From the NCBI RefSeq assembly GCF_041381155.1, contig NC_091149.1:12478609-12542608 (forward strand): a DNA stretch of 64,000 nucleotides, in the 5' to 3' direction. A model generated the notes under the pieces. It saw only the letters and a program-made list of their open reading frames with translations. It had not been told where the DNA came from and did not search any database. Numbering within the stretch: the first letter of the stretch is position 1; the number at the start of each line of letters is the position of its first letter. The DNA comes from Argopecten irradians (taxonomy: Eukaryota; Mollusca; Bivalvia; Pectinida; Pectinidae). The position numbers were made by a program, and so were the translations under genes. Shown here piece after piece: positions 1-64,000 of this stretch.

Positions 1-339
1 TACAATAGGCAGCCACGGCAAATGGAACATTAACAATATGTTTCACAGTAACCTTTTTACAAGATAATTATACCTTTCTTTAGTTACCAGTCTTGTTGAG
101 CAGGGATGCATGCAGTATGGATTAAAAGCTACAGTCAAATAATGATTTTTGTACATGGTTACCTCCCCTTTTACAATCACCTCCCTTCCCATTATCATTA
201 ACAGAATTTCATACGTTCCCGTTGACAGCAATTACATGTCTGAAAATAAAATGTGATATATTACCACCTTTTGTCTTGTAAGATTATAATATATCACCCT
301 TTGACAAAACACCATTTCCTTGTTGCATTGCCCCCTTTT

Positions 340-630
340 GTTGTTAGCTGCCATGAACTCCCTTTGTATGTAGCCACCATGAATTACCTCCCTTCGTTGA
401 TTGCCAAGCAATTGCAACATCTCGGAGTAATTTCCAGCAATCTTCAGCAATATGTGTAATATTTCCAAAGATTGCCAGAAATTTCTTCAGGGTGATGTGA
501 TTTAAGATAGCCAACATGAATGAATTATCTCCCTTTTTCTGTGGCAACCATGAATTATCTCCCTTGTCTTTGGCAACCATGAATTATCTCCCTTTGTCAA
601 TGGTCACAAATTATCTCCCTTTGTTGATGA
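340..630. repeat. Short degenerate repeat with ATGAATTATCTCCCTT
   Basis: About six copies of a unit containing CATGAATTATCTCCCTTTGT, roughly 30 bp apart in the last three. Related AGGGAGATAAC-type words occur elsewhere in the window (for example near 33370, 43255 and 43708). The open frames here come from the repeat. Confidence 0.7.
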
Positions 631-2254
631 CAACAAATGAATTGATGTAAATATATCATCTCCACATTAAATAGAAATGGGACCTTATATAATTACAGGT
701 AAATCCCTCTCTTCATTATTTCATGGCAAGAAGGCATGAATAATTATTGAAATATAATAGAAGTATTTGTCTTAACTGAACTGGTAGCCACATATCTCAG
801 ATTTCTAAATGAAGGCCATCCTGGATTTCTAAACTGGTGGCCATCTTAAACTGATAAACTAGTGGCAATCTTAGATCTTGAATTGGCAATCATATTGGAT
901 TTTTCAGAAAGCTTTAAAACCTTCTCATTTTCATACAATAGGATGTTACTATGTGTAATTCTATAACAATCAAAGCAGCTTATCTTTTGAGACCAATTGA
1001 GGTTTGCTGAACATGTTAGTTTATCACCATGCTCTCCCGTCCATGTTTACCATAGTAGGTTTTCTCCACTAGGCATTCTCCATAATCCAAGGGTTCCGAT
1101 CACTTACCATCTCTACACCCCTAGATTATATAATTATCTCATAGTAAAATTGAAGGTAACAGAACAGAACAGGTAATTTAGTCCTTTGATGTACATCAAA
1201 AGAGCCGTATAATGGTACACTGTGGTTGGCTGTGTGGCTTTGATGTGAGGCGTCTTCTCTCTGTAGTCTTCAAAGGAAATCTTTGCAGGCCTGTGATTGG
1301 TTAAGATTCTTTCCTCTGAGCTGCTTTCAGTTTTACTATGAGATAGGCCAGTGGTGTAGAGATTGTAAGTGATTTGAACCCCTGGAGTATTGAGGATGTC
1401 CACTAGGATGTATGACTATAACAATTAAAAAAGAAACTAGACAATAAGTTAGTGTGGGATATATTAGATCATTCACCCCTGAAATTTCACAATGGACTGT
1501 TCTGTTCCTTGATATGGGAGAGTATAAACGTGTCTTCAGGGGTAAAATAATTTGTCATATCCACTTATGGCAGGATTTATATCAGTAGCTATGACAAGGA
1601 GACCCTATAATCATAAAACAACATTTGGTATCAATGTAAACACCTACATTTGGGGTATTGCTGAAACTTAACAATAATTCTCGAGGTTATGGCAACGGCG
1701 ACCTTAATTTACCTTACAAGACAGAATCCCAAACTTACCCAAGATAGGTTTTTTTTTAAACATTTATATTTAGAAAAGGTAACTTATAAAGTTGACCTGT
1801 TGACCCCAAAATCAATAAATTGTAACTCTGTATTACTTCATAATTCATTCATCATACTACAACTTCACTAGGTCAATTTTATCTCTTTCATATACCACTT
1901 TCCTTCTATATCTGGTGGCATTGGCAGAATTATACCCTATAACGGAGTATAATGAGAGCGTTCCATTTCAATATTTTCAGTGTGCAGTGTGGTCATAGTA
2001 ACTGTTTTAGGAAGTTAATAACCAGTTTTTAAATTAATTTAACCCTGTAGAAACAATGAGACAATGTAATCACCAGTGTAAATTTCTGATGGTGATAATG
2101 TGTAGTCTCTGATGCATGCAGCACAAATGAGGATACTTGTAGGATCAGTGCTAACAGACACAACAATAGTATAAGGTGGAGTAATTGACTGTTATGTACG
2201 ACAATAATTTGACTTTATCTGATAATGACAGACTGACTAGACTCTGTAACGACT
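631..2254. other. No gene seen (outside the 1079-1395 element)
   Basis: AT-rich single-copy-looking sequence. Open frames are short and unrecognised. May be intron of the UBE2E-like gene. Confidence 0.5.
1079..1395. mobile_element. Inverted-repeat element, family B copy 1
   Basis: The right end (CAGTTTTACTATGAGAT then CCCCTGGAGTATTGAG) is the reverse complement of the left end (TCTACACCCCTAGATTATAT, TCTCATAGTAAAATTGAA). The interior shares CAGAACAGAACAGGTAATTT and TTTGATGTACATCAAA with the reversed copy at 42111-42425. Non-autonomous MITE; no coding capacity. Confidence 0.7.
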
Positions 2255-4600
2255 GACAGACAACATCAGGAACATCCATCAATATCATGATTGTCTGTCT
2301 GATTTATATCTAATGATTTACTCCTATAATACGACAACTCTACATACAGACAACATCAGGAACATCCATCAATATCATGATTGTCTGTCTGATTTATATC
2401 TAATGATTTACTCCTATAATACGACAACTCTATATACCGACAACATCAGGAACATCCATCAATATCATGATTGTCTGTCTGATTTATATCTAATGATTTA
2501 CTCCTATAATACGACAACTCTATATACCGACAACATCAGGAACATCCATCAATATCATGATTGTCTGTCTGATTTATATCTAATGATTAACTCTTATAAT
2601 ACGACAACTCTATATACCGACAACATCAGGTACATCCATCAATATCATGATTGTCTGTCTGATTTATATCTAATTATTTACTCCTATAATACGACAACTC
2701 TGTATACCGACAACATCAGGAACATCCATCTACATCATGATTGTCTGTCTGATTTATATCTAATGATTTACTTTTATAATACGACAACTCTATATACCGA
2801 CAACATCAGGAACATCCTTCAATATCAAGTCTATATGTAATGATTTACTCCTATAATACGACAACTCTACATACCGACAACATCAGGAACATCCATCAAC
2901 ATCATGATTATCTGTCTGATTTATATCTAATGATTTACTCCTATAATACAACAACTCTATATTCCGACAACATCAGGAACATCAATCAATATCATGATTG
3001 TCTGTCTGATTTATATCTAATGATTTACTCCTATAATACGACAACTCTATATACCGACAACATCAGGAACATCCATTAATATAAGGTCTATATCTAATGA
3101 TTTACTCCTGTAATACGACAACTCTATATACCGACAACATCAGGAACATCCATCAATATCATGATTGTCTGTCTGATTTATATCTAATGATTTACTCTTA
3201 TAATACGACAACTCTATATACCGACAACATCAGGAACATCCATCAACATCATGATTGTCTGTCTGATTTATATCTAATGATTTACTCTTATAATACGACA
3301 ACTCTACATACAGACAACATCAGGAACATCCATTAATATCATGATTGTCTGTATATCTAATTATTTACTCCTATAATACGACAACTCTATATACCAACAA
3401 CATCAGGAACATCCATCTACATCATGATTGTCTGTCGGATTTATATCTAATGATTTACTCTTATAATACGACAACTCTATATACCGACAACATCAGGAAC
3501 ATCCATCAATATCATGATTGTCTGTCTGATTTATATCTAATGATTTACTCCTATAATACGACAACTCTATATACCGACAACATCAGGAACATCCATCAAC
3601 ATCATGATTGTCTGTCTGATTTATATCTAATGATTTACTCCTATAATACGACAACTCTATATACCGACAACATCAGGAACATCCATCAATATCATGATTG
3701 TCTGTCTGATTTATATCTAATGATTTACTCTTATAATACGACAACTCTATATACCGACAACATCAGGAACATCCTTCAATATCAAGTCTATATGTAATGA
3801 TTTACTCCTATAATACGACAACTCTACATACCGACAACATCAGGAACATCCATCAACATCATGATTGTCTGTCTGATTTATATCTAATGATTTACTCCTA
3901 TAATACAACAACTCTATATTCCGACAACATCAGGAACATCAATCAATATCATGATTGTCTGTCTGATTTATATCTAATGATTTACTCCTATAATACGACA
4001 ACTCTATATACCGACAACATCAGGAACATCCATCAATATCATGATTGGTCTATATCTAATGATTTACTCCTGTAATACGACAACTCTATATACCGACAAC
4101 AACAGGAACATCCATCAATATCATGATTGTCTGTCTGATTTATATCTAATGATTTACTCCTATAATACGACAACTCTATATACCGACAACATCAGGAACA
4201 TCCATCAACATCATGATTGTCTGTCTGATTTATATCTAATGATTTACTCCTATAATACGACAACTCTATATACCGACAACATCAGGAACATCCATCAACA
4301 TCATGATTGTCTGTCTGATCTATATCTAATGATTTACTACTATAATATGACAACTCTATATACCGACAACATCAGGAACATCCATCATCAACATCATGAT
4401 TGTCTGTCTGATCTATATCTAATGATTTACTACTATAATATGACAACTCTATATACCGACAACATCAGGAACATCCATCAACATCATGATTGTCTGTCTG
4501 ATTTATATCTAATGATTTACTACTATAATATGACAACTCTATATACCGACAACATCAGGACCATCCATCAATATCACAATTGTTCGTTGATTTATATCTA
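2255..4600. repeat. 90-bp tandem array with a 957-bp higher-order unit
   Basis: About 26 copies of a 90-bp unit that starts near CGACAACATCAGGAACATCC and contains ATCATGATTGTCTGTCTGAT and TTTACTCCTATAATACGACA. Truncated units with AAGTCTATATGTAATG occur at 2827 and 3784, 957 bp apart, and the units around them match in order, so a block of roughly ten units was duplicated. Open frames follow from the unit length being a multiple of three. Confidence 0.97.
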
Positions 4601-4644
4601 ATAATTTTACTCCTATAATATGATATCTCTACATATACCGACAT

Positions 4645-4790
4645 CAAACCTAGATTAACCCCTGTAATGATACCTCTATATAATGACACCTCTGTATAAT
4701 GACATCTCTTTATAATGACACCTCGATCTGTATAATGACATATCTCTATAATGATATCTCTATATTGTTATATAATGATCACTCATGATC
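4645..4790. repeat. Degenerate 18-20-bp repeat (TATAATGACACCTCT)
   Basis: Loose copies of CTCTATATAATGACAC just downstream of the 90-bp array; possibly decayed remains of its ACGACAACTCTATATACC part. Confidence 0.6.
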
Positions 4791-6089
4791 ACCATCCATC
4801 AATATTTTGATTGGCTTTTTCTAGTACATCTAATGGTTTACCATTGATAAATGTCTGGTCTGTAAAAGCAACATCCCCCTCCCAGTAGTTTTTGTTCTGC
4901 TGTGGTGTAATTCTACCTTGAGAGTATCCGATAGCCTATATACGATACATGTACTACAATATGACTCAATCGCTGTCATCACTACTCTCTTTATTCAAAT
5001 GAATTATTCCTGGCTGATCAATAAACACCAAAACAGTTGATTAATTTATCTCAATAACTGAAGTTTTTTATGCCAATCAACATCATATTAACAACGATTC
5101 TTAAAACGACAATTTAATTTCTCGCCCCAATTCTTCTATATAAATCTTTCAATCAGAATATCTTTTATATGAATAACAAAATCTGATAACACATACTGCC
5201 TTATAAAGCGCAAAACTGTATAATTAAGAATATTCATTAACCGGACAAAAACGATCCCAAGCACCTGGATCATTTTTATGGCATTTTACTGTCAATGGTA
5301 TTAAAGATCTATATAAGAGAAGAAAGGTCAGTGTACAATTATAACACAAAGAGTAGTGGTATTTACACCATAATCGTCCGTCATAGGCTATGTATATAGG
5401 GCTATATATGTTAACATACATAGGGAACATTTGTCTGTAATCTCCAAGCAATCTGATAGCTGTAGACCGGTAGTATTTAAAACTCCTTTGTGTGCATGTT
5501 ACTCGTTTCTTATTATCTGTGTGTAATATACACCAATCACCACGATTCACCCGTATTCCTGACAAAGGTGCTTCACCTGTATTCCTGACGAAGGTGGAAG
5601 TATCCACCGAGACCCAGAAATCTGTGGTGACACGCTTCACTGAATGCTTCATCAACCATGAGAAGAGTTTTACGACAGTTTCTATTGTACATTCTCTTTG
5701 GGTGTCACTTAAACAACAGTTAAAAGATGGAGAAGTATTACTTTCTTTTTATATTCTTGCTAATTTTGAATAGGTACCATACAAAACACTGGCAGCAATC
5801 TATTAAATCCTGTTTATAACAAGGTGCTGCATAAATATATAACAAGAACTCTGTCTACAACTTAAACATAAAAAAATGTATTCGTCTGACTGTATTATTA
5901 TTAGCTTATTCTGATGGAGTCTTTACCAATAACCCGTACCCAGGAGTGGTTGTATATATACATTAAAATCAATCAAGTAAGTTACAGCTGATTCTATATT
6001 CTGCCCTTAAGGCATATCTTCCCCCCAAAAAAGGAAAAGATGTTTTCATTGTTTGGAAAAGGTAAAATTTGGAAAATATTTGGATTTGT
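4791..6089. other. No recognised gene
   Basis: One 143-codon frame on the minus strand (5655-5224) has no recognisable motif; see rejected items. A short duplication (GTATTCCTGAC..AAGGTG) lies near 5553-5595. Confidence 0.45.
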
Positions 6090-6228
6090 CATGATTTGGG
6101 AGGTGGAATAAAGCCTGGATTATTCAGATTCACCAACCAGAATCCAGTACCTGGCAAATGCCCCAAATGGGATTCAGACTCGCCAGCCAGATGTGGAGAG
6201 TGAGATATTGGGACACCTTATAAATAAT
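6090..6228 (-). mobile_element. Degenerate tRNA-derived SINE fragment (SINE-2 family)
   Basis: CAGTACCTGGCAAATGCCCC and AAATGGGATTCAGACTCG align with the SINE-2 body at 23366-23575 (CAGTACCTGGCAACTGCTCC, ATGGGATTCGAACCCGC). The tRNA-like head at its end runs straight into the 39-bp array. Confidence 0.65.
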
Positions 6229-6466
6229 AATTCAACCACCGAAGTCCCCAATTAAACATCTCCGGAAAACTCAACAACCGAAGCCCCCAATTAAACATCT
6301 CCGGAAAACTCAACCACCGAAGCCCCCAATTAAACATCTCCGGAAAACTCAACCACCGAAGCCCCCAATTAAACATCTCCGGAAAACTCAACCACCGAAG
6401 CCCCCAATTAAACATCTCCGGAAAACTCAACCACCGAAGCCCCCAATTAAACATCTCCAGAAAGCT
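6229..6466. repeat. 39-bp tandem array, six copies
   Basis: Unit CAACCACCGAAGCCCCCAAT then TAAACATCTCCGGAAAACT. It begins where the neighbouring SINE fragment's tRNA head (AACCACTCGGCCACCATGGC in the full copy) would be. Confidence 0.93.
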
Positions 6467-8554
6467 AAGATAACAAGTGATTATGTGTATAATTAGGTAT
6501 CTATTTCTTTACCCAAGTCAATAAAAAATCACAGAAACTTAGAAAGTAAATAAAATGATTCAAGAACCATTAAAATAGAGACATTATCACCTTACAGAAT
6601 TCCGACCACATACCTGAGATATTGACACGCAGTTTAAGTAAACAATACAGAGGCTATATACAGGTAACATTAGCATGGCTATAAATCACACCTCATCATA
6701 CACGACTCCGAATGGTCAATTCATTTTGCATTTTTAGCATATGATGAACTCGGCTGGTCCTATATATGTCACATGACTTTTGTTCAGATCTAGTGTTTTT
6801 TATCAATAAGGTTCAGTCCCACTGAGGATTTCTCACTCATTCTACATTTATTTTGTGCTGGAAACCCTACATGGGTGTGGTATTCAACATATTACGGCCG
6901 GCTAGCCCTTGGGAGTTGTGAGATCCTTGGTCAGGTGCTTGGTACTGACCGTATGTCAAGTTGTAAGATCATTGAGCAGGTGCAATAGGTACTGACCATA
7001 TAGGTTGATATGTAAGAGATGTATAAGAGTCTTCCTCAGGTGCTATACCTACTGACCATACGTCAGAGATTTGTCTGTAGTTACTCGGGTTTCCTGTACC
7101 TCCTTTTCACAATTTTATCAATTGACCCTTGAGTTGTGTAGATTATATATAAACAAGGAAAATACTAATTTTTGTTGAGTGCTCCACAAACAAACATCTT
7201 TACTGACTGAGCCGAAGAAGCATGCTCTGTGATCAACTGACAATGCAAAACACCTGCTATCTATCACAACAAACTGACATTTTTACATTTAGGCTCCATT
7301 CTATTTCCTCTATCCTATTTCCATTTTGACATTTTTACAATTAATTAGAGATGTAAAAAAACCGCATCCCAATTAACAAATGAAATTACACATTTTGTAC
7401 TTGAATATCATGCAAAAAATACTTTACATAAACGGAACCTGAGGAACAACTTTTATGTAAGTTGTACATGAGACACTGATTTAAGATTTCAAGACTGAAC
7501 CATGCCTGCTTAGTAGTTACCAACAGTTTATAACTTTATGCGCACTGCCAAGATTTTTGAACCTGAATGGATGATAAATTAATCAGTAAATTGAGTCACC
7601 AGTACTGACACCCCTACACCAACAGAATGGACTTTTCCTATTGAGATTCATTCCGGTTAACAGATGAGTTCATTCCTGATAAAGGAGGGGTGTCAAGAAT
7701 GTCAAGTCAGTAAAATTAATCACAGCTTTATAGCTTCCTCTCCCTAAGGTGAGCCTGCGACTAGGTCCATAAGCATTGGAACAGAATAGTCTATTTCAAT
7801 AATAGGGTGAGTCACCTTACAAAAAAAGCCTTTTCTTATTTCCATGACGACTGACAATGATTGTTCTCTATCAAACAGGTGAGGGAAGGAGACAAACACA
7901 GGAAATGTGTGTAGAAGTAGAAGTGATACAATAGGTGGTATATCGGTGTTAAAACGCCACCGCCATCATAAACACCCTCCCACCTCACCTGAATGGTGTA
8001 ATCATTTCTCTGTATAATGATCATGATCATGAATGACACAAGTTCTAAATCTGATAAAGAAAATTTAATGAAGATGTTCAAAACATTAAAAAGAGGCTGT
8101 ATCTCTTTAATAACACATTAACTGTTTGGTTTTTAACGCTTAAAACCCAATTGTTACAATTTTATGTTGTTTGCTGGTAATTTTTCTTCCATCGATGTGA
8201 TCAAAACAGATCTATGACTGAGGCCATACAACAAATATTTGGCCAATACAATTGGTGCTTCGATCAAATACCTGAAAATGTTTGATTGGTTAATCATCAG
8301 CAAAAAATAAACAAAAATATCAGGAAATAATTCATTCCATATATACACGACATCCATATTCAGTTTCATGACGTGATCAGTTGTGAGAAGGATCAGTTTA
8401 CACAGGGAAGTCGATCAAGCTATATGTTTTTTTCTGAATGAATTTAACCTATTTCAAGTTAATATCATCTAGTAAAATATGCGACTTAGTTTACAGCATT
8501 ATACACTTTGTTTTCAGCAAAAATCCTATTCTGAAGAAACATCAATTTCATTCA
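6467..8554. other. No gene seen
   Basis: Loose repeats of CAGGTGC..TACTGACC near 6930-7065. Otherwise AT-rich sequence without exon-like signals that I could join. Confidence 0.45.
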
Positions 8555-8870
8555 AGATGCTCCCTGACGACAGAGCATAATTGGTACTCGTTATTTGAAC
8601 AATAAATGATGTTTAATTGTATGTATATATATATATTTAATTTACACAAAAATACATATAAAATAATTTATTTCGCTTTTGGTACATACACACTCAGTAC
8701 TTCATTCCATATAGGGCATAGTGCTATGGATTTTTTTCAGGGCTCAATTAATCATATATTATTTATAATTTCTCTAATATTTGTATCATGAAGTAAATTA
8801 AGAATTAAGCTCAAACTTCTCAATGATTATAAAGTAAAGCAAGTAACTGTTATAAAAACGACATTCTTCA
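8555..8870. mobile_element. TTAA-type MITE family A, copy 1 (right end lost)
   Basis: Starts AGATGCTCCCTGACGACAGA after TTCA; shares TATTTGAACAATAA and TACTTCATTCCATATAGG with the better copies. The right terminal repeat is missing. Confidence 0.7.
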
Positions 8871-9129
8871 GGTACCATAATACAAGGAAACTACACAAGG
8901 AAACTGTCTGTTTATGGTGATTTGGGAAGTCAATAGATATATGACCCCACTGTCCAAAATCAATTCCAACCTTACTCCACAGCTTTGTTCTAATTCCTGT
9001 AGTGAAGTGCCTGGTATTGATCACAGAGCCACAGGAGGAGGCTACAGTACAGGTTCAGAACACCATTCACAACTTCAGTTTGCCTGTATTTTGTTTAAAA
9101 GTTCTATTAATGAATTTGTCAGGTGTGGA

Positions 9130-9185
9130 AGTGGATGAAAGTCAGAGTACCAGGAGGAAAACCAGAGTTCCTGGGGAACATGTAG
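9130..9185 (-). mobile_element. Possible SINE-1 fragment
   Basis: AGTACCAGGAGGAAAACCAG resembles the SINE-1 body word GGGAGGAAACCAGAGTGCCC; too short and diverged to be sure. Confidence 0.3.
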
Positions 9186-9244
9186 TCATACTATAGCTAC
9201 CAGTTGTAACCTCTAAGTAGGGAAAAATTCTTTTAGACCCCATA

Positions 9245-10130
9245 AATAGACATTTGAGGTCCAATGAAGTAGTCCTCATCTGTAAAAGTTTAGCCACCAC
9301 TAATAGACATCAGAGGTCCAATGAAATAGTCCTCATCTGTAAAAGTTTAGCCACCATTAATAGACATTTGAGGTCCAATGAAATAGTCCTCATCTGTAAA
9401 AGTTTAGCCACCATTAATAGACATCAGAGGTCCAATGAAATAGTCCTCATCTGTAAAAGTTTAGCCACCATTAATAGACATTTGAGGTCCAATGAAACAG
9501 TCCTCATTTGTAAAAGTTTAGCCACCATTAATAGACATTTGAGGTCCTATGAAATAGTCCTCATCTGTAAAAGTTTAGCCACCATTAATAGACATCAGAG
9601 GTCCAATGAAATAGTCCTCATCTGTAAAAGTTTAGCCACCATTAATAGACATTTGAGGTCCAATGAAATAGTCCTCATCTGTAAAAGTTTAGCCACCATT
9701 AATAGACATCAGAGGTCCAATGAAATAGTCCTCATCTGTAAAAGTTTAGCCACCATTAATAGACATTTGAGGTCCAATGAAATAGTCCTCATCTGTAAAA
9801 GTTTAGCCACCATTAATAGACACCATTAATAGACATTTGAGGTCCAATGAAATAGTCCTCATCTGTAAAAGTTTAGCCACCATTAATAGACATCAGAGGT
9901 CCAATGAAATAGTCCTCATCTGTAAAAGTTTAGCCACCATTAATAGACATTGAGGTCCAATGAAGTAGCCCTGATCTGTAAAAGTTCAGCCACCATAAAA
10001 AGATATTGAGGTCCAATGAAGTAGCCCTGATCTGTCAAAATTTAGCCACCATAACAGACATTGAAGGTACAATGAAGTAGCCCCAATCTGTAAAAGTTTA
10101 GTTACTATTAATAGACATTGGAGGCCAGGG
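9245..10130. repeat. 57-bp tandem array in alternating dimers
   Basis: About 15 units of AGGTCCAATGAAATAGTCCT then CATCTGTAAAAGTTTAGCCA then CCATTAATAGACAT. Units alternate between TTTGAGG and CAGAGG at one end, so the real period is 114 bp. The last three units are degenerate. Confidence 0.96.
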
Positions 10131-10689
10131 AACATCCCTGCAATACAACACAAATGGTAATGAGTTTTCCGTTGACTCACCGATGAGATTTATCACTGGG
10201 GAATTGACTGTGTCACCAGGAGGAACAGTGAAATACAGTGGAGATATATATGATAGTGTTGAAATTCTGTGCAACTTTATCACAAAGCCATAATTCTACT
10301 GATATAATATATACAGATTATCCAGCAAAACTGACAAGGTAACTAAAAACAATGAAGATAATGCTTAATGGACACAACCAAGGCCATCTATCTAATAGCC
10401 ACTTCTGAGATATGCTGATCAAAGCACTAGCCCCACTAGTACTATCACTACCAAACCTTCTGTTGGTTTAGTTATGCAGTGTCCGATGTCCATGACTCCG
10501 ATGTCCATGACTAGTAATTTTACAGTCGGACTGGTGCCAATTGTAATGAACTAGTCCGATTGGACTAGTGGCCCACACCCTATTAAAATCAGAAAATACT
10601 TTTTACAACAGCGGTGATCAATTACATTTTTTAACACATTTTCAGTCTGGATGCATCATTTTGTGAGAAGTTGCATTCACAAACACATC

Positions 10690-10770
10690 CATGAAGTGAT
10701 ATACCCGGAAAAAGGCCACTGACCAGTGGTCAGTACCTAGCAGCTCCCTAATGGTATATGGGAGTTCAGG
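10690..10770 (-). mobile_element. SINE-2 fragment that leads into the 71-bp array
   Basis: ACCCGGAAAAAGGCCACTGA and TGGTCAGTACCTAGCAGCTC align with the SINE-2 copy at 23366-23575 (CCCGGAGAAAAACCACCGTC, CGGTCAGTACCTGGCAACTG). The tRNA-like head that should follow is the first monomer of the array. Confidence 0.75.
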
Positions 10771-12830
10771 GCAGAGAGTTAGCTATAGTGGTAGAATGTC
10801 AGATATATTTTCCACTCCATAACCACAGCCCAGAGACGAGGCAGAGAGTTAGCTTATAGTGGTAGAATGTCAGATATATTTACCACTCCATAACCACAGC
10901 CCAGAGACGAGGCAGAGAGTTACCTTATAGTGGTAGAATGTCAGATATATTTACCACTCCATAACCACAGCCCAGAGCCGAGGCAGAGAGTTAGCTTATA
11001 GTGGTAGAATGTCAGATATATTTACTACTCCATAACCACAGCACAGAGCTGAGGCAGAGAGTTACCTTATAGTGGTAGAATGTCAGATATATTTACCACT
11101 ACATAACCACAGCCCAGAGCCGAGGCAGAGAGTTACCTTATAGTGGTAGAATGTCAGATACCTTTCCCACTACATAACCACAGCCCAGAGACGAGGCAGA
11201 GAGTTAGCTTTTAGTGGTAGAATGTCAGATACCTTTCCCACTACATAACCACAGTCCAGAGCTGAGGCAGCGAGTTAACTTATACCACTACATAACCACA
11301 GACCGGAGCTGAGGCAGAGAGTTAGCTTCTAGTGGTAGAATGTCGGATATATTTACCACTCCATAACCACAGCCCAGAGCTGAGGCAGAGAGTTAGCTTA
11401 TAGTGGTAGAATGTCAGATATATTTACTACTCCATAACCACAGCCCAGAGCTGAGGCAGAGAGTTACCTTATAGTGGTAGAATGTCAGAAACCTTTCCCA
11501 CTACATAACCACAGCCCAGAGACGAGGCAGAGAGTTAGCTTATAGTGGTAGAATGTCAGATATATTTACCACTACATAACCACAGCCCAGAGACAAGGCA
11601 GAGAGTTAGCTTATAGTGGTAAAATGTCAGATATATTTACCTCTCCATAACCACTGCCCAGAGACAAGGCAGAGAGTTTGCTTTTAGTGCACGTGGTAGA
11701 ATGTCAGATATATTTACCACTACATAACCACAGCCCAGAGACGAGGCAGAGAGTTACCTTATAGTGGTAGAATGTCACCACTACATAACCACAGCCCAAA
11801 GCTGTGGCAGAGAGTTGGCTTATAGTAGAAGAATGTCAGATATATTTACCACTCCTTAACCACAGCCGAGGGCCGAGGCAGATCGAGAGTTACCTTATAG
11901 TTGTAGAATGTCAGATATATTTACCACTACATAACCACAGCCCAGAGACGAGGCAGAGAGTTAGCTTATATTGGTAGAATGTCGGATATATTTACCACTC
12001 CTTAACCACAGCCGAGAGCCGAGGCAGATCGAGAGTTACCTTATAGTTGTAGAATGTCAGATATATTTACCACTACATAACCACAGCCCAGAGACGAGGC
12101 AGAGAGTTAGCTTATATTGGTAGAATGTCGGATATATTTACCTCTCCATAACCACAGCCCAGAGACGAGGCAGAGAGTTAGCTTATATTGGTAGAATGTC
12201 GGATATATTTACCTCTCCATAACCACAGCCCAGAGACGAGGCAGAGAGTTAGCTTATAGTGGTAGAATGTCGGATATATTTACCACTCCATAACCACAGG
12301 CCAAAGCTGAGGCAGAGAGTTACCTTATAGTGGTAGAATTTCAGATATATTTACCACTCCATAACCACAGGCCAAAGCTGAGGCAGAGAGTTACCTTATA
12401 GTGGTAGAATTTCAGATATATTTACCACTCCATAACCACAGACCAGAGCTGAGGCAGAGAGTTACCTTATAGTGGTAGAATTTCAGATATATTTACCACT
12501 ACATAACCACAGCCCAGAGACGAGGCAGAGAGTTAGCTTATAGTGGTAGAATGTCGGATATATTTACCTCTCCATAACCACAGCCCAGAGACGAGGCAGA
12601 GAGTTAGCTTATATTGGTAGAATGTCGGATATATTTACCTCTCCATAACCACAGCCTAGAGCCGAGGCAGATCGAGAGTTAGCTTATAGTCGTAGAATTT
12701 CAGATATATTTACCACTACATAACCGCAGCCCAGAGCTGAGGCAGAGAGTTGGCTATAGTGGCAAAATGTGAGATATCTATATCCACAACCACAGTCCAG
12801 AGCTGAGGCAGAGAGAAAGCTATATAGTGG
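10770..12830. repeat. 71-bp tandem array derived from a SINE tRNA head
   Basis: About 28 units of GAGGCAGAGAGTTAGCTTAT, AGTGGTAGAATGTCAGATAT, ATTTACCACTCCATAACCAC, AGCCCAGAGAC. Period is exact (for example 10831 to 10902). Some units carry deletions, or an extra GATC. Confidence 0.96.
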
Positions 12831-12999
12831 CAGATCATGTTTAATTAGTGGTTAATTATAAGATGTGCATGTCTTGACCTTTTAACCCTGTACGGTATGA
12901 CCAGAGACTTTGAATGCTGATGAGTGATTTTATATCCTTTTATTCTACTATCTCTGTGCAATTAATGTTTACGAGTGGTCATACGACATTCTTGCACTA

Positions 13000-13325
13000 T
13001 AGCTAGCTCATTTCTCTGCCCTTTAGATCTATAGCAAACTATATATCTGCCTTTGCTTCGGGCTGTGGTTATGGAGTGGCAAATATATACAACATTCTAC
13101 CACTATAAGCTAACTCTCTACCTTGGCTCCAGGCTGTGGTTATGGAGTGGCAAATATATATGACATTTTACCAAGTATAATAAGCTAACTCTCTGCCTTG
13201 GCTTTTGGCTTTGGTAATTATGATGTGGTAAGATATCTGACTTTCTGACACTTAATATATAGCTAGCTCTGTGTCTGTCCACTATAGCAAACTCTCTGCC
13301 TCAGCTCTGGGTAAATATATCCCAC
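13000..13325. repeat. Inverted copies of the 71-bp unit
   Basis: GGCTGTGGTTATGGAGTGGC and CATTCTACCACTATAAGCTA are the reverse complement of the array at 10770-12830. About four diverged units; the two arrays face each other across 170 bp. Confidence 0.88.
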
Positions 13326-13479
13326 ATTCTCTATGAGGTCGAGCTGGAGGTGGAGAACTTAATGGTAGATTTCCAGGACACCTTATATAAGCTCAGCTAC
13401 AGTAACTCAAGAGGCTGGAAACCTTGGGCTAAATGGTACAATAGCAAGGTATCTTTTACTTATCAACCATGACCCGTAA

Positions 13480-13648
13480 GATTTAAACTTTATTTATCTT
13501 ACATCGATTGCGAATTAAGTTATACAACTTATACAAATCATTTTTGATGGCCCGGATGAAAGCACATCAGGGGTGTTAGTGTGGGAGGAAACCAGAGTGC
13601 CCGGAGAAAATCCATGTGATCGGGCGTAGGTGACACGTGATTACTAAT
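13480..13648 (-). mobile_element. SINE-1 3' part, cut by a DNA transposon
   Basis: TTACATCGATTGCGAATTAA, GATGGCCCGGATGAAAGCAC and GGGAGGAAACCAGAGTGCCC match the full SINE-1 at 48985-49220. The tRNA head is absent; the TA-flanked element begins at 13649. Confidence 0.8.
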
Positions 13649-14932
13649 TACGGTAAACCTTCGGTTAGTTCAAACTAAATTAAATAAATATTGATGGACC
13701 AGTTCGAATTATCCGAAATTAAGCTTCAGGAAAAAATCTTGAGTTCTAACTATCCGAGTTGAAATCGGTAAAAACCAGTTTTGTACCGATGTACCTGGCA
13801 TAAGCAATGTAAGGCAGAAAATCTATAGGGAAAGTATTCCTGAAGATATCATATTCAACCATTTTCTCGTATACATGAGCATCTAATTGGTGAATTTATA
13901 ATTAATTGCGTAGCAGAAGCCGCATGCATATGTGCACGTGGACAAGGCCCCAAACAGCACCGTTCACGATCGCGGCCTATAATTTACATCGACGTCCGTT
14001 AACTGAGATAGAAACTTTATTTAAACCACAGAAAATCTAGTTAGATCTTTTTTATATTTCGTAACAAACGTAAAGAAAATATGGTTGCATTTACGAAACT
14101 GCTGTTGAAAATATTTGTTTACATTCATTTCGTAAAATTAGGTCACATGCGCACTGTGACTGTCAGATTGTCCAAAACCCGATTGCATATTGTCTGCTTC
14201 TAAATTTACGTAACTAGTTTTAACCTGATGAAAAGCTACGTATCTATTGTTCAATTACCCAACATGTGGATTGTTTTGGCTGGAGCTGAATATGTAATCA
14301 CACTCACTTGCTGTAACCCAGCGGCTGGCTTTTGATGCTCGCTGTGACACCTAGTAACTGGCCTGTCCAAGCCAGCGTGAGGTACGTGTTTACAGGTAAT
14401 TTAACACCTTGATTGGCTGATTAAAGATAGATTGATTGCATATTTTAATGTCGACTTAAACTGATATCCGTATCTAGATTGGACTTAACAAACATTGGCG
14501 ATTTCTTCCACGTGTTTCCATCAGGTACAGCGAATTTAAATATTCATTGTCGGGGCCTAAGATTAAACATTTGGCCTTGCTGCTTTGTGTACGATATATC
14601 GGCATAAATAATTTTTATTCATGGCTTAAAATGTTCATTACTTATCTGTCGTATGGTCATTATAATGATCATTTATACAATCTTTATTCCAAACATCAAA
14701 ACTGTTGTAATATGCAAAATATATCGCCATATTTAGGGACCCCATTGCGCCGGTTTGCCGTCAAAAATCTTACTTTTACGTTCATAATTTGACGTGTTCG
14801 AACTATCCGAAATAGGATTGATTATAAAAAGTCAGTGTTCGAACTATCACTAGCTAAAAAATTACCGTTTTTATGGAAAAAAATGTGTGTTCGAACTATC
14901 CGGCGGTTCGAATTAACCGGAGGTTTACCGTA
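13649..14932. mobile_element. 1.28-kb non-autonomous DNA transposon with TA target site
   Basis: Ends TACGGTAAACCTTCGGTTAG and CCGGAGGTTTACCGTA form terminal inverted repeats; further TTCGAACTATCCG words near both ends (13708, 13745, 14798, 14837, 14889) extend the arms to about 100-150 bp. TA flanks both sides. No transposase frame is seen; the longest open frame (14547-14792) is not recognisable. TA target sites fit Tc1/mariner/pogo-type mobilisation, which is inference. Confidence 0.8.
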
Positions 14933-16255
14933 CATGTGTTTTAAGAAATTGCCTTCATTTTTACTCTGTGTAGGGTTGACTTAAAGCTGCATTTTGCGCT
15001 ATCAATTAGGAATTAAAAGGCCTAGCTAGTCCCACAAGTTAGCATGGACGATATTTATAGCAGTGTATTAACTAGATAAGATCATTTGTCGTGTGTTCTA
15101 GTGTTAAATTAGCTCATTGTTATTGAAAATATGTAATTGTTAAATTAAATTTAGATGATACTTAATTGTTTTATGTATATATCCACTACACCGAAAGGTT
15201 TATCACAATGGTCCCCATTTATGCATAATGTATAACGTTAACAAAGAGTCCCAATACCTATAGTTCTCCATTATTTTAAAAAACAATATTTCTGCGATTT
15301 ACTTATTCAATATTTTCAGGGCCCATACCTTATTCAGAAAATAATAAATTTGTAATAATCCTTCAAAACTAATATACATTTAAAATAAATATTTCTGCAT
15401 CATTTCTTAAATATTTCAATTTTCACTGAAGTTGGACTCAATGAAACTACTTAAAAAATCTGGTTTATCTGCCCATAAACTTGGGTACGAACTTGGGTAT
15501 CTTAACATCGGTTTTCGTACAAGAAATTATTTTATCTAGGCCTTCTTTTGCCTTAGATGTAGCTTCCTACCCCTAGACCTAGACATAGATCTAAACAGTG
15601 TTTTTTTTTAAAGTGCAAATATTACGCACATATTTCTTCAATTTTAAAAGCATTTTTATGAATTCGTGTTTTACTGACTCGACTTTGTGTATCGTTCGAG
15701 TCAGCAACATTGCCTACTGAAGAAAAATAAAATGTGTCATGTCCCTGTGCGACGTGTGTCGAAACTATGTTAGAACGTCTCAGTTACAAACAAATGATGA
15801 AGCCTAAGCGGCGATAAGAAATACTATATAAAAGTCAATGATTGTTGATTTACCTTTAATCAGTTGTTGAACTTGTATCAAGGCTAAAGACTACATAAGC
15901 CACTAGAACTTTTCCGTTCCCATCACGTTATGTTGACTCCATTTTGAATCGAAGCAGGAGACAACCGTATCAAACAGTCTAAACATTATCCTTCCACATC
16001 TTCGGCGGACCATTTTTGCAAGTAATTCTAATCTATTGTAAATGTTTTATGTTTCATATGGATTACATTGATAATAAAGTTGTTTCTAAATAAATATATG
16101 ACAAATTGCAATATTTGCGCTATTTCTTTTTAATTAGTTGTATTCTAATGACGCACTATTTTCTTACGTCTGTCATTGTAGACTTGCACAAGCCCAGAAA
16201 CTCGCAATTTCTTAAACAAAAATCAACAAAGTCTTACACAATTGAATTGAAATAA
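14933..16255. other. No gene seen
   Basis: AT-rich sequence with no repeats or coding signals that stand out. Confidence 0.45.
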
Positions 16256-16418
16256 AAGGATTGAACCTTGCTTTGGTCGATTTCATGGGGTGATGAATTG
16301 AGTTGCTCTTGAAACAAAGTCAACATGCATATGAACTGCTTCACAGTTCATTCAATTTGTTTCAAGAGCAACTCAATTCATCACCCAATAAAATCGACCA
16401 AAGCAAGATTCAATCCTT
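16256..16418. mobile_element. Foldback element, about 60-bp arms
   Basis: AAGGATTGAACCTTGCTTTG, GTCGATTTCATGGGGTGATG, AATTGAGTTGCTCTTGAAAC is repeated inverted at the right end with few mismatches, around a loop of about 40 bases. No coding. Confidence 0.85.
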
Positions 16419-16704
16419 AAAACATTCACATGAAATTGGGATATTATTAAAATTGCACAAGCTAAAGGTGAATGGGCCTTTCTTCAGCCCCTAAATATAT
16501 CCAACAAAATTACAGCATCTTTTGTTCTCTGATCTATGTTCTTTGTATGAAGCAGTTTTTAGAGCATCACAAAACTAAAGGAGAAATAAGTAAACAGTGA
16601 AACATATTTAATATGGAATAAAGTAGGAAGGTACATATAAATAAGATTTATTACTACATATTACTGCAGTACTAGTGGTATCAGTAGAGCTAGGTCAACT
16701 ACGT

Positions 16705-17045
16705 ACCTTTCTGAAACGGCTTTTAAATTTAAAATGGGAATGCAAAACGAGATCAATAATTTTGTAAACATCGCAAAGGTTATTAACTTGCCGTTGATAA
16801 TACATGCATCATTATATTTAAATTACCTTCTGAGCAATTTGATTAAAATAAATAAAATGTTAATTATGTTTCCCGCCGTCGTCCTAAATACAGTGTGGTA
16901 GCTAGTTGACTATCACTGCGCCAGACGGCAAAACAGCGAAATGACTCTCCACTGTTATCATATATTACGCAGGAAATCTTGCATATGTTTGGTATTGTAA
17001 CTCAGATCTTAGGCCATCGGTATGTATTTTCTGATCGATGTTATT
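16705..17045. mobile_element. TTAA-type MITE family C, copy 1
   Basis: CTTTCTGAAACGGCTTTTAA, TTCCCGCCGTCGTCCTAAAT, GCGAAATGACTCTCC and ACGCAGGAAATCTTGCATAT match the reversed copy at 29061-29469. Outer ends are eroded. Confidence 0.72.
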
Positions 17046-17284
17046 ATGTTTTTAAGAAACATTTTGCTACGAAAAGGTAGTTGGCTTTTATGTAAGCTGT
17101 TAATTTAACTCTATTACCCATCATCATGAATAGCCACCAATATGACTTTTTTATTTCAGTATCACACATAGCCACAATACACAGCGGGAGAGCTGATAAC
17201 TATTTGCCAACATAACAGTTTTCCGTGTGATTTAGTAATAATTCTATGAATGACATGCATTTCATCATAGTGAGATATCTTAAC

Positions 17285-18490
17285 CACTAGGTCATATTTC
17301 GGCCCAAAGCTCAAGATGGATGGCTGGTGGTAGAATGTTGGACACCTTATTTTATTAACCACTTAGCCATCATGACACAGGGGTGGAAGGCTAGTGGTAG
17401 AATGTCAGACATCTTAACCACTTAGCCATCATGACCTAGAGATGGAGGGCTAGTGGTAGAAAGTCAGACACCTTATATTCTTTAATAACCACTCAGCCAT
17501 CATGACCCAGGGGTGGAGGGCTATAGTGGTTGAATGTCAGACATCTTAACAACTTAGCCATCATGACCCTGAGATGGAGGGCTAGGAGTAGAAAGTCAGA
17601 CACCTTATATTCTTTAATAACCACTCAGCCACAAGGACCCAGAGGTGGAGGGCTAGTGGTAGAATGTCAGACATCTTAACCACTTAGCCATCATGACCCA
17701 GAGATGGAGGGCTAGGAGTAGAAAGTCAGACACCTTATATTCTTTAATAACCACTCAGCCACAAGGACCCAGAGGTGGAGGGCTAGTGGTAGAATGTCAG
17801 ACATCTAAACCACTTAGCCATCATGACCTAGAGATGGAGGGCTATAGTGGTTGAATGTCAGACATCTTAACCACTTTGCCATCATGACTCAGAGATGGAG
17901 GGCTAGTGGTAGAAAGTCAGACACCTTATATTCTTTAATAACCACTTAGTCATCATGACCCAGGGGTGGAGGGCTATAGTGGTTGGATGTCAGACATCTT
18001 AACCACTCAGCTATCATGACCATGAGGTGCAGGGCTATTGGTAGAAAGTCAGACACCTTAACCACTTATCATGATCAGCCATCATGTTCAAGAGATAGAG
18101 TGCTAGTAGTAGAATTTCAGACATCTAACCACAGCCACAATGATCCAGAGGTGTAGGGCTAGTGGTAGAAAGTCAGACACCTGAACCACTCAGCCATCAT
18201 TTTCCAGCGATGGAGTACTAGTGCTAGTGGTAGAATTTCAGACATCTAAACCACTGTGCCACAATGATCCAGAGGTGCAGGGCTAGTGGTAGAAAGTCAG
18301 ACACCTGAACCACTCATCATGATGTTCCAGAGATGGAGTGCTAGTTGCAATTGTAGAATTTCAGACATCTTAACCACTGTGCCACAATGATCCAGAGGTG
18401 GAGGGCTAGTGGTAGAATGTTGGACACATTAACCAATCAGCCAACATGGCCCAAAGGTGGAAGGCTAGAGTGTCAGACATCTTAACCACT
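17285..18490. repeat. Tandem array of about 60/70-bp units derived from a SINE tRNA head
   Basis: Units of GGGCTAGTGGTAGAATGTCA, GACATCTTAACCACTTAGCC, ATCATGACCCAGAGGTGGA. A long form carries CCTTATATTCTTTAATAACC in place of TCTTAACC; long and short alternate at about 130 bp (17461, 17593, 17723). Similar to GTGGTCATATGTCGGGACAT and TTTTAACCACTCGGCCACCA in the SINE-2 copy at 23366-23575. Confidence 0.93.
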
Positions 18491-20471
18491 TAAAAACATA
18501 GTGATTTACTACTAGTGATCTTTGGATGTTGGTACATATATCTTACAAGCCAGAGATTTACTAAACAAGCAGTAGAATGTTGAGTTTCAGACTTTCTACA
18601 AACACAGTTTTATCATTCATATTCCATGCTCTGGATAAAGATCATCAGTAGGTATTTGTAGAATCTACAGACTGGAAAGTGAAATTAAAGCAAATTCCGC
18701 TTTACAGAGGTGTTATGCAAACACTTTATAAGAAATTAAAGAATCAATAAGTTTGATATCAGATACACTAGCTAGCTGATCATGACACCTGCAAGTTACG
18801 TTTTTTAAATAATGTTTGTCCTGTGTACACATTCAGATAATCCTTTCCACAATCAATCAAAACTAAAACATTAACATATTGATATAACCTTGAATCAATC
18901 TTTCTAAAAGATATAATCCAATATTCATGCTGAATACATGTATATGTACATATCCATGAAATTAATCACTGAGGTTGTCATTCAGATATGTACATAGATC
19001 ATAACTATACTTTATCATACAAACCACAATCAAACTATGCTTATTCTACATCCAATGTCTCTATAGCTACATGAAGATGGTAACTGGAACTGCATCATGT
19101 GGCATATATATATACATACTATAGTCGAGCAATCTGTTCAAACTACTGGCTTGAACTAGTACTATACCAGACCTCAAATCCTTTACTTGCTATTTGCAAG
19201 TAGAGGTCGCATAAAAGCGAGTGAAAAAAAAAATAATTTAAATATATACATTCTTTTTTGAGCAAGTGGTTTTCATCACAGGCAACTGTAACAATGACAT
19301 AATGTTTGTACATGTGAATAGATAGATTTTATTTGAAAATATGGGGACATATTTCTTATTTTAAGGTTGCATGGATATACCTGTACATCTCACATCATCA
19401 TGCAAAAATAAATCATATCTATAACTTAATTTTGCATATATATGGAAATTTAAAGATGCTCCACCGCCGACAGAGCGTAAATGATATTCTTCATTTGAAC
19501 AATAATTGGTGTTTAATAGTGTATATATATGCCTAATTAAAACAAAAAATAATATAAAATAATTTATTTCGCCTTTGGTGCATGGGCAATCAGTACTTCA
19601 TTCCATATAGGACATAGTGCCACGGAATTTTTTCGGGATGCAATTAATTATTTTCATATTTTCAACTTGAAGTAAAATTAGAAGCTCTAACTTTTTAACG
19701 GTGGTAATGGTGTAAAGTAAGTAACTTTTGTAACTGAAGAAAAATACTAAATCGTCTGCTCCTGTTTTTGATAGTGAAAAAATACCATTTGTCAGCGGTG
19801 GAGCATCTTTAACCAAAAGTACAAAGATATTAGAGCGTTTCCAAATTTACAACACTTGCCATTTTTAGCATGTGATGTAAAATGTTAAATCTGAGGCCCT
19901 GAATACCAAAGAAATATTATGATAAAAGTGCAATTGATTTTCAATCCAATAGTTATTAGTAAACTTATGGTTTCAACTTTAACTTATCAAGCATTGATTT
20001 AGAGGAGGGGGCATCAATCTTAATGTAAGTTATATCTATGAAAGAAAAATAAACCCCCCACACACACACCTTAGGCCTCCATTCAACTTTCTCTAAATCG
20101 GTTAAATTTGAAGATCATTTTCTGATTTAGAAGTAATGATTATGCACAATACCACAAAAAAGGAAACAGCACCTATGGATTAACCAAATCATTTTTAAGG
20201 ATAACTATAATTTAAAATTATATGGTAATCCGAGAAAATTGATATAATGTAACAAACAACAACACTAAGTATTTCAATCAATAAATAAACATTTGTTTCT
20301 TAGACATTATTGCTAAATCTCAATCATCATAGATTAAAGATTTCCTGATCTAACATGTCGAGAGTGAAGCATAGCCGAGTACTCAAGATTGCGATATGTT
20401 TGTACAGTAGAGAATGATAAACAGCTGATATCATCAGACAATCAAAACCATTGTTTATATATGTTACTTAC
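18491..20471. other. No gene seen (outside the 19454 MITE)
   Basis: Probably intron of the UBE2E-like gene just downstream of exon 2. A short CACACACACA run lies near 20059. Confidence 0.45.
19454..19808. mobile_element. TTAA-type MITE family A, copy 2 (complete)
   Basis: Begins AGATGCTCCACCGCCGACAG, ends TGTCAGCGGTGGAGCATCT; 355 bp, flanked by TTAA on both sides (19450-19453, 19809-19812). No coding. Confidence 0.9.
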
Positions 20472-20522
20472 CTGCAGTTTGGAGGTGGGTCCAAAGTAAT
20501 CTCTGCTAGTTCTTTCTGGATC
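20472..20522 (-). CDS. UBE2E: UBE2E-like coding exon 2 (start of UBC fold)
   Basis: A 51-nt exon with acceptor CTTTCCATAG and donor CAG|GTAAGT. It encodes alpha-1 of the E2 fold and the following turn (IQKELAEITLDPPPNC). The next exon should begin with the rest of a Ser codon and AGPKGDN-like residues; none was found to the left in this window. Confidence 0.88.
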
Positions 20523-21176
20523 CTATGGAAAGAGTTGATAAACATATAATTAGGTACTTAAAAAGTTCTCTCTTCGCTATTTTCAGATTAACTTAGATCA
20601 ATGTGGACAGCGCAATATGGCTAGCTACACAACAGGGCTTAGTTCTGACTGGTGTGCAAGCTATGCTAAAACCACAAAACTTCATTTCTCAGCAACCACT
20701 TAACCAATCTTGATAATTTTTACACCAGACTGAAGTTTATGCCGAAAGTAATCGAATGGCATGTCACATGATCAAAATTAATTAGCCGATTTGAGAAATT
20801 TAGGTGTTAAAGCTTATATGCAAATGAGCTGACTGTGTGTGTGTATATACAGTTCAGTGAACAAGGCTCGTAGAATACTGAGCGAACAGAGATTAACATT
20901 TCTCAGTGTGTTATGTGAAAACAGACGGGAAATGTTACCTTTTCAAGCTGGTACCCATTGTTTTAGAGGATTTAGGGGTCGCTTTGGGTACGGCAACAGG
21001 GGGCTGGGAATCAGAGGGACTCGACCCAGAGGAACTAGTGCCGGGCTGTGCCCCATCATCACTAGCGACTGGCGTGCTGTTGTTACTGTTGTTCGCCGTA
21101 CCCCCTCGGGATCGCCTGCCCCTCCCCCGGCCCCCTGTACCGTTTACCGTGGCCCTCTCGCTCGACATCATGTGAT
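20472..21176 (-). CDS. UBE2E: UBE2E-class ubiquitin-conjugating enzyme E2, first two coding exons (partial gene)
   Basis: Class III E2 that accepts ubiquitin from E1 and passes it to RING-type E3 ligases; family members act in nucleus and cytoplasm. Seen here: coding exon 1 (21171 down to 20939) gives a Ser/Gly/Arg-rich N-terminal extension that ends in TMGTSLKR; exon 2 (20522 down to 20472) continues with IQKELAEITLDPPPNC, which is the almost invariant start of the UBC fold in vertebrate UBE2E1/E2/E3. The junction codon is AG|G (Arg) and the donors are GTAACA and GTAAGT, so the two exons join in frame. Met-Met at 21171/21168 is the start; either could be used. An acceptor at 21177 and a donor at 21579 imply a 5'UTR exon upstream. 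The catalytic Cys exons are not seen at lower coordinates, so this entry is a fragment. The exon is GC-rich in AT-rich surroundings. Assignment to the UBE2E group is firm; the exact paralogue is not decided. Confidence 0.87.
20939..21171 (-). CDS. UBE2E: UBE2E-like coding exon 1 (N-terminal extension)
   Basis: About 77 residues, low complexity: an RGRGRRSRGG patch, then Asn/Ser/Thr, then a GTSSSGSSPSDSQPP stretch and Lys-rich KATPKSSKTMGTSLKR. This matches the family pattern of an acidic/Ser-rich then Lys-rich extension before the UBC domain. The Arg/Gly cluster could work in nuclear import; that is inference. The exon leaves with 2 nt of the Arg codon. Acceptor TTTACTTCAG lies 5 bases upstream of the first ATG. 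Confidence 0.85.
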
Positions 21177-21579
21177 CTGAAGTAAATGGACACAGTAGTT
21201 AATTCACTGCTATAATACACATCAATTATTTACTAACAATAGACTTGTCAAACACTACGCATACCAGTATTCAACTGATAAAAAACTTCGATTTCTTGAT
21301 CAAACAAAAAATAATATTATCGGTAATCGTATTTGTTACTCTGTAAACTACCGGGACATTTAGGTATTACGACTATCGCATAATTACCAACATGTGTTAA
21401 TTGTCAATATTTCTAATTAATCAGCTAAGAAAACGGAAGGCAAATAGCAGTGTGTCACACACGAGCTCGCGGACTCGACCGTTCTCAACAAAGACATTCC
21501 ACAGATTAGGACAGATTTCGGACAAATCAGGACAAAATGGACATATCTGACCACACATCAACATAGAACATGTATTTAC

Positions 21580-21720
21580 CTAGGCTTCTGGAGGAAACAC
21601 GGACCCAAAAATGAAGAGAATTAAGCAAAATCCAATAAAAATATTACTCCACAACCATCCGTCTCAAAACGTGCGAAGCGATGAAACGGCTGTTACTTTC
21701 ACCTCCCCCGTAGCCAATTT
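21580..21720 (-). other. Probable 5'UTR exon and promoter region of the UBE2E-like gene
   Basis: On the minus strand CCAGAAGCCTAG is followed by GTAAATAC at 21579, a plausible donor that pairs with the acceptor at 21177. The transcription start is not resolved; the right edge given is only a guess. No TATA box is evident. Confidence 0.4.
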
Positions 21721-23365
21721 TTAGAAAACGATGCAAAATACACGTTGTCATCGTCAAATGATTTAATTTAACCTATAGGTACAGTATTCATTAGGTTTTC
21801 GTTGAATTAAATTGGTTATTTGATTTGTTGTATCCGTAGTTGTTGACCACTTGTTTGACGAAATTACCTAGATAAAAATCTTATACGGGGGAGAATAAAG
21901 TAACAGCGGTAATCTTCCCAAATGATTAGGTTTTCCGTGTATTCATAGTAAAAAATATGGCTCGAAACATGCTAAAGCTTTTCATGGGAGATTAGATCAA
22001 GGTTTATTATAAGTTTGATAAACTAATAACAATACAATTTGCTATAAATACACAAAATCTGTCGATGATTTTTTTTACAGATTGATTTTTAATTTCAGAA
22101 ACAGTGGCAAACCAACATTTAATTACGATCACAACCTGAAGTTTCATGCATGTGTGAAATTAAATTATAAAAATGAAACAAACAACAGTATAATGTCGAT
22201 ATGGATACATTACGCTTATTTTTTTAGGGTGTTTAAAATTTTAAAATGCATGCAAAAGATTAAACCAGAATTAGTATTAATTAGTATTACTCTACCTCAT
22301 TGGGCAATTATTCATTCAAAAGGATAATAGAATTTTTTATTTTTCAAAATTGTATTTATTGGATTGGCACCGTACATTAATGGAAACACGGAAACATTAA
22401 TAAAGCATTTGACTGGTTAAGCACCTGTTTTTTTGCAGCATGTTAATAACAGTATGACATTTATGCCACTAATCTGTTTAATCACGTTTTGATTTACTCA
22501 TTACAATATTATCGGATGCTGACAGCTGAAGATTTAACAATTCTCTTTTCAATGCTTTCTGCTCTTTCAAATGTCTACCACATCCCATCTGTTTATATCT
22601 AGTATCTAATATATTTATTTAATATATCTAACCTTTTTTTTTTATAAGTTGCAAATAACTTTTTTACCGATGATCCTTTTGTCTTTTATTTTGGCAATTA
22701 AATACCATTAAACTAAAACCGGATTGTTTATAAAGAAAAGGCGCAAAAATAATTTTGAAATAGTTTTACTTTATCATATATAAATCGCTTATTGTAAAAC
22801 ATCGATTTTTCAAAATCATATAATTTAAGCCAACATATATATATATCAGTATCTTACATGGAAAATTAAACAGTTTAAGACGACCCGAGTAAAGAAAATA
22901 TCTAATTAATTCTAATTGGTTTATGTAAATTGTTCATGACCAGGCAGTGATGAAAAGTATAGTATTAACGATCAGTCATTAACCTGTGCCATTCTATATC
23001 AAATAACAAAACTCGTTTTACGAAATATTGTCCATTCACATTAAAAATCAAAGGCGGCGCCGTTAATGAACTACGGTCAAAGTTAATAAAATACTATTTC
23101 TTTTAATTGATTGGTTATTTATTAAACTTTTAGCCTTGTGGCTCACAAGTTCATGTACATACATCATGGTGTAATGGATGAAAATGCGATTACTATATTT
23201 TTGGGGTTAATAATCAGCAAAAGATGGACATAACATTGATGATTATACCATAATTCTGTGCAACACTTTAACATACATAGTACATTTTGTATTCAAAACG
23301 ACTACCTAAATATCGATACAACATCACGTCAGTAGTAGATCTATGAACTTAACATGCATAACAAT
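21721..23365. other. No gene seen
   Basis: Very AT-rich intergenic sequence upstream of the UBE2E-like gene. Confidence 0.45.
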
Positions 23366-23575
23366 TTGGTTTTATTAGTTTAACGTCCTTTTAACGTCAT
23401 GTAAGGATGTGCCATGTTTGTTGGTGGAGGAAAGCTGGAATACCCGGAGAAAAACCACCGTCCAGCGGTCAGTACCTGGCAACTGCTCCATATGGGATTC
23501 GAACCCGCATCCCAAAAGGGGAAGGCTTGTGGTCATATGTCGGGACATTTTAACCACTCGGCCACCATGGCCCCT
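23366..23575 (-). mobile_element. tRNA-derived SINE (SINE-2), fullest copy
   Basis: On the minus strand: head GGGGCCATGGTGGCCGAGTG, GTTAAAATGTCCCGACATA with an A box (TGGCCGAGTGGTTAA, as in Leu/Ser tRNAs), B box GGGTTCGAATCCC, then body GGTTTTTCTCCGGGTATTCC and a tail with GACGTTAAAAGGACGTTAAA. Not a functional tRNA. Polymerase III promoter boxes are intact by eye. Confidence 0.87.
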
Positions 23576-23649
23576 CACATGGATAACAAGAAAACTACTA
23601 AAGTACCAAATGTCATTATTGGCACATTATTGGCACAAAATGACAAATG

Positions 23650-23735
23650 TAACAGTGCGAGAGTAGTGTGTCGCCAGCCGGGCTCGAACACGCGACTCCG
23701 GACTTACTGGTCCACCGCTGCACCGACCGCTACAC
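23650..23735 (-). mobile_element. tRNA-like SINE head (different family)
   Basis: Minus strand GGTGCAGCGGTGGACCAGTA and CGTGTTCGAGCCCGGCTGG give A- and B-box-like words 35 bases apart. The acceptor arms do not pair well, so a working tRNA is unlikely. Confidence 0.5.
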
Positions 23736-24323
23736 AATGATATATAAGAAACTGGAGGATATACAGTTAAGTTAGTAGATAACAATTGTATTCAACAATT
23801 TAATGATGATTTCAGAAACGAGACGATTGCATTATAAATCCCATATCTAAGAAGTAAAGTCAATAATATGAGGAAATGTTAATGAATTATATATCGAAAA
23901 CCTCAGCTTCAAGGTCCATATCTTCAAACTTTAACTTGTATATGTATTTGTACATGCTTATTCATGAAACATATTTATATATTTTGCTTATACTAGACCA
24001 TGTTCTTAAGTTTTAATTACACATTTATCTCTTATGACGCCTTATATATGATTGCAAGGGTTTATAACTCTCATATACGTCCTTGATTATTGCTACCGTT
24101 TTTGTTTACACAGGGTCCTAACAGTTCCTTAGAACTGGTGTCTCTGTTCCCCACTTCATATTTAGGTATCTAAAATGGAATATACTATATTCATATAGAC
24201 ATATGCTTATAAGGATCCAGTGTTATATGGGCAACAATTGTTGATATTTTTCCTTTTGACCAGAATCTAAAATGTACCTTATAGACTATCATGTATGATA
24301 GCTTTCCTTTTTAGTTAGTAAGC

Positions 24324-25930
<1,607 letters not shown>

Positions 25931-26270
25931 ACAGTAACTATCTTGTATATCATATTAAACAAGGCCACCAGGTATCAGACGATTAAATAGGTAGGTCGCT
26001 GATTTACGAACACTACCTGTCCGGATTTCTGTGTTAAAGTGACTTAATGTAACATATATATGACTTATCACGAGTTAGAGTGGGACCATATGTCAGCATT
26101 TAGTGGGACTGAGTCGGGTCTAATCCTGTTATGGCATGTATACGTAAGTATATATATACTGCGTGGGTGTATACACTACAGTGGTAAATACCATATACAG
26201 CTGACTGGCTTTGTTAGGTGCGGTCAGTGAAATATCATCCCGAGGGTCATTAGAAAGGGGTCATAAAAAG

Positions 26271-26283
26271 GGGGGGGGGGGCG
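26271..26283. repeat. Poly-G run
   Basis: Twelve G in a row on the plus strand; length is doubtful in any assembly. Confidence 0.8.
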
Positions 26284-26439
26284 GTTGGGTAATTGGGCAC
26301 ATCAAGGTGAGATGTCCTTAACCGGTCCCAAGTATGTTGAGAAAGGAGGAGGGAAGGTCTCGAGTAAAGGTATTTCAAAACCTAAATATTGACCTAAAAC
26401 AACAAAAAATCAAAAGCACATATACAAATTATATACTAA

Positions 26440-26488
26440 CATGTACAGTATATGGACATATACTAACATGTACAGTATATGGACATAT
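26440..26488. repeat. Two-copy 30-bp direct repeat
   Basis: ACATGTACAGTATATGGACA followed by TATACTA is present twice in tandem. Confidence 0.85.
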
Positions 26489-27386
26489 AAAGATTATATA
26501 GGGCAAAGAAATAATTCTTATATGGACTAAATACATTTACTTTCTGACTGAATTTTTGAAAATCATATAATAGATATTATTTCACAATCACTAATAATTA
26601 AATTTGTCTATCTTGACTTGTATAATCAACAGTATTGAAGATATTTAAACAACGTACAAATCATACATCGTCTAAAATCAAAGATTTATAAGTTAGACTT
26701 ATAAATCCATGTCTAAAATATATTTCAATTAAACTTTATTTGCACTTTTACAATTACAATAAACTTCGATTGCTAAACAAATAACGAACAAAAGAAACAT
26801 TCAATTCACAAGAACAATGGATCAAACTGGATGCATGGACTTTTTCGATGGAAACGTTTACCTTGGTTTAGGATAGGTCAAACTCCTGTGGGTTTAGGGT
26901 GGACGGCTAATAGAGCTTTACGCCTTATAAGTCTGGTTTCCTGGGAAGTTTGAACTTGTTCAGACTTTAATATATATAAATATAGTCTGACAAGGACGTA
27001 TATATATACTTATAAATCCTTGAGTCTGGGTATTGGGCGGCTAGAATCGAAAGTTCATGGCCAGCTAAAATTCATCATTTGGTGTCAACGGGTTTCATAA
27101 GGTACGTAGTGGAGATTTGTGGCTAGGAACACAGGGACCAGAGAATTAGTAGTAGTTTATATATATATGAACCACATATGTAGGCCTATATAAATTATAA
27201 CTAATTATTTATATATAATTCCAGGTCCCTGTGGGAGGAAGAGTGGTGCAGGTATCAATAAGAGTCGATGTGTTATGTGTACAATCCACAAAATCATAGA
27301 TTGATTTCCACTTATTATAAATCAATATAATTTGTGTACATTGCTTGGAATAAGATCATGTTATTTCTATTCATACATATATACAG

Positions 27387-27507
27387 AATAAAACTCCACG
27401 ACCTTCCTCTAGTACTTTCGCCATTTCATGATGGCTCTCCAGGAATAATTCCCGAAGAGCCACCATGAATTCGCGAAAGTACTAGAGGAAGGTCGTGGGG
27501 TTTTATT
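27387..27507. mobile_element. Near-perfect 121-bp hairpin element
   Basis: AATAAAACTCCACGACCTTC, CTCTAGTACTTTCGC is inverted at the right end; the centre GGCTCTCCAGGAATAATTCC continues the palindrome. Almost no loop. Confidence 0.88.
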
Positions 27508-28004
27508 TTTCATATATTCAACTCTACATGGACACGTACTTTTTCTTGACATATATACAGATATATATATTATGCGATATCCATTGGTTAATACATCGAC
27601 ATGGACAAGTAAGCGCTTCTTTTATAGGTAATGAGAGACCACTGAAGTAGACCGCTATCTCCCCCGCAATGCAGTGACACGAAACTCCCTTGAGTGACTT
27701 CACCAATATGATGAATATATATATATATGTGTGTGTTACTTGTATTAAGATTACCGATGGTAACTTATTACAATCTAGATAATTCAATAGAGAGCTCAAA
27801 TTGCATCGGAGCTTCTGCATGTTAACGTACGGTCATCTGACTATTATCACAGCAAAAATGTATATACATTAGTCAGGAGAAAATCGATCAATAAATAAGA
27901 ATCAAAGAGGCTGAAAATTCTCACCTATTCCTCAGCTCACGATGAAGACATCGAACACTAAGAACTAAGGAACTCTTCAGCAGAATTTGTTAATTTCTGA
28001 TATA

Positions 28005-28645
28005 TCTGACCACTGTGACCTTGAAAGTAGGTTAAGGTCAGCCAAGTTAACAAACTTGAAAGTGCTTTATCCAGCACTCTGCAGGCCTGATATCGGAGCT
28101 CATTAGACCTTTTATATATTGAGAAGTTGTTGAAAGGATTTCACTTATTTGATCTCTCTGTGGTCTTGGAAATAAGGAATCCCTTCTTTTCAGCATACTT
28201 TTAAACTTCTCAGTTATTGACAAGAAGTTGTCTAAATATCTGATATCACCACTGTGACCTTGAATAAAGGTCAAGATAAGTTATTTGAACGAACTTGGTA
28301 GCCCTTCCTCACAGCATACTACTAGCCCAATATCAGGGCTCTAAGCTTCTTAGTTATTGACAAGAAGTTGTTTGAAAGACCTGTAACCTTTAATGACGAC
28401 CAAGGCCATTCATTTGATAACATGGCATCTACCATGCCACATGTCCAATATCAAATCTCTAATCTGTTATTGACAAGAAGTCAGTTAAAAATGTTAGACT
28501 ATTTGATCCAATACGATGAACGATTTAGCCTATTTGATCCCTGTGAACTTGAATCACGGTCAAGGTCATCCAATGGAACAAATTTGGTAGCCTTTCAGTA
28601 CAGCTTGCTACAGACTCAATATAAGGACTACAGCTTATGATCGTT
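28005..28645. repeat. Degenerate repeat with TGTGACCTTGAA/AAGGTCAAGGTC words
   Basis: Four or five diverged units of 100-165 bp: CACTGTGACCTTGAA, GAACAAACTTGGTAGCCCTT, CAGCATACTACTAGCCCAAT, TTATTGACAAGAAGTTGTTT. I recall this type of unit as common in bivalve genomes; that is memory, not shown here. The 90-codon open frame at 28368-28640 lies inside and is not a gene. Confidence 0.8.
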
Positions 28646-29060
28646 TAAATTTTTTAGTATTTTTTTGATCACTATACATGTGACATTTTTAGTTGCTGCT
28701 ATATGGATAATCTCTGTTGTTGATGTCATTTATATCTATATTACATTTGTTTAACTTCTTTATAAGTGATTATGTAGTTTTTTGAATGCACCTATAGTAC
28801 TTATTTTCCAGAGAACAGGGAAAGAACTTCGATTTTCAGTATGATTTTGATTGTATAATACTGTCTCGTCGTAAAAAGTAAATTAAGATATAAAATTCTG
28901 AGCTGTAGTGATTGAGAAACGCATTGGTTTTATGCTGTTGTTATTAGCATGTACAGTATACTAGTATGCATAAAATGGAATCTGTAGAGGTTGTTCAAAA
29001 CCAATTCATTTGTTCAAAAGGTCTTTAGATCTGTTGAGGATGTGTTTGGAACTAGTTTAA

Positions 29061-29469
29061 AGGCCCATTACCTTTCCGGAGCAAATATAAAGGTTTCTCA
29101 AAACCATTTTTAACATCAGAAAATATATACCGATGGACTCAGATGAGGTTACAACACCAAACATATGCAAGGTTTCCTGCGTAATAAATGAAAATAGTGG
29201 GAGAGTCATTTCGCTGTTTAGGTGTCTGGTGCAGTTATAGCCAACAAAGTATACCGCGCGGTATTTAGGACGACGGCGGGAAACAGAAGACGACCCGCGC
29301 TATGAATATAATTTTTTATTTATTTTAATTCAATTGTTGAGAAAGTAATGATAAATATAGTATTTAGCGGTAAGTTAAAAACTTTTGCGACTCTACAAAA
29401 TTATCAATCTTACAATTTTTACATTCCCATTTTAAAAATTAAAAGCCGTTTCAGAAAGGCAGCGGGCCT
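29061..29469. mobile_element. TTAA-type MITE family C, copy 2 (complete)
   Basis: Terminal repeats AGGCCCATTACCTTTCCGG and (inverted) GCCTTTCTGAAACGG, AGCGGGCCT. TTAA on both sides (29057-29060, 29470-29473). Confidence 0.8.
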
Positions 29470-29567
29470 TTAACGTTGTGAAATTATCGTGTTGATGTTG
29501 TTGTATCTATTTAAAATTGCAATTACATAACCGACAAGATAAGCATGTTCTCACAGCAAGTGTTTAC

Positions 29568-29923
29568 AGATGCTCCACCGCCGACAAATAGTATTTTTTA
29601 ACTATCAAAAACAGGAGCAGACGATTTAGTATTTTTCTACAGTTACAAAAGTTACTTACTTTACACCATTACCACCATTGAAAAGTTTGAGCTTCTTATT
29701 CTAAGTCAACTTAAAAATATGAAAAATAATTAATTGCATCCCGAAAAAATTCCGACGCACTATATCCTATATGGAATGAAGTACTGATTGCGCATGCACC
29801 AAAGGCAAAATGAAAACATATATATTATTTTTTGTGTTAATTGGACATATATACACACGATTGAACACCAATTATTGTTCAAATAATGAATATCATTTAT
29901 GCTCTGTCGGCGGTGGAGCATCT
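29568..29923. mobile_element. TTAA-type MITE family A, copy 3 (inverted)
   Basis: Same terminal repeats (AGATGCTCCACCGCCGACA, TGTCGGCGGTGGAGCATCT), reverse orientation to copy 2; flanks TTAC and TTAA. Small open frames here are element noise. Confidence 0.9.
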
Positions 29924-30006
29924 TTAAAATTAAATTGTGTATATTTGCAAATTACGTTCGTATTGGTACTCGAAATCCATCTTCTGTCATACTTAGGCCA
30001 AAAATA

Positions 30007-30465
30007 TATGTCTGTTTAGGGTTACACGACCGACCCAAATATTTTTTCCATTTTTCTACGAAAAAATATATTAAAAGTTGAGGTTTCTATCTCAGAGTCC
30101 GGTTCGGGCATTATTTTAGAGTAGCGTGAAAGACAATTAAAAAAACAACGAGCTGTTGGAGAACAGCAAAGCTCGCCTATTCAAAAACCCCTAAAGGGCC
30201 CCAAATTGGTTGTATTATCACGTTCAGCATCCATACACATTAGGAAAATAAAATCATAAACATTTATGATGACTTAAGCTTAAACAATTGACGAAACAGA
30301 AACTTGCTCAAAAACTTTAACGTGAAATGGGACGCCAACGCTGACGCCGACGCCGACGCCGGGGTGACAACATTAGCTCCCCCTATTCTTCGAATAAGCG
30401 AGCTAAAAAAAGATCCCGACCTACCAACCCTATTTTTTGACAATGTAACCCTAAACAGACACATA
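30007..30465. mobile_element. Inverted-repeat element with GTCTGTTTAGGGTTAC ends
   Basis: Left ATATGTCTGTTTAGGGTTAC, right GTAACCCTAAACAGACACAT. The interior includes AAAACTTTAACGTGAAATGG and a GACGCC repeat, and GAGCTGTTGGAGAACAGCAAAG. Open frames on both strands here are repeat-born. Confidence 0.72.
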
Positions 30466-33400
30466 TATATATTTTTTTGGCCTCGTCAATATACTGTATA
30501 CGTTTTCATCACCAACATAAAACAATTTAGTATCCATACATTCCACGAGGTTTCAGATCTAAACCAATGTATTTGTACAGGCCATGTATTACTATTTCTG
30601 TTGGTGCACTATTTTGTTTATAAAGTTATAAATCCTTGACTGCATGGAAATCGACCGTTCTCACTAGCTAGTTCCAATTCTGTCACTACCCCATGAACGC
30701 TGCTACTCCCAAAGCATTTATAAGGCTGTAAGAGTTATTTCCCCTGTTACAATGAAGCAAATGCGAAGTTCTACAATGAAAAAAAACCCACATACTGCCG
30801 TCTTCAAATAAGTTCTACAATAAAAAAAAATAAAATAAAAAACAACAAAAAACAAACAGACTTATGACTTCAAATCTAATCATTAAATCTTGAAACACAA
30901 CAACCCAACTGTCCACATTCTAGCTACAATTTTATTCATAAAATTACAAAAATAACTTTCTAATATAGGTTTTATTCTTGAAAACCAGTTAAGAGAATTA
31001 ACATGTTCACAAATAATCGTAGATAAATGCATAAATACTACACAAAGTACTATTTATATGTATAAACAATGTCATGTTGTAGTTATTCAAGTCCATATAA
31101 AGAGAGTTTCCCTGTACAAACTGGCTTATTGTCAAAGTCATTTGAGGATAATACCTGTATAAATACCGTAGCAATATTATTTTCTAGTTTTCAGGAGAAC
31201 TAATAAATTTTACTGTATCCATTACCAGACACACTCCTGTTCAGAGAAAACAATATTTCACTTTTTCAAATATAAGATTGGATTTTTTTTTTACAATCGA
31301 CAAACTTAACACACAAGCTATTCTATATGGTTTAAATAGCGATCTAAAGTCTATAACATTGTTAAAGTGAATAGTTCGGGATTCAGTTACAAAGAAAACC
31401 AGTCCTAAACGCGTTCACTGGCCTTCCAAAAGTTCTCACATATTAATACGACGGTCAAGTTCTGCTTAGTTTCCCAGTTCTGACCATTAAAGTAAAGAAA
31501 AGTTGAAAGCATTGAAAGCGAGGCTGTGTGGAAATGTAACCACGGACATAGTGAGCCGGGAGGACGTTTTAGAATTCCCATACTTTAGATTAATTTCTTC
31601 GTACGCAGACAGATTTTGACGAGAGATTTTATTTTTCCATTTCATAAGAAATTATACTGGATACATTCACACCATTTTTACAGACTTCAGCCATCCTTGT
31701 CCGACTGTTCACTTTAAATGGTTAGATTTAGATTAAAATTTTTTGTTAGATGATATTGACTTGTATCGTAAAAGTACAAATTCAATCTGCAAATGTTAAA
31801 AGCAATGAAATATTTTAATTATTCCAAAAAAAAAATGAAGTGTATGTTATTTATAATTTTAATGCCCCCTTTTCAACTCTGAGTACAGAAGTGTATGTGA
31901 CCTTGACCTCTTGATTACATAAGTATATGTGACCTTGACCCTTGACCTCTGCCTAGAGTTTTGTTTACGGGTAGGCCTACATTGAAATATTTTGCGAGAC
32001 TGCAGTGTTTAAGATCACATGCTAAAGATGTATACAAAACTTCTGAACACTTGTGATCTTTCTCAAAATGTACAATCAAAATAGAAAATTATGGAATAAA
32101 CAATTCAATATGAGCCTTTAACGAAAAACATTTCTTTAGAATGTTCATTATACAGTAAAGGAAATCTTTAAAATAGTTGTTCATTTCCTTATACATTTAT
32201 TACACTCTTGAAATATATAAATATGAATGTGTGAAGTTCGAGAAAAATAAGTCTTTTAAATGATATATATATATTGTACATACAAAAGTAAAATGCAATT
32301 TCTTTTGTTCATAAATAACCCACTTAAATGCAATTATAATTAAAAAAAAAGTGTCATTTGGTGTAAATTTTTTATAAAAGAATCATTAAAAATATTTATT
32401 TTCTTAAAATAAAGCAAACAACTAAACAATATTCTATTGACAACCTTTTTTGATTAATTAGTCGGTAATTAATTAATTCCACTTAATCTATCAAAATCAA
32501 AATTAATATTAACAGCTATACATATGGATCAACAAGGTTATCAGTGCATTGTAAACATATTTTGATATTTTGATCTCAAAAGCATATTATGAAATTGATA
32601 ATTATAGAAAAAATGTTAAAAATTTATAAACGAAACAAAAACATCATGATTATCATTAATTACATTATCTATGTGAAAATTTACATTATATTAATGTTTT
32701 AAACGGATGTATGACTTTTAGCGCGGGATATATTGTTTTTGTTAACAATGATAATGTGTATTAAATATATCAAAAACTAGACATCCGTACTGTATAGATG
32801 ATAAAACTGGGTTTTTGATCGTGTTACATTTTAAAGGTATATATTCTTTTGTTTTAATGAAACTGAAGGGGTTAAAGATACTCCACCGCTGACAGAGCGT
32901 AAACGATGTTCATCATTTGAACAATAACTGATGTTTAATTGTGTATCTATATGTCTGATTATCACAAAAAGTAATATAAATAATCTATTTTGCAATTGAT
33001 TATTTTTGGTATTTAAGTAGATGTAAAATTAGAAGCTTTCACTTTTTAAAAGTGGTAATGGTATAAACTGTATAGAAAGAATTTTTTTTAACTGAAGAAA
33101 AATACTGAATTGTCTGCTCCTGTTTTTGATAGAGTAAAAATACCATTCGTCAGTGGTGGAGCATCTTAAGATGCATGTGTTTGTTTCAACAACAATGAAA
33201 ACCATAATCTTTACATAGATACCACATTGATACACTCAGGATAATTTAGCATTACAAATTGTAATGGAGTTTCAAGTAGGATTTTCGTTTTTTGTTTAGA
33301 ATTTCAGCACTTTACTGATGTCCAAACAAGGGAATGTACCTATTCTGTTTTCACATTTTACAAAATTACCTCCCTTACAAGTAGGTAATAGTAGTTACCT

Positions 33401-34352
33401 CCCTTACATATAAGTATCCATGGTGATATAAGTATTTGTGTGCCAAATTAACTTCAATTTCTCTGAAAAGTATGACATTACGCTCACAAACACATGACAT
33501 CACAACCAATACCTACTTGCAAGGGCAGATAACTCTGTGTTATGCAAAAACAGATTAAGCAATTTCTAAATGCATTAATAAACAAATCTAAAACATCTAC
33601 ATTTTGAGTATTAAAGAAACCGAACATTAGTTTTAATAGGCTTAAAGTTATCACACAACCTTAAAGATTCTTTTCTTAAAATGCACAAAACTATATTCAG
33701 TCCACTCTCACAATATATTATAAATGCATATATATATATAAAAATCAATATATAATCACAAAAAACTGAAGATGTCCATTCTAATTTGTAATAATTATTT
33801 ACCTAGAATTGTAGTTTTATGATTTATTGAACTTGATGCATTATCTTATAAATAGTATTATAAAAACTGGAAGTGCTAAAAACAAGAAGTCACCTATCCT
33901 TCCAGCAAAAATTCACATTTTGACAAAAATGGCTAACTAACCTCAAAATAAAACAAATTTTCAAATAACTCATGCAAATTCATGGATGGCATAAGTATTT
34001 CTGGATTTCAACAAAAAATTACTGGGCAGCTGATTTTTAAATCATGTCTTAAACTCCCTCAGATTCACAGATTTAAACTGCTAAAATAGACTTTTAGACA
34101 AAGTATTCTGTCTTTGCATTTTACGGAGTTACCTTTGTTGCAGATAGGTATCAACCGTCAAGTCATTATTTTGTGCGCGTATTCACGTAGTTTGCTCTCA
34201 AAATTGTGACGTTATGCTTGCAAACACATGAAATCACAATCAATACCTCCACGCAAGGGTAGTTAATTTTGTAATATGCAAATAAAGAATAAATTATCGT
34301 CTAAATATATCTTCTCATTTCTTTGTGGGCTTGTTACTATGGTAACACAGAC
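30466..34352. other. No gene seen; probable 3' flank of the Ig-TIR gene on the right side
   Basis: AT-rich; contains the MITE at 32876. TTACCTCCCTTAC words near 33366-33408. Some of the right side may be 3'UTR of the receptor gene; no polyadenylation site is decided. Confidence 0.4.
32876..33166. mobile_element. TTAA-type MITE family A, copy 4 (internally deleted)
   Basis: Starts AGATACTCCACCGCTGACAG after TTAA, ends CGTCAGTGGTGGAGCATCT; 291 bp because the GGTGCATGGGC to CGGGATGCAATT part is gone. Confidence 0.88.
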
Positions 34353-34808
34353 TCAGATGATCAGCTGCATCTTTTCTTCCTGACTTATCCTTATTCCTTC
34401 AAGTTCTTCTTCATTCATTCCTTCACTTTCATCCATTTTCTGTCTTTTCTTTTTTTGTCTCAATTGTACATTATCTACATCTTTCTTTTGATTGTTCTGA
34501 TTCTCTTTTTCCACCTTGTTCTCCTCACTATTTTTATCATCCTGCTTTCTTACAGGAAGTTGGTCCCCAGCAACAGGAAGTTGATCCCCTACAACAGGAA
34601 GTTGGTCATCTGTTACAGGAAGTTGGTCTTCAGCGACAGGAAGTTGATTTATTTCTGCGTAGTTGACTGGATCTCCGATGGCGTCCTTCAGCCGTTGCCA
34701 GAAGTGAGGTTGTATTGTTTCATCCGTCCAGTCCAGGAATGTTTTCCCCATTAATTTCCCAGGAACCTTACATTTGTCATATTTGATCAGAATCAGTACA
34801 TCCTTTCT
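34353..34808 (-). CDS. Ig-TIR receptor last exon: end of TIR domain and repeat-bearing tail
   Basis: 151 codons plus stop TGA at 34355-34353. It contains DVLILIKYDK, FLDWTDE and box 3 HFWQRLKDAIGDP, then five copies of a 7-residue unit (x-QLPV-xx, mostly DQLPV), and a Lys/Glu/Gln-rich end that is probably disordered. The 21-base coding minisatellite may vary in copy number between individuals; that is inference. Confidence 0.9.
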   Translation of the reverse strand, partial: RKDVLILIKYDKCKVPGKLMGKTFLDWTDETIQPHFWQRLKDAIGDPVNYAEINQLPVAEDQLPVTDDQLPVVGDQLPVAGDQLPVRKQDDKNSEENKVEKENQNNQKKDVDNVQLRQKKKRQKMDESEGMNEEELEGIRISQEEKMQLII

Positions 34809-37800
34809 CTGAAATGGTGAGCAAAATTTGATCATATACATTTTTCTTATACAAATTCATAGAAAAAATGTTTTGGCAAATTCAAACCTTTACCATATCA
34901 ATAGAAACTGACCTGTGCTATGACCTTATTGCGAGTCTGTTTTAACACTAACACTGACCTGTGCGATGGCTTTATTGTGAGCTTGTTGCAGCTCAAACTG
35001 TCCCCACATTGACCTCAGAAAGTTCTTGGACATCAGGACAATTGTCTTACGGCTCTTGTAGATGGAATCCATGACATTTTCAGCAATAGCCATCCCTGCA
35101 GAAAGAATAAGGGCTATGATAACCAGCTGTGTCCAGTTAAGTGAAATTTTTAAAATTTTAATGCATGTGTACATTATTTTATTTTTTGGAAAAAATGTCC
35201 CAAGGGTCACTATCATATAGTTTGAATAAAGACATAAATATACATAATTACATATGAGGCCAAAAATAATGCATATAATGTTTGCTATAACCCGACTGAC
35301 CTAGGAAAATCGACTTGACTCAAAATGATTTATCTTATTTTAAAAATATGTAGCAAAGCAAAATATTATATTTCACTTTTTATACACCTAACCAGCAATA
35401 AAAATCATGGTTGAGTTATGGCAAAAAAAAAAAAAAAAAATACAACAATATATATTTTACTTTAGGCCTGATATGGAGTAGATAAGACATTGCTTTTATA
35501 CATCTAATGGACACACATTTCAGTTTTTGTGAAAAATGTGTAGAGAGATACCCGGTAATTCGTAAAACTCTATTTAAAGAAGAGTAAATTTCCTGCTCTG
35601 CACTATAATATTTAAGTGAATTATCTGGTAAAAAGTATGATATTAAAGGGAATTATCTGGTACAAAGTATGATATTAAAGGGAATTACCAGGTCCAAAGT
35701 ATTATATTAAAGGGAATTATCTGGTACAAAGTATGATATTAAAGTGAAAACCTGGTCCAAAAGTATGATATTAAAGGGAATTACCTGGTACAAAGAAGGT
35801 TATTCAAGTGAATTATCTGGTACAAAGTATGATATTAAAGGGAATTACCTGGTACAAAGTATGGCATTAAAGAGAAAACCTGGTACAAAGTATGATATTC
35901 AAGTGAATTATCTGGTACAAAGTATGATATTAAAGGGAATTACCTGGTACAAAGTATGGCATTAAAGAGAAAACCTGTTACAAAGTATGATATTCAAGTG
36001 AATTATCTGGTACAAAGTATGATATTAAAGTGAAAACCTGGTCCAAAAGTATGATATTAAAGGGAATTACCTGGTACAAAGAAGGTTATTCAAGTGAATT
36101 ATCTGGTACAAAGTATGATATTAAAGTGAAAACCTGGTCCAAAAGTATGATATTAAAGGGAATTACCTGGTACAAAGAAGGTTATTCAAGTGAATTATCT
36201 GGTACAAAGTATGATATTAAAGGGAATTACCTGGTACAAAGTATGGCATTAAAGAGAAAACCTGGTACAAAGTATGATATTCAAGTGAATAACTGGTACA
36301 AAGTATGATATTAAAGGGAATTACCTGGTACAAAGTATGGCATTAAAGAGAAAACCTGTTACAAAGTATGATATTCAAGTGAATTATCTGTTACAAAGCA
36401 TGATATTAAAGGGAATTATCTATACAAAATATGAAATTACAGGGAATTACCAGGTCCAAATTATGATATAAAAGGGTATTACCTGGTACAATGTATGATA
36501 TTATTAGTTACACAGTTTGTTAGTGACTTAATACGGAAAAATATTGGGTCTAAAATAAACTTAAAAGGAAATTACATGTTTATTTTAGACCCAATATTTT
36601 TCCGTATCAGGTCACTAACAAACTATGTAACGAATTTATCCCGTCGAAGACACTTTCAATAAAGTAACTGCAAAATGCATTATGTACTGAGTATGGAAAC
36701 CAAAACGACTCAAAACTTAATTCAATTTTAACCTCATTGAAGACTCGAATGTGTTGTCATGGTTCATTTCTGTTAAATAATCCTAAATAAGTGTTGCCGA
36801 TTTCGGTTTGCTTTGAAAGTGGTCATCAGCGCTATCATTCAAACATTTTGTCTCCATCTCGTTGAGTGCCGTCGTCGCGAAGCGTTACTTGACCGCCATC
36901 TTGTTGCTAATGACATTAGGGGCAAAGAACGATAACTCTATCGTCCAAACCTGATACTATTTCTACTAACCTAATACGACTATATATTGGATATCATGTG
37001 ACGCCATTTTAACCAATAGGAATACAAGATTCTTGTCTGAGGCGGGATGATAAAGGGTACAAAGCGTGATATTAAAAGGAATTACCTGGTACAAAGTCCT
37101 TGAAATCTATGTTAATGTTGTAGCCCATGCTGAGAAGCTCCTTGAAGAGTTTGTTTTTTACCCAATCCTCATCCTCACTGCTGTATGATATAAACACATC
37201 ATATTCCAGTTGATAACCCGGGACTAGAGAACAAAACAAAATGCTAATCAAAAGTTCATAAAAACTACAACTCTTGCAAACTACTTCATCCCCGTCAAAA
37301 AATTTGGAAATGACAGGTTATCAGAAAAGGACTCCATATGGGATGATATCAGATCGTATATAAAACAGGGTGAGAATATAAGGATCTGTATTTTATAATC
37401 GTATCATGACTGCCCTCAAACAAGATGTCTACCCTAGTTGCAAGCAGCTGTAATGATCCATATCTAATATATAATCTTAAATTCTTTTCAATTGGAATAG
37501 CCTATGTTCAAAAACAAACCAACACCAATCTTGTATTTAGAATTCACCGTTTTGAAAGTTACTTTCTGGAAAATTATTTTAATTACTAGTACTGACATAG
37601 CTGAGCTTTATATAATGACAGTAAATCGTTTCATAAATACCATAGAAATGACAGCATGATTTAAGTCATATAAAAAATAAGCTAGTTCACAGTACAGTCA
37701 AATACAATAAATATTCTTACAACAAAATCCCATGGGTGATTTGTGTAAAACAAACAATACTTATAATAAAGCAATTTTCTTTCTCCCCGAAGATACCGTA

Positions 37801-40800
37801 TTCGACCAAATAAGTGCCCAGGGCGCTTAAGAAATTGAAGCAATTCAGGGGGCGCTTAATAGAAACAATTTTGGACTTGCCTTTCATAAAATTATTCTAA
37901 AAAGTAAGCCATGAATAAAGAAGAAATCAGTAAGAAAACCAAAACAGTTTTCATATTTTCAGTCTGCATTTAATTTGAAGTAAGTGAAATTGAAGCGCGA
38001 AAAAGGGAGTGGCACTTATAGTGATGAGGGGGGCGCTTATTGGGGTCGAAATTTACTGTATATCCGAGACACCTCTACTTACCATCGTATTTCTCTGGAT
38101 CCAGAGGTGGCCATTCAATATGTTCCTTTTTACGCCTTATTCGGATGATCACTATGGCAACAGTTGCCATGGCGATCGTTACAAAGCCACCCACTGCTAT
38201 CACAGCAATCTGCCAGGTCGTCAATTTGAATCCAGTTCCTGATCAAGAAATTATAGACAATGAAATATCAAAAATAACAGAAGTTTGATCCTTCTAAATT
38301 GTCTTATAATAATTGACAGATTGTTTAATGTGAAACTGATCAGTCTGAAGAATTTCACATACAAAAAGTACATGTAAATGTCACATGTAAACAGTTTATG
38401 TATATTCCAGTAATTATAATTAAGTATTACATAACAACTTCTAGTATATAAAAGTACATACAAGTGTGGCTTTTATTTTCAGACATGCCAGACCATTCTT
38501 GGAATTTGTTAAGATAGGTAGGGGGTCCTATAAGAGGACAGGGTATGTTCAAGGAACATGTGCATTGCTTTGGACATTTAACAGTCAATAATGATATTTT
38601 ACCAATTTTACAATTAACCAGTATACTTATATAACCTCGGAAATGAAAAAAAAAAAATCTAATCATTTCAATGTAAAACTCACCTGGCTGGAACTGCTGT
38701 AGTGTAATTGTTTTATTATCCCTACCAAAGTTATTTTTAGCCACACATGTATATTCACCAAGGTCTTCACTCTGCAATAGAACAAATAGTATACAATGGT
38801 TATAAAACAGTGATAGATTCTATTTCTCACTCTATATTATATGATCTCTCTACATCCTATGATCATACAGGAGAGATAGATTCTATTTCTCACTCCACAT
38901 TGTATGATCATACAGGAGAGATAGATTCTATTTCTCACTCCACATTGTATGATCATACAGGAGAGATAGATTCTATTTCCCACTCCACGTTGTATGATCA
39001 TACAGGAGAGAAAGATTCTATTTCTCACTCTACATTGTATGAGGAGATAGATTCTATTTCTCACTCCACGTTGTATGATCATACAGGAGAGAAAGATTCT
39101 ATTTCTCACTCTACATTGTACGAGGAGATAGATTCTATTTCTCACTCTACATTGCATGATCATACAGGAGAGATAGATTCTATTTCTCACTCCACATTGT
39201 ATGATCATACAGGAGAGATAGATTCTATTTCTCACTCTACATTGTATGAAGAGATAGATTCTATTTCTCACTCCACATTGTATGATCATACAGGAGAGAT
39301 AGATTCTATTTCTCACTCTACATTGCATGATCATACAGGAGAGATAGATTCTATTTCTCACTCCACATTGTATGATCATACAGGAGAGATAGATTCTATT
39401 TCTCACTCTACATTGTATGAAGAGATAGATTCTATTTCTCACTCTAGATTGTATGAAGAGATAGATTCTATTTCTCACTCCACATTGTATGATCATACAG
39501 GAGAGATAGATTCTATTTCTCACTCCACATTGTATGATCATACAGGAGAGATACATGTAGATTCTATTTCTCACTCTAGATTGTATGAAGAGATAGATTC
39601 TATTTCTCACTCCACATTGTATGATCATACAGGAGAGATAGATTCTATTTCTCACTCTACATTGTATGAAGAGATAGATTCTATTTCTCACTCTACATTG
39701 TATGGAGAGATAGATTCTATTTCTCACTCTACATTGTATGATCATACAGGAGAGATAGATTCTATTTCTCACTCTACATTGTATGATCAAACAGGACAGA
39801 TAGATTCTGTATCTCTATCAAACAGTAATGATAAATTCTATTTCTCTCTATACATTATATAGTTATAAAGGAGAGATAGATTCTGTTTCCCAATCTTACT
39901 TTACAAATGATAGATTCTATTTCTCACTCTACATTGTATGATCATACAGGTGAGAAAGAATCTAGTTCTTTATCTATCACACAGTAATGATAGATTCTGT
40001 TTCTCTTTCACACACTGATGACAGATTCTATTTCACAGTTTACATCACAGTGATTAATTCCTTTTTTCTAACTTTCTGTTTCTCAGATAGAATGTATTCT
40101 GTACTTACTGTGACATTTGTGATGTTGAGGACCAATTCCTTCCTGCCGTCAGGATGATCCAGACTGTCCCAGTAGTAATGAGAAGTGTCATCTAACTCAC
40201 TGCCATTCCGTGTCCATATTCTCTGTGTAAACTGATCAGAAACATCATCAAGTATAATATTCTTTTCTCTATTTTTTTGTGCAATATGATTGATAAACTG
40301 TATTAATGCAAGTTACCACAATCGCTAATATCTTATTTTATATACAGTTATGTATAGTTAACTTTTTCCATATTATGTAGTGAGCAACTTACCAGCATCC
40401 CTGATGAGCCGTCTGTCATTGTACAACTGATCTGGATGCTGTCTCCCAAAGAAACTACCTTGACCCCATTCACAGGAGAAGTTGCCACAATAACTGGTGC
40501 ATTTTCTGGATCATATGCTAAAAACAAAAGGATGTGTTAAGTTTTAATATAAAACACATATATTTATGTGTTGATACAGGCTCGATTTTCAAGTTTTTAG
40601 GTTTTACCAAAATTGCAATACATAACTAAATGAAAAGTGAATCCAACTGAAGAGCATTTTTCCTCTTATTACATTTAAGTCTAACAATAGAAAAGGATGA
40701 AAACTTTACGATTTACTGCTAGATTTTCCAAGCATTTGTACAGAATATCCCAGGGTAATCTCATCTACTAGAATTACTTCCCTTAGTTTCACTTGATCAG

Positions 40801-43290
40801 TACTGACGGAATGAAACGAACGGAATCAACCCTGGTACAAATGTAGATCAGAATGATTCAACAATGATTCCCAAAGGTGGATTGCTAGTTGAATTGTGTC
40901 ATGTGTGTATCCACACCCCATTCCCACCGACTAGCAATCCATCTTTGAGTAAAAAGTTCAAAACCTATGTGAGAACTGTAAAATATTTCTTTTTACCAAT
41001 TGCAATAGATGTACCATCTTTTTACTTACGGACGACGGTTTCGAATCCACTATATGAACAGGTGAGTCCCTCGTTATCTGTGATAGTGCAGGTGTAATTT
41101 CCCCCATCAGTATCCATTAGAGGCCAGATTTTCAGGACTTGGTCATCCATTTCAAAAAGAGCAGTGATGTTGTTAAGGATACTATAGTATTTAACTTTTA
41201 TGTATAAAAAAGTACCCAAAATATATTATGTAAAACTCCATCCACCTCAAACATGCTCAAGATTTCAAATGTTTCCTCTTTATTTAAAGATGCTCCACCG
41301 CCGACAGAGCATAAATGATACTCATTATTTGAACAATAATTGGTGTTTAATCGTGTATACATATGTCTAATTAACACAAAAAGTAATTCAAAATAATTCA
41401 TTTTGCTTTCGGTGCATGGGCAGTCAGTACTGCATTCCATATAGGACATAGTGCCACACAATTTTTTCGGGATGCAATTAATTATTTTTTATATTTTTAT
41501 CTTGAAGTAAAATTAGAAGGTCAAACTTTTCAATGGTGGTAATGGTGTAAAGTGAGTAACTTTTGTAACTGAAGAAAAATACTGAATCGTCTGCTCCTGT
41601 TTTTGGATAGAGAAAAATTACCATTTGCGGGCAGGGGGAGCATCTTTAATCTTTGATAAATCTGACAATAGATAAAATCTCTAAAACAAGAAAAATTCTA
41701 TGTAGCTTGCTAACCTAATTACGTTTGAGACCTGTATGCCGTATGATGTAGGGCCTAAGATCTTTAATCAAGCTCTCTCCTTTGAATTCCCCAAACCTAA
41801 TATAAGAATACAAGACTTTAGTTTTCATTGGTCTTTAAATTACAGGTAAGAGCTTGTTACATTCCTAACTCAGGTTACATTGATTCAAAAGACTCATGGA
41901 GGGAGAACCTTAGAGGTTAATAGGGTCCATAAATCTCGTTACTTCAGGTTTTCAACTTCCAGGTACATTCCAGAATCCTGGTGGCTTTAGTAACTAGCAA
42001 CAAGGATGCAGTGAGATATATCATGACACTTTAAAACCCATCAAAATTTCATTTCTCATGGTTAGTTAAAACCTGTGTATATAACCTGCTACACAGTTAT
42101 GACATCCTTGATACTCCAGGGGTTCCAATCACTTACAATCTCTACACCCCTGGACTATCTCATAGTAAAACTGGAGACAGCTCCCCACCCCCTGGGACAA
42201 CATTTATTTATGAATCTGAGCAAATCACAAGCCAGCAAAAAATTCCTTTAATACTACAGAGAGAGCGACTCTCTACTATAAAGCCACACAATCAACTCCA
42301 GTGTACCTTTATATGGCCCTTTTGATGTGCATCAAAGGACTAAATTACCTATTCTGTTCTGTTGCCTTCAATTTTACTATGAGATCATCCAGGGGTGTAG
42401 AAGTCGGAAGTGATCCCTGGAGTACCGAGTTTGGCGGTATGAAGAACCCTACAGGTTTTATACGTACAGCTTCATGCTTTCACACCATTTACCTTGTTAC
42501 ATAGCATAAACACAAATTCCCCATTTGTGGATCTAACTAGTGATGGGAATCGGTTGAAATTTTATGATCGATCATCATTTATTTTGTAACCAATCGATGA
42601 TCGATTAAAATCGATTATATTTGACCGCGAATGTTTTCCAGGAAAATTGTTCATTGCCATGTTCTCATCTCGCTTATGTTTTCGTATACTCTGAATGTTT
42701 ACATTACTACGTAGTGCTTATGCGTTCTTCAATTTGTTTAGAGGCTTGGTATTTGAAATGATTTGAGCAACAATTAATTAACACACACAAGCGATTGATT
42801 GTGACAAGTTTTCTATGACATTTCTTGCATGTTTTACTGACCGGCTAATTATACACTTTTGTTTACCATGATATCGGGCAATTCCGACAAAACTCGATTA
42901 CATATTTCTTAATCAATTAATTGGTCAAACACCCCAAACCAATGATGCTTGATGAAGTGGATTAATTGGAACACCACTAGCTCTAACTGTTACCGAATTC
43001 CCTAAAATAGACAAAGGATATCGGTCCGAAGGTTTGATGACTTCTCCATCTTTAATCCAGGTTACGTTGAAGCTTGGCGTCAGTGTGGTATTGACAGTAC
43101 ATGTAAACACTAACTGGCTGGACCCTCCGGCTGTGGCGGGACTATCCGGCCACCGAGGACTGGGGCTAAATCTTGGTCCCTTAGAGCGCAGACAATCACC
43201 AGAGATAGGGCTGTACGAGCTCCCCACAGGCGTCAGGTAGGGTAAACATACAAGGGAGATAACCAGTGTGAGTGGCACCATTCTTCTTTG
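34353..43290 (-). CDS. Ig-TM-TIR receptor (interleukin-1-receptor-like), nearly complete
   Basis: Single-pass receptor expected to sense a ligand with extracellular Ig folds and signal through TIR-TIR contacts with MyD88-type adaptors; that role is family knowledge. Nine coding exons are read on the minus strand: 43290-~42960, 41181-41030, 40517-40393, 40222-40109, 38771-38684, 38238-38083, 37223-37086, 35095-34959, 34808-34353. From exon 41181 onward every junction is GT/AG and the phases agree. Order: signal peptide (MVPLTLVISLVCLPYL), Ig fold 1 (Cys in FTC, Trp in VTWIKDG), half fold ending in GGNYTC, complete Ig fold (SIQISCT, IWTRNG, GEYTCVA), membrane segment followed by RIRRKK, TIR box 1 YDVFISYS, BB loop DFKDFVPG, box 3 HFWQRL, then a charged tail. 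Between 41181 and 42960 an exon appears to be missing. The TIR part is intact, so the gene is probably functional. IL1R/IL1RAPL-like names are possible; no exact orthologue is claimed. Confidence 0.87.
34959..35095 (-). CDS. Ig-TIR receptor exon: middle of the TIR domain
   Basis: 137 nt. It reads MAIAENVMDSIYKSRKTIVL, then MSKNFLRSMWGQFELQQAHN, the alpha-C/beta-D region typical of TIR domains (SxxFLxSxWCxxEL type, here with Gly in the usual Cys position). Acceptor TTCTGCAG, donor GTCAGTG. Confidence 0.9.
35607..36500. repeat. 32-bp minisatellite copied from the TIR exon/intron boundary
   Basis: About 27 units of GGTACAAAGTATGATATTAA plus AGGGAATTACCT or a variant. On the gene's strand this is CTTTGTACCAG|GTAATTCCC then TTTAATATCATA, the last 11 bases of the exon at 37086 with its donor and 21 intron bases. 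Partial units remain at 37056-37086. Confidence 0.95.
36507..36631. mobile_element. 125-bp hairpin element in the TIR intron
   Basis: Arms of 54 bp (GTTACACAGTTTGTTAGTGA, ATACGGAAAAATATTGGGTC, TAAAATAAAC) with about four mismatches and a loop of 17 bases. It sits at the right edge of the 32-bp array. Confidence 0.9.
37086..37223 (-). CDS. Ig-TIR receptor exon: TIR box 1 and BB loop
   Basis: 138 nt. It encodes EYDVFISYSSEDEDWV (box 1), KNKLFKELLSMGYNI and NIDFKDFVPG, the BB loop in which the Pro-Gly pair is conserved in IL-1R-type TIR domains. The donor CCAG|GTAATT and the adjoining coding bases are the source of the minisatellite at 35607-36500. Confidence 0.9.
37794..38060. mobile_element. 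TA-flanked MITE beside the transmembrane exon
   Basis: Left TACCGTATTCGACCAAATAA, right (inverted) GGCGCTTATTGGGGTCGAAA to TACTGTA: terminal repeats of about 27-30 bp with GGGCGCTTA subterminal words. It ends 22 bases from the donor of the exon at 38083. Non-coding. Confidence 0.85.
38083..38238 (-). CDS. Ig-TIR receptor exon: transmembrane segment and juxtamembrane region
   Basis: 156 nt, phase 1/1. A hydrophobic run (WQIAVIAVGGFVTIAMATVA, then IVII) is followed by the positive stop-transfer cluster RIRRKK and by WPPLDPEKYDG, a linker common before TIR domains. An inverted-repeat element ends 22 bases from its donor. Confidence 0.88.
38684..38771 (-). CDS. Ig-TIR receptor exon: F-G strands of the membrane-proximal Ig
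   Basis: Continues directly with SEDLGEYTCVAKNNFG, the canonical D-x-G-x-Y-x-C motif, and ends TITLQQFQP. Acceptor CTATTGCAG, donor GTGAGTTT, phase 1 out. A large minisatellite begins about 45 bases upstream of the acceptor. Confidence 0.88.
38815..39865. repeat. 45/30-bp minisatellite upstream of an Ig exon
   Basis: Units of GAGATAGATTCTATTTCTCA, CTCCACATTGTATGATCATA, CAGGA (45 bp) mixed with 30-bp units that lack TGATCATACAGGAGA or similar. Degenerate copies continue to about 40090. Long open frames on both strands result from units being multiples of 15. Confidence 0.95.
40109..40222 (-). CDS. Ig-TIR receptor exon: C-E strands of the membrane-proximal Ig
   Basis: 114 nt, 38 codons, phase 0 both ends. 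It holds the core Trp (RIWTRNGSEL) and the E strand ELVLNITNVT with a glycosylation sequon. Donor GTAAGTAC. Confidence 0.86.
40393..40517 (-). CDS. Ig-TIR receptor exon: A-B strands of the membrane-proximal Ig
   Basis: 125 nt, phase 1 in and phase 0 out. It reads YDPENAPVIVATSPVNGVKV, then GDSIQISCTM with the first Ig cysteine. Donor GTAAGTTG, acceptor TTTTTAG. Confidence 0.85.
40873..40948. mobile_element. Short hairpin in an Ig-TIR intron
   Basis: CAAAGGTGGATTGCTAGT and ACTAGCAATCCATCTTTG form 18-bp arms around a 40-base loop. Confidence 0.7.
41030..41181 (-). CDS. Ig-TIR receptor exon: second half of an Ig fold
   Basis: Encodes NNITALFEMDDQVLKIW, then the F-strand signature DTDGGNYTCT and a G strand. 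Acceptor ACTATAG, donor GTAAGTAAAA (phase 1). It needs a preceding exon in phase 2 carrying the first Cys; that exon was not identified. Two N-glycosylation sequons (NIT, NYT) are present. Confidence 0.8.
41288..41645. mobile_element. TTAA-type MITE family A, copy 5, in the Ig-TIR gene
   Basis: Starts AGATGCTCCACCGCCGACAG after TTAA and ends GGGAGCATCT before TTAA; the right terminal repeat carries mutations (GCGGGCAGGGGGAGC). It lies about 106 bp from the acceptor of the exon at 41181. Confidence 0.9.
42111..42425. mobile_element. Inverted-repeat element, family B copy 2
   Basis: Ends ATACTCCAGGGGTTCCAATC and GTGATCCCTGGAGTAC; inner arms TCTCATAGTAAAACTGG and CAATTTTACTATGAGAT. It lies in the first coding intron of the Ig-TIR receptor gene, opposite in orientation to copy 1. 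Confidence 0.75.
42960..43290 (-). CDS. Ig-TIR receptor exon: signal peptide and first Ig half
   Basis: The acceptor TTTTTAACCAG ends at 43291 and the ATG is at 43281-43279. A hydrophobic start is followed by a Ser/Pro-rich stretch, then LVFTCTVNTT (B strand Cys) and FNVTWIKDGEVI (C strand Trp). The Y-x-C half of this fold is not in the exon. The donor is unsure: GTAACAG after GGGAATTCG or GTGTTCC after GCTAGTG are both possible, so the left edge is approximate. Confidence 0.75.
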
Positions 43291-44752
43291 CTGGTTAAAA
43301 AAGGAAATTACTTTTCCTTTAACAAAATCATGCAGTTCTTGACATTCATAAGGAAAAATCAGTTCTTTCTGTGTCAAATTTGTATTCAGTTGTAGGAAAA
43401 GGTTTAATATCAAATAATTGTATGTTTTTAGCCTAGCTATAAAAAATACATCCCGAACTGATCAAGTATTATCGCGGAAATATGCAATTATCATAATAAT
43501 CTTTTCCCCGAGGAGTCCAGGTGATATAAAATATTCAGAAGTTGTACACAAATATGCAGATTCAATATATAATACCTGATATGTAACAATTTTTGTAATT
43601 AATTTGATGCAGAATAAAACACATATTATGCATTAAATAATGAAATGATACTTTAAAATGATATATTGTACATAAATCTTACACAATACCATATATAATA
43701 AGAGTTATCTCCCCTGAGGTAATTGATATATCTTTCATAAATGTCTAAGACGATACTAATTTGATTAACACAAAAAATCAGCCTTACACACCTTTTAATA
43801 TCTTGCCTAAGTCAGTTAATGGAGTGATATTCAATTCAGGCAGAAATCAATTGTTCCGTGAGGTGATAATAGAAACAGATTCCTAAAACTACAATTGAAT
43901 ATTAGAAATTAGAAAATAATTAAATCAGGTTAAACCATGGGTGTACTAAAAATGTCAAATAAATCAATTTAATCACTGAATAACGATTTTGAAAATTTGA
44001 TTGATTTGGGGGAAACAAAAAGGTCAAAACCATACATAGTCCTTTGGTTATTTTAATTGAAAACTTTTGTTTTCCATTATGGATTTCTATATTTTATTAA
44101 GTCTATCAATCATCTTCATTTACACGAATTAAAAAAAGACTAATTATATAGATATGTAACACATTCACAGAACTAGGCGTTCAAAAAAGAACGTTTCCAA
44201 AATAGGCATGTAAAACGAAACTACAATTAAAACAAATATTAAAGCCCCCAAATGGGCCCCATTTTCTGTTTGATTTGACCGAGGCCATAAAACGACACTG
44301 TCTATAATTGATCAGTTGACCTACAAGTATACCTGAAGGTCTCAGTTATTAAGCAACGCTATTCAACATTCTGTTAAAATTGTCCTTTTTCCTCTAAAAC
44401 ACATAAAAATAAAATATCAAAATAATTGGATTTTATATATTGACAATAATGGTGTTCACGCCCACAATATAATCAGCTGTTTCTGTTTTAGTAAATTATC
44501 TAATTTAGGAAAATATAATAACTTTTGCAGTGCACATTGAAGTGCTTTGTGTATGCATTTACATTAAACATATAAACCCTAAATGCAATACTATGTCAAT
44601 TTTGCCCCGATAACTTTATCAAAACACGTTGCTTTAACAGGCCTTTTATCTTTATAATACAACTGAACATGCACGTCCATACAAAAACTGAAAACGAAAC
44701 CAACAAATATCAAGAACTCGTGGACAGTATCAGCAAAAACTCGTGACCTTAC
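43291..44752 (-). other. First intron of the Ig-TIR gene (inferred)
   Basis: Bounded by the donor at 44752 and acceptor at 43291 on the minus strand. No other features seen. Confidence 0.35.
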
Positions 44753-44830
44753 CTGTTATCTGCTGGACGTTACTTCCTGCCAATTACACGAACACACGCA
44801 CTGTTGGTACAGGTTAACAGATCTAGTTGT
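44753..44830 (-). other. Probable 5'UTR exon of the Ig-TIR receptor gene
   Basis: On the minus strand CCAGCAGATAACAG is followed by GTAAGGTC at 44752, a strong donor with no coding frame, which can splice to the acceptor at 43291, 9 bases before the ATG. The right edge is a guess. Confidence 0.35.
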
Positions 44831-45298
44831 TTTCTACAAGCAGAACGATAGTCGATTTCTGAAAACCCATTTCGTGGAATACCCTCCACGCTCTAGTTGG
44901 TAGGGAAGGGCGATAACTCGTACAGTCACTGTAATCAATACACAAATCAAATATCCATGTTGCGGGCCTACTGTTGTGAACACAGGGCCTTTTATTGCCA
45001 AAATATCTCATACACGTCCTTGATTTATTCATATGTACGTGCACGTACTTTTGTGGCATATCAATATTTTGTTTTATAGTGGCAAAGGAAATTATATACA
45101 AGGAAATCGAAACGGCAGCGGATTTTTTTCTGGTTTGAAAACTATTGTATTTTTTTTAAAACGTGAAATGCCTGGAAAGATTTCTTATCTTAACGTTAAT
45201 TGTAAGATATGTTCTATCATAGGCAGGTTTTATTGTTTTTTTTTCGTCAATCATATAGCCACTATCAGTGAACAGATCCTGTCTTACAGTGTGTTGTG

Positions 45299-45328
45299 TT
45301 TTGTTTGTTTGTTTGTTTGTTTGTTTTT
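45299..45328. repeat. (GTTT)n microsatellite
   Basis: Six to seven GTTT units. Confidence 0.9.
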
Positions 45329-45329
45329 G

Positions 45330-45590
45330 CACTGTATACTGTATCGTTGTTAAATTTCACTGGTGTAAAATTTCGTGATTTCCTGTTTGAAACTTATTCG
45401 TGGAGGATTATTTTCGTGAAGTATCTTTGTAGGATTAGAAAACGTCCTTCATACGATAGATTTAATTATGTCAAATCATATAGATTTGATTAATTTCGTA
45501 AGGTATTAATTTTTGCGAATTTGAATGGATCTGCGAAATATGCATAATCAAACCCCCGCGAATATTAGCAATATTAGAATATACAGTACA
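45330..45590. mobile_element. Possible MITE with TACTGTAT ends
   Basis: Left GTATACTGTATCGTTG and right AGAATATACAGTAC; interior with repeated TTTCGTGA and GCGAA words in both orientations. The ends are short, so this is tentative. Confidence 0.45.
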
Positions 45591-45938
45591 TAGTCAAGAC
45601 AGTAATCGCTTGGAGTTTTTTGGATAATTTTATTTTTTTTTGTCTTTTGTGGATCATTCTACAGGCGCATTCCATGCTACACGCTCCTTGCGATTGTGTG
45701 TGGAGCTCTTGCCTATTTTATAGTTTTTTAGTGGGTTATATCTAAGAAGAAGAGCATATACTGTCAGAAATACTAAACAGTAGGTACACCTCGTCCGATC
45801 ACACTACAGAACCGATCGAGAGTCTTCAGACCAGTGAGGACACGAGGCGGTGACAAGGGAGATGTTAGACAGAAAAATGTCAGTGAGGGGGAAAAAGGGA
45901 AAGAAAAAATAGCATCAACCACCGATTAACGACGCGCG

Positions 45939-45962
45939 CGCAAAAAAAAAAAAAAAAAAAAA
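45939..45962. repeat. GCGCGC followed by poly-A
   Basis: A CG-alternating stretch followed by about 18-20 A and then GCGCG again. Confidence 0.85.
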
Positions 45963-46586
45963 TGCGCGTTGTAAATTAGGCTTGTGCATCAACAATATGG
46001 TCACTTTTTTAAGCTATCACGCACCTCCAATGCCCTACACGCAGAACACCAAACCGATGTTATTTCGCGAAGTTTAATTTATGTGACGTATGCGAGGTGA
46101 GAATGTTTTGTCATATATGGTTAAAGCAGTATTTAAATCTCAAGTACTTTTCAGTGCATTTTTGTGTCGTACAGAATGTCTTACCAAAGATATCAAGCAG
46201 GACACCTGTCACATTTTTTTGAGAATTAGTCAGCTCTCTTTCAATCACATTCATAAAAAGATATATAACATTGTTTTGTTCTGTTGTCCATGTAAATACA
46301 ACATTTTTTTTTGTACAAAATATACATGATTATATATTTAAATATTTTGCATAATAATGTTGATATTGAAAATTAAGCTATCGTTCAATTCGTTCTGTCG
46401 TGTAGATTTTGTCACTAGACTACGAGACTAGACTGGGTTTGTGTCACCAAATCATGTGTAGTCTACACTCCTTATGTGACACTATCCAGATCTTACATGT
46501 GTTTAACAGCGCCTGAGGAGTGGACGCCCCAAACAATAGTTTGCTGATGAAATTCCGCCATTGTCACGAGAAACTGTGGAGCAGTG

Positions 46587-46710
46587 ATGTCGTATAACCT
46601 GGAAACGAAGGGCTATCTGCCTTGGCCAAAAATGGACAGAAAGGACATCGTCTTGGCGGTCTTATCAACGGTGGTTTGTATCCTTAGTATCGGCGTGATC
46701 TATGCTATAG
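46587..46710 (+). CDS. C4-like locus exon 1: cytoplasmic tail and membrane anchor
   Basis: Starts MSYNLETKGYLPWPKM; 18 mostly polar residues then a hydrophobic run (IVLAVLSTVVCILSIGVIYA), which fits a type II signal anchor. Donor G|GTAAAT leaves phase 1. The ATG is the first in frame with the anchor. Confidence 0.6.
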
Positions 46711-47817
46711 GTAAATTATGAAAATAATAATTAACTTACATAATATATAATAACGATAATAATATATATTTTATTTTTAGTGTCATTCATTTAAAATACA
46801 TACAGAATATACATGAAAAATGTCTGGGCAGAATCGAATATATCAAGAAATCTCAACAATGTCTTGGGCTAAAGTGTGGTAAGAGCTTCGCCTCGCTGCA
46901 CTTTACGGTCACCGAGTTCACGACATGTGGCCGTGTACAAATTCTTTATGTTATTAATACGAATGAAATAAAATTAACTCCTGAAATTTTACTTTGTATG
47001 TCATGTTTATTTTACACATTGAACTTTTTGTCCCTTCAGCGGATTCATAATTCTTCATACCTTACACGCATGCCTAAAATACTTTTCTTTTTATTGAATA
47101 AGTACGTAACTACATTTCGGTTTTTTATTTACTGTTTAAAAATCATAGAATATATTCTTATTGCGTCCATTAGGGATTGGATTTTCGTTTTTAATTTAAC
47201 CTGCTTGTTATACTTCCTCTAAGAATATATTTATTAAACTCATGTTAAAATTGATATTGTTAACCAGGGCAAATTCAATATGATATTATCACGAAATCCA
47301 ATCCCCTACACTAAACCATATAAACTCGTCAAAGGTTAGTCGGTCAAAGTGGGAGGAGAATACAAGTTTTATAACGTGTTTGATAATTGATCAAACTTTT
47401 AAATATATATTTCAATGTTTGAGCTAAAAGTAAATATATAGCCTAATGTCCGCAATAGTGTGAAACCGTTTATTTGCTCCGCTGACGCACGCTTACACAC
47501 TAAAATTGATCGAATTTTTCAAAAGAGCACCAATCATCGATAGATGAAACAAATTCACCTTGTGTTCGATGGATACAAAATCGTCGACCTGTAATTATAA
47601 AATTAAATACTCAAAGAACGACAATAGATAATGTTTATAACATCTATCAGAGGTGTCTCACACCCTTTTGCATCGTAGGACGAAAAAAATGTTTACATTT
47701 GTCAACCACTGTTAATTTATTGAATCATATATAGTAGTAAATATTGCGGAAATAAGTAAACAAAGCCGCCAAATCATTTTCCTTATAAGGTCAAAAGAAA
47801 AAATTTTTGATTTAATA

Positions 47818-48060
47818 TTTTGTTTGTTTGTTTGATTATTTAACGTCCTATCAACAGCTATGGTCATGTAAGGACGGCCTCCTATGTATGCGGTGTGTCG
47901 CGTGTATGTGGTGCGAGGTGCGTGTTTTGGGAGACTGCGGCATATTCATGTGTCTTCTTGTATAGTGGTTCTGTTGCCCTTTTTATAGTGACATATCACT
48001 GAAGCATGCCACCGAAGACACCAAGCAACACACCCCACCTAGTCACATTTTGTCTCTTAA
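47818..48060 (-). mobile_element. SINE-like repeat (third family)
   Basis: GTTTGATTATTTAACGTCCT, ATGGTCATGTAAGGACGGCC and GCATGCCACCGAAGACACCA, AGCAACACACCCCACCTAGT. The ATTTAACGTCC..CATGTAAGGA end resembles the tail of SINE-2 (TTTAACGTC..CATGTAAGGA), so a shared 3' end is likely. Confidence 0.65.
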
Positions 48061-48654
48061 TAAGGATTACTTCATGCATAAAGGACAGATTAATTTTTGT
48101 AAAATTCTTCTCCATTTCATTTATGATAAATAAATGAATAAAGAAAAAAAAATTCTCAAACAAAATAGAACTGAAGGAAAAAACTGATTTGGTCATTTTC
48201 GTGTTTTTTGTAGGAAACTAATAATAACATATAACTTCTAAAAAATCTGTAACTTTCATTCGCCAATATCAAGAACTATAAAATCTTATGAGATACGAAC
48301 CATTAAGGTAATGTTTGTTTGAATTTTAAGGTACACATTGTGTAACATCAACATTATCGATGTATGTTTACAACTGATGTTTCCGTCCTCTCCATCACGA
48401 ATTCTGTCAGAGTTTTTCCACCGAAGTCAACATTATGCCGATAGCCATGTTAATACGCCATCTGTGTAATGTCATATAAGATTTTAGTTTAAAAACGATA
48501 ATCGACGCGGAAACTCATCTAGGCATTTGTCACGAATGCATTCACGATAAAAAATGTAGCCAAGGAGTGGGTTTCCAACAAATTATTGAAGGAATATATT
48601 TTTATTTTGTTGAAGTTGTTTATAAGGGTATAATGATAATGGGCTTATAATGAT

Positions 48655-48925
48655 GATTTATGGAGCACGTGTAAATTAATTATGTATAAGTTAATGGGTG
48701 CCACGTGTAAATTAGGTAGTAGGGTAATGATATATGGAGCACGTGTATTTATGATGGGCAATATGTAATGGTGCAGTGTAAATTGATGTGTGTAAAGGGT
48801 ATTAATGTATAATAAGGGTATAAAGATAATGGAGCACGTGTAAAATATGGGTTATATGTAGCACGTGGGACATTTATGATAATTACAGTTGTAAATTGGA
48901 AAGTTTTAAATTGCACGTGTGCAGT
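48655..48925. repeat. Degenerate repeat rich in CACGTG
   Basis: Loose units of ATGGAGCACGTGTAAATT and variants; six CACGTG palindromes within 260 bp. Confidence 0.7.
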
Positions 48926-48984
48926 TATTGAGTCTCCATGTCAGTGCAAACTGTAGTGCAAATGTCCTAATATAAGTAAAGTTT

Positions 48985-49220
48985 AATTTTATTTCTTTTT
49001 ACATCGATTACGAAACAAGTTGTACAACTTATGCAAATCACTCTCGATGGCCCGGATGTAAGCACGCGAAGGGTCTTAGAATGGGAGGAAACCGGAGCGC
49101 CCGGAGAAAACCCACGTGATCGGGCAGGTGACCCCTAACATTTCACGTCCGTGCCGGGGATCGAACCCCGGCCGGCTAGGTGAAAGGCGAGTGGCTTAAC
49201 CACTACACCACCCGATCACC
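48985..49220 (-). mobile_element. tRNA-derived SINE (SINE-1), full copy
   Basis: Minus strand: GGTGATCGGGTGGTGTAGTG, GTTAAGCCACTCGCC (A box), GCCGGGGTTCGATCCCCGGC (B box in a perfect T arm), then GTTTTCTCCGGGCGCTCCGG, TTTCCTCCCA, and a tail of TACATCGATTACG inverse. It is in intron 1 of the C4-like locus. The head looks like a tRNA gene but lacks an acceptor stem. Confidence 0.9.
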
Positions 49221-50337
49221 CTATAGTAAAATGTTTAATGTTTGATGTTTAATTAAATCAGGAACAAATGATATGATAATGAAAATAAATAACTACGGAT
49301 TTATTCATTTAGCTCATGTAATGAACGAGTTTTTTCTGTCTTTTCTAAGTTCCGAGTACATAGCGTTTGCTGATGAAACACTTTGAAGCTTACTCTTCAA
49401 GTCACCATCTTGATTTTAAACCACTTTAATCATAATTATTAAACTTTGTTTTTGGTAGTTAAAGTAGTTTAAAAGTAAAATGGTGACTTGGAGAGTAGCT
49501 GAAAATTTGAAATGGAGATATTTTATATAACGCATTATTCCTACATTTTTTATGTTGGTCAGTTACAATGTAGTTAAAGTATAGCTATGGTTTAAATGGA
49601 TTTTCAAGTACAGTAATTTTGCACAAGCAGAAATGTGTATAACTGGACAATTGTGTCAATATCCAGACGGGTTTTAAAACATATACACCTGATTACAATA
49701 GGGATGCTGACGTAACAATGCGAATTCAACGTATTGAGGTTCGCTCAAATGTATCCGGTGTATCATAAAGTGACCCTGGGCTCAGTGTCTTTGTCGGAGC
49801 GTCAGTATACCTAAGAGGTGACCGGGTGTACACTGGGTATTTTGCTGGCTACATCGGTGTCATTATGTTGTCAACGACACATACACAAATACAGTGATAG
49901 CCTCAGTCCACCACCAAATACAAAACAATAGACTATATCCATTTTCATTGAGTTGGGCCCTTGTGATACCTACACAAAGAGATAAAAACATAAATATACC
50001 GCAGCCTCCTCACAAAACATTCTAACGCAATTGCAAATATGGGGAGGGGGGACGTCCTTAAAATGTCTTAATAGGAAGTTACGTAGAACCAACCAGCAAA
50101 CAAAGTTATCAAACACGAACAGAGATAATGAGCAACATTCGTCCAGGTTACTTCAACAAAACATACTGAAGAACACATTAGGCTTTGCCATTTGACAGAA
50201 GACCTAACGGGAATTATCAACGTAACAGTCCCGTGCGAGGCAAATCCATGGCAACGATGAATCGCTGATCATAATATTTCAAATTATTTTTTTTTCTACA
50301 AAATTAACTTTGTTTGGAATTTGTATGCTAAACAAAT

Positions 50338-50559
50338 TATTTTTTTTCAAAGTAAATTATTCTGTCAAAGTAAAATTGCTGAGTGAATATGCGACCCGCA
50401 TATTAGTCCTATTCTTACTGCAAATTGTACTGTATATCTTCTCATCAGGCATCATAAAAAGATATTCAGCAAAATTTGCAGCAAAAATAGGACCTAAATT
50501 CGGGTCGCACGTTCACTCAGCAATGTTACTGTGACAAGATAATTTACTTTGAAAAAATA
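50338..50559. mobile_element. 220-bp foldback element
   Basis: TTTTTTCAAAGTAAATTATT, CTGTCAAAGTAAAATTGCTG, AGTGAATATGCGACCCG is inverted at the right end with small indels (CGGGTCGCACGTTCACTCAG, CAATGTTACTGTGACAAGAT). It ends 43 bases before exon 2 of the C4-like locus. The small open frame inside is not a gene. Confidence 0.83.
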
Positions 50560-50602
50560 ACATGTGTTACTGAAGAATGTTTTTAATTCAATCTATTTAT
50601 AG

Positions 50603-50679
50603 CAAGAAATCCTGGGTCAGATTTCGATGACATAGACGGCAAAATGAGGAGACACCAAGCAGAAATAGACACTATATAA
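50603..50679 (+). CDS. C4-like locus exon 2 (ends in a stop)
   Basis: Acceptor CTATTTATAG. In phase it reads ARNPGSDFDDIDGKMRRHQA then EIDTI and TAA at 50677. No GT donor lies before the stop. If spliced to exon 1 the product would be about 66 residues. Either a truncated isoform or a lost donor. Confidence 0.4.
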
Positions 50680-52268
50680 ATGATAGGATTCCATCTTTAG
50701 TGATGTTTAGGTCGGTATTACAGTTATAATATGCCAATAACTGTGCGAGAAAAATCAATTGTTAACGCGTAAGTTTTGATAAATTAAGAAAGTCATTCAA
50801 GGCACTGGCAAACATGTAAAAATGCCTTTTGAGCATTTGCAGCAACGTGTGATTTATGCACTGTGATAGTTCTTGTTTTTTTATGTTGACATGTATATAT
50901 GTTTAGATTAAAAGACGCTTGAAGAATTAGTCACTTAGTCTAGTGATTACTAAATATCGCTGTAAAAAATATGAAAGGAAAATGTAAACAATTGCTTTTG
51001 GCCTTCTTAGGCGCGTTTGACAGTGTGTACTACCGCACGGTATAGTAGACATACACATTATTAATTGCGTTTGGCAGAGTACTTCTAAATCTTCAAATTT
51101 ATTTTTGAGGCCTAATTTAATTCTGTAAATTTAAACCTGTGCATTTTAAGCATTGTAAGTACTCAAAAATATATGCAGTGGTAATTTTTGGGCTCGCGAA
51201 ATAAACATATTTTATTGTGAATAACATATTAAAAGCTTTTCTTTTGAATTCCGCGAGCTTTGAAAATTATGGCCACATATAACTTTAACCATGAAAACAT
51301 GGTCCATAAAATGTATGTCAGATTAAAGTACAAATGACAAGTTAAGGAAATATGTATTTTAGATATATATACCAATTGAAGAAGAATCTATGATTCAAAA
51401 ATCGCTGTCTGAGACTGAGATAGTCTCGGTTAAACCTGCCTATCTTTATTAGGCTTTAAAGTTTGTTTTTGCCTTAATATATACTAGAAAAACAAAACCC
51501 AATAATATATGCAGACTAAAAGAATGAGACTTATTGGTTATAACTAGTGCCGTACCCAAAGGAAGTGATTTTGATAAGCAACCTATTATACCTACTAACA
51601 TTAGGGCAATATTTTCTTTTCTTCACGTGATATTTCATGTAGCGAAATTCAGTTTCTCCTGCACTGTGGCACGTGAAAATACAAGTGATCATGAGTAATA
51701 TTGTTCTGGGTAGGACGGTGGTCGTTGATTGTGAGTTTATATGCGCCTTGTGACGTGAAATAACTTGTTTTCTTGGTTCACGTGAACTTTTGATTTTGAT
51801 GTATTGTTTTTGGGTTCTGAGTTTGAGATGGAACTTGACTTTATAAAAGATGTCTTTGGAACACTCAATGTAAGTTTAATGGTCGAGTAGTAATTTAATT
51901 TATCTACTTCAATTCAATTCTGCTCTCTGTCATGTATTTGCGAGGCGTAAACGTCATACTTTTCGCGAGAAAAAACTCACATAATAATGACGTAACAAGC
52001 GATATCTCTATCATAGCGATGTTACTCTGTAATATTACAAGATGGATATACTCAGCAGCTAGGTTCTTCTGTTTACAAAAACCGAGAAGTGATCTAATTG
52101 TAGTGATCGAGCGTGGTGCACATTCCCACAACATTAACGTCTGGTCTTTGCAAGTAACCCGCTAAATTGATTATTCTATGTCAACAAGGTCGCTTCCCAA
52201 GCGCTTTGAATATATATTCTATTATGTTTTATAATTGTCGTTACAGAAATGATTAAAATGTCTTTCAG

Positions 52269-52331
52269 GCTAACATAGCGCGCCTGGATATACAAAGGGA
52301 AACAACCTTCAGTATAAGACAGATAGTAATG
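52269..52331 (+). CDS. C4-like locus exon 3 (short heptad-like exon)
   Basis: 63 nt, phase 0, acceptor CTTTCAG, donor GTGAGT. It reads ANIARLDIQRETTFSIRQIV. Short in-frame exons of this kind between anchor and C-terminal domain would fit a coiled stalk. Confidence 0.4.
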
Positions 52332-52349
52332 GTGAGTTATGTTTACTTT

Positions 52350-52350
52350 A

Positions 52351-52383
<33 letters not shown>
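52350..52383. repeat. Poly-A run
   Basis: About 32 A in a row, 20 bases after a predicted donor; possibly the tail of an old retrocopy. Confidence 0.85.
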
Positions 52384-52384
<1 letters not shown>

Positions 52385-53840
52385 AACAACATAAAACAAC
52401 GTATACCACAGTCTCCCAAAACACACAGGAATCAACAACATACAGCAGATTGCATAAAGAGGAGGTCATCCTTCAATGACACTAACTTTCAACTTTGACC
52501 TCACTCACTAATCAACCATAACCATACTGCTTTTTATTCAACGTGAATTGCTATTAGGTTTTTGTCCTGTAACTTGTTATGGATGTAAATGTGTGTTCAT
52601 TCTTCTAAAACACGTACATTTGTATTGGTCCTGTTATATCTATCAGTGACTCAAACCGTCGTCCTCGAGTTTTAATTTTATAGTAGTTGCTGTCAATTAA
52701 AATCACCAAAAACAGGAAAGAAACAGAAAAACTCAAGCAATAGCGTTTAGGACATTTGTAAGAACAAATGTACTCTTTTTACAATTTAAATTCGTAGGAA
52801 CCTCCTCAGATATAACACTCAAAGTTATTTTTTTTATTGTCTCTTTGATATCGATGGTGTATGGGTTTGCAGTCTACTTGATCTTGAACCTTTTGGCTCG
52901 GTAGATTACCAATGGGACATGCTCCTTTAGGTACTGTAGAATTGAAGAAGCATAGTTAGAGGAACAACAAGATCAACCTAGATGAAACAAAAGGTGATTT
53001 ATATGTAGAAGTTAAAATGAAATAATAGATATTTGATGTGTGTTATAATTCTATAATTGTAATTATCAGGTGCATTTGATGAGAAAAAGTAGTGTGGGTA
53101 ATTTAGATAATAAGGAAACAACTCATTGCGCCAATGCGCATCCACTGTGATTATATGGTCTGTGTCGGTACTATGGCCTCTGAGAGTGGTAAAGTCGATA
53201 AAGAAAATAACCGTTTGCGGTTTGTAACGCATGTCAAGTAAATATTGTCCGTGCTGGTTTGATTGTGCATTTGTATTGGCGTTATGCATTTTTAATTTTG
53301 TGCTAATTTTATAAGGAGTTAAGGAGAATAATATCATATACTTGTTTTTATTCTTTGGTTTTCATCATGAAATCTGGCTTTCTGATTGGACATTACTTTG
53401 TTTGTTTTTGCTTACAAAAACTATGAAATAAAATATGAAAAAATATCGGAAGAATAGTCGCGGGAAAACCCAACGTTTACTCCGTGAGCTCCTCCACAAA
53501 TAAAGGCATTGACGTTGCGGTATTTGATTGAGGAAAAATAATCACCTTGAAAATCGCTGGAATGGTACATTTTTTTAACAATACATGTACATTATTTTAT
53601 CAAATAGAAGATTATAAGATTAATTATAAGTCACTGTTGTCACTTCTTTTTTTAATTTTATTGGGGGTTTGAAAATAAATTGTTTGCAAACTGAGGTGAC
53701 GCGGAGATTCACACAGTTTCCAAATCAAAAATTTCTTTCCATACCCCGATGAAGTTTAAAAAATAGTGAGCATCAATGCTAATTTGAATGAAATAATGCT
53801 TATTCAATAAATTTTGTTTAAAATGTTATTATCATATCAG

Positions 53841-53882
53841 GAGCACATTAACAGAGATACAACAACAGCGAAGCAGCAAATG
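53841..53882 (+). CDS. C4-like locus exon 4 (short exon)
   Basis: 42 nt, phase 0, acceptor ATCATATCAG, donor GTAAGT. It reads EHINRDTTTAKQQM, polar and helix-prone like the previous exon. Confidence 0.4.
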
Positions 53883-54085
53883 GTAAGTAATGCTAACAAA
53901 TAGATAATAGGATAATTGGGTATTTTTACGATGAACATATTACAAAATCATAACGTGACTTTAACGAACATAAAAACATTTTATGTTTAGATTTCAATGT
54001 ACAGTTTGTTCTAAATAAAAGAAATTATTAATACATCCGCTAAAACCTATTAAAATATATGTTCCATCTGTGTTTAACATGATTT

Positions 54086-54228
54086 GAATATATATTTATA
54101 ACATACTCCTTTCTCACGCACGTGGCCGCCATCTTAAATCGAAAACAAGGCTGTAGGGTGCAAGGGCCAAATGGCTGCGAAGCGTAAAAAGGAGTATTTA
54201 ATGTGCAAAATAAATATATATTCAGAAA
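54086..54228. mobile_element. Imperfect hairpin (MITE-like)
   Basis: GAATATATATTTATAACATA, CTCCTTTCTCACGC pairs imperfectly with GCGTAAAAAGGAGTATTTAA and AAATAAATATATATTC. Confidence 0.55.
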
Positions 54229-54836
54229 TATTGCATTGTAGTTTCAACATAAAAGCCACAACCACACATATCTTTTGTTACAGGCATCTTTAATTGTGTA
54301 AACGAAAACAAGTAGTTTTTGTCTTGAAGGTGTCAGACAATATGGTAGGTCAAACACTAATTTTGTTTTCGTTCATCAAGTCAGTCGTGTCATTTTTCGA
54401 AAATACAGTCAAAACATTTTTCCCAGTACTACCTCAGTGTCCTCTAAGACTAACATGTTTGATTGTGGCTATTGCACGATGATTGGTTAACGACCCTGTT
54501 TTGATTGGTTTCAGAAAAAAGGCAGAGGCATAAATTAGTTGCTCCTAGGTTACCAAATCTTGCAATGTCAACCCTCTGAACCGGATGTATTGGTCATCTC
54601 TACTTTAAGCCTTTCGGATTCGGTCTCGGACCAGATTCAGCTAATACCAGCAACATATTACAGGACAGAATAACATAATAGAAGCCACTGAGTTCATATG
54701 CTCTAAATATCAATCCTGCACCGATGAAATTCAGCCAAAAATCTGAAATGAAGAGAATCGAAAAAATTTTAAGATTAATAAGATATTTTTGTCTTGAGAT
54801 ATTTTCTGTAGTTGTTTTTTTCTAATTCGGAACAAG

Positions 54837-54906
54837 GGGTTGTTTATATACGATGGGGAAGGAAAGATTGCCTGGGAAATACAACTGAGTTGTATAGTAT
54901 ATTCAG
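54837..54906 (+). CDS. C4-like locus exon 5: start of the C-terminal domain, frame broken
   Basis: One frame gives VYIRWGRKDCLGNTTEL, the domain's opening motif. The exon end gives VYSG only in another frame, as expected if 4 bases (TATA) were inserted between the Leu and Val codons. The acceptor AACAAG lacks a long pyrimidine tract. Confidence 0.5.
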
Positions 54907-55057
54907 GTATGAATTGATTTTAACCTGCCGCTTCTTTGGCAATATTTTTTTTCGGATATTTTTAAACATTTTCTGCAGGGTTAAAGGCTAGTCTTCTGAC
55001 CAATCAGGATACACTTCTGTTGGTCAGTGAAAACAGAGACAAAGGTGTATAATCTTC

Positions 55058-55218
55058 ATTCCATGAAACATTCCTTAACTTAAAGGAATCCCTCAACTAA
55101 AGATTCTCCCTAGGAAATCATTGCGGATTTTTTTTTAAGGAAAGCTCTCTTTAACTTAAGATTGTAATGCTCTTCCTATGGAGAAGGTTAAAGTTAAGGA
55201 ATTCCATGAAATTGGGCC
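55058..55218. mobile_element. Imperfect inverted repeat with CCTTAACTT arms
   Basis: TCATTCCATGAAACATTCCT, TAACTTAA at the left; GTTAAGGAATTCCATGAAAT at the right. Confidence 0.5.
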
Positions 55219-55533
55219 CAGCTATATGACCAGGTACAAGACAATGCATTGAGAAGAAAGAAATAGTCATATCGGCTAAATTATAATATCATATCATAGT
55301 ATTGCATACTAGTAATTCGACAATGACAAATAAATCAGCATCGATCATCGATTTTCGACTCTCATTTCGGAACAAATAGAACACTTCTACGCCATTCTGT
55401 CTGGTAGGCTATAGACTTCAGTTAGAGACTATTGCAACAACCAATGCCTAATGCCGACGAGCCCTTAAACTATTTAACACCGAAATGTATCTTTACATGG
55501 ACATCTTTAATTTTCTTATTTCTTTTGTAATAG

Positions 55534-56011
55534 GGTATGCGGGCGGATCTCATTACTCCAACGTGGGGGCGGCCGCGGAGTATGTCTGCCTACCCCCAGA
55601 CCCCTCCTGGGGCCCCAAACAAAACATCAGGGTACAACAAACCTGGGTTCATGTATGGCGCCGAGTACGAGGATGATATCCTCTTTAATGTCAAGGATAG
55701 AAATAGAGACGTTCCGTGTGCTGTCTGTCGCAGTTCTTTTCAATCAACGTCGATCATGATACCTGCACGTGTCCAGTGTTACCCCGGATGGACCGAAGCG
55801 TATCGTGGTGTACCTAGCCTCCGGGTACTATAAGCAACCAGCAGCGTCCCAGTACGTCTGCGTCGACCAGGAACCTCAGACGTTGTTAGGCGGCGGAAGT
55901 AGTAACGACGAGGGGAAACTCTTCTTCCAGGTGCGAGCAAAGTGTGGGTCGTTGAAATGTCCGCCATACGAGGACGATAAAGTACTGTCATGTGTAGTGT
56001 GCCTTAAATAG
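55534..56011 (+). pseudogene. C4-like locus last exon: C-terminal domain in three frames
   Basis: Frame 1 from 55536 reads YAGGSHYSNVGAAAEYVCLP and on to GPKQ; frame 2 takes over near 55615 with TSGYNKPGFMYGAEYEDD and VPCAVC; frame 3 takes over near 55808 and runs YLASGYYKQPAASQYVCVD, CGSLKCPPYEDD, VLSCVVCLK and stop at 56009-56011. Each change is a +1 shift, the first in an A/C-rich run, the second at a GGTGTACC. All the family cysteines survive. Confidence 0.75.
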
Positions 56012-58714
56012 GCTAATTTTATTATAAATACTGGAAACTATTTTTTTCTGGCTGCAAAACTTCATTCCATTCTAGATTAACAATTCACGGATCTAGAAAT
56101 AGCAAAAAGTTTGAAAATGAATTCCTGTCAGTTCTAAATAGGTTACAGTGAATTTTGATCGCAAAATTTATTGACAACTGTAATCTAACCCCCCCCCCCC
56201 CCCCCCCCCCAAATGGCTTATAGTTATTTTAGAATTTCAGCGTTAAACTAGCCTTGTTGTTGTATATATGGAATGAAAACATCCAAGATTTTATTTTGGA
56301 AAAATACAACGGCTCTTTGAATCAGATACTGCTTTATACTTATCAAGGAAAAACAAATCCCCACGACATGTTAGTCATAAAGTATATCCATCACTTAAAA
56401 TATAACAAAAACAAGTACATGCAATACATGGCGTACATGTATAACAAAACTGAACTATATTACTTGTGAAAAACAGACGTCAAGCAATTCAAAATTTATT
56501 TCATGAAAAAAAGTAAAAAACAAAAAAACACAAAACAACAAAAAACGTACATAAATATCAACATCATGACGACCACGATGTCGTCTAGCATCGAAACATC
56601 TCGACAATAGATAAAATATGGCGAATTAAAACAGATTCGAAGCATTAAGACTTCAGTCGTCTATAAACATGTTTTGATTGACTTATTCTGATTAATCAGA
56701 GTTACTTCCCTTTGTTTCACTTTGTCAGTACGGATTTTAACAGAGTTATTTCTCTTTGTGTCAGTTCCGGGTCGTTTTCGTTTTTTCGAAACAACCGGTT
56801 CGACCGTTTGTGAAAGTAATTATTTCAAGTATAAATCCTGACGAATATGCAGTTTTTGATACAGGTCTGTGAAGAATTAGTCAAGGCTCGTTTGGAAACA
56901 ATATAAAATCACCAGGTCCGTCTTTAATTCATAAACGAACAACTAGGTCCAACCAGTCAAACCGCATAATCGAAAACGCATCTGATGTAGTAAAACGACG
57001 GGAAGTAACTATGATGGATCAAAAAGTGAAATAAAGGGAAGTAATTCTGGTGAATCAGGATGTGACTGGCACACAAAATATACATGTAGATTGTTTTTTT
57101 TTGTTTTCTGATATGGTTTGTCTGACATCAGTATATAAATTTCAATGCATATATTTATATATATCCATACATCATTTACATCGCGAAGATCATGATGTCG
57201 GTCTAGCAGCAAAACATTTCAGCGATAAAATGTGCTGAAATAAAACATAGAACAATGCTTATGTCCTGGAGTTTTAACTTATTTTTCTGACTCCAGATTA
57301 ACAAACAACGTCGTTCATTATTTTTAATAAGGTTTGTCAAGGAACTCACTGATAAAACTATTCAAACATAGGCAATGAACCCCGTAACAGCCATATAATA
57401 AATATACAAACATATCACTTTCCCCAAAAGTTTGGAAGAAATTATCACAATTGTTATGGAATTCTTTCTGAAGCTTGCTTCTAAAACATGTATTACGTGG
57501 TTTATTACTCATAATACCGTTATCCGATCGGAAACTTTTAAAAACGATTTCTGTAGCTCCTTCCGAAGTCGTATGTCACAACCTCAAAGTTAGCAAGTCA
57601 TAAGCTTTGTTTATTTCATAAAATACATTTCTTACATAAAAATTAACCGTCTTGTTTGTCCTTGTTGATACCACAGGAGCTTGACGATCTATCAGTAATA
57701 TATATAACATAACTATATAAAATACTCCTGTGTTTTTATATAGTATATAGGGGGTATTTTTATATATATTTATGCTATACATTATCGACAGAAGGCCAAG
57801 TCCCTGTTATGATACTAAATCACGCATTGACTGGTATTACAATACTATAAATGGCCATAAATCGATGGCCTGATAGTATATAGAATAAGAAACCAATTTA
57901 TTTTCGTAATTTCGCGTGTAGTAACATTTCGCGCATGGCATGTGAGGTAAAAAAAATCTCGGAAATAAGTCGCCGCAAATATACTAACTAATATATGTAA
58001 AGCCTACATCGCGAAGCAAACGTTAGGCATGAAAACGCGGAATTTAATTCGCGTGGATTTTGTGATAATGGCTTTAAGAATGGTTCTTTGTTACAATGTT
58101 ATCAAAATGTTTTGTCATGAAATGTAAACATCAATATATTTATCTCAAAAGATCAGGGAAGCCAATTTCATATTTGCTTTTCGATAAATATTACAGACAA
58201 AATTAACTAAAAAGCAACTATCTAATAAGATATGTTCCTAGTATATTGTTGACATCGCATCACAGAACTGAATTGTCTTAACACTGAAACGGAAAACTTA
58301 CGAGGTATAATCATTTTCCTGCATCAGAGTTCGAGATCTTGTCTCACTATACTCTACATGATTCTACGTTATTAATGTGTGTTTTTTTTTCTTCAAAATT
58401 GCGTTATTGTAAAATATATTCTTATACCTCATACATGATGTTACCATATGTGCAGGTGTATAGGCAGTTTTGGTAACATTTAAAAAGAATATATACACAA
58501 AATAGAAGTTGATTGATTCCTCAAGCGTAGAATACAGAAAGTTAAAATAATGAAAAAAGGAAAAGATACAAAAAAATATTTCTACCACCGTCACAATAGG
58601 TGGGCGTTTATATAACTCTCAGACTATCAATTATTACACTTGATAACTAAGAATTGGTTTGTACCGCACGTGGTATAATCAAGTCAAAATAAAAGCTAAA
58701 GACGTTTGTAACTA
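56012..58714. other. No gene seen; convergent spacer
   Basis: Lies between the end of the C4-like locus and the end of the mucin-like gene. Near-duplicate GGGAAGTAA and CTTCCCTTTG words (56705, 57000-57045) and TTCGCG-rich sequence at 57905-58060. Small open frames are unrecognised. Confidence 0.45.
56190..56211. repeat. Poly-C run
   Basis: About 21 C in a row downstream of the C4-like last exon. Confidence 0.85.
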
Positions 58715-58732
58715 TTACGGAAATGGCACCAC
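58715..58732 (-). CDS. Mucin-like gene: possible last exon (VVPFP and stop)
   Basis: Acceptor TTTATTTCAG at 58733 is followed in phase by GTG GTG CCA TTT CCG TAA. The match of phase and a clean acceptor support it, but the exon is only 18 coding bases. Confidence 0.4.
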   Translation of the reverse strand: MVPFP

Positions 58733-61700
58733 CTGAAATAAATTAAAATTAAATTATTTAAATAGCATTAATTAATATCTGAATTTATCATATACACACA
58801 CCGTAAGGAGTAAATACGTTATTTAATTTAAACCGTCTAAGATTATAAATTAAAAAACTTTCAAAGAAGTCAGTGATTGCCAGCGTTATTTATAACGTCG
58901 ATACTGATTTGAGGCATAATTTGTCACGTCGACATTGATTGGAGGCATCATTTGTAACGTCGATACTGTTTGGAGGCATTATATGTAACATCGACATTGA
59001 TTTAAGGCATTATTTGTAACGTCGATATTGATTGGAGTCAATATATGTAATGTCGATTTTGGTTGGAAAATTATTTGTAACGTCGATATTGGTTGGAGGC
59101 ATTATTTGTAACAAATCGATATTGGTTGGAGGAATTATTTGTAAAGTCGATATTGGTTGGGGGGCATTTATTTGTAAAGTCGATATTGGTTGGAGGAATT
59201 ATTTGTAACGACGATATTGATTTGAGGCATAATTTGTCACGTCGACATTGATTGGAGGCATCATTTGTAACGTCGATACTGTTTGGAGGCATTATTTGTA
59301 ACGGCGATATTTATTGAAGGCATTATTTGTAATGTCGATATTGATTGGAGGCATTATATGTAACGTCGATATTGGTTGAGGAATTATTTGTAACGTCGAT
59401 ATTGATTGGAGGTATTTTTTGTAACGTCGACATTGGTTGGAGAAGACATTATTCATGTTAATCAGTAAGTAAACATGATTTAAACCTTAAAATAAACGTC
59501 ATACCTACCTTGTTTGCAGAGGCTTTGACACATTTAAATATACACACCAAAGCCACGCCCATTCCTAGGCCACCAACTGTTGCCACGGTGACGTATATCG
59601 CTGAAACAGTCATTATTCAATGTGTTTACATATTTAAAATAAAATTCATGAGAATATATGGAAGGTCCATGTTGCTACATTTCCAAAAATAGTGCACCAA
59701 CAAAGAATATAATTTCTTATTCGTATGTCTATTGTATTCTTTAAAACTGAGGTGCATTGGTTATGTATTCGGATTAAGTTGTCGCCGTGAAAGTCAACGT
59801 AAGGTTTCAGCATTCAGAATTATAAAGTAATTAACAATTCATGTGAATTTTACCTTATTCATTGACAAAATATTACAAATTAAATCAATATAGACACACC
59901 ATTCGAATATTGAATTATGAATTAATACTTAGTGATTCCAGCGATTGTCAATGCTTTGTGTACATTTTTTATTATTGTTCATTAACAATGATAACTGTGT
60001 AAATGACGACTAACGTATGAGCTAAAATGCCAATAACATCACTGTAAAGGTACGACTTTCGAAGCATCAAAACTTTGAACAGGTTAGCGAATAAAGAATT
60101 CGCGCTTTTCACAATATAAAATACTAGACAACGCAATTTTTCTTCAGTTACAAAAGTTACTTACTTTATACTATTACCATCATTGAAAAATTTGAGCTTT
60201 TTATTTAAATTCAAGATAAAAAAATATTGAAAATAATCAATTGCTTCCCGTGAAAAGTCCATGACACTATGTAAAATAAATTGTATTTTTGTGTTAATTA
60301 AACACATATACACGATTAAACATCAGCTATTGTTAAAATACATTATATTATTTATGCTCTATCGGCAGTGGAGTACGTCAGTACCTGATATCTAATTAAA
60401 GTTATTGATCGGTATAGCTTAGTCTAAACGAAATCCTTACTTATCTGGGGGTCTGCTTGGTCCTGTTCGTCACTAGACACGCTCTGCTTGTTACCGGCGG
60501 CTGTAGCGAAGATAACTGGAGTTGTTGTAGTAAAGGTGGACAGAGTTGTCGGTGATGTATTCGGGATAGTCGTAATTGTACTTGGATCGCTAGTTGTGGT
60601 TGTTGGAGTGGTAGTTGTGGTTGTTGGAGTGGTAGTTTGTGGTTGTTGGAGTGGTAGTTGTGGTCGTTGGAATGATAGTTGTGGTTGTTGGAATGGTAGT
60701 TGTTGTTGTTGGAGTGGTAGTTGTTGGAGTAGAAGTTGTAGTTGTTGGAGTGGTGGTTGTGGTTGTTGGAGTTGTGGTTGTAGTTGTTGGAGTGGTAGTT
60801 GTTTGAGTTGTAGTTGTAGTTGTTGGAGTGGTGGTTGTTGTTGTTGGAATTGTAGTTGTTGTTGGAATGGTAGTTGTGGTTGTTGGAGTTGAAGTTGTAG
60901 TTGTTGGAGTTGTAGTTGTTGGAGTGGTGGTTGTGGGTTGTTGGAATGGTAGTTTTAGTTGTTGGAGTGGTAGTTTGAGTTGTAGTTGTAGTTGTTGGAG
61001 TGGTGGTTGTGGTTGTTGGAGTTGTGGTTGTAGTTGTTGGAGTGGTAGTTGTGTTGAGTTGTAGTTGTTGGAGTGGTGTTGTTGTGAGTTGGTTGAATTG
61101 TAGTTGTTGTTGTTGGAATGGTAGTTGTGTTGTTGGAGTTGAAGTTGTAGTTGTTGGAGTTGTAGTTGTAGTTGTTGGAGTAGTGGTTGTGGTTGTCGGA
61201 ATGGTAGTTGTAGTTGTTGGAGTGGTAGTTGTTTTGAGTTGTAGTTGTAGTTGTTGGAGTGGTGGTTGTTGTTGTTGGAATTGTAGTTGTTGTTGTTGGA
61301 ATAGTAGTTGTTGGAGTGGTAGTAGTGGTTAATTGAGTGGTAGTTGTGGTTGTTGGAGTGGTGGTTGTGGTTGTTGGAGTTGTGGTTGTGGTTGTTGGGG
61401 TGGTAGTTGTAGTTGTTGGAGTGGTAGTTGTGGTTGTTGGAGTGGAAGTTGTGGTTGTTGGAGTGGTAGTTGTGGTTGTAATTGTTGGAGTGGTAGTTGT
61501 GTGTTGAGTTGTAGTTGTGGTTGTTGGAGTGGTAGTTGTAGTTGTAGTTGTTGGAGTGGTAGTTGTGGTTGAGTTGGTAGTTGTGGTGTTGTGGTTGTTG
61601 AGTGGTAGTTGTGGTTGTTGGAGTGGTAGTTGTGGTTGTTGGACTTGTAGTTGCAGTAGTTGTTTCTGAAAGTGTTGTAGTTGAACACTGGAGAGATGGT

Positions 61701-63719
61701 GACGCACAGGTTCCACAGCATTCGTCTGGATATCCGGGACAATGTCCAGTGGTACAGCCAAGCACCTTGTCTCCGTATTCGCAGCCTATCAGTTTGAAGT
61801 TCAAAGTCAAACAAGATATTAGAATTTAATTATAATCTCGAAAAAAGTTAAATGTATAAACTGAAACTTGAAAAAATGATCTTGAACCAGGTGCCCGACT
61901 ACGGGTATCGTTAAGACAATATGATGAAGTCATAAATTATTAAACTTAAGATGCATAATCAGCATCATTAAAATAACAGCACTACTCCGACTGGACCACG
62001 GTACTTAGTAAAACTAATCCGAGTATTCACGTTAAGTGAATTTATATGTTCAATGAAAATACATTTCCATTTCATCATTTAATCACAGTTATTATATACA
62101 TGTATAAGGTTCAGATTTTAAAACTTGAGCAATTGTATCATCTTAATCAAATTGAACAAAAAAGATGAAAAATATTCTCGAATACATTTCAATTGCATAA
62201 TATGTAGATTTTATACGCGAAACGCAAAACAATCTGAACAAATCGTTAACTATCAAAACGCGGAATTAAAACAATGTGAACAAGTGGTTAGCTATCAAAA
62301 CGCGGAATCAAAATAATCTGAACAAGTCGTTAGCTATCAAAACACGAAATCAAAACAAATTGAACAAATCGTTAACTATCAAAACGCGGAATTAAAACAA
62401 TGTGAACAAGTCGTTAGCTATCAAAATGCGGAATCAAAACAATGTGAACAAGTCGTTAGCTTTCAAAATGCGGAATCAAAACAATGTGAACAAGTCGTTA
62501 GCTATCAAAACGCGAAGTCAAAACAAACTGAACAAGTCATTTAGCTATCAAAACGCGAAATCAAAACAATGTGAACAAGTCGTTAGCTATCAAAATGCGG
62601 AATCAAGACAATGTGAACAAGTCGTTAGCTTTCAAAATGCGGAATCAAAACAATTTGAACAAGTCGTTAGCTATCAAAACGCGAAGTCAAAACAAACTGA
62701 ACAAGTCGTTTAGCTATCAAAACGCGAAATCAAAACAAAGTGAACAAGGTCGTTAGCTATCAAAATGAGGAATCAAAACAATGTGAACAAGTCGTTAGCT
62801 TTCAAAATGCGGAATCAAAACAATGTGAACAAGTCGTTAGCTATCAAAACGCGAAGTCAAAACAAACTGAACAAGTCGTTTAGCTATCAAAACGCGAAAT
62901 CAAAACAATGTGAACAAGTCGTTAGCTATCAAAATGCGGAATCAAAACAAACTGAACAAGTCGTTTAGCTATCAAAACGCGAAATCAAAACAATGTGAAC
63001 AAGTCGTTAGCTTTCAAAATGCGGAATCAAAACAATGTGAACAAGTCGTTAGCTATCAAAACGCGAAGTCAAAACAAACTGAACAAGTCGTTTAGCTATC
63101 AAAACGCGAAATCAAAATAATGTGAACAAGTCGTTGGCTATCAAACGCGAAATCAGTGGCCGCAAAAATAAGTTACTTTACAGTTGGTTTGCGTATACAG
63201 CGTAAAAACGACTATTGATAATAGAATATAATTCAATTTTGTTTGTAACGAACATTTTCATTGGCTTAAACATCAACCTATAAATGAAAAAAGGATTGGC
63301 TGAGATAACGGCGTAATGATTTCATAGACAAAAGAGTCCCATAATGAATTTTGAAAATTGAATAGATTATCTTTAGTAAATTGAATTATATGGATTAATT
63401 AGAATATATCTTTTTATGTGATGGAGATATAACAAAAATCTGAGTGTACTTTAAATAATCCGCGAAGTGGTGTATGACGAGAGTATACTCAGAGTTTTGC
63501 GTTATATCTCCATAACATAAAACAATCTATTCAAGTTAATTCTCGGCTATAAAAGTGTGTGTTCACCTGGTTCACACGTGTAATATTCCGCACACGACCC
63601 ACAGCACCTGTCATGGTTACTGTAACCCTCATAACACGACACTGGGGAGTTGGATACCAGCACACTGCAGCTCTGTCCATTCGACACGATACCACTTTGG
63701 TCCCCAAAAGGACAAGAAT
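58715..63719 (-). CDS. Membrane mucin-like protein with Cys-rich modules (5' part outside window)
   Basis: Cell-surface protein of unknown role. Exons on the minus strand: 63719-63567 and 61785-60441 (extracellular), 59600-59509 (membrane) and probably 58732-58715 (tail). The first exon and the start of the second each encode a module with spacing C..GD..C..C..CC-G-[ST]-CA..C, joined phase 1 to phase 1, as in a repeat built by exon duplication. A long Thr/Pro stalk follows, then a non-repetitive membrane-near stretch (PVIFATAAGNKQSVSSDEQD), a single membrane segment and a very short tail. Thr-rich stalks are usually heavily O-glycosylated. The reading frame inside the stalk shifts several times (see 60590-61650). 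The acceptor at 63720 shows that more exons lie beyond the window. The family is not recognised by name. Confidence 0.7.
58890..59447. repeat. 31-bp tandem array with GTAACGTCGATATTG
   Basis: About 18 units of GAGGCATTATTTGTAACGTC plus GATATTGATTG; period 30-31 with some lost bases. It lies in the last intron of the mucin-like gene. Confidence 0.93.
59509..59600 (-). CDS. Mucin-like gene: transmembrane exon
   Basis: 92 nt; joins the phase 1 donor at 60440. It reads IYVTVATVGGLGMGVALVCI, then FKCVKASANK: one hydrophobic span with a GxxxG-like motif and basic residues after it, giving a type I topology. Donor AAG|GTAGGT. Confidence 0.68.
60125..60373. mobile_element. TTAA-type MITE family A, copy 6 (decayed, inverted)
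   Basis: TTTTTCTTCAGTTACAAAAG, TTACTTACTTTATACTATTA and the right end GCTCTATCGGCAGTGGAGTA match the family in the orientation of copy 3. The left terminal repeat is missing. Confidence 0.75.
60441..61785 (-). CDS. Mucin-like gene: Cys module B and Thr-rich stalk exon
   Basis: Acceptor CTGATAG at 61786. It begins GCEYGDKVLGCTTGHCPGYP, DECCGTCASPSLQC, then Thr/Pro repeats of a 21-base unit (TTTTTTP). It ends TTIPNTSPTTLSTFTTTTPV, IFATAAGNKQSVSSDEQDQA, DPQI before donor GTAAGG. Single-base losses in the repeats switch the frame to Asn/His/Tyr/Ser-rich or Gln/Pro/Leu-rich readings, all without stops for long distances. Confidence 0.65.
60590..61650. repeat. 21-bp minisatellite encoding the mucin stalk
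   Basis: On the minus strand the unit is ACAACCACAACTACCACTCC plus A, with many variants and single-base deletions. On the plus strand it is GT-rich (TGGTAGTTGTGGTTGTTGGA). All three minus frames lack stops over long parts. Confidence 0.9.
62225..63150. repeat. 42-bp tandem array with CAAAACGCGGAATC
   Basis: About 22 units of CAAAACGCGGAATCAAAACA, ATGTGAACAAGTCGTTAGCT, AT. Variants (AAACTGAACAAGTCGTTTAG, GCTTTCAAAATGCGG) recur in the same order, so a block of about four units was duplicated several times. It lies in an intron of the mucin-like gene. Confidence 0.95.
63411..63523. mobile_element. 113-bp hairpin element
   Basis: TTTTATGTGATGGAGATATA, ACAAAAATCTGAGTGTACT is inverted as AGTATACTCAGAGTTTTGCG, TTATATCTCCATAACATAAA. 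It lies 44 bases past a mucin exon donor. Confidence 0.8.
63567..63719 (-). CDS. Mucin-like gene: Cys-rich module exon A
   Basis: 153 nt, phase 1 in and out; acceptor CCATTTCAG, donor CCAG|GTGAAC. It reads SCPFGDQSGIVSNGQSC, then SCYEGYSNHDRCCGSCAEYY and TCEPG. Seven cysteines including a CC pair. The open frames of similar size on both strands here are shadows. Confidence 0.75.
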
Positions 63720-63722
63720 CTG

Positions 63723-63882
63723 AAATGGTATGAGATTAACATATATTTGTTTTATATTGATACGGTAGTCATGCAACATTGCTTGTAATGTGCTTTTTTA
63801 TTTGGAATGGTATGAGATTAATATATATTTTTTTACATTGATATGGTAGTCATGCAAAATTGCTTGTAATGTGCTTTTTTAT
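63723..63882. repeat. Two-copy 80-bp tandem duplication
   Basis: AATGGTATGAGATTAACATA to TTGCTTGTAATGTGCTTTTT is present twice, immediately upstream of the exon acceptor at 63720. Confidence 0.9.
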
Positions 63883-64000
63883 TTGTTTGAAATTCGTATA
63901 ATGATGTCGGCGACGCAAAATTGGTTGATAAGATGGTTGATGTAATTATTTCCCAGAAAACAACATTCCAATGAAACTCGGAATTTCAAATTGTTGTGTA

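What the first reader, a model, noticed from the sequence alone, without database searches (positions are those of the whole stretch)
35607..37090. Minisatellite made of copied splice donors from the BB-loop exon of a TIR receptor
On the gene's strand the exon at 37086 ends ACTTTGTACCAG and its intron begins GTAATTCCTTTTAATATCA. The 32-bp array unit is the same boundary: CTTTGTACCAG|GTAATTCCC plus TTTAATATCATA. At least eight units keep CAG|GTAAT intact; others read CAG|ATAAT, which kills the donor. So the intron holds many copies of the true 5' splice site, each with a fragment of the conserved FVPG codons. This could cause donor competition or alternative exon ends exactly at the signalling-critical loop, and the GT-to-AT units look like a counter-change.
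Basis: partly seen in the sequence, partly recalled or inferred. Interest (0 to 1): 0.82.

Follow-up and report, generated by a model that had tools for sequence, protein, structure and literature searches.

The report
Intron minisatellite grown from splice junction
In an animal immune-receptor gene, the short stretch where one exon ends and its intron begins has been copied head to tail about 28 times inside that intron, leaving several look-alike splice signals that are probably mostly silent.

Summary
An intact-looking Ig-TM-TIR receptor gene on the minus strand has an exon ending KDFVP|G (BB loop; donor CAG|GTAATT, 37086/37085). The 42 bp across that junction (12 exon, 30 intron) recur as the ~32-bp unit of a 28-unit array at 36495-35606. 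In the window's own 846-Mb genome a 64-bp stretch of the array matched 15 places, all at this locus, one being the exon itself. Of 27 other TIR loci fetched, none has an intron at this point and 16 read FVPG or FIPG, so the copying ran from exon to array. 8 of 28 units keep CAG|GTAAT; 7 equal the true donor.

Every array donor lies beyond an in-frame stop, so any that replaced the true donor would give the same KDFVPGNSF* end, not varied exon ends. The nearest CAG|GTAAT copy is 741 nt from the exon's acceptor, beyond a dispersed ~547-bp element. The GT-to-AT change sits mostly in one linked unit type inside a higher-order repeat, which reads as spread of a variant, not counter-selection. The next exon's donor is also duplicated (46 bp, two copies). 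Closest precedent: the human IFI6 (6-16) minisatellite. Use of the array donors is untested.

The parts
40393..40516 (-). exon 3 (Ig domain, first part)
   Evidence: splice signals and open frame, Pfam Ig in the joined protein
40109..40231 (-). exon 4 (Ig domain, middle)
38684..38771 (-). exon 5 (Ig domain, end: YTCVAKNNFG)
38083..38238 (-). exon 6 (transmembrane stretch and juxtamembrane)
   Evidence: hydrophobic stretch WQIAVIAVGGFVTIAMATVAIVII read by eye
37086..37223 (-). exon 7, first TIR exon, ends KDFVP|G (BB loop), phase 1
   Evidence: Pfam TIR_2 and TIR; aligned with TLR2/TLR1 BB loop
37056..37097 (-). founder junction U0: 12 nt of exon 7 + true donor CAG|GTAATT + 30 nt of intron, homologous to the array unit
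   Evidence: profile match E 4.2e-9; 31-nt local match with one mismatch to the unit at 36336; 48-nt match at 90%
36503..37049 (-). dispersed short element with a hairpin end, lying between U0 and the array; found at many places in the genome
   Evidence: genome search with 411 nt of it (36636-37046): 43 matches, this locus included, from 40 scored of 440 candidates; of 9 other copies fetched, all match from about 37067-37043 and 8 of 9 reach 36503-36496
36503..36635 (-). near-perfect hairpin (58-bp arms, 93%) at one end of the element; its 17-nt loop resembles U0
   Evidence: inverted repeat, fold -78.1 kcal/mol, z -21, loop similarity to U0 reached by 0 of 4871 random windows
35606..36495 (-). 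minisatellite: 28 units of 31-33 bp, each a copy of the exon-7 donor junction, with a higher-order pattern of three units
34959..35095 (-). exon 8, second TIR exon, starts GG-ATG, donor CAG|GTCAGT
34907..34998 (-). 46-bp tandem duplication across the exon-8 donor (two copies, 76%), second donor CACAG|GTCAGT identical
   Evidence: the repeat finder family D5; score 35 against the next 100 nt, reached by 10 of 6008 random sites; weaker in the wider test, score 29, 90 of 3037
34354..34808 (-). exon 9, last TIR exon and C-terminal tail with an in-frame 21-bp coding repeat, stop

Best explanation
The array is an intronic minisatellite seeded by the exon-7 5' splice junction. A short segment across the junction was duplicated in tandem into the intron by replication slippage or unequal exchange. 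The intron copies, free of coding constraint, diverged into a few unit types, and groups of three were then amplified as a higher-order repeat. A dispersed hairpin element came to lie among the first copies, parting the founder from the array. The gene still splices at the original donor. The 8 well-preserved copies are decoy donors that are probably mostly silent because the true donor is nearest the exon and of equal strength. When one is used by mistake the mRNA carries a stop after FVP-GNSF and is expected to be lost to nonsense-mediated decay. Shown: the gene frame, the homology, the direction exon-to-array, the higher-order pattern, the element, the stop. Inferred: the duplication process, the order of events, the silence of the decoys, the decay.
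For: Homology of junction and unit. Locus-specific in the genome: (15 of 15 matches here). Direction: the TIR search gave 70 matches, 30 of them fetched as loci; 3 are this gene; in each of the other 27 an alignment runs across this point with no intron (small gaps in L029 and L035), 21 of 27 read FxPG there and 16 of 27 FVPG or FIPG, with DNA as close as GACTTTGTACCCGG (L036) and GACTTCGTACCAGG (L024-L026) against GACTTTGTACCAG|G here; L038 and L043 overlap, so the 27 are not all separate genes. TLR1 and TLR2 share the motif. Higher-order pattern: mean identity 0.869 at lag 3, 0.861 at lag 9 and 0.895 at lag 12 with 7 of 25, 5 of 19 and 8 of 16 pairs identical, against 0.772-0.813 at the other lags from 1 to 13. 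Element. Intact gene: one stop-free frame of 406 residues over seven joined exons with Ig and TIR domains. Stop after GNSF. Tandem arrays are common here: hand-merged TRF rows cover 13965 of 64000 bases, 10 arrays of 300 bp or more, so one starting at a splice junction needs no special cause.
Against: The intron carries 7 extra donors that score as high as the true one, where 1841 other (overlapping) stretches of that length hold 0.93 on average and at most 5 (weight matrix recalled and human-like); so many equal donors might not be silent. The exon-8 donor of the same gene is also duplicated, which could hint at more than accident. The lag-6 identity is only 0.813 with 0 of 22 pairs identical, so the three-unit pattern is not regular. 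No RNA evidence either way. Distance arguments about exon length come from general knowledge, not from this animal.
Confidence: 0.74

Rival explanations
1. The decoys are used. A share of transcripts splices from array donors to exon 8, giving a retained stop, so that array length tunes the output of full-length receptor through nonsense-mediated decay (a poison extension), or yields a receptor cut inside its TIR domain.
For: Seven array donors score the same as the true donor; CAG|GTAAT persists in 8 of 28 units; a published minisatellite (IFI6) supplies alternative donors that are used (passage).
Against: The eight lie 741-1439 nt from the exon's acceptor and past a stop; 20 of 28 units do not hold CAG|GTAAT; no transcript evidence.
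Confidence: 0.15
2. The units act as zero-length exons for stepwise (recursive) splicing: many copies read CCAG|GT, an acceptor followed at once by a donor, so the intron could be removed in steps.
For: AG is followed by GT in 15 of 28 units (8 CAG|GTAAT and 7 CAG|GTTTT).
Against: The stretch before each AG (ATATCATACTTTGTACCAG) is a poor pyrimidine tract beside real acceptors of the gene (by eye); the intron is only about 2 kb, so there is no need for steps.
Confidence: 0.03
3. The GT-to-AT units are counter-changes selected to silence competing donors.
For: 10 of 28 units have A at the +1 position, and the remnant next to the true donor has no AG|GT.
Against: 7 of the 10 AT units carry the linked A at column 21, while all ten GTAAT units keep C there. 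Column 21, which lies outside the donor, varies more (C 13, A 11, T 4) than column 14 (G 17, A 10, T 1), so the donor base is not singled out. Three AT units have C at column 21, so more than one event is not excluded.
Confidence: 0.04
4. The array came first and the exon end, or the intron, was drawn from it (reverse direction, or intron gain from repeats).
For: AGGT-bearing tandem duplications are a published route to new introns (PMC4974935, passages), and none of the 27 paralogous loci fetched has an intron at this point.
Against: The exon part of the unit encodes a motif shared with those paralogues and with vertebrate TLRs and so predates the array; the exon-8 acceptor has no local copy above background.
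Confidence: 0.03
5. The likeness of exon end and unit is chance.
For: The sequence is AT-rich and repeat-rich.
Against: None in 100 shuffles for the 19-mer; 2 of 3037 random sites as good; profile E 4.2e-9.
Confidence: 0.01

Closest known systems
Human IFI6 (6-16, G1P3) minisatellite, Turri, Cuin and Porter 1995 (NAR 23:1854); paper not held, seen as a title in reference lists and in one passage of PMC4526556
   Same: A minisatellite whose units carry a splice donor at an exon/intron junction, in an immune gene
   Different: There, two downstream repeat units are said to be used as donors, giving three mRNAs (passage); the unit is 12 bp and so keeps frame (recalled). Here the unit is 31-33 bp, lies past an in-frame stop, is parted from the exon by a dispersed element, and no use is shown.
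Internal tandem repeats at exon-intron boundaries in human segmental duplications (PMC2812944, passages)
   Same: Minisatellite units of about 30 bp at exon-intron boundaries that can change splicing
   Different: Those vary between paralogues and were checked against transcripts; here one locus in one genome, no transcripts
[quoted passage not shown] PMC4974935, passages)
   Same: Tandem duplication of an AG|GT-bearing segment supplying extra splice sites
   Different: No new intron is seen here; the copies lie inside an existing intron
Intronic minisatellite CeRep25B near alternative splicing regions in C. elegans (PMC4039745, abstract and outline)
   Same: Intronic minisatellite linked with splicing
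   Different: That repeat is over-represented near many alternative splicing regions and carries regulatory motifs; this unit was found at one junction only

Membership tests
Minisatellite that copies a splice donor (IFI6 kind) | tandem array whose unit contains the junction sequence with the 5' splice site | tested here: met
Minisatellite that copies a splice donor (IFI6 kind) | array units are used as alternative donors in mRNA | not testable with these tools
   no RNA data; use in place of the true donor would give ...KDFVPGNSF*
Minisatellite that copies a splice donor (IFI6 kind) | unit length a multiple of three, so that variant mRNAs stay in frame (recalled for IFI6; may not be defining) | tested here: not met
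   units of 31-33 bp, mostly 32; stop after GNSF
Ig-TM-TIR (IL-1-receptor-like) receptor gene | Ig domain(s), one transmembrane stretch, TIR domain in one open frame | tested here: met
   transmembrane stretch read by eye; exons upstream of exon 3 not settled
Intron gained by tandem duplication (Rogers model) | donor-side and acceptor-side sequences of the intron are copies of each other | tested here: not met
   exon-8 acceptor has no local copy above background (score 18, reached by 2546 of 3037 random sites)
Dispersed satellite or transposon-borne repeat | unit found at many places in the genome | tested here: not met
   15 of 15 matches at this locus (lower bound by the tool's own note)

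The most novel reading that the evidence does not exclude
The array works as a built-in donor decoy bank: 7 to 8 copies equal or nearly equal to the true 5' splice site compete for U1 in proportion to array length, each productive hit giving a decay-bound mRNA cut at the BB loop, so that array length, if it differs between individuals, sets receptor dose. The duplicated exon-8 donor of the same TIR domain, also behind a stop, would be a second such valve.
Probability: 0.1. Interest if true: 0.66.

Novelty: new member of a known kind. Interest (0 to 1): 0.42.

Why it matters
It is a clear case of a minisatellite whose birthplace can be named to the base, because the founder is pinned by coding constraint in the exon and by paralogues. 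It supplies a natural series of identical decoy donors at graded distances from one exon, useful for asking how strongly distance and order, and not donor strength, decide splicing. It also shows that such an array can begin at a splice junction in a repeat-rich genome without evident harm to the frame.

Tried and rejected
Acceptor copies: the large array in the upstream intron (38858-40034) looked as if it might copy the exon-5 acceptor (TAGAGTGAG against CAGAGTGAAG), but that acceptor scored 14 against the 100 nt upstream, reached by 2145 of 6008 random sites, and 18 in the wider test, reached by 2546 of 3037; dropped. None of the 7 acceptors scored above what at least 10% of random sites reach (lowest: exon 4, 318 of 3037; exon 6, 1344 of 6008). 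Donors of exons 3 to 6 show no copy; in the within-100-nt test exon 3 scores 19 (266 of 6008) and exons 4-6 are at background. In that same short-range test the exon-7 donor scores only 18 (404 of 6008), since the array proper begins 590 nt away. A search for the exon-8 junction with up to 3 mismatches in 26 found only the exon itself: the second copy differs by more. I first read the 36503-36635 hairpin as a feature of the array; genome copies show it belongs to a dispersed element. The idea that AT units are selected was weighed by linkage and set aside. In one search three of 28 units were cut one base out of register; one search repeats the lag and donor counts in register, and its figures are used here. 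Viral and prokaryote contigs hold no exact match to a 25-mer of the unit, which says little for an animal gene. Rfam gave nothing in the window at gathering thresholds. Seven paper searches of one open-access library listed no paper whose title or shown abstract describes this array; I did not read all listed papers. The donor weight matrix is recalled and human-like. No tool named the taxon; a genome of 846 Mb with hits on contigs C1-C16 and two short ones made me think of a scallop such as Argopecten (recalled, untested; one search did not settle it).

Full report
Gene. On the minus strand, seven exons joined by eye from splice signals (40516-40393, 40231-40109, 38771-38684, 38238-38083, 37223-37086, 35095-34959, 34808-34354) give one stop-free frame of 406 residues with an Ig domain and a TIR domain (Pfam TIR_2 3.5e-21, TIR 2.3e-19, ig 3e-10). 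A hydrophobic stretch in exon 6 lies between them. Further Ig-like sequence lies upstream (around 43281 and 41150) but I did not settle those exon ends. The TIR part aligns best with TLR2 and TLR1 in the PDB, with KDFVPG over RDFIPG and RNFVPG.

Observation. The donor of exon 7 is CAG|GTAATT at 37086/37085. A 32-bp tandem array covers 35604-36503 and can be cut into 28 units. The exon junction matches the unit over 42 bp, 12 in the exon and 30 in the intron, and over 48 bp at 90% in the repeat finder. Chance is excluded by three counts: no hit in 100 shuffles, 2 of 3037 random non-array sites with as good a local copy, and a profile E-value of 4.2e-9.

Donor states. Of 28 units, nine read CAG|ATAAT, eight CAG|GTAAT, seven CAG|GTTTT, two CTG|GTAAT, one TAG|ATAAT, one CAG|TTATT. 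Seven are identical to the true donor over nine bases, and with the recalled weight matrix no other GT in the intron scores higher; 1841 other, overlapping stretches of 1990 nt hold 0.93 such donors on average and at most 5.

Not a dispersed repeat. The window lies in a genome of 845,758,899 bases. A search of it with a 64-nt stretch of the array gave 15 matches, all at this locus: 14 in the array and one at the exon junction (G000:C16:12515664-12515705, which is window 37056-37097). The tool warns that counts are lower bounds and very common words are skipped.

Direction. The TIR search of the same genome gave 70 matches, of which 30 were fetched as loci. Three are this gene. In each of the other 27 an alignment runs across the point where this gene has its intron, with no intron there (small gaps in L029 and L035); 21 of 27 read FxPG and 16 of 27 FVPG or FIPG (L038 and L043 overlap, so these are not 27 independent genes). 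The DNA is close too (GACTTTGTACCCGG in L036, GACTTCGTACCAGG in L024-L026). The exon part of the unit is therefore older coding sequence, and the array is the copy.

Growth. The units fall into a few types with a three-unit pattern: mean identity 0.869 at lag 3, 0.861 at lag 9 and 0.895 at lag 12, with 7 of 25, 5 of 19 and 8 of 16 pairs identical, against 0.772-0.813 at the other lags from 1 to 13; lag 6 is among the low ones (0.813, 0 of 22), so the pattern is not regular. The A at +1 goes with an A at column 21 in 7 of 10 AT units, while all ten GTAAT units have C there. One change, or a few, spread by amplification explains this. Column 21, which lies outside the donor, varies more than the +1 base. 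So the 'counter-change' reading has no support, though it is not strictly excluded.

Between founder and array. Right after the founder unit there is a remnant (GCTTTGTACCCTTTATC, no AG|GT), then about 547 bp that are a dispersed element: a 411-nt piece gave 43 matches, this locus included, from 40 scored of 440 candidates. Nine other copies were fetched; all match from about 37067-37043 and 8 of 9 reach 36503-36496, the ninth (L013) stopping at 36636. Its hairpin end folds at -78.1 kcal/mol (z -21). In this copy the hairpin tip reads CATGTAATTTCCTTTTAA, much like the founder unit CAGGTAATTCCTTTTAA and sharing its T at column 22, where all 28 array units have C; 0 of 4871 random windows score as high. 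None of the nine other copies shows this: five have a full GC-rich tip, two part of one, two lack the tip. A repair of the tip copied from the nearby junction would explain it; this is inference.

Second case. The exon-8 donor is also duplicated: a 46-bp tandem repeat, two copies at 76%, with CACAG|GTCAGT identical in both. Against the next 100 nt its score is reached by 10 of 6008 random sites, about 1% after allowing for six donors; in the wider test it is weaker (90 of 3037). Use of the second copy would also meet a stop (QVSVSVKTDSQ*). The donors of exons 4 to 6 and the seven acceptors are at background; exon 3's donor is weakly above it in one of two tests (266 of 6008).

What it does. 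If the spliceosome passes the true donor, the exon reads on into GNSF*. Every array donor is beyond that stop, so all used in its place give one and the same truncated product, expected to be destroyed by nonsense-mediated decay (general knowledge). The CAG|GTAAT copies lie 741-1439 nt from the exon's acceptor, against a 138-nt exon. I take them as mostly silent. That no transcript data are available here is the main gap.

Known kinds. The human IFI6 (6-16) gene has a minisatellite that provides multiple donors (Turri et al. 1995: title in reference lists; the paper is not held; a passage in PMC4526556 says two downstream repeat units serve as donors). PMC2812944 (passages) reports tandem repeats of about 30 bp at exon-intron boundaries in human duplicated genes that alter splicing. 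PMC4974935 (passages) covers intron gain by AGGT tandem duplication. This locus is of the first kind in anatomy, and differs in unit length, frame and the lack of shown use. With 13965 of 64000 bases of the window in tandem arrays, an array seeded at a junction is not astonishing in this genome.

Noticed in passing
34907-34998: 46-bp tandem duplication across the exon-8 donor of the same TIR domain; second donor CAG|GTCAGT identical to the first but behind an in-frame TAA.
   Followed up: partly
36558-36580: The hairpin tip of the dispersed element reads, in this copy and none of nine others aligned, about 18 nt resembling the founder junction, as if copied during repair.
   Followed up: partly
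38858-40034: Large array with a 45-bp unit fills most of the intron inside the Ig domain; apart from matches within itself, the genome search listed one weaker match elsewhere, 4.3 Mb away on the same contig.
   Followed up: partly
34552-34646: In-frame 21-bp coding tandem repeat (DQLPVAE-like, 4.5 copies) in the C-terminal tail of the receptor.
   Followed up: no
whole window: Hand-merged TRF arrays cover 13965 of 64000 bases; 10 arrays of 300 bp or more.
   Followed up: no
60424-61830: Long 15/21-bp array with threonine- and proline-rich frames on the minus strand next to a cysteine-bearing stretch, possibly a mucin-like gene (by eye).
   Followed up: no
19361-19597, 29780-30019, 32831-33028, 41198-41488: Four frames share the peptide RHIYTRLNTNYCSNNEYHLCSVGGGASL or a near form of it, probably copies of one mobile element (by eye).
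   Followed up: no
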